The position numbers were made by a program, and so were the translations under genes. A stretch of 64,000 bases of DNA from Labilibaculum antarcticum. Its GTDB lineage: Bacteria; Bacteroidota; Bacteroidia; Bacteroidales; Marinifilaceae. The notes under the pieces are model-generated. The model was not told where the DNA came from and did not search any database. It was given only the letters and a program-made list of their open reading frames with translations. Below are positions 1 through 64,000 of the stretch, piece after piece; the first letter of the stretch is position 1, and every line of letters starts with the position of its first letter. The stretch spans positions 5,302,361-5,366,360 of the forward strand of contig NZ_AP018042.1 in assembly GCF_002356295.1 (NCBI RefSeq), given 5' to 3'.

Positions 1-1380
1 TATAAAATCATGTTTAAAATCATCGTAAAAATCTCCATCCATACCTACAAAACCATGCCTTTTGCAACGTGAAACAAACTGTTCTTTCGTTTCATTTATA
101 AAATCAGAATAACTTTCATAAGGTACAAGTGCATTGGTTCTTTTTGAGCTGTACAAATCCATTGTGTAGTCTACAAGCAGACTATATACCAGTACATCAT
201 ACTCCTGTTCAAATACGCTGGTGGAAAAAATCGATTCATCCCAAAAAGGCAATTTATCAATTAGGAAGGACTTTGTAGTATCACTAACAATTCCCGATTG
301 TAATAATATGAATGAATGAGCTTGTGGTACAGGATGATTATTTACATTCACAAAATTGAATTCCGACTGTAAGTTCAAATTCTTATAATTCAAATAATGC
401 AGCATTTGATTCAGATCGCAAGCTCCTTTCAGTAATAAGCGAATAGATTTTGTTTCATTATTCTCATCAATAATCTGATTCCAATCCTCTGATACGATTA
501 TCCAATCAGGCTTAGGTTCTTTGGTCAGTTCTGCAGTAACCGCCCCAACTCTAATAATTTCAGGATAATTTAAATGTGCATAAACAAATTGTTCTAATCC
601 AATATTCATTGCACGGCATGAGAAGAGAAAGTGCTCCAGTCTGTTGGTAGATAATTGCAGAGCATAAAAACCGACAATACCATATTCTCCAAAACGATCT
701 TTTACCCGAACCATTTTGCATTCGTAATCTGTATTTTCAAGCAGCTCATCAAGCTCATGTTCGGCAATCCTATTTTTCGTATAGTTGATTTGGTTTGTTC
801 TTTGAATCAATTCGAATATCCGGCCCTTACCAGATAAAACTTCGCTGATAAAAGCAAGTTGAATCCCTGACGTTTGAAGAAATTCCTTATTATCAGAATA
901 ATTTGTTCGTTCCTGATTTTTTTTCTCTAAGATTCTATAATAATGAAGACGACTGTGTTCCTTATCCTCTTTCCCAATAAAAGCATCATGATCGGTAATC
1001 TTAAAAATGAAATTAGGATCCTCAACCCACACGGCATCATTATAAAATTTAACTTCTTTTAAATTCAAATGATTGTCATCCAAAAACAACACATTTTGAG
1101 GTCGTAACTGTGCCAACTCTATGATACTATTAACACTCTTCCCTTTAGGTTGCCAATTTATTCGAGGAAATATAAAATAATCCCAAACCCCTAATTCCTG
1201 AAGTTTCTTTTTTGCTTCATATTGGTTGTTTTTTGAAGAAATCGAGTTCATTATTCCCCGCTCCACCAATTCTTTCACCAAATCAATATTGAACTGTATG
1301 GGAGTAACCTCTTCCTCTGAAAGTGTTCCAGACCAAAACGTATCATCCAAATCCCATATCACAAGCTTAACAACATCCAT
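1..1380 (-). CDS. FkbH-like HAD-IIIC family protein, partial (C-terminus beyond the window)
   Basis: Reading leftward from the ATG at 1380 the frame is open for 460 codons and runs off the window edge, so the C-terminus is not seen. VIWDLDDTFWSGTL at residues 7-20 is the HAD motif I (DLDDTLW) of the HAD-IIIC/FkbH-like family, and LFLDDN at 98-103 is the second Asp motif. The downstream half, with RVKDRFGEYGIVGFYAL, matches the GNAT-like half of FkbH proteins. In known systems FkbH proteins load glyceryl units onto carrier proteins or act in surface-sugar and polyketide pathways. The substrate here cannot be told and no carrier protein is adjacent. It is transcribed away from the copper island and its partners should lie left of the window. 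Family assignment is firm, role is open. Confidence 0.85.
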   Translation of the reverse strand, partial: MDVVKLVIWDLDDTFWSGTLSEEEVTPIQFNIDLVKELVERGIMNSISSKNNQYEAKKKLQELGVWDYFIFPRINWQPKGKSVNSIIELAQLRPQNVLFLDDNHLNLKEVKFYNDAVWVEDPNFIFKITDHDAFIGKEDKEHSRLHYYRILEKKNQERTNYSDNKEFLQTSGIQLAFISEVLSGKGRIFELIQRTNQINYTKNRIAEHELDELLENTDYECKMVRVKDRFGEYGIVGFYALQLSTNRLEHFLFSCRAMNIGLEQFVYAHLNYPEIIRVGAVTAELTKEPKPDWIIVSEDWNQIIDENNETKSIRLLLKGACDLNQMLHYLNYKNLNLQSEFNFVNVNNHPVPQAHSFILLQSGIVSDTTKSFLIDKLPFWDESIFSTSVFEQEYDVLVYSLLVDYTMDLYSSKRTNALVPYESYSDFINETKEQFVSRCKRHGFVGMDGDFYDDFKHDFI

Positions 1381-1426
1381 CACATTTAGTTTTTAAAAAT
1401 TACAATTCATGCAACATCAACCATCT

Positions 1427-1651
1427 TTACATTTTCATAGATATTTCCCACAAATGAATGTGTTTACTATACAATAACACACCCCATCCATAAAAGAGGG
1501 CAAGCAGGTATATGAAAACCTCCATAAGTTCACTTTTACCTTCAAGACTGATAACTAGGATAAAAAACACCAATGGAAATAAACTTGGATGTGTGGAAAT
1601 AAAGCGAAACCAATTGGGACACTTGTTTTGTTTCGGTATCCAAAGCTTCAT
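1427..1651 (-). CDS. Small membrane protein of unknown function
   Basis: The frame gives 74 residues from the ATG at 1651. A TTG at 1681 would add 10 residues and overlap the stop codon of the upstream regulator by four bases (TTGA), which suggests translational coupling. There are two hydrophobic stretches, around PSLFPLVFFILVIS and VFIYLLALFYGWGVLLY, so two membrane helices are likely. I do not recognise a family. It lies directly behind a small XRE-type regulator in the same direction, so the two may form a two-gene unit. It could also be a chance frame, because its only support is the pairing and the membrane character. Confidence 0.4.
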   Translation of the reverse strand: MKLWIPKQNKCPNWFRFISTHPSLFPLVFFILVISLEGKSELMEVFIYLLALFYGWGVLLYSKHIHLWEISMKM

Positions 1652-1677
1652 TTCTTTATACCTGACCAAGGAAAGAT

Positions 1678-1917
1678 TCAATTACTTTCATTCCAATACA
1701 CATCGCTCTTCTGTATAAAGTTACAATTCAAATCTTGCTCTAGTACGTTAGCTATGTGAATAAGGTATTCAACTGTTGTATTCACTAATCCATTTTCAAT
1801 CTTTGAAATGTATTCTTGATTACATCCCATAAGTTCGGCCAATTTAGATTGTGTCATCTTTTTTGACATCCTTACTTGCCTAATCTGTATCCCCAAATCG
1901 CTCCTTATTTTTCCCAT
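1678..1917 (-). CDS. XRE-family helix-turn-helix regulator
   Basis: The 79-residue product from the ATG at 1917 is almost entirely a Cro/C1-type HTH domain: GIQIRQVRMSKKMTQSKLA forms the first helices and MGCNQEYISKIENG is the recognition helix region with the typical QxxISKxExG pattern. A longer frame extends upstream to 2010 but adds only a low-complexity hydrophobic stretch, so 1917 is the preferred start. The downstream small membrane protein overlaps or abuts its stop. It sits at the distal end of the copper island and could control its neighbour or the island, but no operator was identified. Confidence 0.75.
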   Translation of the reverse strand: MGKIRSDLGIQIRQVRMSKKMTQSKLAELMGCNQEYISKIENGLVNTTVEYLIHIANVLEQDLNCNFIQKSDVYWNESN

Positions 1918-2042
1918 TTTAAGGCAAATTATTATTACTTCAAGTTTAAAGCACTTTAAGAATACTGTTTTAAAAATCATCAAAACAATATTTATCCTAA
2001 GGCTCATCATTTGCAGAACGAGCCTTAAGAAATTCCTTTTTT

Positions 2043-2414
2043 CTAATTATGACTATGTCCTTCGTGACCTTCCATTTTACTCTTAGCACGATCATATTTG
2101 CAACATCCGGGAAGTTCATTGTAAACCTCATCTTTAGCTTTATGCATTTCAGTATCATGGCCCGCATTGGCAATAGCCATATGCACTTTATGAATGTCTG
2201 TTTTGGCAGTATCAAAAGCAACTTCAATCATTTTTGTCTCTTTGTTCCAATCTGCTAATGATACTCCATCAACAGCTAAAGCCGCTTTTTCGATACGATT
2301 CTCGCACATACCACAATTACCAAATACTTTAAATTTTTTGGTAGCTTCCTGAGCTGATAAACCAAGGCTAATCACTAAAAACAATCCGATTAATCCTACT
2401 AATTTTAATTTCAT
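2043..2414 (-). CDS. Exported heavy-metal-associated (HMA) domain protein, paralog 1
   Basis: The 123-residue product starts with a signal peptide (MKLKLVGLIGLFLVISLGLSA) followed by one HMA fold. The metal-binding loop is GNCGMCENRIEKAA, a CxxC in the position used by copper chaperones. A second Cys pair follows in LPGCCKYDRA, and the tail is His-rich (EGHEGHSHN). It is therefore a periplasmic or surface copper binder, probably handing metal to the RND efflux pump or buffering it (inference). It is closely similar to the gene at 2449-2916, which implies tandem duplication, and both are the last full genes of the minus-strand copper island. Confidence 0.85.
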   Translation of the reverse strand: MKLKLVGLIGLFLVISLGLSAQEATKKFKVFGNCGMCENRIEKAALAVDGVSLADWNKETKMIEVAFDTAKTDIHKVHMAIANAGHDTEMHKAKDEVYNELPGCCKYDRAKSKMEGHEGHSHN

Positions 2415-2448
2415 AATGTTTAATTTTTATCGTTACTAATTCATTTAA

Positions 2449-2916
2449 CTATTTATTGCAACAAGAGCCACTTTTCTTCTTATTTGGACGAGTGCACTCT
2501 GAATGATCTGAATCCTTCTTTTCTAATTTATGACTGCAAGTTGAATGATCATCCCCTTCATGACTAGTTGCCTGTGTAAGAGCACCTCTTTCGTACTGAC
2601 AACATACTGGAAGTTTATTGTAAACCTCATCTTTCGCTTTATGCATTTGAGTGTCGTGACCTGCCATTGCTATGGCCATATGCACTTTATGGATGTCTGT
2701 CTTAGAACTATCAAAAGTCACATCAATCATTTTTGATTCTTTGTTCCAATCTGCTAATGATACTCCATCAACAGCTAATGCAGCTTTTTCAATTCTTGTC
2801 TCGCACATTCCGCAGTTACCGGAAACTTTAAATTTCTCAGCATTATTTTGTGCAAACACTGATCCTGAACTCATAAAGGCCATTACTAATACAATATAAA
2901 TTGCTTTAATTTTCAT
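2449..2916 (-). CDS. Exported HMA domain protein, paralog 2, with Cys/His-rich tail
   Basis: The 155-residue product has a signal peptide (MKIKAIYIVLVMAFMSSGSVFA), an HMA domain with GNCGMCETRIEKAA, and the LPVCCQYERG pair seen in its neighbour. It differs by a longer tail rich in Cys, His and Asp (DDHSTCSHKL, DHSECTRP, SGSCCNK), which adds possible metal ligands. The shared core of about 100 residues with the product of 2043-2414 is nearly identical, so the pair arose by recent duplication or gene conversion. Role as a periplasmic copper/silver chelator is inferred from the fold and the neighbours. Confidence 0.85.
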   Translation of the reverse strand: MKIKAIYIVLVMAFMSSGSVFAQNNAEKFKVSGNCGMCETRIEKAALAVDGVSLADWNKESKMIDVTFDSSKTDIHKVHMAIAMAGHDTQMHKAKDEVYNKLPVCCQYERGALTQATSHEGDDHSTCSHKLEKKDSDHSECTRPNKKKSGSCCNK

Positions 2917-2944
2917 CTTCTCTAATTTCTAAATTATTTATTAC

Positions 2945-3055
2945 TTACAACATCCATTTTTTTACTGATTCTCTTTTATACTTGCAACAATCCGGCAGTG
3001 CAAAACAGGCTAAAAAATCCAATATGACACCAGAATTAAAGCCATTACAGATCAG
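2945..3055 (-). pseudogene. Remnant of a third HMA paralog (C-terminal end)
   Basis: Between the second HMA gene and the TRASH-like gene a short minus-strand frame without a good start encodes ALPDCCKYKRESVKKW before its stop at 2945-2947. This matches the LPGCCKYDRAKSK segment near the end of the adjacent HMA proteins. The HMA core and signal peptide are missing. It is most simply the eroded end of a third tandem copy. Confidence 0.4.
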
Positions 3056-3056
3056 C

Positions 3057-3521
3057 TTATTTTTTATTAATTAATTTCAAATATTGATCATAAGTTTCAT
3101 CTGACTTAAAAAACAATACTCTTTTATGATCTTGCGGATCTTGCCTTACTATGGCATCTGCTTTGCTAAACGTTTGACCTGATACCGGATCAACTGCGTA
3201 TTGAATATTGTCTATATTTTGCTCCAGCTTCAACAAGCATTTCTCACAACAACCATAATAAGTCTTAGCTCCAATTTGAATTGGCAAACTACCTTTACTT
3301 TTAATATCACCTCTCACCATACAGATTATACTATCAGGTATAATTTCTCCCTCAAAAGATGAATAATTAATTACATCAGGAATTGATTTACTATTCAATT
3401 GAGGACCATATAATGCTATAGCTGCAATTACTATTATTCCTCCCAACAATAGCAATCCTCTCGTTCTGCTTTTACTTTCTAATCGAATCTTAGTTTTATT
3501 CTTACTATTTATTTTTTTCAT
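3057..3521 (-). CDS. Membrane-anchored TRASH/YHS-like metal-binding protein
   Basis: The 154-residue product has a basic N-terminus, one membrane helix (GLLLLGGIIVIAAIALYG, about residues 22-39) and a periplasmic domain. That domain has a Cys in SIICMVRGDI and, about 25 residues later, YYGCCEKCLLKL, giving the C-x(n)-CCxxC layout of TRASH/YHS-type metal-sensing domains. The following DPVSGQTFSKADAIV and VLFFKSDETYDQYLKL fit small copper-island proteins of Bacteroidota. It probably binds copper or silver in the periplasm. It follows the DUF302 and P-ATPase genes in the same direction. The exact family is inferred from the Cys pattern. Confidence 0.65.
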   Translation of the reverse strand: MKKINSKNKTKIRLESKSRTRGLLLLGGIIVIAAIALYGPQLNSKSIPDVINYSSFEGEIIPDSIICMVRGDIKSKGSLPIQIGAKTYYGCCEKCLLKLEQNIDNIQYAVDPVSGQTFSKADAIVRQDPQDHKRVLFFKSDETYDQYLKLINKK

Positions 3522-3561
3522 GATTTATCCCCTTTTACCATTACCCCTTTTAATAGTTGAC

Positions 3562-3954
3562 CTAATCTTCAAGAGAAGCTATAAACTTGTTTAAAAGTAT
3601 TGACACTTCTATTGCACCCCTTTCAATATCCTCATTATTAACGGCACTCATCGAGGCTATTGGATTGATTGCAGCAACTTCAATTTTACCGTTATTAAGT
3701 TCCTGAATGATAACATTACAAGGTAACATCGTTCCAATCCTGCTGTCGTATTTTAAAGCCTCCTAAGCAAACTTGGGATTACATGCACCTAATATTTTGT
3801 ATTTATGGAATTCGACAGCTAACTTCTCGTTGAGTTTTTGTTGAATGTCAATTTCGGTTAGAATCCCAAATCCCACCTTGTGCAGCGATTCTCTAACTTG
3901 TACCTCTACTTTTTCGAAATTTGAATTCAGTACTTTGGAATTATAGTACGACAT
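3562..3954 (-). pseudogene. DUF302 family gene interrupted by one in-frame amber codon
   Basis: Codons 1-63 from the ATG at 3954 end in GACNPKFA, then TAG (3763-3765), and the same frame continues for 66 more codons to the TAG at 3562-3564. The continuation EALKYDSRIGTMLPCNVIIQ is the conserved second half of DUF302, where family members read NPxxAYxAL...LPCNV. There is no frameshift, and every conserved segment on both sides is intact, so a single substitution in a Tyr-like codon explains it. DUF302 proteins often accompany copper and sulfur metabolism genes. The locus is either a very recent pseudogene, a sequencing error, or a gene relying on readthrough. Confidence 0.8.
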
Positions 3955-3977
3955 CCTTTTTCTATTTTATGTGAATA

Positions 3978-6317
3978 TTAAACTTTCCTTAAACGCAAAG
4001 CATTTGTAATTACAGAGACTGAACTAAAACTCATAGCTGCAGCCGCAATCAGAGGACTAAGAAGAATACCGAAAAATGGAAATAATATACCCGCGGCGAT
4101 AGGAATTCCTATAGCGTTATAAACAAAGGCAAAAAATAGATTTTGTTTAATATTTCTCATTACCTGAATGCTTAACTCCCTTGCACGAACAATACCATTA
4201 AGATCACCTTTAATCAGAGTTATTTCGGCACTCTGCATGGCAATATCGGTACCTGTTCCCATAGCAATGCCTACATTAGCCTGTTCCAAAGCAGGTGCAT
4301 CATTAATCCCGTCTCCAGCCATTGCCACGATGTGACCTTTTTCTTGCAGTTCTTTTACCTTATTGTATTTATCTTCCGGTAGGCAATCTGCCACGTATCC
4401 ATCCAGATTTAATTCCCGAGAAACTGCCTTAGCGGTATTCTCATTGTCACCAGTCAACATCAATACCTTTACGCTCATTTTTTGCAGTCTTTTAATCGCG
4501 TCAATTGAAGTTGGCTTAATCTTGTCCGAAACGCTAATGATTCCTTCCACCTGACTACCTACAATCAAATACATTACAGTTTGACCAACCAATTGTTTTT
4601 GACTTGATCTATTTTCCTGTTCTTTAGTTAGACTAAGACCAAAATCCTCAATCAAACGTTTATTTCCCAATCCGATTCTCACTCCCTGATATTCAGCCTT
4701 AACTCCCTTACCGGTAACAGATTCAAAACTTTCAATCTGTAAAAATTCGATGTCGTTTTTTTTCGCTCCCTTCACAATGGCTTCAGCAACCGGATGCTCA
4801 CTGAAGGTGTCAACAGATGCTGCCAACTGAAGAATCTCGATATTTGTTAATTTATTGAAGGATTCATAGGATTGTAAAGAAGGTTTTCCCTCTGTTATCG
4901 TACCTGTCTTATCGACAATTAGAATATCTACCTTATTCATTTCTTCAATCGATCTGGCATTTTTCACCAAGACACCAGACTGAGCACCCCGTCCGGTTCC
5001 AACCATTATTGAAACTGGAGTTGCTAAACCCAATGCACAGGGACAAGCGATAATAAGTACTGAAACAGCATTTATAAAAGCATATGCATAGGCTGGCTCA
5101 GGTCCCCATACCGCCCAGATAACAAAAGTGAGCAGTGATATAGCAATAACTGTAATCACAAAATACCTGGCTACCACATCTGCAAGTTTTTGGATTGGTG
5201 CCCGAGAACGACTTGCTTCATTTACCATCTCAATAATCTGAGATAATAAAGTGTCGGAACCAACCTTCACTGCTTTAAAATCGAAAGAAGTCTTACCATT
5301 AATTGTTCCACCTGTAACTTTATCATTATTATATTTTTCAGAAGGAATAGGTTCTCCTGTTATCATGCTTTCATCAATAAAAGCTGTTCCTGCTATAATG
5401 ATTCCATCCACCGGCACTTTTTCTCCTGGTTTTACACGTAAAATATCACCAACCTGTACATTTTCAAGTGGAATTTCCTCTTCTTCGCCATTATTGACCC
5501 TACGAGCAATAGGCGGTGCCAGATTAAGAAGTGCTTTTATTGCAGAGTTAGTTTTGCTGTGTGCCTTCAGTTCAAGCATTTGCCCAAGCAAAACCAAAGT
5601 CAATATAACAGCGGCTGCTTCAAAATACAAATGAACATTCCCCACCGAATCCTTAAACTGATCAGGAAAAATACCTGGCATAAGGAGTGCAATTACACTA
5701 AAAATATAAGCGCTACCTACACCTATTAGTATCAATGTCCACATATTTGGATTCCATGTTCGAATGGATTTCCATCCACGGATAAAAAACTCTCCACTGG
5801 AATAAAAAACAACAGGTGTTGCTAAAACAAATTCAACCCATCCCCAAGTATATTTAGTAGCTATTAGATCCAAATTCAAAAAACTGAAAAACTCCGACAT
5901 AGCAATAATGAAAACCGGAATACTTAAAAAAAGTGCAACGCGAAACTTACGCTTCATCACTTCATAAGTAGTGTCGTCGTCAGCCCCCTCAACCTCTGCA
6001 GCCACCAGATGCATGCCACATACAGGACAATCACCCGATTTTTCATACATCTTATTTCCTTCACAATGCATCGGGCAAAAATATTTACCATTTGCTTCTG
6101 AGTGTGTGTTCTGAATATTTTCATGCCTGTCATGAGCATGATTCAGATCTATATTTACTTCCTTAAGATTCATGTTGCAAACCGGGCAACGTCCTTCACT
6201 GGAATACACCTTTTCACCTTCACACTTCATAGGACAAGAATAAACCTTATGAATCGTATCCACTGTTTTAGCGTGCCCCGAACAACAATCAGGATTCTTT
6301 TTACTCTTCTTTTCCAT
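3978..6317 (-). CDS. copA: Copper/silver-translocating P1B-type ATPase with two N-terminal metal-binding modules
   Basis: The 779-residue protein exports Cu(I)/Ag(I) from the cytoplasm. Two N-terminal modules, YSCPMKCEG...GRCPVCNM at about 26-52 and YFCPMHCEG...GDCPVCGM at about 79-105, are heavy-metal-binding-domain repeats rather than classic HMA domains. The core has all expected motifs: the phosphatase TGEP in SMITGEPIPS, the ion-site CPC in IIACPCALGLATP (about 425), DKTGTITEGKP (about 464), SEHPVAEAIV with the HP dipeptide, and GDGINDAPALEQANVGIAMG. It lies in the copper island between a His/Met-rich lipoprotein gene and the DUF302 locus. The CPC motif supports monovalent Cu/Ag. Whether it is closer to CopA, CopB or SilP is not settled here. 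Confidence 0.93.
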   Translation of the reverse strand: MEKKSKKNPDCCSGHAKTVDTIHKVYSCPMKCEGEKVYSSEGRCPVCNMNLKEVNIDLNHAHDRHENIQNTHSEANGKYFCPMHCEGNKMYEKSGDCPVCGMHLVAAEVEGADDDTTYEVMKRKFRVALFLSIPVFIIAMSEFFSFLNLDLIATKYTWGWVEFVLATPVVFYSSGEFFIRGWKSIRTWNPNMWTLILIGVGSAYIFSVIALLMPGIFPDQFKDSVGNVHLYFEAAAVILTLVLLGQMLELKAHSKTNSAIKALLNLAPPIARRVNNGEEEEIPLENVQVGDILRVKPGEKVPVDGIIIAGTAFIDESMITGEPIPSEKYNNDKVTGGTINGKTSFDFKAVKVGSDTLLSQIIEMVNEASRSRAPIQKLADVVARYFVITVIAISLLTFVIWAVWGPEPAYAYAFINAVSVLIIACPCALGLATPVSIMVGTGRGAQSGVLVKNARSIEEMNKVDILIVDKTGTITEGKPSLQSYESFNKLTNIEILQLAASVDTFSEHPVAEAIVKGAKKNDIEFLQIESFESVTGKGVKAEYQGVRIGLGNKRLIEDFGLSLTKEQENRSSQKQLVGQTVMYLIVGSQVEGIISVSDKIKPTSIDAIKRLQKMSVKVLMLTGDNENTAKAVSRELNLDGYVADCLPEDKYNKVKELQEKGHIVAMAGDGINDAPALEQANVGIAMGTGTDIAMQSAEITLIKGDLNGIVRARELSIQVMRNIKQNLFFAFVYNAIGIPIAAGILFPFFGILLSPLIAAAAMSFSSVSVITNALRLRKV

Positions 6318-6365
6318 AGTGTATAGTATTATTTATTTTCAATTGATGTACAAACCTCTTAAAGC

Positions 6366-6872
6366 CTATTTAGTACCCATAAATTGGTAGTCTCCATCAC
6401 TCATTTTAAATAAATAGTTAAAGGTATTGTGTCGCATATCGAAATTTCCAAAATGCTCATCGTCTTCCTCATGTTCATCACTTAAATGATGCATCCATTC
6501 TGTTTCTCCATTCTGAAGGTCACTCATCATTCCACCTGCCATATGATTTTCGCCTTTCATGTGACCGTAGATTTGTTCAAATTCCTCTCCTGTGTGGCAA
6601 ACGAAAACACTATCACTATGCTGGTAATAATCAAGCATAAATGTTGTGTCTAATTCTCCTCCAGAACAATGAATCTGAATTTGGTCACCAATAATCATTA
6701 CATCTGCATACGCATGATCATCTGAAGATAATCCCGATTTCACTAAACTTTTCACTGATAAAGTCCCAGTATATTTTCCTGTAATTTCATTTAACTGCTC
6801 ATCATCATTTTTGCCGCAAGCAACAAAAATGACCAAACTAAGCAGTACCGCTACTATTGTTTTTGATTTCAT
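6366..6872 (-). CDS. His/Met/acid-rich lipoprotein of the copper island
   Basis: The 168-residue product has a lipoprotein signal ending in VIFVACGKND, so Cys20 should be lipidated. The mature part has potential metal ligands in clusters: YGHMKGENHMAGGMM around residue 105-117 and EWMHHLSDEHEEDDEHFG further on, with single Cys residues in QIHCSGGE and VFVCHTGEE. I do not recognise the family. Position directly upstream of the copper ATPase, in the same orientation, suggests a surface or periplasmic metal binder (inference). Confidence 0.7.
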   Translation of the reverse strand: MKSKTIVAVLLSLVIFVACGKNDDEQLNEITGKYTGTLSVKSLVKSGLSSDDHAYADVMIIGDQIQIHCSGGELDTTFMLDYYQHSDSVFVCHTGEEFEQIYGHMKGENHMAGGMMSDLQNGETEWMHHLSDEHEEDDEHFGNFDMRHNTFNYLFKMSDGDYQFMGTK

Positions 6873-7035
6873 AACTTTCCTTTTTTAATGATTAAATATT
6901 TAGTTGGTGATAGATGGAATCAAGCCAATTTGAATAAAATACTCTAGCAAGGTCTGATCCCATCTGATCAAAAATAAAACCCAAGTGTCCAAACCTCCAT
7001 TTAAACACGTCACCAAACTATGAAAAACCTAAGCT

Positions 7036-7314
7036 CTACAGTTTTAAAAAAAATCCCTTTAGAAAGCTGAACAGCCGAGATCCGTTACTATACCCAGCAA
7101 TTACTGGTTCCTTTTTAATATCTAAATCTGAAATTATTTGTTCCATTTCCATTATACTAATTGTCGATGAATCGTAGAATAACTGTATTCTATTTTCTGA
7201 ACAAACAACCTTTCTAACCTCTTCTATTCCAGAGAATAGAATGTTAATTGAATTTATTTCAAATAAAGTCAAATCCAGATCAGTATGGAATTCAAAACAT
7301 CTAATGGCACTCAT
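7036..7314 (-). CDS. Small HMA-fold-like protein without the CxxC
   Basis: The 92-residue product has the alternating strand-helix pattern of an HMA-like fold: MSAIRCFEFHTDL, a helix-like INSINILFSGIEEVRKVV, a strand RIQLFYDSS, then MEMEQIISDLDI and a strand. No CxxC is present; one Cys is in the first strand and one in VVCSENR. It lacks a signal peptide, and ends in a hydrophobic SFLKGFFLKL. It starts 9 bases after the 175-residue gene's stop. It may be a degenerate metal chaperone or a dimerisation module. Function is not known. Confidence 0.55.
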   Translation of the reverse strand: MSAIRCFEFHTDLDLTLFEINSINILFSGIEEVRKVVCSENRIQLFYDSSTISIMEMEQIISDLDIKKEPVIAGYSNGSRLFSFLKGFFLKL

Positions 7315-7323
7315 AACTATAAA

Positions 7324-7851
7324 TTATGGTAGGTTATATATTAGAGTTTCATCATTATTATTAAAACTCTCTCCAACATGTTTGTAAATAAGCATTTTGG
7401 TTTGTCCTTTTGTATGGATTATTTCCATCATATTACTGTTATCAACCTTTAACAAGGATTCCCCTGTTTCGGTGATTACGTTTAGTGTAAAATTGACTTT
7501 ACTATAGTCAACATTAGGATCTTCAAAGTTATCTGGCACTGTAAATTCCAAACAAGAATATACAACCTCAACTTTTTCGTCTTTATTGAAAGTTGTTTGT
7601 GAAATTAATTTAACCTCATCTAAAAGATGGTTTTTAGGCAGAGGTAGCATAACAGTTTTCCAAAGGGTGTTATCAATATTATAGATGAAAATAGTTTGCT
7701 TTTTCTTATCATATTTCACATACTTAAAAGATCCGTCATCCAACTGAATGGATTTGTATTTTGAATCAATTTTTGCTTCATATTTAATCTGGGTATAACC
7801 AACTGTAGCTATAAAAAGCAGAAGAATGGTTAATAACGTATTTATTTTCAT
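7324..7851 (-). CDS. Exported protein of unknown function in the copper island
   Basis: The 175-residue product has a signal peptide (MKINTLLTILLLFIATVGYTQ) and a mature part rich in beta-strand patterns. It ends abruptly at ETLIYNLP, a phrase that in many Bacteroidota exported proteins lies just before a type IX sorting tail, so the gene may be a shortened form of such a protein (inference). Its only Cys is in VVYSCLEF. It is about 170 bases downstream of the CusB-like gene and could be the last gene of the RND operon. No enzymatic motif was found. Confidence 0.55.
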   Translation of the reverse strand: MKINTLLTILLLFIATVGYTQIKYEAKIDSKYKSIQLDDGSFKYVKYDKKKQTIFIYNIDNTLWKTVMLPLPKNHLLDEVKLISQTTFNKDEKVEVVYSCLEFTVPDNFEDPNVDYSKVNFTLNVITETGESLLKVDNSNMMEIIHTKGQTKMLIYKHVGESFNNNDETLIYNLP

Positions 7852-8023
7852 AATTTTAATTTTTAATGATTTGTCTTGATTGTAGATACCTAACTGTTTC
7901 GCTAGTAGTCAGAGGATTTGTGACATTACCTGTTCTTAAATAAAAAATAATATTACTCTTTACTATCTATTTTTAAGATTGAAATTCAGGAAGGAGTTCC
8001 CACTCCCTCCTTTTTATAAAACC

Positions 8024-9832
8024 TTATTTAATAGTTTCCTTAACTTCACCACACCCAATCATATCTTCTCCATAATATGGATTTTTGATTTCTTCAGAAT
8101 TACTAAACCAATAGGCGCCTTTGTTATCATTAGCCATTGGACAGAATTGATAATAAGTAGTAACTTTATTTAATCCAAAAGCTTTTATCGCATTATAAAA
8201 CACTTGATTAAAAGTAACAAATGCCTCCCTTTGCTTTTTAATATTATCAAATTTCAGAATCTCGCCAATAGATTTTTTCAAAGTAGGTAGTTCTTTCATC
8301 CAAAGCATATGAGAATCTCCTTTTAACAGAGCCATATCCACCTTATTCAAATCTTCTTTCACTACCCTGGCTGTTTTCTTAACTTTATCTGCATCAGAAT
8401 CAATAAACCCGTCTTTCATGTTCAAGTATGCCTTATATACTGATGTTAGTTGGCTCTTAAATTTTTCATCAACCGATTTGGAATCGCCTTTTAGAGTCTT
8501 AGATTTTATTGAAGCTCCCATATCCATTTTGGACATATCGTGAGGAGTAGAACCTGCTCCACCACTGGGGTTCATCATGCTAGGAAGTCCAATTAGCTGA
8601 GATGCAGCATCAATTTTAAAGACACCATTAATGGCTATTTCTTCATTTTCCTTCAAGCCTTCTGCAACAACAAAGAATGATCCAGCTTCAGGGCCTAAAA
8701 CGATTTCACGATACAAGAATGATGGTGTTTCCCGATTCGGAACTTTCACATAAACCACGGCTCTTTTCCCTGTCCAAAGAATGGCTGATTTCGGAATGAG
8801 TAATTTATTTAGACCTTTCCCAATTTCAGATTTAACTGATCCATTCACAAACATTTCCGGCTTGAGCAGCTGATTGGTATTCGATACTTCAGCCCTCACT
8901 TTAGCAACTCTGGTTTTAGCATCAATAAAAGGATCGATGAAAGTTACATTGGCCACATAATTTTTACCCGGTAAAGCCTGAACTGTAAATTCAACTTTAT
9001 CATTCATCTTTATCCATGGTAAATCACTTTCATACGCATCTAGCATCACCCAAAGGTTTGATAGATCAACCACTTCAAATAATTTGGTTCCTTCCTTTAT
9101 ATATTCACCAACAGCAACATGCCGCATAGTAACCGTTCCAGAAATTGGAGACAATACATCAAAATAAAGCATCGGTTCTCCTTTAATCTCAATCGCCTCA
9201 ATTTGCTTATCGGTAAGACTCCATAATTTAAGTTTTCCTTTAGAAGCCTGGTATAACGACGGACGTGAAGATTTAAAACTAATAGCCTCCAACAATTCAC
9301 GTTGCGCTGTTACCAAGTCTGGAGAATAAATGGTAGCTAGTTTTTCCCCTTTACGCACAGTTTGTCCTGTGAAATTGACAAATAATTTTTCAATTCTCCC
9401 TCCAAAGCGAGCCGTTAATTCCGATATATTTCTTTCATCAGCATGAATTTTACCTTGCAATCGAACTGATTTTTCAGGAACTCCAAATTGAACCTTCATG
9501 GTTTGAATATCCGCCAATTTAGCTGCAGATTCAGACATAACAAGTTCATTCGGATCAACATCATCTCCAGATGACTGCATAGTGGTAAGGGGTATTAATT
9601 CCATTGCACATATCGGGCACTTCCCTGGCTTATCTTGTTTAATCTGTGGATGCATTGAACAAGTCCAGGTCGTTGGATCTTCAGATTCATGATTGTGCCC
9701 CTCAATACCATTTGAAGGTGTCATCGTTTTATCAGACGATCCTGAAAACACAAGTCCAAGAAGAACCCCAATTACTAAAACTGCAATTACTAATTTGTAA
9801 TTCCCTTTTATATTGTTGATTATTTTTTTCAT
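8024..9832 (-). CDS. cusB: RND efflux periplasmic adaptor (CusB-like) with N-terminal metal module and C-terminal DUF3347
   Basis: The 602-residue protein is the membrane-fusion component of a Cu/Ag RND pump. Order of parts: a membrane anchor (LVIAVLVIGVLLGLVFSG, about 14-31), a heavy-metal-binding module WTCSMHPQ...GKCPICAMELIPL (about 55-84), the CusB/HlyD barrel-sandwich and beta-barrel core up to about 420, a Met/His-rich link (PHDMSKMDMG), and a DUF3347 domain (YKAYLNMKDGFIDSD to the end), which in other systems binds copper. Final CPMAND and IGCGEV supply more Cys. It sits 12 bases from the TolC-like gene, in one operon with the pump. The triple-domain layout is common in Bacteroidota. 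Confidence 0.92.
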   Translation of the reverse strand: MKKIINNIKGNYKLVIAVLVIGVLLGLVFSGSSDKTMTPSNGIEGHNHESEDPTTWTCSMHPQIKQDKPGKCPICAMELIPLTTMQSSGDDVDPNELVMSESAAKLADIQTMKVQFGVPEKSVRLQGKIHADERNISELTARFGGRIEKLFVNFTGQTVRKGEKLATIYSPDLVTAQRELLEAISFKSSRPSLYQASKGKLKLWSLTDKQIEAIEIKGEPMLYFDVLSPISGTVTMRHVAVGEYIKEGTKLFEVVDLSNLWVMLDAYESDLPWIKMNDKVEFTVQALPGKNYVANVTFIDPFIDAKTRVAKVRAEVSNTNQLLKPEMFVNGSVKSEIGKGLNKLLIPKSAILWTGKRAVVYVKVPNRETPSFLYREIVLGPEAGSFFVVAEGLKENEEIAINGVFKIDAASQLIGLPSMMNPSGGAGSTPHDMSKMDMGASIKSKTLKGDSKSVDEKFKSQLTSVYKAYLNMKDGFIDSDADKVKKTARVVKEDLNKVDMALLKGDSHMLWMKELPTLKKSIGEILKFDNIKKQREAFVTFNQVFYNAIKAFGLNKVTTYYQFCPMANDNKGAYWFSNSEEIKNPYYGEDMIGCGEVKETIK

Positions 9833-9843
9833 AACAGAACGAT

Positions 9844-11076
9844 TTATTTACCCATTAAGTAGTTGATGAATGCAATTGCAGCTTGTTTATCTGCTCTGGC
9901 TTTTTCCAGCTCCAAATTGTACTTTAGAACCTTTCTTTCCATTCTTAAAATTTCTTCGAAATTCTTATTCCCTGTTGCATAATCGGTTCCCAACAGATTT
10001 AAAGATATATTGGCCAATTCTAACTGAGTGATGTACAAAGCAATTCTTCTATGTCCATCTTTATAATCTTTCCATGAATTTTCGAATATGGATTCTAACA
10101 TGTTTAATGTATTGGCTTTATCCATCTCTTTGGCGGTTTCCAGCAAAACAACTTCATTAATCATTGCCTTGTATTTGTTTCGGTAAAGAGGAACTGTAAT
10201 CCCAATTTTCGGGAAAATAAAGGCATCTTTTCCTGCAAGATTATTACCTCCCTTTCCGACAATGGTATAATCAAAACCTAAATTGAAACTGGGTTTGCCT
10301 TGCTTGTCAGCCAACACCTTTCGATATTTCAATGACTCCTGCTGAAGAGCAATCCCCAACAACTTGTGATTATTGCTTTTCACAGAATCCAACAAGGCTT
10401 CTTTTGTAAAACGAATGTTGTTTTCCCACAAGACTTCAGGTGTATTCACCATACTTGATTTATCTGCATTCAATAGATTATTAAAAGCAATTTCCAATAC
10501 CTGCTGTTTATCTGTTAATAGATCCAGTTGGTTTTGCAAATCACCAATTTCCATTTCAATTCGATACTCATCAACAGCAGAAACCAAACCTGCCTCTACT
10601 TTAATAACAGCCAGCTTTTTAAATGCACTTAGAATCTCAAGATTCTCCTTAGTGACTGAGATCGCTTTCTTGTTAAAATAGATGTTGTAATAGTTTGCAC
10701 TGATATCACTAAATAATTTTGACTTGACATCCTGAAAAACCTCATATTTTGCTTTCGCATTCTGAATAGCAATATTTTCTTTTGCTTTTAGTGTTCCAAA
10801 CCACGGAAACATCTGGGAGGCAGAAAATTTAAATTCCTGAGGTCCCACTCTTGTTTCAACAGGTTTAATAAAATAAGCGAATGCAAGTTGAGGATCAGGC
10901 AATACTTTCACCTGAGGTGCTACCTCTAAAGCCGCCATATACTCCTTAAATCGGGCTTGCAATCCCGGGTTATTTTCTGCTCCTGTATTCAAGTAAGCTG
11001 ACAGTTCCTGCTGACCAAAAACAACTGAGGAGGTCAAAAGAAACAGGGCTGTGATAATTATATTTACTTTTCTCAT
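9844..11076 (-). CDS. TolC-family outer membrane efflux protein (CusC-like)
   Basis: The 410-residue product has a signal peptide ending VVFGQQE and the two long helical repeats of the outer membrane efflux family, with typical segments SASQMFPWFGTLKAKENIA and GITVPLYRNKYKAMINEV. It would form the outer membrane tunnel for the CusA/CusB proteins encoded on both sides. It starts 4 bases after the CusA-like stop and ends 11 bases before the CusB-like start, so the three genes are clearly co-transcribed. Confidence 0.9.
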   Translation of the reverse strand: MRKVNIIITALFLLTSSVVFGQQELSAYLNTGAENNPGLQARFKEYMAALEVAPQVKVLPDPQLAFAYFIKPVETRVGPQEFKFSASQMFPWFGTLKAKENIAIQNAKAKYEVFQDVKSKLFSDISANYYNIYFNKKAISVTKENLEILSAFKKLAVIKVEAGLVSAVDEYRIEMEIGDLQNQLDLLTDKQQVLEIAFNNLLNADKSSMVNTPEVLWENNIRFTKEALLDSVKSNNHKLLGIALQQESLKYRKVLADKQGKPSFNLGFDYTIVGKGGNNLAGKDAFIFPKIGITVPLYRNKYKAMINEVVLLETAKEMDKANTLNMLESIFENSWKDYKDGHRRIALYITQLELANISLNLLGTDYATGNKNFEEILRMERKVLKYNLELEKARADKQAAIAFINYLMGK

Positions 11077-11080
11077 GATT

Positions 11081-14000
11081 CTACTCCTTTAGTTTTTTTA
11101 ACTCCTTCTTAATTATAGCTTCCTGCCACATACTATGCAACACCGGTACAACAAACATAGTTAATACCGCTATTGTCATTCCTCCAAATAGAGGTATTGC
11201 CATTGGCACCATAATATCGGAACCTTTTCCTGTTGATGTTAAAATTGGAACCAGTGCAATAATGGTCGTTGCAGTTGTCATCACTGCAGGACGTACTCTT
11301 TTTGAACCAGCTTCATGAACCAAATCGCGTACCTCTTGAATTGATTTAGGAGCCTTTTTTTCCTGTAGTTGTTTGATGTAAGTACTGATCAATACACCAT
11401 CATCAGTTGCCACTCCAAAGAGAGCAATAAAGCCAACCCAAACGGCCACACTTAAATTTATGGTTCGTACCTGAAATAAATCCCTTAGATTAATACCCCC
11501 TAACTCTCCGTTCATGAACCAAGGCTGACCATACAACCAAAGCATTATAAACCCACCTGACAAGGCAACAATAATCCCTGTAAAGACTAAAGCTGTAGAT
11601 ACAACAGATTTAAATTGGAAATAAAGAATTAGAAAAATGATCATTAGAGATATCGGCACAACAATCAACAACCTTTTTGTTGCTCGAATTTGATTCTCAT
11701 AGTTACCTGTAAAGACATAACTAACACCTGCAGGCAATACAAATTCGCCTTCAGAAAGTTTTTCTTTTAAGTAAGCCTGTGCATTTTCAACCACATCAAC
11801 TTCCGCAAAGCCTTCCTTTTTGTCAAAAATAACATAACCTACCAGGAAGGTGTTTTCACTTTTAATTAACTGCGGTCCCCTGATGTAATTTACTTTAACC
11901 AATTCCCCTAATGGAATTTGAGCTCCACCTGCTGTGGGAATTAATATCTTTTTTAAATCTTCTGGGTTATCGCGATATTCTCTTGCATAACGTAAACGTA
12001 CCGGGAATCGTTTTCTTCCTTCAACCGTTGTCGTTAATTTCATTCCTCCAATAGCACTACTAATTACCGTTTGTAGCCCCTTAACTGAAATGCCATAGCG
12101 TGAGATAGCATCTCTATCAATTTCCAGCTCCAGATAAGGTTTTCCAACCACTCTGTCAGCAAAAACAGACATTGCCTGCACCCCTTCTACCTGTTTTAAG
12201 TGCTTTTCTATATCATAGCCCACTTTTTCAATTGACACCAAATCGGGACCGAAAACTTTAATTCCCATTGGTGCCCTCATTCCGGTTTGTAACATCACCA
12301 ACCGAGTTTGAATTGGTTGCAATTTTGGTGCTGAGGTTAGACCCGGAATTGACGCTTTCTTGATGATTTGATCCCAAATATCATTTGGCGATTTTACTTC
12401 TTTACGCCATTGTCGGAAATACACTCCATTATTGTCTTCAATCAGATTTTCTTTACTAATTAAACGAAACTCCTCCTCCCATGGATTGAATGTAGAACCA
12501 TCCTTCAACACAAACGCTTCTTTTTTGTTTACTTTAAATCGCATTCTATGTCCGGATTCATCCAGCATATACTCCGACTTGTAATTAATTAAATTTTCGA
12601 ACATCGAAGTTGGTGCCGGATCGAGAGCCGAATTTACCCGGCCCCATTTTCCAACGACACTTTCAATCTCAGGAATTGAATTAATCTTCTTATCAAGAAT
12701 GGCAATTACATCAAGGTTTTCTTGTATCCCGGAATGTGGCATAGTTGTTGGCATGAACAAGAATGATCCTTCATTAAGAGATGGCATAAACTCTTTACCA
12801 ATTCCTGGAATAGAAGCATCCAATTTTTTATAAACACTGGTTTTCTGCACGAATTCCGGCATAAAACCAAACATCTTATCAAAACCCTGCCAAACTGAAA
12901 TTCCAAATACAACAATCATGATTGGAACAGATAAAAATTTCCATTTGTTATTTAAACACCATTTTAATATCCTCGAATAAAAGAATACCACTGAAGAAAG
13001 TACTCCCAGTACTGTTCCTACAATAACTATTACAAACAGGAAGTTTGCAAACAGGCTATTCCCTGCTCCCAAAGGCAACCATGCCTTTGTTAGGAAAAAG
13101 ACCACCACCACAATTGTAATTGCAATATTAATTAGGTTCACCCACGATTTTTTCGACTCAACCCACTTATCGGCAAACAAACCATTTAAGCCATATGCAA
13201 CCAAAGCTAATGCCACATAGTTCCCTGAAACAATCGACAAAACAAGACCTGCCACAATAATCAGGCTATTCCAAATTTTAGAATATTTGTTTTTATCAAA
13301 TCGAATAGAAAATACCAGATGGGCCAATGTTGGAATGATAATTAAACCAATTAGCAAGGCCGCCAGCATGGTAAAGGTTTTGGTATATGCCAGAGGTTTA
13401 AACAGTTTACCTTCGGCTGCCTCCATTGCAAACACCGGCAAAAAGCTTACGATGGTAGTTGCCAAAGCTGTTACAACCGCCCCTGCAACTTCAGTTGTAG
13501 CGGTATAAACAATTTCCAAAAGTTTTTTCCCTTTGGCTCCAATATTTTCAACCGCCTCGGCATGCCGGATGATGTTTTCGGTAAAGACAACTCCCACATC
13601 AACCATAACACCGATTGCAATGGCAATACCAGACAAAGCAACAATATTGGCATCCACACCAAACTGACGCATCGCGATAAAGGTAATTAACACCCCAATC
13701 GGCAATAAACTTGATATTAAAAAAGAGGCCCTGAGATTTAACACCAACACAATAACCACTAAAATGCTGATCAAAAGCTCCAAAGAAATAGCTTCCTCCA
13801 GTGTTCCCAGGGTTTCTTTAATCAATCCTGTTCGATCGTAAAAAGGAACAATTGTTATTTTAGATACGGTACCATCAGCCAATGTTTTGGATGGTAAACC
13901 AGGTTCAATTTCCGCAATTTTTGCTTTTAGATTTTCAATGGTTTGTAAAGGATTGGCGCCATATCTTGCTACTACAACACCACCAACTGCTTCGGCTCCT

Positions 14001-14887
14001 CCTTTATCCAAGCCACCACGGCGAGTGGCTGGTCCAAAATTCACTTTGGCAACATCGCTTATTCTAATAGGAATATTATTTCTAACAACAACAACACTTT
14101 TTTCAATGTCTTCCAGGCTTTTGATATAACCTAATGCTCTTATTAAATATTCTACTTTATTGAACTCGATGGTTCGGGCTCCAATATCCAGATTACTGTT
14201 TTTAACAGCAGCTATTACCTGACTGATATTTACGCCATGCGCTTTCATGGCATCAGGATCAACATCTACTTGATACTCTTTCACAAAACCTCCAATGGAA
14301 GCAACCTCTGCAACTCCTTTTGCTGATGTAAGAGAGTAACGAACGGAGAAATCCTGAATGGTTCTTAGCTCATGCGGATCCCAACCTCCGGCAGGATTTC
14401 CCTCCTTATCTCTTCCTTCTAATGTATACCAATAAACCTGGCCAAGAGCAGTTGCATCTGGTCCTAAGGCTGGTGATACATCCTCAGGAAGTGTACCGGT
14501 AGGAAGAGAGTTTAGTTTTTCCAGAATTCTGGTTCTACTCCAGTAAAACTCAATCCCCTCTTCAAAGATGATATAGATACTTGAAACACCAAAAATGGAG
14601 TTGCTACGAATGGTTTTTACACCTGGAATCCCTAAAAGAGATGTTGTTAATGGATAAGAGATCTGGTCTTCAATATCCTGAGGAGATCTTCCCGGCCATT
14701 CGGTGTATACAATTTGTTGATTCTCACCAATATCGGGAATTGCATCAACAGGTACAGGATCATTTGGTAAAAACCCGGTATCCCAACCAAAAGGAGAATT
14801 TATAACTCCCCAGCTAATCATGACAATCAGCACCAAAAAAGTAACTAGTTTATTCTCAAGGAAAAAACGAATAATCTTATTAAGCAT
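11081..14887 (-). CDS. cusA: CusA/CzcA-type heavy-metal RND transporter, long form
   Basis: The 1268-residue inner-membrane pump drives metal export with the proton gradient. Diagnostic parts: N-terminal GVINSPFGWDTG and VPVDAIPDIGENQQIVYTEW, YPLTTSLLGIPGV, the TM4 segment GIAIAIGVMVDVGVVFTENI, and in the second half VGFIALFGVATDDGVLISTY. Typical CusA proteins have about 1040-1050 residues. The extra length lies between TM6 and the second periplasmic half, around residues 535-670, and contains several further hydrophobic helices. The TM10 DD in ATDDGV differs from E. coli CusA. First gene of the pump operon, about 100 bases after the HYC-protein gene. Cu/Ag specificity is inferred from context. 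Confidence 0.92.
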   Translation of the reverse strand: MLNKIIRFFLENKLVTFLVLIVMISWGVINSPFGWDTGFLPNDPVPVDAIPDIGENQQIVYTEWPGRSPQDIEDQISYPLTTSLLGIPGVKTIRSNSIFGVSSIYIIFEEGIEFYWSRTRILEKLNSLPTGTLPEDVSPALGPDATALGQVYWYTLEGRDKEGNPAGGWDPHELRTIQDFSVRYSLTSAKGVAEVASIGGFVKEYQVDVDPDAMKAHGVNISQVIAAVKNSNLDIGARTIEFNKVEYLIRALGYIKSLEDIEKSVVVVRNNIPIRISDVAKVNFGPATRRGGLDKGGAEAVGGVVVARYGANPLQTIENLKAKIAEIEPGLPSKTLADGTVSKITIVPFYDRTGLIKETLGTLEEAISLELLISILVVIVLVLNLRASFLISSLLPIGVLITFIAMRQFGVDANIVALSGIAIAIGVMVDVGVVFTENIIRHAEAVENIGAKGKKLLEIVYTATTEVAGAVVTALATTIVSFLPVFAMEAAEGKLFKPLAYTKTFTMLAALLIGLIIIPTLAHLVFSIRFDKNKYSKIWNSLIIVAGLVLSIVSGNYVALALVAYGLNGLFADKWVESKKSWVNLINIAITIVVVVFFLTKAWLPLGAGNSLFANFLFVIVIVGTVLGVLSSVVFFYSRILKWCLNNKWKFLSVPIMIVVFGISVWQGFDKMFGFMPEFVQKTSVYKKLDASIPGIGKEFMPSLNEGSFLFMPTTMPHSGIQENLDVIAILDKKINSIPEIESVVGKWGRVNSALDPAPTSMFENLINYKSEYMLDESGHRMRFKVNKKEAFVLKDGSTFNPWEEEFRLISKENLIEDNNGVYFRQWRKEVKSPNDIWDQIIKKASIPGLTSAPKLQPIQTRLVMLQTGMRAPMGIKVFGPDLVSIEKVGYDIEKHLKQVEGVQAMSVFADRVVGKPYLELEIDRDAISRYGISVKGLQTVISSAIGGMKLTTTVEGRKRFPVRLRYAREYRDNPEDLKKILIPTAGGAQIPLGELVKVNYIRGPQLIKSENTFLVGYVIFDKKEGFAEVDVVENAQAYLKEKLSEGEFVLPAGVSYVFTGNYENQIRATKRLLIVVPISLMIIFLILYFQFKSVVSTALVFTGIIVALSGGFIMLWLYGQPWFMNGELGGINLRDLFQVRTINLSVAVWVGFIALFGVATDDGVLISTYIKQLQEKKAPKSIQEVRDLVHEAGSKRVRPAVMTTATTIIALVPILTSTGKGSDIMVPMAIPLFGGMTIAVLTMFVVPVLHSMWQEAIIKKELKKLKE

Positions 14888-14988
14888 AGTTATTCAATTA
14901 TGATTTAATCTTAACTTTAAAATACCTGACATGTTAGAAACTATAAGGCATAGCTGTCCTAACGCATCTTATAAAGAAAAGTTACAAA

Positions 14989-15357
14989 TCATAATCTGTA
15001 ATTCTGCAAACGAGAAAGTACGGTTTGAATTTTGGGTGGCGGAATAGAATTTCTGAAAATATATCCTATTGCCTTAACTGCGACCTCCATGTCGATTAAT
15101 TCATTTGAAATTGGTAAAACAATCTCAAATTGACTAAAATCAAAAGTGTAAGATGAAATGGAAAAATCATCTTTAATTTTTAATGTAAAAGCCTCATCGT
15201 GACAGCATCCTTCCGGGATATCACAACATGACTTCGGTGCTGATAAAAAAGACACATCCTTTACATTACCTCCACAATAATGTGTAGAGATAGTCATACC
15301 TGTTGTAACAACAAATAAAACTAAAGTAAGTAATGTATGAATGATTTTTTTCAGCAT
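14989..15357 (-). CDS. Cys-rich exported HYC-type protein
   Basis: From the ATG at 15357 the product has 122 residues; a TTG at 15399 would add 14, but the ATG precedes a clean signal peptide (LKKIIHTLLTLVLFVVTTG). The mature protein begins THYCGGNVKDVSF and has a Cys cluster KSCCDIPEGCCHDE. Such HYC proteins are frequent next to copper pumps in Bacteroidota. It is probably a periplasmic copper binder and the first gene of the RND operon. A -7-like box TACATTTG lies just upstream at 15376-15383. Confidence 0.7.
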   Translation of the reverse strand: MLKKIIHTLLTLVLFVVTTGMTISTHYCGGNVKDVSFLSAPKSCCDIPEGCCHDEAFTLKIKDDFSISSYTFDFSQFEIVLPISNELIDMEVAVKAIGYIFRNSIPPPKIQTVLSRLQNYRL

Positions 15358-15375
15358 TGAAATTAATATATAGCA

Positions 15376-15383
15376 CAAATGTA
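15376..15383 (-). promoter_or_regulatory. Putative Bacteroidota -7 box for the RND operon
   Basis: The minus strand reads TACATTTG here, matching the Bacteroidota consensus TAnnTTTG. It ends 19 bases before the ATG of the HYC gene, giving a short leader. The -33 element is not clear. Confidence 0.4.
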
Positions 15384-15452
15384 AAAATAGTTTATCCAAT
15401 TAGTGTGTATAATTTTTTTAAAGAAGTGCACAATTTTTGGATTCATTGAGAT

Positions 15453-16025
15453 TTACACCTCTGTAATAGGTCTTCTCCCTATTTTCTTATCCTTACTGAA
15501 CTCTCTGGGAGTTAGCCCAGTTATTGATTTGAATTGACGAGAAAAATGCTGACTTGAGCTGTAATTTAATTGGTAGGCTATTTCGCTAACATTTAACTCT
15601 TCGTAGCAAAGTAACTCTTTTGCTTTTTCTATTTTCTGAAGAATTAGATACTTTTCAATGGTAGTTCCTTCAATTTCTGAGAATAGTTTGCTTAAAGATG
15701 AATATGAATGCCCTATGGTATTTGGCAAGTACTCTGTTAAATTCCCTAAATGTTCTGATGATTCCTGGTGGTGTACCATTTTAATAATTTCGTTCTTTAC
15801 CTGCTCAATCAATTGAGATTTTTTGTCATTCAACAATTCAAATCCAATCTCATTTAAAGCCTTTTTAAGATCATTGCACTGCAATTCGTTTATTGTATTC
15901 TGAAAAAGAACAGTTCCAAGGTCAATCTCAATATACTTAATATTCAATCTTTCAAGAACATCTTTTACCGCAGATATGCATCGAGGACACACCATGTTCT
16001 TAATGTGAATTTTACTTTTTCCCAT
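15453..16025 (-). CDS. AraC-family regulator fused to an N-terminal HMA metal-binding domain
   Basis: The 190-residue protein begins with an HMA-like domain (residues 1-65) whose loop is KNMVCPRCISAVKDVLERL, with C13 and C16 as the CxxC pair. Residues about 95-190 are an AraC-type double HTH, with LSKLFSEIEGTTIEKYL, NVSEIAYQLNYSSSQHFSRQ and GLTPREFS as the usual signature. A direct metal sensor and activator in one chain is the simple reading. It is the first gene of the minus-strand copper island, about 95 bases upstream of the HYC-RND operon, so it probably controls it. Regulation of the operon by this protein is inferred from position and domain content. Confidence 0.88.
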   Translation of the reverse strand: MGKSKIHIKNMVCPRCISAVKDVLERLNIKYIEIDLGTVLFQNTINELQCNDLKKALNEIGFELLNDKKSQLIEQVKNEIIKMVHHQESSEHLGNLTEYLPNTIGHSYSSLSKLFSEIEGTTIEKYLILQKIEKAKELLCYEELNVSEIAYQLNYSSSQHFSRQFKSITGLTPREFSKDKKIGRRPITEV

Positions 16026-16476
16026 TTATAAAGTTTTAATTATATGCTATTAAGTACCACTATTTTGAATTTATTAAGAATCAAGATCATCCATATTGTG
16101 ATGCATTGCCAAATAAACAAAGTAAGAAAAACTATTGAGACAGGATCAACCTAAGCAGAAGAAATTTAATTGCATTTTTAAAAGGATCAACTTTATAATT
16201 TGAAAGATTATACTTAGAAAACTAATTAGAGACGGATTTTATAACTTTAATTGCAAAGCAATAAAGAGAATAAACTTACCGGATTTTAGTATTGCAGTTA
16301 AAAACAATTGGGAGCCCCAACAAAAGTGGGACTCCTAAATTATTAAATCTACAGCTATTTTGTGATAAATTCCTTTTGGTTGTGCAGCTCCTTTCTTAAA
16401 GAAATAGAGCCGATTTGGAGAACAAATGGAACGACCAATCCCGAAAATTCGGGAGAACGCCATATTTCCTATTCAA
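16026..16476. other. Intergenic region with a hairpin and a short palindrome
   Basis: No coding frame is supported here. GGAGCCCCAAC and GTGGGACTCC (about 16311-16335) can pair into an imperfect hairpin with no T-run. CCCGAAAATTCGGG (about 16441-16454) is a perfect short palindrome near the end of the next gene. Confidence 0.5.
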
Positions 16477-16740
16477 TTAGCTATTTCCCTTATTCAAATA
16501 TTGAAAAAACTTAACTTTATATTCCTCTGATAAAAAATCATCAGATTGATCTTTTAAAGGATCCAACCAATTTACTTTTTGTTTGGACCAATAGCCATTT
16601 GCAGGAAGAGGTATATCATTTTCATGGCATGTTTTCCTTAGTATTGATTCAGGAATACTATAAATTTTCGAAAGTTGAGTTTTTGGCTTAGACCATACTA
16701 GGTCATATAATTCTTTGCAGATTATTGAAATTGATTCCAT
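16477..16740 (-). CDS. Small HTH-like protein of the LYDLVWSKP type
   Basis: The 87-residue product carries ELYDLVWSKPKTQLSKIYSI then ESILRKTCHENDIPLPANGYW. This pattern (LYxLVWxxP, a helix-turn-helix-like part, then CxxxxIPxPxxGYW) is one I recognise from many small or multidomain bacterial proteins, usually next to mobile or defence genes. It is probably DNA-binding. It stands alone between the copper island and the ClC gene, and the acidic tail DDFLSEEYKVKFFQYL shows it is complete. Confidence 0.6.
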   Translation of the reverse strand: MESISIICKELYDLVWSKPKTQLSKIYSIPESILRKTCHENDIPLPANGYWSKQKVNWLDPLKDQSDDFLSEEYKVKFFQYLNKGNS

Positions 16741-17701
16741 GACTAAAGAGATTTAATATCCTCCTTAAGTTAGTGATGATTTTTCCGCTTCAAAAACAGC
16801 TCAGAATGATAAATATCATAAGGTTAATGCTTTTCTGCCAGCCATAAACTACTCACCTATTAATGATTATCTGCGAGGAGGGGTTTCACAGTACGCAATA
16901 TCATTAATGTGTCATCAAATTCGCAGGAGTTGAAACAATCTTTTTAAAACTTGTTCGATCCAATTTAGATACGATTTGTGGGAATATATTTAAATTTGTC
17001 GATGCAGAAAGTGGTTTTTGTTGTGCAACTCAAAGATACTTTGAGATACTTAAATTCTTTCTCTCTTTTTTTATTCGTTTAGGACGCGATTGATATTGAG
17101 GGAAGAAATTATCCTTTTTTTAGGTACTTTTGCTTAAATTTAATACAGTTAAGTGACTTAACAAGCATTTTAACAAATCATTTCATGTCAAATTAATTCA
17201 AATGTAACCAACTGACAAACAGGCTATTATAAAGTTTTATTGCTTCTTATTTGTTACCCAAATAAGACAACACTCTACTTAATAAACATCTGATTACTTT
17301 CTGCATCGGAAAGTAATAAAGATATAAATACACTTCTCTTTATTGCCATGAGCCTGAATCATATCGATTTAGGCTCTTTCAGTATTATCAGAAGTTTTTC
17401 GATCAATGTTGATACGATGAGTGTTTTATCGATAACAAAGGAAAACTAGTTTTCTTTAGCTGTAATATGAACATTCGAAAAAGAATTTTGTCTTTTGATC
17501 ATTCGAAAGTGAAAAATAAATAAAAAAACGGATTGTTTTCAATCATCAATCATCAATCACAAATAGAAAGGGATGTTTTAAATTACCGAGACCTGCAATC
17601 AGCTTACGTTTCTATTGATATTGTAACAGCTAATCTTCAATAGTTCTTCATTACAAAGCTCTGCCCCACAAATATTGAATTGCCTAATAAGACATCGAAT
17701 A
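16741..17701. other. Long AT-rich intergenic region with two hairpins
   Basis: I see no gene in these 960 bases. TCTTATTTG and CAAATAAGA (about 17247-17268) form a nine-pair hairpin with a four-base loop. GAGCCTGAA and TTTAGGCTC (about 17350-17377) form another, followed by a few T residues. Both could be terminator or regulatory RNA structures, but nothing encoded on either side fits clearly. The region presumably also carries the promoter of the chloride channel gene. Confidence 0.4.
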
Positions 17702-18973
17702 ATGAAATTGAAGAAAAGAAGAAAATTTGATAAATATTTAGATATTTTAGATCACCCTATTCGGTTTAACCCATTTGTATTCAGCAGAACATTTTTGTTA
17801 TGGGCATTTCTTGGCATAGTCGGTGGCATCATTGCAGCAGTGTATTTGATTGTTCTTGAATATCTGACAAATAGTATCGCCTATTTTGAAGGCTGGCTGG
17901 TTATTCCAGTGATGGCTATTTGTGGCCTATTAGCAGGTTTGGTCTCTCATTTTATAGGTGATCCGGGTGAAATAAATCTCATTGTAAATAATATTCGCTT
18001 TAATAAAGGCAAGCTCGATCCAAAGAAAAATCCATCAATGGTTCTGTCCTCATTACTCTGTATTGCTTCAGGAGGAAGCCTGGGTCCCGAAGCACCATTA
18101 GTGCAAGTGACAGGTTCAACCGGCTCATGGCTAGGGAGAATATTGCGCTTAAAAGGAGAAGAACTCCGATCGCTTAGCATTGCCGGTATGGCATCTGGAT
18201 TTACCGCATTATTCGGCGCTCCATTAGGCGGAAGTCTTTTTTCACTGGAAATTCTGCATCATAAATATGCTATTGAATATTATAAAGCTATTGTTCCAGC
18301 ACTTGTGGCAAGTTCTTTTAGCTATATTACATTTGCTTTTATCATCCATTTAAAATCAGGATCTGTGTGGCATTTTGATGCCTATGAAATGATTGACAAA
18401 TTTGATTTCGTATATGTGGTCTTTTTTGCTTTTTTAGCTACGATGATAGGATGGTTATTTATTTGTTGTACGAAGGGTTTTAAATATCTTTTTGGAAAAT
18501 TGAATATTCCAACCTACCTCAAAACATTAATCGGCGGAATAATACTCGGTGTTATTGCTCTTTATTTTCCATTAACCCGGTATTTTGGACTCAAGGAAAT
18601 TAATGAGATTATGATTGGCAATTTATCAATTGATTTTCTGCTTGCAATTCTGATCTTTAAAATCCTCGCCATATCTGTGGCCGTCACTTCCGGTTGGAGA
18701 GGTGGATTTATTATCCCCATGTTCTTTCTTGGAGTTACATTAGGGCTGATTCTTCACCAATTATTTCCATCCATCAATCTGGCTTTAACTGTAATCAGTT
18801 GTATGGCGGCAATCAACGCCTGCGTGACCAGGACTCCTATGAGTACGACTATTTTATTGGCAACTTTAACAGGATTTACATATTTCGTTCCCATACTATT
18901 TGCAAGTTTAACCGGATATTTTCTTGCCCCGAGAATACCATTTATATCTTCACAAATGGAAAAAGAAAAATGA
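17702..18973 (+). CDS. ClC-family chloride channel or transporter
   Basis: From the ATG at 17702 the product has 423 residues; a TTG at 17675 would add nine and is less likely. It is a polytopic membrane protein with the ClC selectivity motifs: GGSLGPEAPLVQ (the Glu corresponds to the gating Glu in GxxGPE), and GWRGGFIIPMFFLG corresponding to the GxFxP loop. The length is typical of short ClC proteins without CBS domains. Its direction is opposite to the flanking genes, so it is an independent unit. Whether it is a channel or a Cl-/H+ exchanger cannot be told. Confidence 0.9.
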   Translation: MKLKKRRKFDKYLDILDHPIRFNPFVFSRTFLLWAFLGIVGGIIAAVYLIVLEYLTNSIAYFEGWLVIPVMAICGLLAGLVSHFIGDPGEINLIVNNIRFNKGKLDPKKNPSMVLSSLLCIASGGSLGPEAPLVQVTGSTGSWLGRILRLKGEELRSLSIAGMASGFTALFGAPLGGSLFSLEILHHKYAIEYYKAIVPALVASSFSYITFAFIIHLKSGSVWHFDAYEMIDKFDFVYVVFFAFLATMIGWLFICCTKGFKYLFGKLNIPTYLKTLIGGIILGVIALYFPLTRYFGLKEINEIMIGNLSIDFLLAILIFKILAISVAVTSGWRGGFIIPMFFLGVTLGLILHQLFPSINLALTVISCMAAINACVTRTPMSTTILLATLTGFTYFVPILFASLTGYFLAPRIPFISSQMEKEK

Positions 18974-19092
18974 TGAGTCGATCAGCTAATATCGTTTATA
19001 TTTTTAATTCAAAAACAAAATAAGCTGCTATCAACTAATTCGGATTGAGTTAAAAAAATATAGACAAGCTGTTCCGAAGTTTATTAATCTAC

Positions 19093-19136
19093 TTAATCAA
19101 ATAAGAATTGAGGAATATGATTCTCACGGTAAAAGA
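19093..19136 (+). repeat. 44-bp dispersed repeat, copy 1
   Basis: TTAATCAAATAAGAATTG followed by an ATATGATTCTCAC stretch recurs at 23919-23962 with about five differences. Here it leads straight into a 15-bp-arm palindrome, in the other copy it does not. Confidence 0.6.
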
Positions 19137-19166
19137 CCTGACAGGTTTTTTAAACCTGTCAGGTCT
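19134..19166. repeat. Perfect palindrome with 15-bp arms (REP-like)
   Basis: AGACCTGACAGGTTT and AAACCTGTCAGGTCT are exact complements separated by TTT. A close relative lies at 20502-20532. The form and repetition suggest a REP-type element, and it could also stop transcription after the ClC gene. Confidence 0.75.
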
Positions 19167-19204
19167 GAACTATTAATTGTATTTCGCTTCTGGTTTCGCA
19201 GCCA

Positions 19205-19345
19205 TTAGTAGTTCTTCCCTTTCAACGCTGTCAGGTTTCCCCTGAAAACCGCCCACAGTACCGACTGCATTAATTGCTGAGCAGCGTGTTTGTTGCTGAC
19301 GATCCCCTGCTCTAAACTATCGCATAAGGCCATGAGTTGATTTAC
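19205..19345 (-). pseudogene. C-terminal remnant of a type I restriction specificity subunit (HsdS)
   Basis: Between two stop codons the minus strand reads VNQLMALCDSLEQGIVSN followed by KHAAQQLMQSVLWAVFRGN. The QLMALCDxLE phrase followed by a helix with a Q/L pattern is the usual C-terminal end of HsdS subunits, which recognise DNA targets for type I restriction-modification. Nothing else of the gene, and no hsdM or hsdR, is present nearby. It is a relic of a lost restriction system in this decayed zone. Confidence 0.65.
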
Positions 19346-19408
19346 TTATGACTTTACAATCGGAAGCAAAGCACTACGAATTTTCAGCAATAATCTTTTT
19401 TGCCTCTA

Positions 19409-19588
19409 CTATTTTTCGTTTTCTTTCCTTTTCTGAATATCAGCAATTTCCTTATTTTGATGCAATTTTAAATTCTCAAGCAGCAACCTCTTTTCTTTTG
19501 CCTGCAAGAGTAAAGCGTTAACTTCTTTTTGAGCTTGAGCAACTTTCAATTCAAGTGCCTCTAATTGGTGCGTTTTTTTTGTTTCCAT
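19409..19588 (-). CDS. 59-residue charged coiled-coil protein, copy 1
   Basis: The product from the ATG at 19588 begins METKKTHQLEALELKVAQAQ and ends IQKRKENEK. It has a heptad-like pattern of Leu, Ala and charged residues throughout, so it should be one long helix or coiled coil. A nearly identical gene (about 50 of 59 residues shared) lies at 22725-22904, and the similarity continues beyond both ends. I do not recognise a family. It is too short for routine ORF cut-offs. Conservation between copies at protein level suggests it is or recently was a real gene. Confidence 0.55.
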   Translation of the reverse strand: METKKTHQLEALELKVAQAQKEVNALLLQAKEKRLLLENLKLHQNKEIADIQKRKENEK

Positions 19589-20037
19589 GGTGATATGATT
19601 AAGGTTTTGAAAGAGAACTTCCTGAATTTAAACAGATTGCCACGTTCCTTATTTTTCGGAACAAGCTCTACCTCCCCGCAATGAGATGTGAAATTTGAAA
19701 CCTCCCTTAGGGTGAAAAGCCACTATCGTTTTTTTTTAGTTTTATTTCCTTTAGGGTTCGGAAGCAGGATTAAAAATCCTGAACTCTTTGGTCGCAGATT
19801 ACAAATCTGTAAAACAGTAATACCCTGCACGATCAGTTCGTCACTTTTTCTTCATAAAAAAAATCCTCTAACACTTGGAGGATTTGTCTGTAAGTAGATA
19901 TCGGTTTGTAAATTAAATTGAAGAATAATTAATGTTAATAAAATTGATTGCATTTTTACCAACAAGCCGAGGCCCTCAATTCCCATTTTAAACTTTTGTC
20001 GGTTTACAAGATAATTTCAGAAGTCTCTGCTTTTTTA
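19589..20037. other. Decayed intergenic region with a RAYT-element relic
   Basis: No intact gene is supported. At 19855-19920 a hairpin AATCCTC...GAGGATT and the following TAAATTAAATTGAAGAA resemble the 3' end of the transposase element at 63187-63250 (about three quarters of positions agree), including its terminator. The stretch at 19751-19815 with AAAATCCTGA and AGATTACAAATCTG has short inverted repeats of the sort found in eroded repeat elements. Confidence 0.45.
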
Positions 20038-20397
20038 TTAAGCCCCTATTACTTCCATAGCATTCCCAGTTCTTGTTTTTCTTGTGCGTACAACGGTCAA
20101 ATATTTTTGATTGCATTTGTTAATGAAATTAGCTCTTGTTTCGTTTTTTTCATTCGAAGCAATGCAATTAAGTACCTCAATAGCGTCAAACAACTCTTCG
20201 CAAGCAATTCGTACATATTTATATACTTCTTGGGTGTCGTAATCCACGTCATCATTTTTTGCAATACTTCTCTCCTCGCTTTGCTGATTAAAGGCTCTGT
20301 TGTCCTCCATCATTTCAAGATACCACGGAGTGGCTTCCAATATTGTTATCAATACCTGATTTTCTGGTAGATCTAACTCCTTAATTAAACTCGCCAT
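20038..20397 (-). CDS. DUF6261-like protein, probably a C-terminal fragment
   Basis: The 119-residue product (MASLIKELDLPENQVLITI...) looks like the C-terminal half of DUF6261 proteins of Bacteroidota, which have the layout LIxDL...W...L...NxAF, then a helix and a tail like FINKCNQKYLTVVRTRK. A full family member is about twice as long. The 50 bases upstream encode ALKALQTVVEPKK in another frame, which could be the preceding part separated by a frameshift in an A-run. It is probably a broken gene. Family assignment is from general resemblance only. Confidence 0.4.
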   Translation of the reverse strand: MASLIKELDLPENQVLITILEATPWYLEMMEDNRAFNQQSEERSIAKNDDVDYDTQEVYKYVRIACEELFDAIEVLNCIASNEKNETRANFINKCNQKYLTVVRTRKTRTGNAMEVIGA

Positions 20398-20501
20398 TTT
20401 AGCAGACTGCCTTTTTTCGGCTCAACGACTGTCTGCAGGGCTTTTAATGCTTACGGAGCCACCTGTTTATAGGAGTTTGAAGGTGATAGTTCAAAAAATA
20501 A

Positions 20502-20532
20502 GACCCGACAGGTTTCCAAAACCTGTCGGGTC
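20502..20532. repeat. Perfect palindrome with 14-bp arms (REP-like), second copy
   Basis: GACCCGACAGGTTT pairs exactly with AAACCTGTCGGGTC across a three-base loop. It is a variant of the palindrome at 19134-19166, with compensating changes in both arms (CTGA/TCAG versus CCGA/TCGG), so pairing rather than sequence is kept. Confidence 0.75.
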
Positions 20533-20594
20533 AGTAGTATTTCAATTCTTGCTATCTATATTACTAGTTAACTGCAAGTCTTTGTGTTATATTA

Positions 20595-22568
20595 TTAAAA
20601 CTCAGTCCCCTGAGCGTCATAATATTTAGACGTAATATCACCCGTTAATAAATCTTCTGTTACTACAACATATTGATACAAGTCATCAGTATTAACTATA
20701 CGTAAACTGCGATCGCCTTGGCTATAAGAAAATATCGAAGTTACTCTTTTAGTTGCCGAAAGTTTACCATCCACTTTTTCATATTGATTTTCATAAACAT
20801 GAATTTCTATTCCTTCTGAATACTCACTATTGTTTTGCCATCGAATTTGACAATCCGCAAGTTTAACTCCATTTTCATCATAACTAAAATGATTCCCAAC
20901 ATAACTTAATAGTTCAAATTGCTCTTTTTGCGTTGGGTGATGATACTCAAAATCAGTTTTAGAGAAACTTTCAATTAAATTCATATTTCGAACAGCAAAA
21001 GAAGTCATAAATTTTCGATGACCATTCTCCCAGTATTTTATTACTACACTGTTATCAATTTTCTTCACCAGTTTCTCGTTAGAATCGTAAAATTTCTTCT
21101 CCATTAACTCCTCATAAAGATCAAATATTTCAACTACATTGTATCCATCATCTTCGTACTGTCTTTCAAGTAATCTGCCCTTGTAATCAAGAACATTTAT
21201 AACTTCTTTGTCATCATAAAGCGTTCTTCCTATCTCATCATAATAAGTTGTATAGCTATAAGCTTGACTTGTACTGGTTGAAGAAGTAAGATTATTGCCA
21301 CTATAGTTGTATTCTATTGTGTTAACCTGAGTTTCCTCATATATTTGAGTTTGCAATTCTCTTACAAGTAGATTTTCGGAATTGTACTCAAAATCATATA
21401 CGAAACTCTCTGTTTCTTCATCATTTTCATTTAATTCAATCCGAATAAGTTTCACCTCTAAACCATTGGTATATTCTGATTCATATTTTGGATATAGTAT
21501 CTCTCCGTCCTGATTAAATCTAATTCTTGATAATGCATTTCCATCACTATCTACCGTTAGTTTAAGTGCAGAAGAAAAACTTCCATCAACATTATAATAT
21601 TTATATTCTGTGATGTAATCATCCTCATTGTATAGGTAGTCTATATGCCCTGTTGCAACACCTGTCGCATTCAGACTTTCATTCTTAGTTACGAAGCCCT
21701 CCTCATTTAGGGTCAACAGACTTAAATTATTTTTTATTTTCTTAATATTTCCTGATTCATAATGCTCAGTGAAGAAATAATCAACTGTTGGTTGAGTATT
21801 TGTTCTTGTGTGATCCTCTACAGTTATCTTTTCTGGCAAACTTCCATCTACAGGGTAATAATGCTTAATCGTTTGGCCGATAAAATCAAGAGTAATATTT
21901 TTATTTACTGCATGATTTCTATAAATCTCTGAATAAGTTGGGATACCTCTTTGGGTAAAATGATGAACAATTTTTTCATTCTTATCAAGAAAGAAAGTTT
22001 CAATGTTCTTCAGGTACGATTGCACATTTGGCGTTTTATCAGAAAATGAAAGTGAACTATATCCAAAATCTTGTGGTTTCGATCCTAGTGTAGTTACAAC
22101 CTGTATATCTATTTGTGTTGTTTCATCAACAGCTATTTTAAAGCTAATTGGCAATGCTTCCTGTACCCAAGCGGCAGCAAGTGAACCATCAACAGGAGAG
22201 GCAAAAGTAGTAGCACGATCCTCATTTTTAAGTAAAAAACCGGTAATGGCATAGCCATCTCCATTATCCAGATCAACTCCTTTTATGGTGAAGCTATTGT
22301 CTCCCCAATTTTCAAGTTGAACTTCTTTGGAGTTGAAACCATCTAACACTGCTCCATCTTTCTCAATGCTAATAATTGCAGTTTTTAAATTTTCTAACTC
22401 AAAAGATGTTCCTGCTGAAGATTTGGTATTTCCTGTTTCTGAAACACCTATTGCTAACATTCCTTTTCCGGATAATTCTATGTCCTTTTCGGGAGAATCA
22501 TCCTTTGAACAAGAAAAGCAGGCTGCTGAGAATAAAGCAACAAGAATAAAAGTTTTTAATTCTTTCAT
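20595..22568 (-). CDS. Large surface lipoprotein with RHS/YD-like beta repeats
   Basis: From the ATG at 22568 the product has 657 residues. The signal MKELKTFILVALFSAACFSC ends in a lipobox (CFSC), so it is lipidated. Residues about 30-190 form a carbohydrate-binding-like or DUF4382-like region. Later there are many short repeats of the type Y...DG...G and E(S/N)G..., for example YYPVDGSLPEKITVE, YKYYNVDGSFSSALKL and YDSNEKLVKKI, as in proteins tracking tree-like YD repeats. A longer start at 22646 adds no signal. It is flanked by duplicated 59-residue genes. Function is not known. It is likely exposed on the outer membrane. Confidence 0.7.
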   Translation of the reverse strand: MKELKTFILVALFSAACFSCSKDDSPEKDIELSGKGMLAIGVSETGNTKSSAGTSFELENLKTAIISIEKDGAVLDGFNSKEVQLENWGDNSFTIKGVDLDNGDGYAITGFLLKNEDRATTFASPVDGSLAAAWVQEALPISFKIAVDETTQIDIQVVTTLGSKPQDFGYSSLSFSDKTPNVQSYLKNIETFFLDKNEKIVHHFTQRGIPTYSEIYRNHAVNKNITLDFIGQTIKHYYPVDGSLPEKITVEDHTRTNTQPTVDYFFTEHYESGNIKKIKNNLSLLTLNEEGFVTKNESLNATGVATGHIDYLYNEDDYITEYKYYNVDGSFSSALKLTVDSDGNALSRIRFNQDGEILYPKYESEYTNGLEVKLIRIELNENDEETESFVYDFEYNSENLLVRELQTQIYEETQVNTIEYNYSGNNLTSSTSTSQAYSYTTYYDEIGRTLYDDKEVINVLDYKGRLLERQYEDDGYNVVEIFDLYEELMEKKFYDSNEKLVKKIDNSVVIKYWENGHRKFMTSFAVRNMNLIESFSKTDFEYHHPTQKEQFELLSYVGNHFSYDENGVKLADCQIRWQNNSEYSEGIEIHVYENQYEKVDGKLSATKRVTSIFSYSQGDRSLRIVNTDDLYQYVVVTEDLLTGDITSKYYDAQGTEF

Positions 22569-22724
22569 AATTAAATTTGAATTGTTTATTTGTTTAAATA
22601 CTAAATTGATAATTTCTTTTTTCAATATCTTATTACATGCACACAAGTATTATTTGAACATCTGTTTCAAATTGACTAATGCCACCCAAATTTTCTTCCA
22701 AGTCAATAATCTTTTTTGTCTCTA

Positions 22725-22904
22725 CTATTTTTCGTTTTCTTTCCTTTTCTGAATTTCAGCAATTCCATTATTTTGATGAAATTTTAAATTCTCAAGCTGC
22801 AACCTCTTTTCTTTAGCCTGCAAAAGTAAAGCGTTGACTTCTTTTTGAGCTTGAGCAACTTTCAATTCAAGTGCTTCTAATTGGTGTATTTCTTTTGTAT
22901 CCAT
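22725..22904 (-). CDS. 59-residue charged coiled-coil protein, copy 2
   Basis: The product starts MDTKEIHQLEALELKVAQAQ and ends IQKRKENEK. It is the near twin of the product of 19409-19588. Differences are mostly conservative (L to Q, K to F, D to E). Homology also covers about 40 bases upstream of the start and a few bases past the stop, so a segment of at least 220 bp was duplicated on both sides of the large lipoprotein gene. Confidence 0.55.
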   Translation of the reverse strand: MDTKEIHQLEALELKVAQAQKEVNALLLQAKEKRLQLENLKFHQNNGIAEIQKRKENEK

Positions 22905-22935
22905 AGTGATATGATTAAGGGTTTAAAAGATGACC

Positions 22936-23130
22936 TCATAAATTTAAACAAACAGGAGGAGGCATTACTTCAAAAAAACTTTGAAATTCAGCAATTTGTT
23001 CGGCTTTTTCCCAGTCTTTCATGCCTTCGCACCAAAGCAAACTGTCTTTTTCAATTTTTCCTTTTAATTCATTTATCGAAAAGGGACCTCTTTTATCTCC
23101 ATTCTCGACATAGTACCATTGTTTATTCAT
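22936..23130 (-). CDS. Small GYF_2 domain protein, possibly truncated
   Basis: The 64-residue product MNKQWYYVENGDKRGPFSIN is a GYF_2 (DUF4339) domain: WYYVxNGxxxGPFSxxEL, then SLLWCEGMKDWEKAEQI. This domain usually opens longer membrane proteins, and the Pro-rich MPPPVCLNL end looks like the start of the usual linker cut short by a stop. It may be a small complete protein or the N-terminal relic of a larger gene. It lies between two other fragments. Confidence 0.65.
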   Translation of the reverse strand: MNKQWYYVENGDKRGPFSINELKGKIEKDSLLWCEGMKDWEKAEQIAEFQSFFEVMPPPVCLNL

Positions 23131-23195
23131 TTCAAGATATATTAGATTTCAATATGGGTTCTTACTTATTATTATCTGCGCTTGTGTTTCCATTA

Positions 23196-23438
23196 CTATT
23201 CGCCATAAACTGTCGGACTTAAAAACAACTCATCAATAGTCTCTATCATTTCTTTTTCTGGTTTGGCATAGAATACACCGGTATTGCCTCCTGCCCTGCA
23301 ACCACGCAAAAACAGATAATACACGCCACCAAAATCACGTTCGTAAGTAAAATTTGGCAAACGCATTTCCAGGTAACGCTTTAGTGCAATGCTATAAATA
23401 AGGTATTGCAGATGGTAATTGTTATCTGTCCACGGCAT
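23196..23438 (-). pseudogene. C-terminal remnant of a RecB-like exonuclease subunit
   Basis: The 80 residues include YHLQYLIYSIALKRYLEMRL and DFGGVYYLFLRGCRAGG, which are the C-terminal nuclease-domain motifs of RecB (Q-x-x-x-Y helix, then HFGGVYYLFLRG). In intact RecB about 1000 residues precede this part, and none are found upstream. The phrase TGVFYAKPEKEMI matches the usual end. It is a relic of a lost RecB or RecB-like gene on the minus strand. Confidence 0.75.
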
Positions 23439-23918
23439 CTAATAGCCCCATATTGAGCAATAAAACCCTCACAAAACCACACTCTTATTATGTTGGCTTT
23501 ACAATATACTAATTTGCACTTCATTAAGAAGGTGTCAAACCTGCCAAGTTTAAGAATAAGTTATAAACAATTGTTTATCTTAAACTTACCGATTCAATTT
23601 TAAAAGCATAAATTTATGTCAACACTTCGCCAAAACTTGTCGTTATTAAAACACAAAACCTAAAATAAAATACACAATGGATTACTTTCTTCTATGTAAA
23701 TGCTGCCTATCATTAAAAAGGCTCATCCTAAAAGAAGAAAGCATTATTCGTTAATTGAAACCAGGAGACGCTGAGCTCGCATTTGTGTTTCTCTGGTAAT
23801 TAGGTCTGATCACCATAGCCCAAATGTTGCATAAACTGATCAATTTCCTTTTACAAGATCTGATTATTTAATTTCAGGCAATCCTACATGGATGGATTCA
23901 ACAAGATGTGTAGGCATT

Positions 23919-23962
23919 TTAATCAAATAAGAATTGGGAAATATGATTCTCACCATAAAAGA
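23919..23962 (+). repeat. 44-bp dispersed repeat, copy 2
   Basis: TTAATCAAATAAGAATTG plus AATATGATTCTCAC repeats the sequence at 19093-19136 with about five mismatches. Confidence 0.6.
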
Positions 23963-24202
23963 TATGGCGAAAAATGATCTGCAATTGATTTATAGTAAAG
24001 AGCAATTCGAACAAAGAATGCTTTTATCAAGACTAGAGAATATATAGCGAAGCTTGGGCAAATATGATTATAAGGATAAAATACGCTTATAATCATTTGG
24101 TTACAAAATACGGATAGCGCAATCAAATAATTTATTGAATATAGAAATCGATTAGTTGCAATTAACTTAAGAAAACCGTTGCTATTTTAGTTATTATTCT
24201 AT

Positions 24203-24210
24203 TATTTTTG
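24203..24210 (+). promoter_or_regulatory. Putative -7 box of the plus-strand pigment operon
   Basis: TATTTTTG matches TAnnTTTG and lies 29 bases before the ATG of the ammonia-lyase gene. A TTGC about 21 bases upstream could be the -33 part. Confidence 0.5.
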
Positions 24211-24239
24211 CAACCTGTTAAAACAACTCAAGCAAGCAA

Positions 24240-25817
24240 ATGCCACTACTTTTAAATAATTCATTATTAGAACTAAACGACTTTATCTCAATTATTAATA
24301 ATGATCATGATTTCGAAATTTCAGAAGAAAGATGCGAGAAGCTAAAGGAATCATATAATTTTCTGTTCGATTTTTCTAAAGACAAAATAATTTATGGTAT
24401 AAATACGGGCTTGGGACCCATGGCTCAATATAAGATTCAAAAAGACGAACAGGTTCAACTGCAATTAAATCTTATTCGAAGTCATGCCGTTGGAGCTGGC
24501 AATCCTCTTGATGATGCAACACTAAAAGCTGCAATGCTAGCCCGGCTAAACTCTTTTCTTCAAGGTAAATCGGGCGTTCATTATTCGTGTATCGAACTGC
24601 TTAGTCAGATGATAAAGAAAAATATTCTTCCATTTATTCCTGAACATGGTGGTGTTGGAGCAAGTGGTGATCTGGTTCAATTAGCACATTTAGGATTAAA
24701 TCTCATTGGCGAAGGCAAAGTAAAATATCAGGGAGAATGGTGTTCTACTGAGGAAGTATTCAAAAAGGAAGAACTTCAGACCATTCAAATAAAATTACGG
24801 GAAGGTTTGGCCATCATAAATGGAACTTCGGTAATGACGGGTATGGGAATCAACAATTTGCAGGAAGCTAAGAATCTATTCAATTGGTCCTTGAGTTTAT
24901 CTTGTATCATGAATGAAATTGTTGAATCGTTCGATGATCATTTTTCAGATGAACTCAACTTTGCTAAAAGACATAAAGGACAGCGAGAAGTTGCCAGACA
25001 AATGCAAGCCATTCTTGGCAACAGCAAGCGAATTTTGAAACGGGAAGAGCATTTCTTTACGGATCAAAATTTGGATCAGGATATTTTCTCGAAGAAGGTA
25101 CAAGAGTATTACTCTTTGCGTTGTGTTCCGCAAATTTTAGGTCCGGTGTTCGATACGATAAACAATTGTGCGCATGTTTTAGAGGACGAACTAAATTCGG
25201 CAAACGACAACCCTATTGTGTCGCTTAGTGAAGAAAATGTATTGCATGGTGGTAATTTTCATGGGGATTATATCTCCCTGGAAATGGACAAACTAAAAAT
25301 GGTTACTACCCGAATGAGCATGCTCTCGGAACGACAACTAAATTTTCTCTTCAATAATAAGATCAATAAAATTCTTCCTCCTTTTATCAATTTAGGAAAA
25401 CTGGGATTGAATTTAGGCATGCAGGCAATGCAATTTACAGCAACCTCTACTACCGCCGAATGCCAAACAATATCAAACCCAATGTACGTTCATTCTATTC
25501 CTAACAATAACGACAATCAGGATATTGTGAGCATGGGAACCAACTCGGCAATATTGTGTCAAAGGGTTTTAAACAATACCAGACAAGTGCTGGCCATACA
25601 AATAATTGCTGTTTGCCAGGCTATTGATTACTTGAAAATAGAATCAAAGCTGTCGCCTTTTACTCAGAAATTATATAGCATGGCTCGAGATATTGTGCCT
25701 GTATTTATCGAGGATACTCCTAAGTATGAGGAGATGGCTGCTATTGAAAAACTAATAAAGGAATGCGAAATTAAACTTCCTACTTTTGTAGAGTCCGAAA
25801 TGAGCCTTACGGTATAG
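24240..25817 (+). CDS. Aromatic amino acid ammonia-lyase, probably tyrosine ammonia-lyase
   Basis: The 525-residue enzyme removes ammonia from an aromatic amino acid. GGVGASGDLVQLAHL contains the Ala-Ser-Gly (141-143) that forms the MIO cofactor. INGTSVMTG, YSLRCVPQILGP, HGGNFHGDYISLEMDKL and HSIPNNNDNQD are the other active-site segments. The last two match closely what I recall of the tyrosine ammonia-lyase from the Flavobacterium johnsoniae flexirubin cluster, although the selectivity site (IRSHAVGAG) is HAL-like. Its likely product is 4-coumarate, the starter of the aryl polyene. It is the first gene of the plus-strand block, about 100 bases before the reductase gene. Confidence 0.9.
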   Translation: MPLLLNNSLLELNDFISIINNDHDFEISEERCEKLKESYNFLFDFSKDKIIYGINTGLGPMAQYKIQKDEQVQLQLNLIRSHAVGAGNPLDDATLKAAMLARLNSFLQGKSGVHYSCIELLSQMIKKNILPFIPEHGGVGASGDLVQLAHLGLNLIGEGKVKYQGEWCSTEEVFKKEELQTIQIKLREGLAIINGTSVMTGMGINNLQEAKNLFNWSLSLSCIMNEIVESFDDHFSDELNFAKRHKGQREVARQMQAILGNSKRILKREEHFFTDQNLDQDIFSKKVQEYYSLRCVPQILGPVFDTINNCAHVLEDELNSANDNPIVSLSEENVLHGGNFHGDYISLEMDKLKMVTTRMSMLSERQLNFLFNNKINKILPPFINLGKLGLNLGMQAMQFTATSTTAECQTISNPMYVHSIPNNNDNQDIVSMGTNSAILCQRVLNNTRQVLAIQIIAVCQAIDYLKIESKLSPFTQKLYSMARDIVPVFIEDTPKYEEMAAIEKLIKECEIKLPTFVESEMSLTV

Positions 25818-25917
25818 GCTACAATATTTAGATGAGAAGTAAGAATATTTAAAATTGGGAATGAAAAATTTGCCAATTAGATCTCAAAATATAGTAAAAG
25901 CAACAAATTAGACTCTT

Positions 25918-26646
25918 ATGAAATATGCGCTTGTAACAGGGGGATCAAGAGGTATTGGTAAAGCGATATGTACAGAACTGGCTGCCGATGGAATGTATGT
26001 TCTTATCAACTATCGTTCGAACAAAGAAGAAGCTGAAAATACCTTACAGGAAATTAAAGATCAAGGAGGTAATGGAGAACTCCTTCCCTTTGATGTTTCC
26101 GATAGTGATGAGATTAAAAGTAGCCTGGATAATTGGCATACTTCCAATCCTGATCAACACATTAGTGTACTGGTAAACAACGCCGGCATCAACAAAGATA
26201 ACCTGATGGTATTTATGTCTGAGGATCAATGGGGATCAGTAATAAAAACGAATTTGGATAGCTTCTTTCACATTACCAGTAGGTTGCTAACAAATATGGT
26301 TATTAATAAATGGGGCCGCATCATAAATGTGGTTTCTTTATCAGGACAAAAAGGAATGCCTGGTCAAACGAATTATTCGGCTGCAAAAGCGGGTGTTATT
26401 GGTGCAACCAAATCGCTGGCAATGGAAATTGGCAAGAAAAAAATAACAGTAAATGCTGTTGCTCCCGGCTTTATCAGAACAGATATGACTGCTGATTTAG
26501 ACGAAAAAGAACTTAAAAAACTAATTCCTCTAAATAGATTTGGAACTGCCCAGGAGGTAGCCTATGCGGTGTCATTTTTAGCCTCAGATAAAGCAGCTTA
26601 CATAACAGGAGAAACCATTTCTATTAATGGTGGCATGTACAGCTAG
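25918..26646 (+). CDS. fabG: 3-oxoacyl-ACP reductase (FabG-type SDR)
   Basis: The 242-residue product is a short-chain dehydrogenase with TGGSRGIGKA for NAD(P), NNAGINKD, and the catalytic S-Y-K as SLSGQKGMPGQTNYSAAKAG. The end ITGETISINGGMYS is typical of FabG. It reduces the keto group during each round of polyene elongation together with the ketosynthase and ACP next to it. Corresponds in role to ApeQ of aryl polyene clusters. Confidence 0.9.
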   Translation: MKYALVTGGSRGIGKAICTELAADGMYVLINYRSNKEEAENTLQEIKDQGGNGELLPFDVSDSDEIKSSLDNWHTSNPDQHISVLVNNAGINKDNLMVFMSEDQWGSVIKTNLDSFFHITSRLLTNMVINKWGRIINVVSLSGQKGMPGQTNYSAAKAGVIGATKSLAMEIGKKKITVNAVAPGFIRTDMTADLDEKELKKLIPLNRFGTAQEVAYAVSFLASDKAAYITGETISINGGMYS

Positions 26647-26684
26647 TAAGTAAACATTAAATAGTATTCGACAAACCAAAAAAT

Positions 26685-27902
26685 ATGAAGAGAGTAGTCA
26701 TTACAGGGATGGGAGTTTACTCCACAATAGGAAAAAATATTGAAGAAGTAAACGATTCCCTTTACAATGGTGTTTCTGGAATCGGAATTGATGCAAAACG
26801 AATTGATGACGGTTTTAGATCTCCCTTAACAGGAATTATTGAACGCCCTATATTGAAAGGGGTATTGCCAAGAAGAATGCGGATCGGATTGCCCGAACAA
26901 GGCGAATATGCTTACGTTGCAACCATGGAAGCTTTGGAAATGGCTCAACTTGATGAAGAATTCAGACTCAAGAATGAGGTTGGTATTCTTTATGGGAATG
27001 ATAGTTCTGCAGTTCCGGTAATTAATGCAATTGATATCGTTCGTGCCAAAAAAGATACCACTTTGGTGGGATCAGGAAGCATTTTTCAGTCGATGAACTC
27101 CTCCATAACCATGAATTTGTCGGTTATTTTAAAACTAACAGGCGTGAATTTCACCATTAGTGGAGCTTGTGCCAGTAGTTCGCACGCCATTGGAATGGCA
27201 ATGATTCTTATTCAGCAAGGCTTACAGGACATTATTATTTGTGGTGGCGGACAAGAGGTGAATGCCGAATCGATGGGTTCCTTCGATGGTTTAAGTGCCT
27301 TCTCGACGAACACAGCTGATCCGACCAAAGCCTCTCGCCCATTTGATAGGGATCGTGACGGACTTGTGCCTAGTGGTGGTGCAGCAACAGTAGTTGTTGA
27401 AAGCTACGAATCGGCCATCAAGCGCGGGGCTCCAATTCTTGCCGAATTAACCGGCTATGGCTTCTCATCGAATGGTGAGCATATTTCGGTTCCAAATATT
27501 AAAGGGCCAAGCAAATCGCTCGAAAAAGCACTTAAATACGCAGGTATTTGCGCTCAGGATATCGACTATGTAAATGCTCATGCCACGTCAACTATTGTTG
27601 GTGACACGAATGAAGCGCAAGCTTTATACAATATTTTCGGCTCCAAAACACCTATCAATTCAACCAAATCGATGACGGGTCATGAAATGTGGATGTGCGG
27701 TGCCAGTGAAATTATTTATTCGATACTGATGATGCAAAATTCATACATTGCCCCAACCATCAATTTTGAAAACCCTGATGAGCATTCGGCCAAACTAAAT
27801 ATTTCAGGAAATCGAATTGAAAAAAATATTGATACTTTCCTTTCCAACTCGTTTGGTTTTGGAGGTACAAACTCAACCTTAATCGTGAAAAAAGTAAAAT
27901 AA
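26685..27902 (+). CDS. Beta-ketoacyl-ACP synthase (FabF-type, complete active site)
   Basis: The 405-residue protein carries the full C-H-H triad: Cys162 in SGACASSSHAIGM, His in NAHATSTIVGDTNEA and His in KSMTGHEMWMCGAS. The C-terminal SFGFGGTNSTLIVKK is the usual KAS end. It should catalyse malonyl-ACP condensation for the polyene chain. It sits between the FabG and ACP genes in one operon, so these three form the minimal elongation module. Role comparable to ApeO. Confidence 0.9.
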   Translation: MKRVVITGMGVYSTIGKNIEEVNDSLYNGVSGIGIDAKRIDDGFRSPLTGIIERPILKGVLPRRMRIGLPEQGEYAYVATMEALEMAQLDEEFRLKNEVGILYGNDSSAVPVINAIDIVRAKKDTTLVGSGSIFQSMNSSITMNLSVILKLTGVNFTISGACASSSHAIGMAMILIQQGLQDIIICGGGQEVNAESMGSFDGLSAFSTNTADPTKASRPFDRDRDGLVPSGGAATVVVESYESAIKRGAPILAELTGYGFSSNGEHISVPNIKGPSKSLEKALKYAGICAQDIDYVNAHATSTIVGDTNEAQALYNIFGSKTPINSTKSMTGHEMWMCGASEIIYSILMMQNSYIAPTINFENPDEHSAKLNISGNRIEKNIDTFLSNSFGFGGTNSTLIVKKVK

Positions 27903-27910
27903 CAACCTAT

Positions 27911-28162
27911 ATGACTAAAGAAGAAGTAATCAAAAAAGTGGATGCCTTTTTAATTGATGAATTTGAAATTGAAGCGGATCAGATTAAACCTGATGCCAAT
28001 TTTAAAGATGATTTGGAGATTGAAAGTCTTGATTTTGTTGATATCGTAGTAATCATCGAAAGAGAATTTGGATTTAAAGTAAAAGGCGAGGAAATGACTC
28101 ACATTCGTCAGCTTTCCGATCTATACGACTATATTGAAGAACAAGTAAAAGTACACTCCTAA
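27911..28162 (+). CDS. Acyl carrier protein 1 of the pigment cluster
   Basis: The 83-residue acidic protein has the phosphopantetheine site in DDLEIESLDFVDIV, Ser39 (an ESLD variant of the usual DSLD). It carries the growing aryl polyene. It begins 8 bases after the ketosynthase stop, and its stop overlaps the ATG of the acyltransferase gene (TAATG), so they are translated together. Confidence 0.9.
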   Translation: MTKEEVIKKVDAFLIDEFEIEADQIKPDANFKDDLEIESLDFVDIVVIIEREFGFKVKGEEMTHIRQLSDLYDYIEEQVKVHS

Positions 28163-29064
28163 TGGCTTCATGGGAAGGTAAAACCCGGGGTGGTACAACG
28201 GGATACCGAATATTTATCCTATTACTAAAGAAGGTGAATATTCGGTTTTCTTACGCTCTTTTGCGAGCGGTTGCTGTCTACTTTTGGTTTTTTTCTGATA
28301 AGGGTCCTTTGATGTATTTCTATCAAAATCGCCTTCAGCATGGTAAATTTGATGCCTATAAAGCGATTTACCGAAATTACGTAATGCTTGGCGAATGCCT
28401 GCTCGACAAAATTGTTGTTATGGCTGGAATTAAAAACAAATTTACCTTCGACTTTGATGGAGAAGACTATTTACATGCCCTGGCCAAAGATAAAAAAGGA
28501 GGAATCTTAATTGGTGCACACATTGGAAATTGGGAAATTGCCGGTCATTTACTAACGCGAATCAACACCAAAGTACATGTTGTAATGCTCGATGCTGAAC
28601 ATCAAAAAATAAAGGAATTAATGCAAAATGTACTGCGTGATAAACAAATGGCGATCATTCCCATAAAAAACAATTTCGATCATTTGCACGCCATAGAAGA
28701 AGCTCTTAAAAAAGGCGAATTTATTGCCTTACATGGCGATCGCTTTTTACCGGGCAGTAAAACAATTTGTACTGAATTCTTAGGGCAGGAAGCACAATTT
28801 CCAAGTGGTCCTTTCTATATGGCATCTAAATTCGGGGCTCCTGTTTGTTATGTTTCTGCAATTAAAACAAGTAGATATCACTATCATTTTAAGGCCACCA
28901 AACCAGAGGTACTTCCCTACCCTAACAAGCTAAAAACAAGAAATCAAGATCTTAAAAATATGATTGAACCTTATGTGAGGAATCTGGAGCAAATTGTTCT
29001 CGAAAATCCGAATCAATGGTTCAATTTCTATTCATTTTGGGGTGATAAAAACTCTGTCAACTAA
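28162..29064 (+). CDS. LpxL/HtrB-like lipid acyltransferase
   Basis: The 300-residue product belongs to the lipid A biosynthesis acyltransferase family. GAHIGNWEIAGHLL holds the H-x4-E type catalytic pair and ALHGDRFLPGSKTI the second conserved block. The N-terminal hydrophobic segment (LLRAVAVYFWFFS) anchors it to the inner membrane. It probably transfers the ACP-bound aryl polyene to its lipid partner. Translationally coupled with the ACP gene in front. Equivalent acyltransferases are part of all aryl polyene and flexirubin clusters. Confidence 0.85.
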   Translation: MASWEGKTRGGTTGYRIFILLLKKVNIRFSYALLRAVAVYFWFFSDKGPLMYFYQNRLQHGKFDAYKAIYRNYVMLGECLLDKIVVMAGIKNKFTFDFDGEDYLHALAKDKKGGILIGAHIGNWEIAGHLLTRINTKVHVVMLDAEHQKIKELMQNVLRDKQMAIIPIKNNFDHLHAIEEALKKGEFIALHGDRFLPGSKTICTEFLGQEAQFPSGPFYMASKFGAPVCYVSAIKTSRYHYHFKATKPEVLPYPNKLKTRNQDLKNMIEPYVRNLEQIVLENPNQWFNFYSFWGDKNSVN

Positions 29065-29085
29065 AAGACCTATAAAGCAAAACAT

Positions 29086-30153
29086 ATGAATTTTGGTAAC
29101 GATAATAAGACTGCTTTACAAGCAAAATTTGATGCTCAAAAGATTGCTTTTGGACCCATCATGTTTCAGGCCGCACGTTCTCTACAAAAAATGGGCATTC
29201 TTGAAATCATTAAAAAACAAAGAAATAAGGGGATTCTGATTTCAGAGATAGCCAAACAACTAGACATCGCGGTTTATGGCGTTAAAGTTCTGCTTGAGGC
29301 CGGCCTAAGCATGGAAATTGTTCGGGTTGAAGAAAACCGATACTTTCTTACCAAAACCGGTTTCTTTTTATTGAGCGATCCTTTGACTCAGGTGAACATG
29401 AACTTTGTGCACGATGTGAATTACGAAGGCTTTTTCGATCTTGACAAATCCATAGAAAATGGAAAGCCTGAGGGTTTAAAGGTATTTGGTGAATGGGCTA
29501 CGGTATACGAGGGACTTTCACAGTTGCCTGATCAAGTTCAAAAAAGCTGGTTCGAATTTGATCACTACTACTCCGACACTGCTTTTCCGGAAGTATTACC
29601 CATCGTTTTTGCGAATAAGCCTAAAAAGCTTCTTGATGTTGGTGGCAATACAGGAAAATGGTCGATTCAATGTGGAAAATACGACGAGGATGTTCAGGTT
29701 ACCATACTCGATTTACCAGGTCAATTGGAGAAAGCCTATGTAAATATAGAATCGAACAATCTTAGCGATCGTGTTAGGGGTATCCCTCTAAATCTACTCG
29801 ATCATTCTGTTCCTTTTCCAAAGGGCTTTGATATTGTTTGGATGAGTCAGTTTTTGGACTGTTTCTCACAAAAGGATATCCTGGAATTGCTTCAGAGAGC
29901 AAAAAATGCAATTGTAGAAGATGGTTCTGTATATATTCTGGAAACCTATTGGGACAAACAAAAATACGAGGCTTCAACCTATAGTTTGCATGCTACATCT
30001 TTATATTTCACGTGCTTGGCAAATGGCTGTTCGCAAATGTATCATTCTGAAGATATGCTAGCCATTATCGACAATGCAGGACTTTATGTTGATGAAGAAA
30101 TTCATGACATAGGTGTCAGCCATAGCCTTTATAAGTGTAAAATAAAAGCTTAA
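29086..30153 (+). CDS. SAM-dependent methyltransferase, O-methyltransferase-2 fold, possibly ring C-methyltransferase
   Basis: The 355-residue protein has an N-terminal winged-helix dimerisation part (residues about 15-110) and the Rossmann domain with LLDVGGNTGKWSIQ as motif I and ILDLPGQLEKAY as motif II. In plant-type O-methyltransferases the catalytic His lies in HDW; the same place here reads WMSQFLDCFSQKDIL, without a His. Flexirubin-type and some aryl polyene head groups carry a ring methyl, so a C-methylation on the phenyl group is a reasonable role (inference). It is inside the plus-strand pigment operon. Confidence 0.8.
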   Translation: MNFGNDNKTALQAKFDAQKIAFGPIMFQAARSLQKMGILEIIKKQRNKGILISEIAKQLDIAVYGVKVLLEAGLSMEIVRVEENRYFLTKTGFFLLSDPLTQVNMNFVHDVNYEGFFDLDKSIENGKPEGLKVFGEWATVYEGLSQLPDQVQKSWFEFDHYYSDTAFPEVLPIVFANKPKKLLDVGGNTGKWSIQCGKYDEDVQVTILDLPGQLEKAYVNIESNNLSDRVRGIPLNLLDHSVPFPKGFDIVWMSQFLDCFSQKDILELLQRAKNAIVEDGSVYILETYWDKQKYEASTYSLHATSLYFTCLANGCSQMYHSEDMLAIIDNAGLYVDEEIHDIGVSHSLYKCKIKA

Positions 30154-30224
30154 GTATCAGAGTATGGCTTTTGCAATAACAATCAATAAAGCCATACTCT
30201 TCCGTTTTTTTGTCTAAAAATAAA

Positions 30225-30644
30225 ATGATGACATTACCTCATACCACCAATGGCCTAATTCCTCAAAAACATCCTTTTGTTTTGGTGGATCAGATCATTT
30301 CAGTCTCCGATAAAATAACCATTTGTCATTTTACGGTTCCCGAAAATCATCCTCTTGTAGATAATGGAAAACTAAGCGAAGGCGGCTTGGTCGAAAACAT
30401 TGCACAAACAGCAGCTGCAGGCAATGGATATCAGGCTAAGGAATTGGGAATGGAAGTGCCGATAGGATTTATTGCCGGAATTAAAAAGGTAAAAATCATT
30501 CGTCTTCCTGATGTGCTTAGCATTCTTAAAACAATTGTTACTCAGGAAAACAGAGTGATGGACTATAATTTAATTAAGGGCGAGGTTTTTCTGAATGATG
30601 AATTGATTGCAAGTTGTAACATGAAGATTTATTGTCCTTCATAA
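30225..30644 (+). CDS. Hotdog-fold 3-hydroxyacyl-ACP dehydratase (ApeP-like)
   Basis: Starting from the ATG at 30225 (a TTG at 30210 is also possible) the product has 139 residues of a single hotdog fold. LIPQKHPFVLVDQI and the active-site segment EGGLVENIAQTAAAGNG, preceded by ENHPLVDNGKL, are typical of FabA/FabZ-like and ApeP-type dehydratases. It would remove water in polyene extension. It is the last gene of the plus-strand block; no clear terminator follows. Confidence 0.8.
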   Translation: MMTLPHTTNGLIPQKHPFVLVDQIISVSDKITICHFTVPENHPLVDNGKLSEGGLVENIAQTAAAGNGYQAKELGMEVPIGFIAGIKKVKIIRLPDVLSILKTIVTQENRVMDYNLIKGEVFLNDELIASCNMKIYCPS

Positions 30645-30658
30645 AACTTTAATAAATT

Positions 30659-30835
30659 ATCATTACTAATCGGATAAACTTGCCATTATATTCTTTCGTG
30701 CTTACAGACTACCATAATAACATCCCTACGGGATTTTTAACAGCTCCAGAGGAGCGAAAATATGGTAGCTGACAGAGAATCAACAACAAAAAGCCCCGTA
30801 GGCGGCGATACAATGTAAAAGCAAGTGAAAAGACT
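30659..30835 (+). repeat. Hairpin-rich ~180-bp element, copy 1
   Basis: From CATTACTAATCGGATA to about AAGCAAGTGAAAAGA this matches 38978-39181 in the same orientation. It contains ATCCCTACGGGAT, GCTCCAGAGGAGC and CCCCGTAGG hairpins, a set I recognise as a common dispersed Bacteroidota repeat. The second copy has a ~27-bp insertion in the middle. Confidence 0.75.
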
Positions 30836-31428
30836 AGCAAGAGCCATGGTTATGATTTTTAGGTACAGAGTACCGTGGTATTATTTGTTTTGTCTTTTTT
30901 GAAAGCATCACCTTGCAGTCTATTAATTAGGAAGAATTTGACATTGAGTCCGGAGATCGGGACCCGTTTAGTGAAGATAGCGTTAAGAACAAAAAGCTGT
31001 TTGAATCGAGATAATTTTGCGGGCCTCATCGATTTCGTTTCACTCAATTGAGCGTAGTGAGATCATGAATACCCGTTAAAATTAGGCATGAATCAAAAAT
31101 GAAAAGCCCATCTGGCTTGAAGACAAAACCTAAGAAAGCTAAAATTTAAAGTATCGCTTTTGAGAGTTGGTAAAAAAAAAGAATTGTATTTAAGGTCGGT
31201 TCATTAGTGAAGCTGCCGACGAAATTTCAAGCGAGATGAGTATTGTAGTGAAGGACACAAGCCCTAAGAATTAGCTGAAAAGTCTAAAGTAAAATCGACC
31301 TCAAAAAAATCACCTCTCCCCCTACTCTTCATTGCCGGCAATTTTCAAATTCCAATCTCCCCCTTTCGGGGATAAGCCCAAAAATTCAAAAGTAAAGCCT
31401 CCCCACTTGGGGAAAGGCGACTTTTTTC

Positions 31429-31633
31429 AAATCGGAGCTTTCCCCTGTTCGGGAAAGGTCTCTTTTTTCAAATCGGAGCTTTCCCCTGTTCGGGAAAGGT
31501 CTCTTTTTTCAATTTGAAGCTTTCCCCTGTTCGGGAAAGGTCTCTTTTTTCAAATCGAAGCTTTCCCCTGTTCGGGAAAGGCGTCTTTTTTCAAATCGAA
31601 GCTTTCCCCTGTTCGGGAAGGGCATTTTTTTTC
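31429..31633. repeat. Five tandem 41-bp units, each a hairpin followed by a T-run
   Basis: Units start at 31429, 31470, 31511, 31552 and 31593 and are exactly 41 bp long. Each has the hairpin CTTTCCC-CTGTTC-GGGAAAG followed by a run of six or more T after a few bases, and an AAATCGAAG or AATTTGAAG lead. Degenerate partial units flank both ends. Each unit resembles a rho-independent terminator read on the plus strand. Confidence 0.9.
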
Positions 31634-32123
31634 AATTTGAAGTTTTCCCCAAGCAACGAGATAGCGACCGATCACTAACTAATTATAATCAGCATAAAAC
31701 ACGATCCTATCCTACTTTTTTACACACTCATAATGAACTTTGTAGGGGTTAAAATGGACGCTGCAGCAGTAAAAACGGGCATTTCCAGTCCAAAAATGAT
31801 TATGTACAGATATTCTTCCGCAATAAATCGCACCTTCTTCTGCTTTTTTCACCTCAACTTATGTAGAGCAGTTCTTTTTTAGTTCTACAAATTGCTTTCT
31901 CTAGCTAATTACTACTGTTTAGTTCATTTAATGCTTAGTTTTAATGGCCATTAGAGAAAATTGTTGTTGTTGTTGTTCTGGTTTATTGGAGGGATAGCAA
32001 TTGTGCGGTAGCAAGGCACAAGACATAGCATAAGACAATGTATTGTGCACCTGCCTACTGGCATATTAAGAATAAGTGCACTGGTGCACATTCTAATAAG
32101 TTAGCATTAATTGTTTAAGAACG

Positions 32124-32642
32124 ATGAAGATTAAACTATCAAACTCAGCCACTGATTTGCACAAAATACAAGTTTATGTATTTTATCTAGTTGACCTTGC
32201 CATACTTGTTGTTCTTATTGTCAATATAATAGAGGGGAATAGTTTAGTCATCCTACTTGCTTTAATGATCCTTGTTTTATTTTCAACAATTACCTTAATA
32301 TCGAGAAAATACTCTTCGAGATTATGTGAGGCATATATTGATGATGAATATTTGTATTTAGAAAATGGTAAGCTGACAGACAAAATTGAATTGAGTAATA
32401 TTAAATATTTGAAGTATCATCCATTTTATATACATCTTATGACTGAAGATATAATTGTTGTTAATTTTCAAAAAGAAACTACACTAGGAAGAAAAATTTA
32501 TATTTATCCAACAAATCTGAATAAGGAGAAAGAATACAAATCAAATAGACATATTCTGAATTTGATAGCTGAGAAGGCAAATAATTATATTGAGGCAAAA
32601 ACAACAAATGCTAACAAAAGTAAGCGTTGCGCAAGCAAATAA
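32124..32642 (+). CDS. Small integral membrane protein of unknown function
   Basis: The 172-residue product has two adjacent membrane helices (IQVYVFYLVDLAILVVLIV and SLVILLALMILVLFSTITL, about residues 15-70). A cytoplasmic or periplasmic beta-rich domain follows, with DDEYLYLENGKLTDKIEL and YKYHPF-like strands as in PH-like or bPH domains. The C-terminal end KRCASK reads into a repeat-like sequence. It is the first gene of the accessory pocket, followed by a strong hairpin terminator. Function is not known. Confidence 0.6.
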   Translation: MKIKLSNSATDLHKIQVYVFYLVDLAILVVLIVNIIEGNSLVILLALMILVLFSTITLISRKYSSRLCEAYIDDEYLYLENGKLTDKIELSNIKYLKYHPFYIHLMTEDIIVVNFQKETTLGRKIYIYPTNLNKEKEYKSNRHILNLIAEKANNYIEAKTTNANKSKRCASK

Positions 32643-32663
32643 TATTTCTACAAAATAAGATGA

Positions 32664-32713
32664 GAGCTTTAAAAGTTTGCTGATTAGCGAGCTTTTAAAG
32701 CTTCATTTTTTCA
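32664..32713 (+). terminator. Hairpin terminator after the small membrane protein gene
   Basis: AGCTTTAAAAG pairs with CTTTTAAAGCT across a 16-base loop and is followed by TCATTTTTT. Confidence 0.6.
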
Positions 32714-32790
32714 GCTTAAAAATCTCGAAGCTTTACATTAATGAAGGAGTAGAATGATGCTAAAGCAAAAGGCTAGGAATATTTTAAATT

Positions 32791-32957
32791 CAGTTGGCTA
32801 AAGCCGAACTGCAATAAATAACACAAACTATTTACTGTTGTAAGTAGAAAATTAGAGTGTTTATTGCACTTGTTTTCAGGCAACAGATAATAGAAATGTA
32901 AATGATTGAAATGAAACTAATGCAAAACATCTATTGCAGTTTGGCTTTAGCCAACTG
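32791..32957. repeat. Element bounded by 26-bp inverted repeats
   Basis: CAGTTGGCTAAAGCCGAACT plus GCAATA (32791-32816) is the reverse complement of 32932-32957 with a single mismatch. The 115 bases between hold no gene. Each arm itself contains GGCTAAAGCC/GGCTTTAGCC, a near-palindrome. This is the layout of paired REP units or a tiny MITE. The rest of 32643-33127 shows no gene. Confidence 0.75.
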
Positions 32958-33127
32958 GGGTTGTCAAATTAATAGATAGGCTTTAGCCACATATAATAAT
33001 TTGCATTTCATATTTTGAAGGTGTTTTCAATTTTATGTATGCTTTAAACCGCTATATTTAAGACTTAATTGAGCAGTTTAATCAGTTTTAGACAGACTGC
33101 CGTTACCAACAATTTTAAACTAAATCA

Positions 33128-33988
33128 ATGAAGTTAATAAAGCCGAGTGAAATTTCTAGTAAAATAATGACTTTGCTTGAAGAAAGCGATGAATTCGTTT
33201 TATTGGTTTCTCCTTATGTAAAAATATCGAAGTGGTATAAACTATTAAAGAAATTAGAGGCTGCCAAACAAAGAAATATTGATATTGAATTAATAATTAG
33301 AGATGATCAGACAAATCATAATTCCTTTAAAGAACTAAACGATTTAGGATTAAAATACTCTTCAATAAAGGACTTGCATTGCAAACTGTATTTAAATGAG
33401 AAATATGCGATTGTTTCTTCTATGAATCTGTTATTAAGTTCTGAGATAAATTCAATAGAAATAGGTTATCAAACTGAAAACGAGAAGGAATATAATGAAT
33501 TAAAGGAGTTTTGTACCAGACATTTATTTTATGAATTTAATAAAACTAAAACATCCGAATCAAAATTTAATGTAGACTGGAGAGACTTTCTGATTCAAAC
33601 TTTGTCGGAAAAATTGCAAAGAGATGTTCGAATTCAGCATAACGATGAAGGTTTTCAATTAAACACAGGAACAAATAATTATTCTGTATTTATTTATAAT
33701 TCAAAGCAAAATAAACTAAGAATTTCAGGAATATTATCTGGAAAGGAATTTCAGGAATTAAATACTAATCCAAGTATTCTAATTCCTATTGAAGAATTAA
33801 ACATTGAATTTCAGCAAGGAAGTAATGGATATTATGACACAATTTGGGGTACATCTGTGAATACTTTAAAATCCCAGAATCTTCATGAAATATTAGGTGG
33901 TGAAGAATCTGAAATTGCTAATGCAATAATAAACTTTGTTCTAAGTGTTGACTCTTTTAAAAAATTATATAGAGTCAGTTGTAAATAA
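33128..33988 (+). CDS. Phospholipase D-like domain protein
   Basis: The 286-residue product has one PLD half-site: LHCKLYLNEKYAIVSSMNLL, with His84, Lys86 and the SSMN that follows; the Asp of the HKD motif is Glu here. N-terminal FVLLVSPYVKISKWYKLL is the usual first strand-helix of PLD-like nucleases. The rest (from about 145) is an uncharacterised domain ending in FVLSVDSFKKLYR. A single half-site implies dimerisation to make an active centre. Such proteins occur as nucleases in defence and restriction systems. Flanked by an inverted-repeat element and a HEPN-like gene. Confidence 0.75.
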   Translation: MKLIKPSEISSKIMTLLEESDEFVLLVSPYVKISKWYKLLKKLEAAKQRNIDIELIIRDDQTNHNSFKELNDLGLKYSSIKDLHCKLYLNEKYAIVSSMNLLLSSEINSIEIGYQTENEKEYNELKEFCTRHLFYEFNKTKTSESKFNVDWRDFLIQTLSEKLQRDVRIQHNDEGFQLNTGTNNYSVFIYNSKQNKLRISGILSGKEFQELNTNPSILIPIEELNIEFQQGSNGYYDTIWGTSVNTLKSQNLHEILGGEESEIANAIINFVLSVDSFKKLYRVSCK

Positions 33989-34061
33989 AAAAAGCAGTTG
34001 GGAACTAAATTTCATGGGCGTTGATGAGCCATTTGAAAGTTTAGTTCAATTATTAAACACC

Positions 34062-34118
34062 AGCAAGCCCATAAAATAGGGTTTGTTAAAAATATATAGG
34101 AAATTTAATAGGCTTGCT
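34062..34118. repeat. 8-bp inverted repeat between the PLD-like and HEPN-like genes
   Basis: AGCAAGCC and GGCTTGCT flank 41 bases of AT-rich sequence. It is in the 210-base gap, and could be a terminator-like or recombination structure. Evidence is only the pairing. Confidence 0.3.
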
Positions 34119-34197
34119 TACTTGGCGCATTGATAAGGCAACTGTTTTAATTCGCCGAAGAAACTTGGCAAAACCGCTAGCCACCATTAAGAAAAAA

Positions 34198-35382
34198 ATG
34201 AAGAAATTTCAGAAGATACTTGAAGGATTGAAAGACAAAAGTCCAATTCCATTACTCTTGGAAAATGGATATACGCCTTTGACTATCAAAACTGAAATAA
34301 TTGAAACATTCAAACCGTATTTTAAAAATCATTCTAACCTCGAAAAGTATGCGATAGATTTTCTTGTGCCAGATTGGATAAATTTTTTAAGAATATCAAT
34401 AATACATACAGGAATTGAAAATGACATCAAAACTGTATTGGATGCATATGACCAAGCAAAGGTGAAGAATTATGAGAGCACAACCGATGTTTTGTCGAAA
34501 ATGATTCCTTTTCACTTGGAATCGGGGAATAAATATTGGAGTTTTCTTAATCTAGAAGTTAACAAAAAAGGATTAGAAATTTATGAGTTTGCTCAAACTT
34601 CAATGAAGGATATTTCAAACATTATTGAAGGTATTTCAAAATCAGTTTATGTCGAAAATGTCTTAATCAATAAAATTAGACGAGGTAAACTGATTGATGT
34701 TGAAAAAACAATGTCGAATAAACTTGGGAATTTAATCCAAGATTTGATTGACAACTCTGATTATGGCTCAATTTTCATCGTGCCGAAAGAGAATATCAAA
34801 CTATCTGATTGGAGAAATATTGGTGCACATCATACCTATTCAATTATTGATGATAGAATCCGTTGTGAGTCAGGCGAAGGAATAAGAAAAGTCACTTTTG
34901 ATATAGACAGAAATGAGCTATTTGAAAGAATAAATTACTGTATGAGGACTACAGAAATTCTAAATATGGCACATAAAATATTTGGATTCGATAACCTTCC
35001 AGAAATAAGTAAACGAATTGATAAAGACAAAAGAAATGCAAGACCTGAAATTGGATTTCTAATGTTTTCCTCAGCTTTAATGAGTCAAGGGTTTGAAATT
35101 CAGAATGTCAATTATGATTCAGCCAATGCATCATTAGAGCTATTCGACTTAACGCAAGGTGACCCAAAAGATAGAGGGATTCATTCTTCACAATTGCTTA
35201 ATCGGCTTTGGCTACTTACGAACAGCAAATCACTTGAAATTAAATATTTTAGAAATAATGGTGAATTGTATCTAACATCAAGTATAGGAAGTGAAATTTT
35301 TGAGCAAATCGAAAAAGATGACACGAAAGGAACTAGCTATTTCGCAGAGAATGTAAACTTCAAATTAAAAAACGGTGGCTAA
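34198..35382 (+). CDS. Protein with a HEPN-type RNxxxH motif, possible RNase toxin
   Basis: From the ATG at 34198 the product has 394 residues; an earlier frame to 34114 has no convincing start. LSDWRNIGAHHTYSI contains R206-N-I-G-A-H211, the R-x4-H form typical of HEPN ribonucleases, embedded in helices as expected. The N-terminal 200 residues are helical without known motifs and the C-terminal 150 are mixed. I do not recognise a named family. The neighbours (PLD-like nuclease, small membrane protein, repeats) suggest a phage-defence or abortive-infection role, but this is inference. Confidence 0.65.
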   Translation: MKKFQKILEGLKDKSPIPLLLENGYTPLTIKTEIIETFKPYFKNHSNLEKYAIDFLVPDWINFLRISIIHTGIENDIKTVLDAYDQAKVKNYESTTDVLSKMIPFHLESGNKYWSFLNLEVNKKGLEIYEFAQTSMKDISNIIEGISKSVYVENVLINKIRRGKLIDVEKTMSNKLGNLIQDLIDNSDYGSIFIVPKENIKLSDWRNIGAHHTYSIIDDRIRCESGEGIRKVTFDIDRNELFERINYCMRTTEILNMAHKIFGFDNLPEISKRIDKDKRNARPEIGFLMFSSALMSQGFEIQNVNYDSANASLELFDLTQGDPKDRGIHSSQLLNRLWLLTNSKSLEIKYFRNNGELYLTSSIGSEIFEQIEKDDTKGTSYFAENVNFKLKNGG

Positions 35383-35432
35383 TGGCTATATGACAAGCCT
35401 CCTAACGTCGGCCTACACATAGCCGAACCGTT
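35371..35432. repeat. Imperfect gene-end palindrome, recombination-site-like
   Basis: AACGGT and GGCTAT on the left pair with ATAGCC and ACCGTT on the right, with a 7-base bulge on the left and a partly paired core (AAGCC..GGCCT). It overlaps the last codons of the HEPN-like gene. The shape recalls integron attC sites, though the end GTTAATA does not fit the GTTRRRY core box. Confidence 0.5.
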
Positions 35433-35452
35433 AATAATCAAAAACTTAAAAA

Positions 35453-35590
35453 ATGAAAAAAATATTTAAGGATTATAAATCCATTTCTAAGCCAATGCAA
35501 ATAGTCATTGGTATAATGATTGTTTTTTCTATTATTGTTTTAGTTAAAAGTGGATATCTATTTGGTGTTTGGTTAAAGACAATAATATAG
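35453..35590 (+). CDS. 45-residue single-helix membrane peptide
   Basis: An ATG at 35453 opens a 45-codon frame: MKKIFKDYKSISKPMQIVIG, then one strong membrane helix (IVIGIMIVFSIIVLV, residues about 17-31) and a short tail SGYLFGVWLKTII. It follows the HEPN-like gene and its palindrome. It could be a small toxin-like or holin-like peptide, or a minor membrane protein. Only the clean start and membrane character support it. Confidence 0.45.
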   Translation: MKKIFKDYKSISKPMQIVIGIMIVFSIIVLVKSGYLFGVWLKTII

Positions 35591-35671
35591 CTTGATTTTG
35601 TGATTATTTAAAATTAGCCTAGCGGAAAACCTCTCACACCACCGAAAAAACTTAATTTAAAATAGGGCACA

Positions 35672-35710
35672 AAAAAAAAGGATAAACTTCCCAGAGTTTC
35701 TCCTTTTTTA
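35672..35710. terminator. Bidirectional terminator between convergent genes
   Basis: AAAAGGATAAACT pairs with AGTTTCTCCTTTT with one mismatch. There is an A-run on the left and a T-run on the right, so it can stop transcription from both sides. Confidence 0.75.
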
Positions 35711-35728
35711 ATGCAATCTATTTAGATT

Positions 35729-36859
35729 TTATTGCTTAATCGGATTGGCATATAGACTGAGAAAAGCTGTTTTGAATTCGTCGGCATCCAAATCAAGCTT
35801 GGCGGCACAACTCGTCATATGCGCAACAAAGCGGTCTTTCTCTTTAAGCGTGTACTCCGAAGCATATTGCTGGCCATCGTTCAACATGTCGTGAGCTATA
35901 TAATTAGTAGGCCAAAGCTGATAGTTGCTATAAATCTGTCTGTCGATTTCACCAGCAACTACTTTTAGAATTTCTTTTTTATCAATATCATCAGGCAATG
36001 CATCTATAAAGGGAGATAAAGATGTACCCATTACCAGTTTTGTGCGGCCTTTAGATACTCTGATTCCTTCAACAACACTATTAAAATCTTCACCCTTTTT
36101 CTTGATATACTTTCCTCTTTTCTTTTCACAAAGCTCATAAACCTTTAAATAATCGCAAGGTTCAAACTCATACGAAATTGCTAAGGGAACAATGTTCAGG
36201 TCTTTTAAACGATCTTTATAACTCCCCTCGCCGCTCATGCTAAACATTCTCAGTAAACCTTCCTGGGTTTTATCCAATCCATTCTTGGTACGTCCGGGTC
36301 GCTGTGCAATCCACACCGATTCCTTTTTACTTCGAATTACGTAGCGCATGTATGCCGATAGCTCTTGAGAATTTCGCAAAGCCTCTCTCCCATCCGCATC
36401 GCGAATTACGGTAAACATCTTGTTTATCTTCCCAAAATCGATGATGAAATCTGAAGACATCAAGTTATCCCCAAAGGTTATTTGAGTTGTATTCATATCA
36501 TTGGTGACCAAGCTATGCTGTAATAATGCCGCATCCATCACAATATCGCGATGATTGGCCACATATAAATAAGCTTCATTTTTATCCAGATTTTTGATTC
36601 CCTCGCAAGAGAATTCATCCATACTGAATTTGATTACTGTTTTTACAGCATCATTCATGACTCTCTTTTGAAAATCGTATGAACCTGTAACTGATAAGAA
36701 TAAATTGGTAAGTGCAGACTGATCAAGATTAGGAAATACATGCTTAAAAACCGGATAAAACTCATCGTACTCAACCATTCTTTTTAAAGCATCAACGGCT
36801 TCCGAATCGTTATAGCATCTAATTCTATCAAAAGTATTTTCCTTGGTCTGATTTGTCAT
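35729..36859 (-). CDS. Glycerol-phosphate-type acyltransferase of the pigment cluster
   Basis: The 376-residue protein has the NHX4D acyltransferase motif in YVANHRDIVMDAALL and the third block in WIAQRPGRTKNGLD. It is longer than PlsC and matches the family of 1-acyl-glycerol-3-phosphate acyltransferase-like proteins found in flexirubin/aryl polyene clusters. It probably transfers acyl groups in building the lipid part of the pigment. It follows the CoA-ligase gene by 50 bases in one unit and ends at a bidirectional terminator. Confidence 0.8.
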   Translation of the reverse strand: MTNQTKENTFDRIRCYNDSEAVDALKRMVEYDEFYPVFKHVFPNLDQSALTNLFLSVTGSYDFQKRVMNDAVKTVIKFSMDEFSCEGIKNLDKNEAYLYVANHRDIVMDAALLQHSLVTNDMNTTQITFGDNLMSSDFIIDFGKINKMFTVIRDADGREALRNSQELSAYMRYVIRSKKESVWIAQRPGRTKNGLDKTQEGLLRMFSMSGEGSYKDRLKDLNIVPLAISYEFEPCDYLKVYELCEKKRGKYIKKKGEDFNSVVEGIRVSKGRTKLVMGTSLSPFIDALPDDIDKKEILKVVAGEIDRQIYSNYQLWPTNYIAHDMLNDGQQYASEYTLKEKDRFVAHMTSCAAKLDLDADEFKTAFLSLYANPIKQ

Positions 36860-36909
36860 ATATGTTGTAATCTATGCGGTGAATATTCGTTTTCTTCCCT
36901 TCCAGATCG

Positions 36910-38199
36910 CTATCGCTTATCGATAAATGTGATTGGTTTTCGACTCAAATTCGGGAATTGCATTTTTTGAATTTCAATAATATCTAAAAACTCCACAAAG
37001 GGAGCTACTCGTATCTTGGCTCTAAAATGATCTTTAATTAATTTTTCAAGCTCTTTCGATGGAGATTCGACGCCTAATTTCAGCAAAATATTATCGGTTC
37101 CAATACTATTTGTCGAAACTTCTACCACATAATTTTCCACCAGCTTAATATCATTCAATATATCGTATAGGGCTGGCGGGTAAAGGGTGGTTCCTTTAAA
37201 TTTGATCATCTGTTTTTTTCTACCGATTACCGGCCCCAAACGCATGCTTGTTCTTCCGCATTCACATGCATCGGTGTAATGATGACAAATATCTCCTGTT
37301 TTAAAGCGAAGCAGCGGCATTCCTTCAACACCCAAATTCGTGATGGTCACCTCTCCGGCTTCCCCTTCTTTAACAGGCTGATCATTCTCATCTAAAAACT
37401 CAACAATGATCATTTCGGGATGATGATGTCCTCCTTTTCCATACTCACACTCGGTAAAAGCCGTTCCCATTTCGGTTGAAGCGTAAGTAGAATACAATTC
37501 AATATCCCACTTCTCTTTTATTCGTGCGCCCAGTTTGTTTAATGAGAAATCGTTATTACGGATGGCTTCACCAATACAAATGGCTTTTTTGATCGACGTT
37601 TTATTGAGATCGATATTGTTTGTTTCGGCAAATTCGATCAGCTTAATCAAAAATGAGGGTACGGTTACAATACTTGTGGGTTGAATGCGCTGAATGCTGT
37701 CAAATTGCAGTTCAGGATTTCCTGGGCCGACACGAACAACACCCGCTCCCATTTTCCGAATGCCCAAAAAGTAAGCCATTCCGGCCATAAATCGTCTGTC
37801 CATGGTCACCATCAACTGATAGATATCAGCCGAAGATCCTCCCGCACATAAAAAGGATATGTATTCGTTATAAGCCAATCGATCCAAATCCAAATCGGTC
37901 ATGGTAAATGTAACCGGATCGCCTAAAGTACCTGATGTTGTAATGTAATCAATCACCTTGCCTTTGTCTACACATAAAAAATCCATATTGTGTTCCTGCA
38001 ACATCTCCTTTGTAGTCACAGGAATTGTGGCGAAATCAGCCATGGTTTTTATGCTCTCCGTTTTAATATTATTCTCTTTAAAAAATCTGGAATAAAAAGG
38101 AGAGTTTTCAGTTAAGTAATCAAACAGTTCAGGCAAACGACCTTCCTGATAGTTCACGATCTCTTCCTGACTGGCTTTTTCTATTTCGGGTATAAACAT
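36910..38199 (-). CDS. Phenylacetate-CoA-ligase-type AMP-binding enzyme (aryl starter activation)
   Basis: The 429-residue enzyme belongs to the PaaK-like adenylating family: DYITTSGTLGDPVTFTMT is the P-loop-like motif, YSTYASTEMGTAF the second core motif, LLRFKTGDICHHYT with CECGRTSMRLGPVIGR the hinge, and FKGTTLYPPAL the C-terminal domain. It likely activates 4-coumarate (from the ammonia-lyase) and passes it to CoA or directly to an ACP. The Cys pair in DACECGR is typical of PaaK relatives. It stands in a two-gene unit with the acyltransferase. Confidence 0.88.
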   Translation of the reverse strand: MFIPEIEKASQEEIVNYQEGRLPELFDYLTENSPFYSRFFKENNIKTESIKTMADFATIPVTTKEMLQEHNMDFLCVDKGKVIDYITTSGTLGDPVTFTMTDLDLDRLAYNEYISFLCAGGSSADIYQLMVTMDRRFMAGMAYFLGIRKMGAGVVRVGPGNPELQFDSIQRIQPTSIVTVPSFLIKLIEFAETNNIDLNKTSIKKAICIGEAIRNNDFSLNKLGARIKEKWDIELYSTYASTEMGTAFTECEYGKGGHHHPEMIIVEFLDENDQPVKEGEAGEVTITNLGVEGMPLLRFKTGDICHHYTDACECGRTSMRLGPVIGRKKQMIKFKGTTLYPPALYDILNDIKLVENYVVEVSTNSIGTDNILLKLGVESPSKELEKLIKDHFRAKIRVAPFVEFLDIIEIQKMQFPNLSRKPITFIDKR

Positions 38200-38357
38200 G
38201 GTTTATTTTTGTATTCGAACAAGTTTAAAATTCTCATACCTAAAAATAGAATGAGACAATAAAGTGTTCTTTTTTAGTAAGGATATTAATTAGAAATAAA
38301 AAAGGATAAAATATTAGTTCTGATAGTGAACCAGAATCGATGTCTATCTCCTATTTA

Positions 38358-38849
38358 TTAACGAAACAGGGGCTTAATCCTCTTCTTTACAAGTTTCTTT
38401 ATAACGGCTCTTTTTGAATTAAAATCCATCGACATCATTGAATTTACTTCTTTTGTAGTCTTCATAATATTTCCATTTTCAGGATTTAGGAATTCTACAT
38501 ATCCAAAAACATCTCCCACACCAACGAACCTATATGTGAAATTCAAAATAAAATCAGCTTCCTCTTTATCGTCAGTAATAATCCAATATCCCCAACTTGC
38601 AAGAGCCTTAGTTGCATGAATAGTCCCGTTCTTATCCGTTGATTCAATAAAAACTTTATTCTCCGCCTTTGTTAATTGTGAGAAATCATCAGTTTCAATG
38701 GCCTTATTTAATCCTTTTGAGTCACAAGACCACTCATAAGCAATCACTTCTGTCGGTATTTTTTCACCTCGTATTGTCTTTATTGTATCCAATGCATATG
38801 TAGCTGAAGAAGATAAAATAATGGCGATAATTAAAACTGTTTTATTCAT
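38358..38849 (-). CDS. Exported protein of unknown function
   Basis: The 163-residue product has a signal peptide (MNKTVLIIAIILSSSATYA) and a mature domain with KVFIESTDKNGTIHATKALASW and EEADFILNFTYRFVGVGDVF. The pattern of a strand with ADFILNF after a helix is reminiscent of DUF4136-like or TolB-N-like domains. It is not a usual member of pigment clusters and is near a repeat copy, so it may be an insertion into the cluster. Function is not known. Confidence 0.6.
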   Translation of the reverse strand: MNKTVLIIAIILSSSATYALDTIKTIRGEKIPTEVIAYEWSCDSKGLNKAIETDDFSQLTKAENKVFIESTDKNGTIHATKALASWGYWIITDDKEEADFILNFTYRFVGVGDVFGYVEFLNPENGNIMKTTKEVNSMMSMDFNSKRAVIKKLVKKRIKPLFR

Positions 38850-39266
38850 ATGTTTATTATTTGTTTTTTAGTTGCTATATGGTCCCGAAAGCTTTCGGGA
38901 TTAACATGGTGGGATAATCATCTCCCTGTGTATATAAATTACTTTGGCATGGACGTTTCAAAAAATATAATATTTTCATTACTAACCGGATACATTTGCC
39001 ATTATATTATTTCCTTTCGTGCTTACAGCACTTCTTATTTTGATATTAATTGACTACTACCATAATAACATCCCTACGGGATTCTGAACAGCTCCAGAGG
39101 AGCGAGAATATGGTAGCTTACAGACAATCAACGAAAAGAGCCCCGTAGGTGGCGATATCGTGTAAAACCAAGTAAAAAGAATTCTTTTGCGATGCATGCT
39201 CATTATTTAGTCGGACAGTAGAGTCATATTTTAAATAGTAGATCTAAGTTTTGTTATGCTTCTAAT
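38850..39266. other. Intergenic region with palindrome and second copy of the 180-bp element
   Basis: CCCGAAAGCTTTCGGG (about 38884-38899) is a perfect 16-bp palindrome. The repeat copy follows at 38978-39181. No gene is supported. Confidence 0.6.
38978..39181 (+). repeat. Hairpin-rich ~180-bp element, copy 2
   Basis: Direct repeat of 30659-30835 with about 85-90 percent agreement by eye and an extra ~27 bases near 39031-39057. It contains the same ATCCCTACGGGAT, GCTCCAGAGGAGC and CCCCGTAGG hairpins. Confidence 0.75.
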
Positions 39267-40943
39267 TTATTTTTCCTTGAGCATGAGCTCATCTGATTCC
39301 TTACTTAATTTCGATAGTTCTTCGTATTCTGACTCCTGCGGAATTTCTAATTGCAGAGCCTTTTCGAAATGTATTTTTGCTACAGCAAATTCTCCCTTTT
39401 CAAAATAATACTTACCAACCAATAAGTGAGGGTAATAAAATGCCTCATTTAAAGCAATAAAAGCATCCAATTCCTCTTTGGGAAAATCTCTTTCTTCCTC
39501 TATTCCTTTCTGAACTTTCAGCAGTTCGGCTTTGTATTTCAAAAAGTTAGCGTACTCCTCGTTTTGCAAGATTGCATCCGCTTCAATTACATCATCAGAT
39601 AGATACAAGTTTTTAGAACGATAAGCTTGAGGGTCGGCAAAAATCTCATCCAAATCGTAAGCCACAAAAGCGCCCAACTGAAAGGGTGCTGCAGAGATCC
39701 AAACTTTTTTCTCTTCAGGTTTAAAAATAATTCCATGATGAGCAATCAACTGATTGATTGCTTTTTCGTTTCCCAATCCAATATTCGCCCCTTTTGTTCC
39801 TTTTCGATCGCGAAGTAAATCAGCGACTTGTTGTACTGAGAATTTACCCGTACTATCAATTAAATTTTCAACACGATTCAGTCGGTAGTGAGAGGCATCT
39901 ACAAAATTGGATGGACTGTCTTCACGATTCAACAGCATACTTGAATCAAGAAAATGATTTGTAACGGCCAAATAGTTTTCTTTTGGATGTAAAAGAGCAA
40001 TTTTATCCGGCGTTTTTTCGATCAATGCAAATTTATTCTCTTTGCCCGACCCGATTAGGAATGATTCTGAAACAAATGTTTCGTATTGCTGAGCAATTGC
40101 ATAGGCCTCATCGATGGTGGAAGCATATTGCAGAATTTTTCGGGCCAGAATAGAAACTGGTGTTTTACTACTACTCGGTATTCCGGTAGGCTCAGCATTT
40201 AAGGTAATGCTTAAACCTTCCAAATTCATTCCTGAAACAACTCCAATCATCCCTCCCCAGGTAACCGACATGAATGGATAACCATCATCGGGTTTCATGA
40301 AAGCAATGATCTTATTTTCTGAGAACTTATCTCCCGCATAAAAGTCAAAATTACGACCGATCAGTACACTTGAATCAGCGCTGTAATCATTTGTAAGGCC
40401 AAAAGAAGTGCAACCAACCAAACACATGCTTTGCAGTGCATGGCCCATATCGTGGGCTCCATGATAGGACATGATTCTTTGAAAAGGGGGTGCTATAAAA
40501 TTAAATTCATCGGATGCAGATTTGGAAATACCTGCTACTTCCAACTGATACTCTTTGGGAATGTAGTTTAGTAAATCGCGGTTAAACCAACCCAAAAAGA
40601 CACGAAGAAACTGAAGATAGAATCTTGAAGGCACCAATTTGTCAAGTTGGGCAACAAAAGCTTCCTCCTGATACTGAACCAAATTTTTACTTAATTGTCC
40701 ATTCTTAAACCCCATGGTATAAGGATCGCCCTGTACGAACAATTCCCATAAACCATATTCGTTTAACTTCATCCAGCTGTCTCCACAAACCAACAAGGAG
40801 TCATTTATCCTATGCACAGGCAAATCCTGATCGCTTACCCGAATGTGCTCTGGCTCTTCCATTTTTGTTACCGTAAAAAGGTAAATTAAAAATGCAGCAA
40901 GCAGTATGATTACAGCCAATAACAGTTTTGTTCTTTTTCTCAT
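39267..40943 (-). CDS. C45-family autoproteolytic acyltransferase/hydrolase with TPR-like tail
   Basis: From the ATG at 40943, 11 bases after the preceding stop, the product has 558 residues. An N-terminal membrane helix (LLLAVIILLAAFLIYLFTV) precedes an Ntn-hydrolase domain with Cys178 in LVGCTSFGLTND, the position of the autoproteolytic nucleophile of penicillin acyltransferase-like enzymes, and GRNFDFYAGD. The C-terminal 80 residues (YPHLLVGKYYFEKGEFAVAK) resemble a TPR. Such proteins are standard members of flexirubin-type clusters, where they may join the polyene acid to its lipid alcohol (inference). Confidence 0.85.
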   Translation of the reverse strand: MRKRTKLLLAVIILLAAFLIYLFTVTKMEEPEHIRVSDQDLPVHRINDSLLVCGDSWMKLNEYGLWELFVQGDPYTMGFKNGQLSKNLVQYQEEAFVAQLDKLVPSRFYLQFLRVFLGWFNRDLLNYIPKEYQLEVAGISKSASDEFNFIAPPFQRIMSYHGAHDMGHALQSMCLVGCTSFGLTNDYSADSSVLIGRNFDFYAGDKFSENKIIAFMKPDDGYPFMSVTWGGMIGVVSGMNLEGLSITLNAEPTGIPSSSKTPVSILARKILQYASTIDEAYAIAQQYETFVSESFLIGSGKENKFALIEKTPDKIALLHPKENYLAVTNHFLDSSMLLNREDSPSNFVDASHYRLNRVENLIDSTGKFSVQQVADLLRDRKGTKGANIGLGNEKAINQLIAHHGIIFKPEEKKVWISAAPFQLGAFVAYDLDEIFADPQAYRSKNLYLSDDVIEADAILQNEEYANFLKYKAELLKVQKGIEEERDFPKEELDAFIALNEAFYYPHLLVGKYYFEKGEFAVAKIHFEKALQLEIPQESEYEELSKLSKESDELMLKEK

Positions 40944-40953
40944 CAATTTTATT

Positions 40954-42474
40954 TTATATCGTATATTCTTCAGGATAACAAGAATTAATTTCTTGAAGAA
41001 TGGCATTAATATCTATAAGTTGTCCGCAGGTTAGCAAGGCCCCGCAAAGCACTCCGGTAATGCCATGCAAATTCACACTCTGCCCGGTTAAAAGTAAATT
41101 TGATATTTTGGTGCGCGATGGTAAGTAGGATTCAATTGGATTGTTACAATCCCTTACAATCCCATACATACTGCCTTCCTTGGTGCCCGTGTAATCTTTA
41201 AAACTTAACGGACTGGATGTATAGCTTGCGTCAATAGCATCTATAATATCTGGAAACACCTCCGATACACAAGCCATCACTTCTCTTTCTTTTTCTGATT
41301 TAAAGGCCAAATATTCTTCCCCCCGACATTCAATCTTAGTGCCCTCCCATTTCTTTACTTCCTCATATTTCATATAAGTTATAATTGTTAGGCTCTCGGC
41401 ATATTCGGGATTGTTTTTATCAGCAGCAAAATAAAGCATCAAACCTTGTGGCCAATCCCCTTTGTCATAATTATCAACACCCCAAACATTATTTGTTTTG
41501 TAGTAATAATAATTTTTATTCAAATAAGGGATATGATTTTTTTTCAAGACAATATACACGCTAAATGCGGATATGGTATTTTTCAGATTGGTCAATCTTG
41601 ACTTGTATGATTTTCTGATTTTTTCATCGGGGACCAAATCCATTGTGATTGAAGGATGCATGTTTGAAATAAAATGCTTTGCTTCAAATAGATCTCCGTT
41701 CTGGGTTTCCACGGCCGACATGAGCTTTCCCTCAAAATGAAATTTCACAACTTCAGCTTTAGTGAAGACCTTACCTCCCATTCCCTGAATGGAGTCAACG
41801 AGAGCATCGGAAATTTGATCTCCACCTTCGGTTAAGCGCCAGGCACTGGTTATAAAAAAGTGATTAACCAATGCATGCACATAAAGTGGTGTAGTATGTT
41901 CACCACCACCATATAAAGGATTCAATGCTGCCAGCACAGATCTCAGTTCAAAATTTTCGGTCAGCGAAGCAATAAAATCAGAAGTGCTCTGCCCATAATA
42001 CGACATATTGGATGTATCCATCAAATCTACTTCACGCAAATTGAAGATATCAGAACCTTCCCCAAGCGTTCTTATTTTATCTGCATAGGCCAAAATAGCA
42101 ATCTCCTCGTCGGGAAAATCACGAAGTAAGCTTTGGGTAAACTTTTCGTAGCCCATGGCATAATTGTATTCCCGCCCGGCAATATTAATCACATCAAAGG
42201 CATCCTCGTCTAATCTACGGGCATCTACCTTTCCCAGTAAATCAAGATAATTGAAAAACTTGTGCAAGACCTCTCCTTCTCCTAAACTACCTACGTAATG
42301 CATGCCTGTGTCGAACTTACAACCCTTGCGATTGAAGGTTTGTAAGTTACCGCCCGTTTTAAAATGCTTTTCAAGCACACAAACTTTATAAGCGAATTTT
42401 CCCAGGATATATGCACAGGCCAGTCCTCCCAGTCCGCTTCCAACAATTACAATATCGTATTTTTCTTTAGCCAT
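40954..42474 (-). CDS. FAD-dependent oxidoreductase of the CrtI/carotene isomerase type, copy A
   Basis: The 506-residue protein opens with the dinucleotide-binding motif IVIVGSGLGGLACAYILGKF and the CrtI-like TGGNLQTFNRKGCKFDTG. The end LLLTGQSVNLHGITGVLCGA is the phytoene-desaturase/CRTISO C-terminal FAD motif. About half its residues match the product of the next gene. In polyene pathways it may set or reduce double bonds. It sits in the long minus-strand pigment operon directly upstream of the C45 gene. Confidence 0.87.
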   Translation of the reverse strand: MAKEKYDIVIVGSGLGGLACAYILGKFAYKVCVLEKHFKTGGNLQTFNRKGCKFDTGMHYVGSLGEGEVLHKFFNYLDLLGKVDARRLDEDAFDVINIAGREYNYAMGYEKFTQSLLRDFPDEEIAILAYADKIRTLGEGSDIFNLREVDLMDTSNMSYYGQSTSDFIASLTENFELRSVLAALNPLYGGGEHTTPLYVHALVNHFFITSAWRLTEGGDQISDALVDSIQGMGGKVFTKAEVVKFHFEGKLMSAVETQNGDLFEAKHFISNMHPSITMDLVPDEKIRKSYKSRLTNLKNTISAFSVYIVLKKNHIPYLNKNYYYYKTNNVWGVDNYDKGDWPQGLMLYFAADKNNPEYAESLTIITYMKYEEVKKWEGTKIECRGEEYLAFKSEKEREVMACVSEVFPDIIDAIDASYTSSPLSFKDYTGTKEGSMYGIVRDCNNPIESYLPSRTKISNLLLTGQSVNLHGITGVLCGALLTCGQLIDINAILQEINSCYPEEYTI

Positions 42475-42532
42475 ATTTTATTTTCTGAAACTACTATTAC
42501 TACCGACTTGTTTTGATTTCAAAATGGTATCA

Positions 42533-44023
42533 TTAGTAGTTTCTAATCTTATTAATTAAATAATCATTGCCCAGTAATTCCTGACAGGTCATTACCGCAC
42601 CAATTGTAACCCCTAAAATGCCATGCATATTTAAATTCTGACCGGTAAATAAAAGGTTGTTCACCCTCGATTTTGGGCTAAGCAATGACAGCATTGGATT
42701 CTCTGCATTCTTCTTAATTCCGTAGGCCGAACCATTAGGAGTACCTGTGTAATCACGATAAGACAAAGGGGTTGAGGAATATACTGACTTAATATGCTCT
42801 CGAATACCAGGAAACCTTTTCTCCACTGCTTTTAGCAAGATCTCTGATTTCTGATCTTTAAAATCATGATAGGACTGAGGTCTTGATTCTCTCCTTGTGT
42901 TCTGCCATTGACTGATCTCACTAAACTTCATGTAACTAATCACGGTTAAACCATTGGCATATTTTCCGCCCTTCGAGTTTGCAGGAGAATAGAGCATAAA
43001 ATGCTCCGGCCAATTTTCTGCAGTATATTGAGTTCCCCAAACATTCGAATTTGGGAAATGATGGTGATTGTAATTGAACTGATCTAAACTGTCCTTTTTA
43101 AGTACCAGATAGAGACTAAACATTCCCACTGAATTTTCCAGGGAAAGAATCCGGTTTCGATACACTTTCCGAAGCATATTTTCAGAAAGAAGCTTTATTG
43201 TAGAGGCTGGGTGAGCATTTGAAATGACTTGTTTTGCATTTAAATACTCTCCATTTTCTAATTGGACTCTGTGAATTGTATTCTTCTCGCCTTCCAATGC
43301 AACTACACGAGCCTCTGTTCTAATTACACCTCCATTTGCTTTGATCCCCTTTGCCAATAAGAGAGCCAACTGAGAACTTCCATTCACCAATCTCCATGCT
43401 GATTTTACAAATGAATAATTGATTAAAGAATGAATATACATGGGTGTTTGTCCTTCAACACCGGCATACAAGGAATTCATTCCGGCCAAGATTTTTTGAA
43501 GTTTACCATCCGGAGTACTCCTTCTTAAAAATTCGGAAACACTTTGTTGCTTGCCTAGGCTTTGTAAGGAATAATTATCTGATTCTAAATTGTAATAGGG
43601 AAAGGCATTGCATACTTCGCCCATTTCAGTGAAGTATTTTTGCAGATTGGCTCTCTCTTTGGGAAAAAACGCACTCATTCGCTCAATAAAATTCTCATGC
43701 CCCTGAGCAAATGGATATTCAATTCCATCCTCTCCCAATGAAATTTTATCAAAAGCATCTACATCCAATCGCTGGATGTTTAAATCATCCATCAAACCCA
43801 GAAAATTAAAGTATCGATACAATACTTCGCCTTCACTCAAACTTTCGGTATAATTAAGGCCTGTATTAAAAAGAACACCTTCCTTGGCAAACGACTGAAG
43901 GGTTCCACCAATTCGTTTGTCCATCTCCAATACACAAACCTTCATTCCTTCTTTCGAAAGAATGTTGGCACAGATTAAACCGCCTAAGCCACTACCAATT
44001 ATTATAACATCGAATTCCCCCAC
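42533..44023 (-). CDS. FAD-dependent oxidoreductase of the CrtI/carotene isomerase type, copy B
   Basis: The 496-residue protein starts with GTG at 44023, immediately after the TAA of the preceding gene, and no in-frame ATG is near. VIIIGSGLGGLICANILSKE and IGGTLQSFAKEGVLFNTG at the N-terminus and LLFTGQNLNMHGILGVTIGA at the end show the same family as copy A. The pair is a tandem duplication with separate evolution, so two different steps in polyene maturation are likely. Confidence 0.87.
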   Translation of the reverse strand: MGEFDVIIIGSGLGGLICANILSKEGMKVCVLEMDKRIGGTLQSFAKEGVLFNTGLNYTESLSEGEVLYRYFNFLGLMDDLNIQRLDVDAFDKISLGEDGIEYPFAQGHENFIERMSAFFPKERANLQKYFTEMGEVCNAFPYYNLESDNYSLQSLGKQQSVSEFLRRSTPDGKLQKILAGMNSLYAGVEGQTPMYIHSLINYSFVKSAWRLVNGSSQLALLLAKGIKANGGVIRTEARVVALEGEKNTIHRVQLENGEYLNAKQVISNAHPASTIKLLSENMLRKVYRNRILSLENSVGMFSLYLVLKKDSLDQFNYNHHHFPNSNVWGTQYTAENWPEHFMLYSPANSKGGKYANGLTVISYMKFSEISQWQNTRRESRPQSYHDFKDQKSEILLKAVEKRFPGIREHIKSVYSSTPLSYRDYTGTPNGSAYGIKKNAENPMLSLLSPKSRVNNLLFTGQNLNMHGILGVTIGAVMTCQELLGNDYLINKIRNY

Positions 44024-47000
44024 TTATATCCCAGTCTTCCTTTTTAGTTTGTAAATGATATTTGAAGTATACCTGGATTGATCAAAAATTTCAAATTCGA
44101 ATCCATTTTCACCAGCAATTTTCTCTATTCTTGTTCCCGAAAAGAAGAATAAGTTCTTGTATTTTGTTTTGTTAAAATGCAATAATTTTGTTGAGAAGAG
44201 CTCTGTTAGTTTTGTTCCTTTCGTGCGCTTCTCCAAATCGGTGTCTGCATCACGAATAATAATCTGTCCTCCGGGCTTAAGATTCTGCATGCACTTTTTG
44301 ATACAAACCGATTGCAGCGATTCTGGCATATAGTGCAGTACATCATTTAAAATATAGGCATCCGCTTTTGGCGGATCAACTTTTGAGATGTCACAAATCT
44401 CAAATTGCAATCCTTCGATTTTAGCATGAGCCTGCGCTGCCAGTTTAATTTTTTTCTCGTCATAATCCAATGCATAAATTTCACGCTTTGGAGAAACAAA
44501 CTTAAGCATGGCTGCTAAAAATCCATATCCACAACCAATATCACAAACAACAGCCTCTCTGGGGATTGTTTTGTCAAAAAAATTATAATTGTGTTCCAGT
44601 CTCATCTTCACACGTAAATACCATTCTAATACCGGGCCTTTGTAGATATAGGCTTGAACCAATTTATTGGCAAAATAATCAGGAGTCTCAAGCTCTTGTC
44701 TCATTCTATCAAATTCTGATCGGAAAAAAGAACACAATTGTTTGCTTCGCTGAACGTAGGTTATTGTTTTAGAAAACTCCTCTTTCTTTATCAAATCAAA
44801 AAATTGCAGTGTAATCTGACCATTTTTAAGGAAGAATTCATTTCGATCCATGCAATGATTTGCACCATGAATTAGAACGGGCAATACATCAAGTGATAAT
44901 TTCTCAGCCAAAAATGCAGCTCCGTTATGAAATCGAGCTATTTCACCATCTCTTGTTCTGCGTCCTTCGGGAAATATAAGTACCGAGTAGCCATTGTCAA
45001 CACATTTCTGAAGAGGTTCAACAACCTCCTCCATTCCTTTGCTTGTTGGATGAAAATCAAGAAATTTCACAATAAACCCATAGAAGGGATTGTTCCAAAC
45101 CCAATTATTCGTAATCACTACAATTTTTGGATGTAACATGAAAAGCAAAACCAAATCGAGATGAGATTGATGGTTGCTAACAATTAATTTAGGAGTGCTT
45201 AGGTCGAATTTTTCGCGATTGATAAACCTCTTTTTAATTCCAAAGATGCTGTAGACTATAAATTTACTGCAGAACTGAACCAAAGAATGAAAAATATACT
45301 TCTTCGTTTTCATTCGAATGGGCAAAATCAGTAAAACAGGTATCAGTGATGTTAATGCTAAACATCCGGTTACAAATTGGATCAATGCGAATACCGAAGA
45401 AAACAAATTGGAGATAATTACCGGGCTGGTTCGCTCTTTACCATTCGTAAAATACAAAAAGCGATAACAAAGAGGTAATAAGGTAAAACTCAGAAACAGA
45501 ATGGATCCGATTCCGATAATTGATAAGGCGGCAATGGATTGTAGAGCAGGATGCTTGGCAAATATCAAGACTCCGATGCCCGCAAAAGTCGTTATTGCTG
45601 ATAATAAAATGGAAAGCTTAGCGGATTTAAGTTCATTAGTACCATATTTTCGGTTTTCGATGAGTGCGTTTAGAATAAAAACGGCGTAATCAACACCTAA
45701 TCCAAAAATAAAGGTTGAAATAATGATGTTAAAGATATTGAATTCGATGCCAAACAGCCCCATCAAACCAAGTGTCCACAGCCAGCTAAGTAAAAGAGGA
45801 ATCATGGCAATTATTGCCAGCTCGAACCGACCGTAAGAAATTAAAAGCACAAAGAATACTGCAAATAACGATATCCATACCAATCGGCTAAAATCATCTT
45901 TTAAGGTATCCACCAGATGGTTCGAAAAATATTGTTTGTCCCAAAGCACCGCATCATTGTCTGTTTCAATGGTTGAATACAAGCTTTTTTTATCTTTCTG
46001 ATCCACCCGAAGGGTATTTAAAAGATAGACTTTATCCTTCTTTTTCTTAAGCAGGGATGAGAACAATCCATCAATAATGAATTCCTGATCGCTTTCTGAC
46101 AGGTAGGTATACTCTTTTGCCAATATGTTCTCGAAAGAAGAAAAAGCTTCTGGTTTAAAATGATTTTGAGCACCGGCTTCCTTTACTAACCGAATACTAT
46201 TCTTCTTTGTATTCTCTGTCCAAAAAGAATTCCAACGATCTAATCTTATCTGTTGTTCTTTCTTTGATTTTAAAATAGAACCGGGACTTGAAATATTACG
46301 AATAACTCCTTGAGTTTGTAAAGAATCTATTACGGCAGTATATGTCTCAAATTTAGTTAAGGCAGCATCGACCGACTCCCCTCCAACAACAAAGAAAACT
46401 GAACGAAAAGCGACAGAACTAATCTCCTTTAATTTCTGTTCTGTATTTTTCAAATACTCAGTTTGGTAGTTCAAAGCATTCAAATCGGTATTAAAAACAA
46501 CCCGACTAGATGTAAATATAGAAGCTATTGTACAAGCAAGGATAATCCATTTCGTCAACTTAAACTTGTCAAATTCTATTGCTGTAATTTTATCTAAGAA
46601 TGGAATCTCATTTACTTTTTTGGCTGTCGATTCAGACTCTAAAAACTGAGGTGTTATGATGAGCACAAATAGTACAGCACTAATTATGCTAAGGGCGGCA
46701 AAGACTCCAAGCTCCTGTAGTGCTGGCGAATCAACAAAATACAAACACAAAAATGCAATGGAAGTGGTGACACCACTAATCAATAAAGGTTGTGACAATG
46801 TATCTAAAAGTCCTTTTACCGATCGTTTAGATCTGAAATTAACGTATGCATGAAGGGTATAATCTATGGTTATTCCCATTAAAATAGATCCAACACCTAA
46901 GGCAATTGCTGATATGGATCCTTTCACCCAGTAAAAGCACCCCAAACTAACAGAAATGCCAAAAACAACAGGCAAAAACACGAGTATGAAAATCCGCCAT

Positions 47001-47866
47001 GAGCGAAACAACAGACTAATTAGTAAAATTAAAAGAACCAAAGCCAAACTAACAGTCAGTAGTATATCTCTCTTTATTTGAATTGCATTACAAACTGCAA
47101 CAACCGGAGCGCCATAATAATCTAAAGTGCAAATTGCATTGTCGACTTCGGTTTTGGCTCGAGCAATGTTCTCAACCAAAAGGGCATTGTTTCCTGTATC
47201 AGAAGAAGCAAAAGCCGACTCCATGAAAAAGAACAAATGATAACCATTATCAGAAAACAAATAGTTTTGGTACAGTTTATATGCATCGCCTAGTTGCAAA
47301 CGCTTTAGCTTCTCCAAAACCAATGGCGTAAAATGAAGCGGATCATTTAAAATATAGGAGCGCATTCCAATGCCGGCAGGTGTCATTAAAGCTTTAAAAT
47401 TCCCTTCAATCGTATTTTTAATAGATGACTCATCAATGCGTTTGGCAATGACTTCATAATCTTCCTTTTCCAAGAAGAGAGGAAGGTTTCTATAAAAAAC
47501 ATCATAGGCTTGACTCACTTTGTCTTTCCCAAGGCCTAAGCTCATCTTTTTAATTAAAGAGTCAGCTGGATTCATTGATTCAACAAATCGAGTAGCAGTA
47601 ACAATTAAGGAATCGTAATTGGGTGCTAAAAGGGTGTCTTTTTGGGAAACTATTAAAACGATTTTATTTGAGAAATCGATGTTCTCCATTAGTTGGTTGA
47701 CGACCTTCGTTTCCCCACTACTCATCAGCACCTTAGAAATATCCTCTTCGAAATGAATTTTTGAGGTACCAAGCCACAAAAAAGCCAGCAATACTGCAAC
47801 AGCAATAGAACTAACAATACGAAAGCGCTTAATAAATAAGAATATACTCCAAAAGAAAGTTCCCAT
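44024..47866 (-). CDS. Trifunctional MMPL transporter / lysophospholipid acyltransferase / methyltransferase
   Basis: From the ATG at 47866 the product has 1280 residues. Residues 1-~800 are an MMPL/RND-type exporter with two sets of six helices (GVGSILMGITIDYTLHAYVN and GLGVDYAVFILNAL are the TM4/TM10-type motifs). Residues ~870-1060 are a PlsC domain with SNHQSHLDLVLL (NHX4D, about 897) and IFPEGRRTRDGE (about 965). Residues ~1080-1280 are a class I methyltransferase with CDIGCGYGFLAAML (about 1107). This fusion is known in Bacteroidota pigment clusters. It probably loads and flips the lipid-linked polyene across the inner membrane and modifies it. Confidence 0.92.
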   Translation of the reverse strand: MGTFFWSIFLFIKRFRIVSSIAVAVLLAFLWLGTSKIHFEEDISKVLMSSGETKVVNQLMENIDFSNKIVLIVSQKDTLLAPNYDSLIVTATRFVESMNPADSLIKKMSLGLGKDKVSQAYDVFYRNLPLFLEKEDYEVIAKRIDESSIKNTIEGNFKALMTPAGIGMRSYILNDPLHFTPLVLEKLKRLQLGDAYKLYQNYLFSDNGYHLFFFMESAFASSDTGNNALLVENIARAKTEVDNAICTLDYYGAPVVAVCNAIQIKRDILLTVSLALVLLILLISLLFRSWRIFILVFLPVVFGISVSLGCFYWVKGSISAIALGVGSILMGITIDYTLHAYVNFRSKRSVKGLLDTLSQPLLISGVTTSIAFLCLYFVDSPALQELGVFAALSIISAVLFVLIITPQFLESESTAKKVNEIPFLDKITAIEFDKFKLTKWIILACTIASIFTSSRVVFNTDLNALNYQTEYLKNTEQKLKEISSVAFRSVFFVVGGESVDAALTKFETYTAVIDSLQTQGVIRNISSPGSILKSKKEQQIRLDRWNSFWTENTKKNSIRLVKEAGAQNHFKPEAFSSFENILAKEYTYLSESDQEFIIDGLFSSLLKKKKDKVYLLNTLRVDQKDKKSLYSTIETDNDAVLWDKQYFSNHLVDTLKDDFSRLVWISLFAVFFVLLISYGRFELAIIAMIPLLLSWLWTLGLMGLFGIEFNIFNIIISTFIFGLGVDYAVFILNALIENRKYGTNELKSAKLSILLSAITTFAGIGVLIFAKHPALQSIAALSIIGIGSILFLSFTLLPLCYRFLYFTNGKERTSPVIISNLFSSVFALIQFVTGCLALTSLIPVLLILPIRMKTKKYIFHSLVQFCSKFIVYSIFGIKKRFINREKFDLSTPKLIVSNHQSHLDLVLLFMLHPKIVVITNNWVWNNPFYGFIVKFLDFHPTSKGMEEVVEPLQKCVDNGYSVLIFPEGRRTRDGEIARFHNGAAFLAEKLSLDVLPVLIHGANHCMDRNEFFLKNGQITLQFFDLIKKEEFSKTITYVQRSKQLCSFFRSEFDRMRQELETPDYFANKLVQAYIYKGPVLEWYLRVKMRLEHNYNFFDKTIPREAVVCDIGCGYGFLAAMLKFVSPKREIYALDYDEKKIKLAAQAHAKIEGLQFEICDISKVDPPKADAYILNDVLHYMPESLQSVCIKKCMQNLKPGGQIIIRDADTDLEKRTKGTKLTELFSTKLLHFNKTKYKNLFFFSGTRIEKIAGENGFEFEIFDQSRYTSNIIYKLKRKTGI

Positions 47867-47874
47867 CAAATCTT

Positions 47875-49038
47875 CTATTTTCTTCGTAAGATTAACAACA
47901 ATAAATATGAAAAACTCCCACTAAAAATACCTGCAACACTAGCTAATACCATACTACCAATGGCATATTGCAACAAGTTATTGGTGATTGAATCAAGACC
48001 AAAACCATCCGAAAAACTTAAATTAGCCATGGGAATCCCCATAATTAATGCTCCGGTTGCTATGCTCCCGAAAATAATGAATGGAATCATGGGTGGAATG
48101 CTAATATTCGCGGCAACAATTACGAAGGGTTTATGCAATTTTAATAAGTATGCCAAGGCCAGCGCAACAATCATCTGATACCCCCAAATAGGTACAATTC
48201 CCATAAAAACACCAAAACCTATTGATGTTGCTAACTTGAAATTGTTTTCACCTTTAATGTCCAAAAAAGCTTTTATATTTTTCCACGTCAGGTTCTTGAA
48301 AAAATCACGTGGCTTGATATAAGCAAAAGCGATGAAGCATAAAATTGTGGTTAAAACACCGATTCTAAAAAAATCTTTAAATGGTCGGAAATGAGTAACT
48401 CGATCCTCTCCCTGATCATATATAATTTGTATCGGTTCCGAAATAATAGGTATACCACTCCATGATGCTCGTACGGGAACCTCTATTTCGTATTCGAACT
48501 TTGTACAGTAAAAAGTAATTTCCGCAAGTTTTTTTATTGGGTAAACCCGATAGCCGGATTGAGTATCCGGAAGTCTTACACCAGTTTCGACCAGGAACCA
48601 AAAATTCGAAAAACGATTCCCAAAACTGCTTCCTTCAGGAACATCTTTCTGGCTCATATTTCGAGCTCCTATAATTAATGAATTAGGTTCCTCTTTCAAT
48701 CGTTGAATCAACTTTGGAAGATCCTCGGGAAAATGCTGCCCATCAGAATCTATGGTGATTGCATATTCGTAACCCAATTCCAATGCTCTTTTGAATCCAT
48801 TTCGCAAAGCACATCCTTTTCCTTTGTTCTTACTATGCGTTACAATTTCAAGCGATGATTGATAGCTTTTCAGAATGGAATCCGTTGAATCGGTCGCTCC
48901 ATCGTTTACAACAATTACATTACTTGTATGCAGTAATACCCTATCGATTACATCAGCAATTGTCCGTTCGTTATTATAACTTGGAATAATTACGCAAACT
49001 TTTAGGTCTTTAAACAACTTATTCACTGACATTCGCAT
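47875..49038 (-). CDS. Family 2 glycosyltransferase fused to DUF2062
   Basis: The 387-residue protein has a GT2 domain at 1-230 (VCVIIPSYNNERTIADVIDR, ITIDSDGQHFPEDL with the DSD metal site). DUF2062 follows at about 265-375, with several membrane helices (TSIGFGVFMGIVPIWGYQM and PPMIPFIIFGSIA). It should use an activated sugar at the membrane. In aryl polyene clusters a GT2 enzyme of this type is regularly present. Its start overlaps the stop of the hotdog gene by 20 bases. Confidence 0.87.
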   Translation of the reverse strand: MRMSVNKLFKDLKVCVIIPSYNNERTIADVIDRVLLHTSNVIVVNDGATDSTDSILKSYQSSLEIVTHSKNKGKGCALRNGFKRALELGYEYAITIDSDGQHFPEDLPKLIQRLKEEPNSLIIGARNMSQKDVPEGSSFGNRFSNFWFLVETGVRLPDTQSGYRVYPIKKLAEITFYCTKFEYEIEVPVRASWSGIPIISEPIQIIYDQGEDRVTHFRPFKDFFRIGVLTTILCFIAFAYIKPRDFFKNLTWKNIKAFLDIKGENNFKLATSIGFGVFMGIVPIWGYQMIVALALAYLLKLHKPFVIVAANISIPPMIPFIIFGSIATGALIMGIPMANLSFSDGFGLDSITNNLLQYAIGSMVLASVAGIFSGSFSYLLLLILRRK

Positions 49039-49390
49039 TCCCTTTTAGTTTAAAATAAACGGTGCTTTCACCATAAATTTTTGCATTTATTTTGTAAACA
49101 TCTTCAGTCATTTTATGCGCAATATCCACAAAAACAAGTTCAGATTCTTTAGGCTCCCACATACTAATGAATTTCATATCGGAAATTGAATTGAAAAACA
49201 AATCCTGACTTAAATGATCACTAAGAATTTCTTTTACCATCTCCATTTGACAAACCCCTGGAGTGATTGGATTTCCGGGAAAGTGTCCCTCAAAAATCTC
49301 ATGGCCAGCATTAATACTCACCTTAAACTTTAAAGTAGAAGGCAATTCACTCTCTACCTGTTCGTATGTATATAATTTATTTAGCAACAT
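49019..49390 (-). CDS. FabZ/ApeI-like hotdog dehydratase
   Basis: The 123-residue protein contains EIFEGHFPGNPITPGVCQME, the catalytic HFP..P..PG..xxE block of FabZ-like dehydratases with both His and Glu kept. It is a second dehydratase of the cluster besides the one on the plus strand. Coupled by overlap to the downstream glycosyltransferase gene. Confidence 0.85.
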   Translation of the reverse strand: MLLNKLYTYEQVESELPSTLKFKVSINAGHEIFEGHFPGNPITPGVCQMEMVKEILSDHLSQDLFFNSISDMKFISMWEPKESELVFVDIAHKMTEDVYKINAKIYGESTVYFKLKGNANVSE

Positions 49391-49392
49391 AA

Positions 49393-49998
49393 CTACTTAA
49401 TTCTTTTAAGCTCCATTTTCAACTTTATTGGCCAGTGTTGTATTTGAATGGAATTTGAAACACCTTTTTCCTGCTCATTAAATTCAATATGTATTCGATT
49501 AAAAAATCCTTTAGAATCGATTTTCTGCATCAGTGTATTCTCGTAAAAATAGAAATCCCTACTCTCCTTTTTTTGATACTTTAAGATTGCCTTCTCTTCA
49601 TCTTTAAATCGTAAACCTTCTTGTTTCGGAGCTTTTACAAGCAAAAGAAAATCTTGATGCATCAACTTAAACAAACTCTTTTTCCGAATTGGCTCCATAC
49701 AATAATTCAGATCATAACTATCTGACGTAAAGCTCATGTCGAATAAAGTCATTCCAACCTCCGACATTAAAAGCATGCGGTATTGATCAATGCCATCTTG
49801 TTTCAAAGCAAAAATTCCCGAAAAATAATGCTTATAAACACTAATACTTCCCCGAAAAACAGCTTCATTCAATCCCTCCTTAAACAGTGGAGTTCTCTCT
49901 TCAACCCTCTTGCTATTTGATAATTTAGAGGCTGTTCTATTTGTACTGCATGAAAAACAAATTAAGCAGGAACTAATTAGGACTAAAAGTACTCTCAT
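49393..49998 (-). CDS. Outer membrane lipoprotein of the pigment cluster
   Basis: From the ATG at 49998 the 201-residue protein has a lipoprotein signal with the lipobox around LICFSCSTNR. The mature part (AVFRGSISVYKHYFSGIFAL, MLLMSEVGMTLFDMSF) resembles the LolB/DUF4292-like beta fold. Its start overlaps the lolA-like gene by 26 bases, so a LolA-LolB-like pair for moving the pigment lipid to the outer membrane is possible (inference). Confidence 0.75.
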   Translation of the reverse strand: MRVLLVLISSCLICFSCSTNRTASKLSNSKRVEERTPLFKEGLNEAVFRGSISVYKHYFSGIFALKQDGIDQYRMLLMSEVGMTLFDMSFTSDSYDLNYCMEPIRKKSLFKLMHQDFLLLVKAPKQEGLRFKDEEKAILKYQKKESRDFYFYENTLMQKIDSKGFFNRIHIEFNEQEKGVSNSIQIQHWPIKLKMELKRIK

Positions 49999-50635
49999 CA
50001 ATTATCGTGTTAAATTCTCTATTCTCGAACCTGATATCAGTAAAATCACCAGTAGATTCAATCATTTTAATACTGCTAACGGCCAAATCTGTTTTTTCGA
50101 ACCGAATCTCAACACCAGAAACGTAAGCTTTCAAAGCTTCATTCTGCGGATTAAGAGTTAAAAGGTATTGCTTGGCAGATTCCTTTAAACTCATTTCAAA
50201 ATCTTTATTTTTACCCAAATCACCTTTGATAGCTCCTAACATCAAATCGTTTATTTGCTTAAATACGGCATTGGAATTTGCATCAAATTGATTCGTTTTA
50301 TTTTTGTCTTTAATGATGATTTTATCGCCATTAAATAAAATTAGATACTCAAATGGTTGAGTATATTCCCATCGAAGCATATTCTCCTTTTTAAAACGAA
50401 AAAGTCCCTCTGAGACAATTGTTTCGGTCATAAAACTCAAATGCTTTTCTTGTACAAATCGACTTTTAATGGTTTCAATAGACGAAGCCACTTTATTAAT
50501 CTCTATTTGCACAGCCTCTATATCTTTCACAGAAGTGAAATTTTGAGCCTTTGCTTCTGACGTTGTTATGCAAAAGATAAAACCAAAACACAATAAAGCT
50601 TTTAAACATATATTATTCATACAATCTGTTTTCAT
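49973..50635 (-). CDS. lolA: LolA-family outer membrane lipoprotein carrier
   Basis: The 220-residue protein has a signal peptide ending EAKAQN and a LolA fold: IKSRFVQEKHLSFMTETIVS, GLFRFKKENMLRWEYTQPFE and YLILFNGDKIIIKD are the hallmark strands. LolA-like proteins in aryl polyene clusters carry the lipid pigment through the periplasm. It is followed by an overlapping lipoprotein gene. Confidence 0.9.
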   Translation of the reverse strand: MKTDCMNNICLKALLCFGFIFCITTSEAKAQNFTSVKDIEAVQIEINKVASSIETIKSRFVQEKHLSFMTETIVSEGLFRFKKENMLRWEYTQPFEYLILFNGDKIIIKDKNKTNQFDANSNAVFKQINDLMLGAIKGDLGKNKDFEMSLKESAKQYLLTLNPQNEALKAYVSGVEIRFEKTDLAVSSIKMIESTGDFTDIRFENREFNTIIDESTFSPN

Positions 50636-50644
50636 ATAAAAGAC

Positions 50645-51418
50645 TTAGCTTTTTTCATTTACTCTCAAAGCAATATCAATCCTTTGAGTTTTGTAATTAT
50701 TTTCTTTCAAAAAAGGCAGTAAGCCTTCTAAAATTGTGAGAACATGAGGTGAATGATCATGTAACAAAACAATATCCCCCGATTTTAATTCCTTTTTTAT
50801 TTTTTGCAAAGCCTTACTTCCCTTAGAGTCTGACGTATCAAAAGAACGGATCGTCCAACCGATACATTTCATATTAAGGCTTGTCACTGCTTTTGCAATA
50901 TTTGGATTACTAACGCCAAAAGGAGGTCGGAAATATTCCGATTTACTTCCTGATAAGCGCTCAATAAGCTCATTCGTTTTTTCAAGTTCTGCAATAATAT
51001 TGGTGACCGATTTGGCGGGGAATTTCACTTCATGTAAATAACTGTGATTGCCAACAAAATGACCTTCGGTAAACAAGCGTTGTGCCAATATGGGATTTTC
51101 TTCAAGATGTTTTCCGATACAAAAGAAATTGGCTTTTATTTCGTGTTTTTTCAACAAATCCAAAACAGCTTCGCTTTGTTCTTGCGGACCATCATCAAAA
51201 CTTAAGAATATTTCTTTCTCCGAATTAGGAATCTCACAAATAATTGGCATAAAAAATTGCCATCTTACATTTACCACTCCACAAATCAACACACATACAT
51301 ATACCAACAGACCCAAAATCAGAACGACCCAAGAATAGGAAAACTCAACAACTTCCAAAATAAAGGAAAGCAGAGCAAGTAAAGTAAGGACTATATTGCT
51401 TATTGTGAACTTCGACAT
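50645..51418 (-). CDS. Polysaccharide deacetylase (NodB-type)
   Basis: The 257-residue protein has two N-terminal membrane helices and a NodB domain: IFLSFDDGPQEQSEAV with the metal/catalytic DD, GNHSYLHEV with the His pair, YFRPPFGVSN with the Arg-Pro-Pro-Phe-Gly motif, and GDIVLLHDHSPH. All catalytic residues are present. Its start overlaps the stop of the upstream ketosynthase-like gene by 19 bases. Its presence in a polyene cluster suggests deacetylation of a sugar on the pigment lipid, but this is not shown. Confidence 0.87.
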   Translation of the reverse strand: MSKFTISNIVLTLLALLSFILEVVEFSYSWVVLILGLLVYVCVLICGVVNVRWQFFMPIICEIPNSEKEIFLSFDDGPQEQSEAVLDLLKKHEIKANFFCIGKHLEENPILAQRLFTEGHFVGNHSYLHEVKFPAKSVTNIIAELEKTNELIERLSGSKSEYFRPPFGVSNPNIAKAVTSLNMKCIGWTIRSFDTSDSKGSKALQKIKKELKSGDIVLLHDHSPHVLTILEGLLPFLKENNYKTQRIDIALRVNEKS

Positions 51419-52467
51419 TTTGTCAATAAAATAAATGTATATGAATTATGTCTTGATGAATTTACAAGTAAAACTTTTTCAATTTCTTGATCTTTTTCTC
51501 CCTGTAAATAAGTCGCTTCGCCAATACTATCGTTCTGTATGGCTGTGTGTGCCATCCACAAAGCAAAACTAGTGTCTGTATCGAAACTGCCCGAACAATG
51601 TTTAAATCCTGCTACTATCGAATTCTCAAAATCGGTATTTAGCAAAGGAACTAAATTCTTGGTGTTAGGAGTTCCATCCAGACCCAATAGTAATAAATTG
51701 ATATCACTGGAATGTAAATTGTGCTTGGCTAAAAATTTCTGAACTAAACTATTGCAATCGCAGCTTGCAGTACGATGAATCTCAATATCTACCAGTTTGG
51801 ACGATTTTGAGCTTCCCTCTTTCGAGGATACAACAAAAAACCCAGCACCTTCGCCTACTATTACACCTGAATTAGAAGCCTTTTTTAGTCCATTCTTATC
51901 CAGTTCTTTCTCTGCCAGGCAACCCATTTGTTTCCACAGATTTAAGCTGAGAGGCGTCAGTTCATCAAAACCACCAAGCAATACATTTTTAGCCTCTCCT
52001 TCCTCAATCATCATTATCGCATCAATCAAACCCGTTTCAAAAGACGTTTCTTTTTGCGAAAAAGTATAATTTGGTACTCGCAAACCTTTAATCAAGGCAA
52101 TTTGTCCTCCCACGGCATTGTGTGTCGATCGAATAAAAGCAGTGGGATTCATTAATTTCTCACCATTCTCGTGCATTTGTTTTAAAAACACACCTGTATC
52201 ATCAATACAACCTAGTCCGGTTGTTGTTATTATGGCATCAATACTATTTGGTTCAACTTGATTTAAACAATCAAATGCTGACACCAAACTAAATTTCACG
52301 AGTCTGCTCATGCGTCGCAACATGGCTGGTGGTATGTATTCCTTATATACAGGATCGATCACCTTAAGACCCGAGTTTTCAGATAAAACAGTATTCTCCG
52401 GCCATTTTGTAGTTCCCAGAGTTTCCTGAGCTGAAACCATTGATGATGCATTTATATATATGGCCAT
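51400..52467 (-). CDS. Ketosynthase-like protein without active-site Cys (chain-length-factor-like)
   Basis: The 355-residue product has the KAS fold (INASSMVSAQ..., TTGLGCIDDTGVFLKQM, NSGVIVGEGAGFFVVSS). The nucleophile position, normally ACASS, reads YTFSQKETSFETGLIDA here and the first His motif HGTGT is LLGLDGTPNT; only KHCSGSFDTD keeps a His. It cannot condense by itself. It probably pairs with the active KAS encoded just upstream as a chain-length factor, as in aryl polyene and type II polyketide systems. Confidence 0.82.
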   Translation of the reverse strand: MAIYINASSMVSAQETLGTTKWPENTVLSENSGLKVIDPVYKEYIPPAMLRRMSRLVKFSLVSAFDCLNQVEPNSIDAIITTTGLGCIDDTGVFLKQMHENGEKLMNPTAFIRSTHNAVGGQIALIKGLRVPNYTFSQKETSFETGLIDAIMMIEEGEAKNVLLGGFDELTPLSLNLWKQMGCLAEKELDKNGLKKASNSGVIVGEGAGFFVVSSKEGSSKSSKLVDIEIHRTASCDCNSLVQKFLAKHNLHSSDINLLLLGLDGTPNTKNLVPLLNTDFENSIVAGFKHCSGSFDTDTSFALWMAHTAIQNDSIGEATYLQGEKDQEIEKVLLVNSSRHNSYTFILLTKCRSSQ

Positions 52468-52469
52468 TT

Positions 52470-53654
52470 TTATATTTTTGAAAACACAAGACTACTATTA
52501 TTCCCTCCGAAACCGAAAGAATTTGACAGCACGTGTTTTATTTCAGACTTCTCATACTGATCTATCGGAACAATATGTGAATCTTCATCCGCTTCAGAAA
52601 AGTTTAAACCAGCATAAAGTTCCTGATTCTGTATCGCCATGATTGAAAAAACACCTTCAATACCTCCGCAAGCACCTAAAGTATGACCTGTAAATGCTTT
52701 TGTAGAACTAAAAGGTGGATTATCTCCAAACAAATTACCAATTGCTCTCGCCTCTGATGAATCGTTATTTGGTGTGCCAGTGCCATGGGCATTGATATAG
52801 GAAATGTCGGCACATTTTAAGCCAGCAACTTCCATCGCTTTTTGCATAGACAGACTGGCTCCAATCCCTTCGGGCGAGGATGCTGTTTGATGATGAGCAT
52901 CATTCGCATTGGCATATCCTGATAAAACAGCAAGAGCTTTGTTTGGTTTGGCAATATCTTCAGCCTCCAAAACAATAAAACCAGCTCCTTCGCCTAAATT
53001 TAGGCCAGCTCTGGATCTATCAAAAGGTCGACAATACTCACAATCGAGTATCAGTAAACTATTAAATCCATTTAAAGTAAAACAAGATAATGCATCTGTT
53101 CCTCCTGCAATTACCCGATCTGCTCTACCCGATTTAATCAGGCGAGCACCCATCATTATGGCGTTTGCCGCCGATGAACAAGCTGTGCTATAAGTCGTAA
53201 CGAATCCTCCTATTCCCAGATAGGAAGCTATTTTTTCGGTAGAATCACCACATGGGTGAAGATTCAGAACTTTATGCAAGTCTTTCTCCGAATCAAAATC
53301 GACAATCTGTTCAGTCAAATCCATGCCTCCAACGGTTGTTCCTGAAACTAAAGCACATGTTTTTAGCTCATCAAGCGTTAGACCAGCCATATTAGCGGCT
53401 TCACGAACAGCGAGAATCCCCAACATACTGGTTCGGGAAATCAATTCATCTTCATCAATGCCTAAAATGGATTTCAAGTCTGTATTGGAGTATTTAACTT
53501 CTCCCAAAACAAACTTGTCTCGAAGCCTTGTCTGCAAGTATTTAATTGGGGCAATTCCCGTATGCCCATTTTGAAGTGCATGGATATTCTGCTTCACCCC
53601 TAAACCTAGAGCGGAAACAATGCCTAAACCTGTTACAACAACCTTTCTCGACAT
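52470..53654 (-). CDS. Beta-ketoacyl-ACP synthase (FabF-type, complete active site)
   Basis: The 394-residue enzyme has Cys159 in TYSTACSSAANAIMMG, His in YINAHGTGTPNND and His in KAFTGHTLGACGG. It has the GLGIVSALGLG start and SNSFGFGGNNSSLVF end of FabF-type KAS. It is two bases from the CLF-like gene, so a KS-CLF heterodimer is likely. Downstream of its own ACP gene. Confidence 0.9.
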   Translation of the reverse strand: MSRKVVVTGLGIVSALGLGVKQNIHALQNGHTGIAPIKYLQTRLRDKFVLGEVKYSNTDLKSILGIDEDELISRTSMLGILAVREAANMAGLTLDELKTCALVSGTTVGGMDLTEQIVDFDSEKDLHKVLNLHPCGDSTEKIASYLGIGGFVTTYSTACSSAANAIMMGARLIKSGRADRVIAGGTDALSCFTLNGFNSLLILDCEYCRPFDRSRAGLNLGEGAGFIVLEAEDIAKPNKALAVLSGYANANDAHHQTASSPEGIGASLSMQKAMEVAGLKCADISYINAHGTGTPNNDSSEARAIGNLFGDNPPFSSTKAFTGHTLGACGGIEGVFSIMAIQNQELYAGLNFSEADEDSHIVPIDQYEKSEIKHVLSNSFGFGGNNSSLVFSKI

Positions 53655-53672
53655 AATGCTGAGTTGAACTAT

Positions 53673-53924
53673 TTATGAATTCGCCTTTATGTATTCTGCC
53701 ATACTTGTTAAAGTAACAAACACTTCACGTCCTTTATTCGGATCTGTTATTTTAATTCCGTAATCACGTTCCATTAAAACAATTAATTCCAAAGCATCAA
53801 TAGAATCAAGGCCTAATCCATCACCAAAAAGAGCTTGATCAGCTTCAATCTCATCCGGTTCCATATCTTCCAGGTTTAATTCCTTAATTAACTTGATCTT
53901 TAATTCTTCAATTAATGAATCCAT
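53673..53924 (-). CDS. Acyl carrier protein 2 of the pigment cluster
   Basis: The 83-residue acidic protein has the site GDGLGLDSIDALELIV with Ser41. It is between a KS-like fragment gene and the second complete KAS gene. A second ACP is usual in aryl polyene clusters. Confidence 0.9.
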   Translation of the reverse strand: MDSLIEELKIKLIKELNLEDMEPDEIEADQALFGDGLGLDSIDALELIVLMERDYGIKITDPNKGREVFVTLTSMAEYIKANS

Positions 53925-53928
53925 TCTA

Positions 53929-54528
53929 TTATTTATTTAAATTGTTAATATTATCTATAGTAAATGGGAACAAGCCTACTTCTGATTTAGATATCAAAAA
54001 TAATTTTGCGGAATAATTTGTTTCGCTTTCGTAATTCACCCACCCGACTACAACTAATTTAGTCGCTGTGTTTTGAAACACCATTTCGGTTTGCTGATGC
54101 AACAATTGGGCATCGAAATTTTCAGATACGAAGAAGTAATTCTCTCCTTTTATTTTGTTTCTTATCGCAATCTCACCCATTAAGATATTAGGTAACGTAT
54201 ATACGAACAATGCCGGACTCGCAATATTTTTAGTGCTTTCCCAGTAAGACATATCGGTTGCTAATGTAGATTCGGAATTCGCAAATACCAATGCAATCTC
54301 TTCATTTTGATATTGTTCCCGGCCTATATTTCGAAACAGAACCTCAGCAGCTATAAATGCAAGTTTACACTGTGCATCCATTTTATAAAACTTTGGATAT
54401 TCTAATTTTTCTGATTTATAAAACTCTTTTAAAAAAGGTTTTAAATCTTTTTCATTCGATTTAAAAAGGACCTCAGAACCATCCGTAATTTCTGCATCGG
54501 ATACAGAACAATATTTTAAAATATGCAT
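53929..54528 (-). CDS. Short ketosynthase-like protein of the pigment cluster
   Basis: The 199-residue product has the pattern of a KAS N-terminal half: IALVFANSESTLATDM, YWESTKNIASPALFVYTLPN, then the IAIRNKIKGENYFFVSENFD strand. There is no nucleophilic Cys (FFVSENFDAQ replaces it). Only the first thiolase half is left. Such short proteins recur in flexirubin-type clusters and may be assembly partners of the KAS enzymes. It is 3-4 bases from the neighbouring KAS gene. Confidence 0.7.
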   Translation of the reverse strand: MHILKYCSVSDAEITDGSEVLFKSNEKDLKPFLKEFYKSEKLEYPKFYKMDAQCKLAFIAAEVLFRNIGREQYQNEEIALVFANSESTLATDMSYWESTKNIASPALFVYTLPNILMGEIAIRNKIKGENYFFVSENFDAQLLHQQTEMVFQNTATKLVVVGWVNYESETNYSAKLFLISKSEVGLFPFTIDNINNLNK

Positions 54529-54531
54529 AGA

Positions 54532-55653
54532 TTAGTATTTTGAATAAAGAATTGCAGCATTACAACCACCAAATCCTGAAGCAATTTTCAGAAATGAATT
54601 GAAGTTTAAATCCTCTGTTCTTGTCACTAAATTAATTTGTTCGGACACACCATAATCAACAAATCCTTTTGTCTCCAGAGCCTTTGATTCATTCATAGCA
54701 CAGAGAGTTATTATTGTCTCAATTATTCCTGCTGCACCAAGAGTATGCCCAAAAAATCCTTTCAAACTATTTACCGGCACATCATTTAGCTGAGCTAAAT
54801 TTATTGCTTTCGATTCCATTTCATCGTTGTACATTGTTGCAGTACCGTGTGCTGAAATGAATTCCGGTTTAATTTGTGCTTGATTCAAAGTAGATGTAAT
54901 GGCATTTGCAAGACCATCACCGGTGCGAGAAGGCCCGGAAATATGATTTGCATCGTTAGAAGAAGCCCCTGCAACGCATGAAGCTCCATTGAAAATTGCT
55001 TGTGTGGAATCTGTGGTTAGGACAAGAGTTCCAGCGCCTTCACCTAATGAAAGACCATCTCTGTTTTTATCAAATGGTCTGCATGAATTATTACTTAGTG
55101 CTTTAAAAGAAGTAAAGCCCGATAACACAAACTCCGAGATCAAGTCAGCACCGCAAACAATCACATGTTTGTACTTTTCCGCCTTCAATAATCGTACTGC
55201 CGTTACTTGAGCTAAAATACTGGACACACAAGCATTTGAAATAAGCATGGGGCGATTTACAGCTCCAAAATAGTCCCCTATTTTCTTAGCACTCTCCCAC
55301 AGATGAATGTCTTGAGTTCTTTCATTTGCTTTCTCAAGAAACCCTACATTCCCTTTTGTTGTTGCTATAATTAACAAACAATTCTCTTCTTTAAGATCAA
55401 CTATCGTTTTAGAGACAGCATCCTTTATCGAAAGGATACACAATTTCTCAAAAAGAGATACTTTGGCTTCTACTTTATTTTTTAAACAATGTTCTTTAAA
55501 GAATGATCTGTTTATGTATGAAATTGGATGAATCTCACCTTCAGAATGATAACGTAATCCTGAATTTCCTTTCAAAACATTATTGAAATTTTCTTTTGAG
55601 GTAAAACCCAATGAACTTATAATATTGCTTCCTGCTATAAATACTTTATTCAT
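54532..55653 (-). CDS. Beta-ketoacyl-ACP synthase (complete active site), third of the cluster
   Basis: From the ATG at 55653 the 373-residue product has Cys142 in ISNACVSSILAQVTAV, His in FISAHGTATMYND and His in LKGFFGHTLGAAGI. A longer frame to 55680 starts at TTG and adds no conserved part. It may start the chain or be specific for a different acyl length. First of the linked KAS set after the thioesterase. Confidence 0.88.
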   Translation of the reverse strand: MNKVFIAGSNIISSLGFTSKENFNNVLKGNSGLRYHSEGEIHPISYINRSFFKEHCLKNKVEAKVSLFEKLCILSIKDAVSKTIVDLKEENCLLIIATTKGNVGFLEKANERTQDIHLWESAKKIGDYFGAVNRPMLISNACVSSILAQVTAVRLLKAEKYKHVIVCGADLISEFVLSGFTSFKALSNNSCRPFDKNRDGLSLGEGAGTLVLTTDSTQAIFNGASCVAGASSNDANHISGPSRTGDGLANAITSTLNQAQIKPEFISAHGTATMYNDEMESKAINLAQLNDVPVNSLKGFFGHTLGAAGIIETIITLCAMNESKALETKGFVDYGVSEQINLVTRTEDLNFNSFLKIASGFGGCNAAILYSKY

Positions 55654-55719
55654 TTTATTTTTCCCCTTTGCTCTAGTCAACTTAAATGCACACCTATAGG
55701 TAAAGCGTATAATATTATT

Positions 55720-56139
55720 CTACTTCAAAATTCCAACCGAACTTTTCCAATCAATATAAAAATCAGGACAACACAATAGCAGTTGACCTTCCTTATCAGT
55801 AAAAACCTGTGTGGTTTGAGCTTTTACTAACACCGCCATATCAGCTTTTCGATAAATTGTATATTCGAAAATTAATTTAGCGGCTAATGAACTTATAAAT
55901 CTGGTTTCGACAACCAATTTATCGCCATATTTTGCGGATTTTTTATAACTCAATTTCATATCCACGATTGGGATTAACAAACCTTGCGCAGCTACATCCA
56001 AATACCCCAAACCAAATTTATCACCAAAACATTCGCGTCCATCTTCCAAAAATTTGACATAACTGCCATGCCAAACAACTCTCATTGAATCAACTTCACT
56101 AAACCGTATATCTATTGTTTTCCGAACGACTAAACTCAT
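55720..56139 (-). CDS. 4HBT-type acyl thioesterase (ApeK-like)
   Basis: The 139-residue hotdog protein has RFSEVDSMRVVWHGSYVKFLEDG, that is the Asp and Met-x-VV-x-H-x-x-Y motif of 4-hydroxybenzoyl-CoA thioesterases. It could release mistaken acyl chains or the finished polyene. It is the first gene of the minus-strand pigment operon, about 95 bases downstream of the predicted -7 box. Confidence 0.85.
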   Translation of the reverse strand: MSLVVRKTIDIRFSEVDSMRVVWHGSYVKFLEDGRECFGDKFGLGYLDVAAQGLLIPIVDMKLSYKKSAKYGDKLVVETRFISSLAAKLIFEYTIYRKADMAVLVKAQTTQVFTDKEGQLLLCCPDFYIDWKSSVGILK

Positions 56140-56233
56140 TATCTATAATCTTTATACTACCATAATTCCAATTGCAGATAAAAACTAAAATCTCACAATT
56201 ATAGTACAATGTAAATGCTATTAAAAAGCGGTG

Positions 56234-56241
56234 CAAAGATA
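56234..56241 (-). promoter_or_regulatory. Putative -7 box of the minus-strand pigment operon
   Basis: The minus strand reads TATCTTTG, matching TAnnTTTG. TTTG/TTG triplets lie upstream as possible -33 parts. Confidence 0.5.
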
Positions 56242-56433
56242 CAAATGAAACAATAAATAAAGGCCTTTTGAGTTACTAAAACGCTCAAAAAACAAATAAA
56301 GAAGCAGCAATTAATAGACAGTCTGAAGTTGTGGCACTTAAGTCTGTGAATGTAATATTGGCTGAATGGAATTATATAACTTTGGGGCGCTAATTACTTT
56401 ATTAAAAGTTAAGGGGAGCAAACAATTCTTAAG

Positions 56434-57465
56434 TTAATTGACCAGGATGTTATGGCCCAATCCATCTTTTCTTCGGATAAATAATGTACTGTCGTTTAGT
56501 TGGATTTCCTTACCATGGAATAAATTGAAATAAAACTGATTGATATTTTCCCCTCTTATTCCTCCCAGGAAATAGGTATGTGTCAAGTGGGTTGGAAACA
56601 TAAATCCAATCGCTTTTGTGAAGTTAATATAATTGGAATTCTCTGAAAGTGGTAATTTGAGACGCTCTCCTAACTGTTTTCTTGATTTTGTGAAAACTCG
56701 GACCCCATTTAGATTAAAATCTTTCTTATTACTTGTAATGTAAATTCGTTTTTGAATATGGAGTTGATTCATCCACTTAGAATGCTCTTTCTGATTGACT
56801 GCGGCCGCATTAAAAATTATATTGTCAAATAATTCATCATGCAAACCGCTTAATAAACTATCTTTCACCATTCTTTCCATATAGTAATTTCCAAGGCTAT
56901 GCATACAAAGACTAATATGAATCTTCTTCGTTTGAAAATCTCTCATTTTTTTCAATTCTTGTATTTGCAATAACATTTCCTTAAATTTTAATATACCCAG
57001 CTCTATGTTCTTTTTTGAATTTTTAAAATTCTTAAGTCCATTTACTTTCTCCATTTTGGATGTCCAGCTAAAGACTATAATCTTCAAATCATATAAATTT
57101 TGAATTTTAAGACCTCTCATAACCGCATTGTTAGTTGTCTTTCCATCACCATGAATAAAAATCAATAAATCCTTATCACAATTCAATATTTCATTTAGGT
57201 TTTCCATTTTATGTATTGAATGGTCATTCAAAGTTGAATCCTGACTCGTAAACGTATAGCACTTCAATGGATCTTTAGTATCTGTATGATTCTCAAAAAT
57301 GCTAAATCTATTTTGCAAGCTGTCAAAAACCTTATTGGTTATCACAAACACAATCGAATCATTGCGCTCTTTTTTCTGTATGATACTGTCTTTATTTTGG
57401 CAAAACATCAAAAATGGTATCATTACAAAAAAGCTACACAATAGGCACATCTTAATATAAATCAT
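56434..57465 (-). CDS. Exported alpha/beta hydrolase of the DUF900 type
   Basis: The 343-residue product has a signal peptide (MCLLCSFFVMIPFLMFCQ) and an alpha/beta hydrolase core: DLLIFIHGDGKTTNN is the oxyanion strand and ISLCMHSLGNYYMERM the nucleophile elbow, with S in xHSxG. The later FNAAAVNQ and LGHNILVN supply candidate Asp/His positions (GLGHN as the His). It is close to DUF900-like esterases. It is transcribed alone, and the substrate is not known. Confidence 0.72.
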   Translation of the reverse strand: MIYIKMCLLCSFFVMIPFLMFCQNKDSIIQKKERNDSIVFVITNKVFDSLQNRFSIFENHTDTKDPLKCYTFTSQDSTLNDHSIHKMENLNEILNCDKDLLIFIHGDGKTTNNAVMRGLKIQNLYDLKIIVFSWTSKMEKVNGLKNFKNSKKNIELGILKFKEMLLQIQELKKMRDFQTKKIHISLCMHSLGNYYMERMVKDSLLSGLHDELFDNIIFNAAAVNQKEHSKWMNQLHIQKRIYITSNKKDFNLNGVRVFTKSRKQLGERLKLPLSENSNYINFTKAIGFMFPTHLTHTYFLGGIRGENINQFYFNLFHGKEIQLNDSTLFIRRKDGLGHNILVN

Positions 57466-58280
57466 AATTTGAATGTATTATTACTATAAAAAACTTATCG
57501 AATTTAAAATAACACCTAATACAACTATCTACATTGCGATATTTTCATACCTCTAAACCATTTAGCGACTTTATTGCCACCTAACTGATTACACCATTAA
57601 AAAAGCCTGATATTTTACTTTTACCATACAAACAAATGACAAACGTTTATTTAAGGTAGGAATTATTATGAAACTATATTGTCAATTAAACTTAAATAAT
57701 TGAGTTGTATTCGGTATTATTTTAATCATTTCCGGATACCTACTTATTTGGAAAATGTGATTTTTTCCCATCTGAATTAAGACCTATTGTCTTTTATTGA
57801 CCAGCATTGCTATTGAATTAGGTGTTCTTTTCTTCTGTGTCCGAAAAGACAAAACTTCGGGCATTGTGTTGATGGCTGTTGGAGAAGCCTTTTTAATGCC
57901 TGTAATATTTGATTAGGTTTCAATTGACGAAGCTTGTTATGATCCTCAATTCTAATTATTCGTCACAATTAATGCAAATTTGTTGAATGATCAGCAATGA
58001 AAGCAGACTATGATTTCATCGACGAATTGAATATTTTGGAGAGCGGTGAAAAAATCTCCTGCTTTTTAGAAATCTTTCAATCGGAGGAAGGGAACGGATG
58101 AATACTGAAGAGAAAAATAGTATAAAAGCAACCAATTCGACACAGTTTGGCGATGAGCATTCTTAAATTTGCATTCACTCAAGTACCGAATCTTATAAAA
58201 TGCTCTCATTATTCAAGTATTATGTACCTATCTTCTTAATCTTTTTCTATATTCACCATTCCTATAAATATGATTGATTC
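57466..58280. other. Decayed coding stretch between the hydrolase and sbcD
   Basis: No intact gene is clear. A plus-strand frame at 57668-57916 has a membrane-protein look but three in-frame TGA codons (separate entry). Two tiny overlapping frames follow: 57997-58101 (34 codons, MKADYDFIDELNILESGEK) and 58098 on (22 codons), joined by ATGA. Their reality is doubtful. No clear promoter of sbcD was seen. Confidence 0.4.
57668..57916 (+). pseudogene. Membrane-protein-like frame with three in-frame TGA codons
   Basis: From the ATG at 57668 the 83-codon frame to the TAG at 57914 contains TGA at 57701, 57758 and 57773. Read across them it is VVFGIILIISGYLLIWKM, FFPI, then IKTYCLLLTSIAIELGVLFF and VLMAVGEAFLMPVIFD, a plausible two-helix membrane protein. 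It has no frameshift. All three stops are single-base neighbours of TGG. Confidence 0.4.
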
Positions 58281-59495
58281 ATGAGAATACTACATACTTC
58301 CGATTGGCACATCGGACAACGCTTGCATGGCAAAGACAGATTTGAAGAACATGAAAAATTCTTTTCCTGGTTGCTGCAAGTCCTGCAGGATAAACAAATT
58401 GATTTACTATTGGTTGCAGGAGATATTTTTGATGTAGGTTACCCCTCAAATTCAGCTCTGCAGCAATATTACCGATTCTTAACCCTATGCCGGGAAAGCA
58501 CCTGTCAGAAGGTAATTATTACCGGGGGAAATCATGATTATGTGAGTACTTTGAACGCGCCCAAAAGTCTTCTGGATGCCTTGAACATTTCAGTAATTGG
58601 GGGTGTACCCGATTCTATTGAACAGGAAATTGTAGAAATTAAGGACAAAAACGGACAGTTAGCGGCTTTTGTTTGTGCTGTTCCCTATCTGCGCGACAGG
58701 GATATCCGTAAAGGTATTGTTGGGGAAAGCCACGAAGAAAGAATAGAAGCCACAAGCATGGGCATTGCGAATCATTACAAAGAAGTGGCGGATTGTGTAG
58801 AAAAAATCAATACAAATCAGTTGCCGGTTATTGCCACGGGGCATCTTTACATGGCAGGTGTCTCAACCAGCGATAGTGAAAGAGACATTCAAATGGGAAA
58901 TCAGGCAGCCTTTAGATGGGATTCTTTTCCTCAAAACTTCGATTACGTGGCTCTGGGACACATCCATCGTCCGCAGCGCATTTCGAATCAGGAACAGGTT
59001 CGCTATTCAGGATCTCCTATCCCCTTAAGTTTTAGCGAGAAGAATGATCAAAAAGAAGTTGTCGTGATCGAATTTATGGAAAATAAACTCAGCTCTGTTG
59101 AATCAGTAAAAGTCCCTCTATTTAGACGATTGATTGGTTTTAGCGGAAGTTTGGATGAAGTTGCCAGTCAACTGCAGCAGCACCATTCAGAAGGAGAAGA
59201 TACCGATTGGGCCGAAATTCATATCGAGGAAGAAAATTACGATCCAAATCTTCTGCAGAAATACAAGGAACTTTTGGAAATGGATTTTGATCTGGAAATT
59301 GTGAAACCATCCATCAGCTTTAAGGATAGAGTAAAAGGGGTCTCTGAATTGTACGAAGAACAGGTTGCTTTAAAAGATTTAACCGATCAGGAAGTATTTG
59401 ACAAACTACTTGAGCGTTCGAATTTTGAGGATGGTGCCGAATTACAGAACAGCTATCAGCAATTGCTGCAGGAAATGAATGACAAGGAACAGTAA
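58281..59495 (+). CDS. sbcD: SbcD, nuclease subunit of the SbcCD (Mre11-Rad50-like) complex
   Basis: The 404-residue protein has the five phosphoesterase motifs: LHTSDWHIGQRLHG, LLLVAGDIFDVGYPSN, ITGGNHDYVST, VIATGHLYMAG and VALGHIHRPQRI. The C-terminal part binds SbcC. The complex cuts hairpins and blocked DNA ends. It lies 17 bases before sbcC. Confidence 0.95.
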   Translation: MRILHTSDWHIGQRLHGKDRFEEHEKFFSWLLQVLQDKQIDLLLVAGDIFDVGYPSNSALQQYYRFLTLCRESTCQKVIITGGNHDYVSTLNAPKSLLDALNISVIGGVPDSIEQEIVEIKDKNGQLAAFVCAVPYLRDRDIRKGIVGESHEERIEATSMGIANHYKEVADCVEKINTNQLPVIATGHLYMAGVSTSDSERDIQMGNQAAFRWDSFPQNFDYVALGHIHRPQRISNQEQVRYSGSPIPLSFSEKNDQKEVVVIEFMENKLSSVESVKVPLFRRLIGFSGSLDEVASQLQQHHSEGEDTDWAEIHIEEENYDPNLLQKYKELLEMDFDLEIVKPSISFKDRVKGVSELYEEQVALKDLTDQEVFDKLLERSNFEDGAELQNSYQQLLQEMNDKEQ

Positions 59496-59512
59496 GATTT
59501 ATATCAGATAAA

Positions 59513-62500
59513 ATGAAGATTACCCAATTGAGAATAAAAAACCTGAACTCGTTAAAAGAGGAACACGTGATCCCTTTTAATCAGGCCCCACTGAGTGAAA
59601 CAGGTTTATTTGCCATTACCGGCCCAACGGGAGCAGGCAAAAGCACTTTACTTGATGCCATCAGCCTTGCCCTGTACAATCAAATTCCCAGAAGCGGCAA
59701 ACTATCGAGAAACAATATTGAAAATTTCGGGACTCTTATCACACGCGGCACATCCGATTGTTATGCCGAAGTGGAATACCAGGTAAATGGCAATAGCTAC
59801 CGATCAAAATGGAGCATTAGCCGAAACAGAAATCACAATCTCCGCGATTACGAAATGGAGCTTTCCCAATTGAACCCAGATGGTGAATGGGATATTCTGG
59901 AGCAGGCAAAAAGACTTATTCCCGGCAGAAATGCAGAAATAACAGGGCTTAATTACGATCAGTTCGTAAAATCGATTGTTTTATCGCAGGGTGAATTTGC
60001 CAAATTTCTGAAAGCAAATGCCAATGAACGTTCCGAATTGTTGGAGAAAATCACCGGAACCGAAATTTACCGGCAGATTGGAAAAGCGGCCTATGCCAAG
60101 CTAAAGGAACAAGAAGATTTTATTGCCGCTATCAATAATAAAATGCAGGGTATTGAACTGCTAAGCCCGGAAGACAAAACCAGTATCGAAGGGAATGCTA
60201 AGACCCTAAAACAAGAGCTGGAAAATTTAGAGATGCAAATCAAAATCACCAAAGAGCAGGTCTCTGTTCGAAAGCAAGAAGCAGAGTGGAAGCTTTCCCT
60301 TGATAAAAACAAGACGGATGAAGAAGAACTTCGAAAGGAGATTACGGCATTTACGCCTCTCTTGCAGCAACTTGAGCAACACAACAAGTTAATTCATAGT
60401 AAAGGGGATTTGCAGCAAAACATACAACAGGAGCTGCAGATTAAGCAGCTTAAAAAACAGATTGAGGAATACAAAGCAGAAATAGAAAAGAAGAAGAAAG
60501 AGCTGGAGCAAAGTAAGGAACAGCTGAAAAACGATCTTGAAAATGAGAAGACTGTGGTAAAAGAACGGGAACAATTGCGTCCTATCCTCAGTAAAGTCTC
60601 TCAGTTGGATGAGCAATTAAAAATGCTTGCAAATCAGGTGAAAGAACGCAAGGCAGAATTGGACCTGGCCGTTCGAACAAACAAAGAATTAAAAACCAAA
60701 CAGGAGCAATACAATTTCGATTTGAAAGGCTGTGGAAAATCGAAAGAGGAAATAGAAAAAATATTGGAAAGGGACAAAGCTCTTGAAGAGGTTCCTGTCC
60801 TATTGCCTTTGGTGAATCAACAACTGGATCAGATAAAAAGGACTTACTCGAAACTGGAAGAGGAAGCCGCAGCATTAAAAAGCACAGAATTACGCGATCA
60901 AATCCGTAAAGGCAGCAATTGGGCGCAAAAGATAGACCTGCTGCAAGTAAAGATTGATGATGTTAAGGCGCAGCTGATCCCGATTGAGAAAGAGCTGGAG
61001 AAAGCAAATTTCACCAACAGAGAGGAGTTGAATCAGCAATTGACGCAGGCCAGTCGAAAAAGCAAGAGCCTTGAGCAGCTGGAAAGCCTGCAAAAATATT
61101 ACCTCAAAGATCATCAGGAAAATAAGGAGCTGCATTTACAATTAAAAGCCAACAATCGGTCCATCGAGTTAGCAGCAAATCTTTTGAAGGATCAAAAGCC
61201 TAAATTAAAAGTGCTTGAACTGAAAGAAGAAGAGGTAAGCATCAGGCTGCAGCGTTTGCAACTGGAATCTTCTTTGGAAGACAAACGGGAGCAACTGGTT
61301 GCCGGTGAAGCTTGTCCTTTGTGTGGTTCAACACATCATCCGTACGTAAAAAGCTACGAAAACAAGAGTGAGGAAAGTAAGAAAGAAAAGCAACAGCTGC
61401 AGACTGAACTAAAAAAGCTTGCCTCAGAAATTGAGACAAAACAAAAAGAATTGATTCTGCTCGAAGCTGATAACAAAAGCATACTGAATCGACTTGAAAA
61501 AGTAAAGATCTTGCTGAACGAAAATTCAAAAGCCTTTGAGGAAGAACAGTTGAAAATCAAAACCGAACTGACTGTAATGGATCAGGATGCTCTGAAAATT
61601 ATTGCCGGAGAACATAAAATTTGGGCCCGGCAAATAGAGCTTTCTGCAAAAAACTTCGATTCCAGAGAAAACATGCTTCAGAATTTGCAGGTGATGGCGC
61701 CCCTACTCGAGAAAGTGAAATTGATTGCTGAAGCTCAGGAACAAAGCGAGGCCAGTCTGTGCAACTTGCAGCACTTTATTCAGAACGAAACCAATCTGAA
61801 ATCGAAACTGGAGGCCTTGCATGCACTTCACCTTGGGTATCAAAACAAAAAAGAAGAGCTTTTACATCAGGATAAAAATATACTACGGCTAAACGAACTG
61901 ATAAAAGCCGGACTAGAGAACATACAGATTGCCAACAAAGATGCTGAACAGAAAACGGCAAATTTAAACAAACTTGCAAAGAACAAATTGGATGTTGAGC
62001 AGGAACGAAAGCTATTACTAGGCGATAAATTGCCAGCGGAAGAACAGGAAAAGATCGATAAGAAGCTGGAACTGGCCAGTGCTAAGCTGCAAGACAGCTC
62101 GAAAAAGGAAGTGAGCATTAAGCAGAACATAACCTACTTGCAGGAACAAACCGACAAGGAAACAAAAAACGCCAGCAAACTAGAGATAGCCTATGCCGAG
62201 GAGTTCAAACGACTACTAGCTCTTGTTCAGAAACATTCTTTTGACAGCTTGGAGCTTGCCATGAACGCCATTTTACCCGAGGGGAAAGCGGCCGAAATTA
62301 AGAACAGACAAGATGCCCTTCAGAATAGAGAAACCGCCCGTAAGCAAAGTGAAAAAGACCTGCAGGAAGCACTAGCCAAAATTAAATTGAAGCTTACAGC
62401 GATTGCTACCGAAGAACTTCTGGAAAAAGAAAAGCAGGAAGATGCTCAATTGGGAGATGCCAACAAAAGTTTAGGTGCCTTTGAACAACAACTAAAGCAA

Positions 62501-63070
62501 GACAAGGAGAACCGAAAACGTGCTGGTAGTCTTTTAACAGAACTGGAAGTGCAAAGAAAGGAAGTGAAACGATGGGCCAATTTGAATGAATTAATTGGCG
62601 ATGCTACCGGAAATAAGTACAGCAAGTTTGCTCAGGAACTAACGCTTCAGCAGATGTTGAGTTTGGCCAATTTGCATCTGATGAAACTGGATCAGCGCTA
62701 CCTCTTAAAATACAATCCGCAGCAAAACGAAGACCTTTTTGTGGTGGATACCCTGCAAGGCAACGAGGAACGATCGGTTCGCACCCTATCGGGCGGTGAG
62801 AGTTTCCTGATTTCGCTGGCCTTGGCCTTGGGCTTATCGGATTTGGCAGGACAAAATACCCAACTGGAAACCCTCTTTATTGATGAAGGATTCGGAAGTT
62901 TGGATCAGGTAACCCTGGAACTGGCCTTGTGCACCTTAGAGCGCTTGCAAGCCGAAAGCAACCGCACCATTGGTATCATTAGTCACGTGGAAGCTTTAAA
63001 GGAACGCATCAGCACCCAAATAGAGCTGGTGAAAGATAGTGCTGGCAACAGCCATATTGAAATCAGATGA
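59513..63070 (+). CDS. sbcC: SbcC, Rad50-like ATPase of the SbcCD complex
   Basis: The 1185-residue protein has Walker A ITGPTGAGKSTLLDAISLAL at about 36-50, two long coiled-coil arms rich in Lys, Glu and Gln, the zinc hook GEACPLCGSTHHPY near residue 600, the ABC signature TLSGGESFLISLALALGLSD near 1094 and Walker B ETLFIDEGFGSLD near 1125. It is somewhat longer than E. coli SbcC because of the coiled coils. It forms the ATP-driven clamp for SbcD. A strong terminator follows. Confidence 0.95.
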   Translation: MKITQLRIKNLNSLKEEHVIPFNQAPLSETGLFAITGPTGAGKSTLLDAISLALYNQIPRSGKLSRNNIENFGTLITRGTSDCYAEVEYQVNGNSYRSKWSISRNRNHNLRDYEMELSQLNPDGEWDILEQAKRLIPGRNAEITGLNYDQFVKSIVLSQGEFAKFLKANANERSELLEKITGTEIYRQIGKAAYAKLKEQEDFIAAINNKMQGIELLSPEDKTSIEGNAKTLKQELENLEMQIKITKEQVSVRKQEAEWKLSLDKNKTDEEELRKEITAFTPLLQQLEQHNKLIHSKGDLQQNIQQELQIKQLKKQIEEYKAEIEKKKKELEQSKEQLKNDLENEKTVVKEREQLRPILSKVSQLDEQLKMLANQVKERKAELDLAVRTNKELKTKQEQYNFDLKGCGKSKEEIEKILERDKALEEVPVLLPLVNQQLDQIKRTYSKLEEEAAALKSTELRDQIRKGSNWAQKIDLLQVKIDDVKAQLIPIEKELEKANFTNREELNQQLTQASRKSKSLEQLESLQKYYLKDHQENKELHLQLKANNRSIELAANLLKDQKPKLKVLELKEEEVSIRLQRLQLESSLEDKREQLVAGEACPLCGSTHHPYVKSYENKSEESKKEKQQLQTELKKLASEIETKQKELILLEADNKSILNRLEKVKILLNENSKAFEEEQLKIKTELTVMDQDALKIIAGEHKIWARQIELSAKNFDSRENMLQNLQVMAPLLEKVKLIAEAQEQSEASLCNLQHFIQNETNLKSKLEALHALHLGYQNKKEELLHQDKNILRLNELIKAGLENIQIANKDAEQKTANLNKLAKNKLDVEQERKLLLGDKLPAEEQEKIDKKLELASAKLQDSSKKEVSIKQNITYLQEQTDKETKNASKLEIAYAEEFKRLLALVQKHSFDSLELAMNAILPEGKAAEIKNRQDALQNRETARKQSEKDLQEALAKIKLKLTAIATEELLEKEKQEDAQLGDANKSLGAFEQQLKQDKENRKRAGSLLTELEVQRKEVKRWANLNELIGDATGNKYSKFAQELTLQQMLSLANLHLMKLDQRYLLKYNPQQNEDLFVVDTLQGNEERSVRTLSGGESFLISLALALGLSDLAGQNTQLETLFIDEGFGSLDQVTLELALCTLERLQAESNRTIGIISHVEALKERISTQIELVKDSAGNSHIEIR

Positions 63071-63105
63071 TGTTCCCCTCTTAAAAGATGAATAAAAACA
63101 GAAAC

Positions 63106-63138
63106 GCTGCACCCAATAACTGGTGCAGCTTTTTTTTC
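63106..63138 (+). terminator. Rho-independent terminator of the sbcDC operon
   Basis: GCTGCACC pairs exactly with GGTGCAGC across eight bases and is followed by eight or nine T. Confidence 0.9.
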
Positions 63139-63186
63139 AAGAGAATAACCAAGTTTTGTCTTGATTCCCCTAAGAAACTGATGCAC

Positions 63187-63215
63187 AAAAAAAATCCTCC
63201 CATAAAAGGAGGATT
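63187..63215 (-). terminator. Terminator of the transposase gene
   Basis: On the minus strand AATCCTCC and GGAGGATT form an eight-pair hairpin followed by a T-run. It overlaps the transposase stop codon by two bases. A similar structure survives at 19858-19890. Confidence 0.75.
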
Positions 63216-63855
63216 ATCTGTTATTAGATGTCGTGATGTAAATTAAATAAAGATCCTCTATCCATTTGCATGGATTATTTTGGATGTATTGTTCGATGCG
63301 ATGGAAGGAATCAAAATCGCGGACAATGTGATCGTGAAATCGGCTTTGCCATGTAAATTCAGAATTGATTTTCCGGGCATTAATGGTTACCGATGATTTG
63401 AATCCGCGAATAATTGATGCCAAATTTTTGGATTGTGATCCAAATTTCGCATTTGTAGAGACGCGATGCATCGCGTCTGTACAAAAATCATTGGAAATGC
63501 GATGCATCCTGTGAAGAGGTAATGTGCATCCTGTGGAGACGCGATGCATCGCGTCTGTATGGGTATTGTAATTATTTTTGCCAATGGTGATTAGGGCATG
63601 AAAATGATTGGGCATGATCACAAATTCGCCCAATTCCAAATTCATATCGGGTCTGATTCCAGGTGTTTTCAGCCATTCGCTTGCCGCCAATTCCCCAATT
63701 TCATTCAATCTCATTTTCCCATTGGAAATTTCCCCAAAATAATGTTGGCGGTGCTGCGTGCAGATGGTCACAAAATAAATGGCATTCGATCCGTAATCCC
63801 AATCTTTTAATCGGGCAGATGGGATCCGGTATTTATTTTGAAATTTTCCGTCCAT
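63214..63855 (-). CDS. REP-associated tyrosine transposase (RAYT, Y1/IS200-like)
   Basis: The 213-residue product has IYFVTICTQHRQHYFG at the N-terminus, the HUH motif in MPNHFHALITIG, SIIRGFKSSVTINARK, WQSRFHDHIVRD and the catalytic Tyr in RIEQYIQNNPCKW. These are the hallmarks of RAYT proteins, single-strand transposases that mobilise REP palindromes. Between HFHALI and the C-terminal helices it carries an insert with DAMHRVST twice and a degenerate LHRMHRIS, which is the translated REP sequence (see 63459-63556). Flanked on its upstream side by more REP copies. Probably active or recently active. Confidence 0.92.
   Translation of the reverse strand: MDGKFQNKYRIPSARLKDWDYGSNAIYFVTICTQHRQHYFGEISNGKMRLNEIGELAASEWLKTPGIRPDMNLELGEFVIMPNHFHALITIGKNNYNTHTDAMHRVSTGCTLPLHRMHRISNDFCTDAMHRVSTNAKFGSQSKNLASIIRGFKSSVTINARKINSEFTWQSRFHDHIVRDFDSFHRIEQYIQNNPCKWIEDLYLIYITTSNNR
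63459..63478. repeat. REP palindrome inside the transposase gene, copy 1
   Basis: AGACGCGATGCATCGCGTCT is a perfect 20-bp palindrome and is read in frame as TDAMHRVS. Confidence 0.9.
63496..63514. repeat. Degenerate REP unit inside the transposase gene
   Basis: AATGCGATGCATCCTGTGA keeps the GCGATGCATC core only; a further fragment GTGCATCCTGTGGAGAC follows at 63524-63540. Confidence 0.6.
63537..63556. repeat. REP palindrome inside the transposase gene, copy 2
   Basis: The same perfect 20-bp palindrome as 63459-63478, again read as TDAMHRVS. Confidence 0.9.
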
Positions 63856-63875
63856 TATTATAGATTTTATTCATC

Positions 63876-63982
63876 GTACAGACGCGATACATCACGTATC
63901 TATCCAATCTAATTATCCTATTCAGACGCGATGCATCGCGTCTCTGCGCAAAAATGATTGATTTGCATCGCATCTCTGCTAA
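63876..63982. repeat. REP cluster beside the transposase gene
   Basis: Three units lie here: a mutated one at about 63880-63900 (GACGCGATACATCACGTATC), a perfect one at 63924-63943 (AGACGCGATGCATCGCGTCT), and a partial one at about 63963-63978 (TTGCATCGCATCTCTG). They share the 20-bp palindrome found in the adjacent gene. Confidence 0.85.
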
Positions 63983-64000
63983 TTACAAAAAAAATGATTT

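Follow-up and report, generated by a model that had tools for sequence, protein, structure and literature searches.

In-frame REP palindromes in a predicted disordered loop of a probable subclass 2.4 RAYT of Labilibaculum antarcticum

The RAYT locus of Labilibaculum antarcticum is, as judged from its sequence, very probably a REPtron of subclass 2.4, in which a REP was inserted in a disordered loop of the RAYT and was followed by multiplication and decay of the units. A REPtron of this kind would consist of a gene for a HuH/Tyr1 endonuclease and of cognate REP hairpins both beside and inside that gene. The locus lies at the end of the window, by which the whole analyzed stretch of 64,000 nucleotides is meant, and comprises the following features.

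59513-63070, plus strand: convergent neighbor, 1185 aa, SbcC/Rad50-like by sequence resemblance
63214-63855, minus strand: RAYT (TnpA_REP) gene, 213 aa, Y1 HuH endonuclease by motifs, profile and fold matches
63459-63478, minus strand: intragenic REP palindrome 2, perfect over 20 bp, at about residues 126-133
about 63495-63514, minus strand: intragenic degenerate REP unit, TCACAGGATGCATCGCATTT, with 6 mismatches and 5 of 10 pairs kept
63537-63556, minus strand: intragenic REP palindrome 1, perfect over 20 bp, at about residues 100-107, in the DAMHRV frame
63880-63899, no strand assigned: degenerate REP with 3 mismatches, upstream of the RAYT start
63924-63943, no strand assigned: perfect REP palindrome, upstream of the RAYT start

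The original prediction had named the gene a RAYT, and this identification is supported by the HuH and Tyr motifs and by profile and structure matches. The protein carries H84-F-H86 (NHFH) as the HuH motif, W169-Q170, Y190 and YIQNNP, and the residues H84, H86, Y190 and P195 are invariant among 47 homologs. The NCBIfam profile NF047646 (REP_Tyr_transpos) matches with an E-value of 1.9e-17 and 63.5 bits, which is under the curated cut-off of 80 bits, a curator's threshold and not a biological feature. This match falls into two parts, one on either side of the loop, and the score below the cut-off is plausibly due to the REP insert splitting the domain. The match to Pfam Y1_Tnp is weak (2.2e-4) and slightly under its cut-off. 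By sequence, the sole relative with a solved structure is the E. coli TnpA_REP (profile A1 against 4er8, E 9.9e-8), and 4ER8 also ranks first in the PDB in a fold comparison (E 9.1e-6). The closest named relatives of the gene belong to Labilibaculum. The dN/dS of the core is approximately 0.12-0.15 against the closest orthologs and approximately 0.06-0.23 between homologs that differ in REP unit number; by these ratios the RAYT core is under purifying selection. In the AlphaFold model, the REP-bearing loop sits between the strand 84-91 and the helix 145-163, and the REP-encoded residues 104-134 have pLDDT values below 50, with the core above 90. The loop is therefore predicted to be disordered.

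The palindrome AGACGCGATGCATCGCGTCT has three exact copies, at 63459-63478, 63537-63556 and 63924-63943, and a further copy at 63880-63899 that differs by 3 mismatches; no copy was obtained in shuffled sequence. The gene thus holds two full palindromes and one degenerate palindrome (at 63459, 63537 and about 63495), as had been predicted, and these fall between H84/H86 and Tyr190, the placement originally described. The translation of the palindrome as TDAMHRVST without a break of the frame was likewise recovered, in ORF 63214-63855, and the degenerate unit is translated as LHRMHRIS. The predicted cluster beyond the gene start consists of one perfect copy, one copy with 3 mismatches and a half unit near 63965, so that the RAYT is flanked by REP hairpins upstream (63880 and 63924). 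Palindrome 2 can be extended to 28 bp if one mismatched pair and a GTA/TAC foot are included. On the plus strand, both perfect intragenic copies are preceded by a GTAG/GTGG foot (GTAGAGACGCG and GTGGAGACGCG), and the feet of the two upstream copies are degenerate. As single-stranded DNA, the hairpin of 63453-63484 has a folding energy of -12.7 kcal/mol. When single-stranded, the loop region folds strongly whichever strand is taken (z of about -8.5 for DNA and -7.5 for RNA); this fold is chiefly that of the two perfect copies pairing together, and each copy is also able to form a hairpin by itself.

A normal, conserved protein loop could be encoded by a palindrome by chance, and the presence of the same DAMHRVS peptide in several congeners agrees with such a loop. 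This was addressed in 92 homologs with a definable loop, where the best inverted repeat of each loop at the DNA level was set against 200 synonymous recodings. The palindrome exceeds synonymous recoding at p<0.01 in 64 of these 92 loops, and none of the 92 control segments of equal length just before the HuH motif is significant. In addition, homologs use different reading frames for the palindrome at the same site. On the coding strand, the GT[AG]G foot is read as VET.. in 39 cases and as RD.. in 10, and the frame that reads it as TAG is unseen (0 cases). The encoded residues vary through reverse-complement codon pairs with the palindrome kept (DAMHRV, DAMHCV, DAINRV and DTKFCV). Compensated stem changes are found inside the genes (pair 7 is GC in 20, CG in 5 and AT in 5), and these changes alter the encoded residues yet preserve the hairpin. 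The core of the intragenic palindrome is repeated in the 600-bp flanks of its own locus in 30 of 65 cases, compared with approximately 4% for the flanks of other loci. The original prediction had named, as its refutation, homologs with the same residues in non-palindromic codons; what was found is the reverse, a palindrome that is kept while the residues change. The varying unit number (0-4) and the predicted disorder of the loop also argue against a normal loop, which was ruled out by the synonymous recoding together with the frame diversity and is now extremely improbable. The proposal of a REP insertion at a tolerant loop is upheld by the unit number, the differing frames, the predicted disorder and the purifying selection on the core.

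The insertion site is common to the orthologs and follows KNxxNT. L014 and L015 have a single loop unit, L011 and L012 have two, L010 and the window gene have three, and L037 has four; the family member L048 has no loop unit and a REP in its flank only. In L010 and L011, the surplus units are tandem repeats of 42 bp, and the additional units in the relatives look like products of 42-bp tandem duplication rather than of fresh insertions. In a tree of 90 loop-free cores, the window gene groups with seven others, all in one frame, with a support of 100/97. Across this tree, the frame or the presence of the insert changes at least 26 times, a number that is approximate because the tree has few columns. 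From this we infer one ancestral insertion in the clade of the window gene and many independent ones elsewhere. Homogenization of the inner REPs by the flanking REPs was considered and rejected: the inner stems are GCG/CGC and several flanking ones are GCC/GGC in L011, L012 and L014, and homogenization is therefore not general. The own and flanking copies could be shuffled by recombination instead of by the enzyme.

In-frame REP units also occur at or near the RAYT N-terminus in L037 and L066, and a REP-like peptide, GDVLQNVCTT, is present in another loop of L089. The loop between HuH and Tyr is therefore the main but maybe not the sole site. A second RAYT, 49% identical (L006, G000:C1:2335299-2335832), carries within its loop a REP of another sequence, AGACGTTGCATGCAACGTCT, and is directly followed by a fragment of a RAYT C-terminus (L007, 2335029-2335199).

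These observations can be arranged in a putative history. A REP would have entered the beta3-alphaC loop in an ancestor of the clade of Labilibaculum and a sister genus, as the tree suggests. The insertion would have persisted owing to the disorder of the loop and its distance from the catalytic residues, and to the lack of stops in the palindrome in the frame used. Afterwards, the units probably multiplied or decayed in whole-codon steps, by 42-bp duplication in relatives and to three units, one of them degenerate, in L. antarcticum, and the enzyme stayed under purifying selection. We infer at the level of the family, from family biochemistry, that the window RAYT may cleave or mobilize REPs. 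In the L. antarcticum genome, these REPs are restricted to the RAYT locus, and recent dispersal is unseen.

The genome-wide REP count that had been proposed as a check gave 3 exact matches to the 18-bp core and 4 at up to 3 mismatches in the 5.72-Mb single-contig genome, all at the RAYT locus. No dispersed copy was found away from this locus at up to 3 mismatches, and a dispersed REP family in L. antarcticum was thus searched for and rejected. The original wording of a transposase that mobilizes these palindromes finds no support here: 4 of 4 genomic copies lie at the RAYT locus, and present mobilization is unsupported since no genomic copy lies beyond it. Eight other Labilibaculum genomes have 0-5 copies each at up to 2 mismatches, nearly all inside, or a few hundred bp from, a RAYT gene. 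Strict double-foot REPs number zero in all nine Labilibaculum genomes and 58 in the family member G033, and a similar search of a Planktothrix genome gave 41 copies of its own REP. The pattern search is therefore able to detect dispersal. The 58 double-foot REPs of G033 are of several types, and in this 77%-complete genome a RAYT was not found at E<=0.001. In the RAYT family, dispersed cognate REPs are usual but not obligatory. Their absence, together with the protein score under the NCBIfam curated cut-off, counts against the preferred explanation of a subclass 2.4 REPtron with a loop insertion.

The absence of dispersed REPs is also what a decaying relic would give, in which this lineage has lost the activity of the RAYT and its REPs and the insert survives as neutral debris. 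In line with this, the RAYT ortholog L013 in genome G008 has a frameshift shortly past the loop with the REPs and is probably a pseudogene, and the Tyr motif of L015 reads NIP instead of NNP. The window RAYT gene, however, is intact, its core evolves at the low dN/dS given above for the closest orthologs, and two perfect palindromes are still present, and a relic is unlikely. Alternatively, the intragenic hairpins may be kept for a function, with the RAYT binding the REP hairpins of its own gene, as single-stranded DNA at forks or as mRNA, and so limiting its expression, or using the gene-borne REP as its principal substrate. Most loops of the subgroup hold REPs, the dispersed REPs that were sampled elsewhere lie for the most part beyond open frames (12/13 and 13/18), and the strong structure of the loop DNA and mRNA also favors a function. 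Four-fold sites differ less in REPs than in the core: hand-picked pairs give 3/41 differences in REPs against 122/323 in the core, but this comparison is biased toward intact palindromes, and the weaker test with less biased pairing (10/45 against 252/632, p=0.018) is the one to be trusted. Such slower synonymous change in the palindromes is compatible with maintenance at the DNA level. On the other hand, low divergence is equally explicable by recent acquisition, tandem renewal or a detection bias to intact palindromes, the motifs are kept without a significant palindrome in seven homologs (L048, L063, L071, L077, L085, L091 and L103), and RNA binding by TnpA_REP was not found in the limited biochemical literature examined. 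Functional retention of this kind is quite improbable. A related proposal, that the gene-borne REP of subclass 2.4 is actively maintained as a DNA or RNA cis element, for autorepression or as an enzyme-linked substrate, and is possibly the chief substrate left to a self-closed REPtron in Labilibaculum, would also be rather unlikely on this sequence evidence.

The surroundings of the RAYT differ among the relatives. A functional link between the RAYT and the convergent SbcC-like gene was rejected: that gene is not beside the RAYT orthologs of relatives, and the neighbor is therefore probably incidental. Upstream of the RAYT and in the same orientation, past the end of the window (L004:5267-6529 and 6525-7814, window 64267 onwards), two tandem paralogs of 421 and 430 aa are present that have no Pfam match. 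A 51%-identical homolog lies upstream of the RAYT in L038, from another genus, and the paralogs are possibly a co-traveling gene family. In congeners (L010, L013, L014, L056, L058 and L060), a fructose-bisphosphatase gene (PF06874) lies immediately downstream of the RAYT; of this neighbor, just parts of the C-terminal half match in L011 and L012. The window genome has this gene (L004:12382-14382) approximately 7.5 kb off on the other side of the RAYT, which points either to a rearrangement of the locus or to a move of the RAYT. A phage origin of the RAYT was rejected as well, since phage records gave one match only: MT839559.1:142-591, in a 4.8-kb 'Bacteriophage sp.' record from human feces, encodes a distant RAYT-like protein with 25% identity and 88% coverage.

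A described hallmark of TnpA_REP subclass 2.4 is the presence of REPs read in frame within a peripheral variable region that lies between HuH and Tyr, and REPs within the gene were called unique to this subclass (Quentin et al. 2018, PMC6006769). The window RAYT has the motifs NH[IFV]H (as NHFH), WQ (W169-Q170) and YIxNNP (as YIQNNP) of the subclass and its variable beta3-alphaC insertion of in-frame REPs. By these motifs and the loop insertion it very probably belongs to subclass 2.4, which is Bertels group 4. Besides the motifs and the in-frame REPs of the peripheral variable region, the likeness includes the occurrence in Bacteroidetes/Cyanobacteria and REPs with a GT[AG]G foot that are long or of the 'double foot' type; what differs is that the window locus has three tandem units with no REP elsewhere in the genome and that a series of 0-4 units was found here within one bacterial family. 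The E. coli TnpA_REP (Bertels group 2; 4ER8; Y/Z REPs) shares the Y1 HuH fold, the GTAG-foot hairpin and Y---NP, but belongs to subclass 2.2, with flanking REPs, short insertions elsewhere and dispersed REPs. REPs in frame in other genes have been reported (Di Nocera et al. 2013, PMC3733652). The palindromes of these GTAG families and the Rickettsia RPE are likewise in frame in host genes; those host genes are unrelated, whereas the window case concerns the gene of the cognate enzyme. IS200/IS605 TnpA has the HuH/Tyr1 fold too, but with Y---Q in place of the Y---NP of the window RAYT, which also has flanking REPs, and no tnpB was seen among the neighbor genes read.

Intragenic REPs in a RAYT have thus already been published for subclass 2.4, and the window gene is another case. 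Beyond the main published text, the synonymous-recoding test, the avoided stop frame, the series of 0-4 units and the lack of dispersed copies are added. The natural series of 0, 1, 2, 3 and 4 units at one site is usable for testing the effect of gene-borne REPs on the RAYT, and a REPtron with REPs only at its home locus helps to ask what drives REP dispersal.
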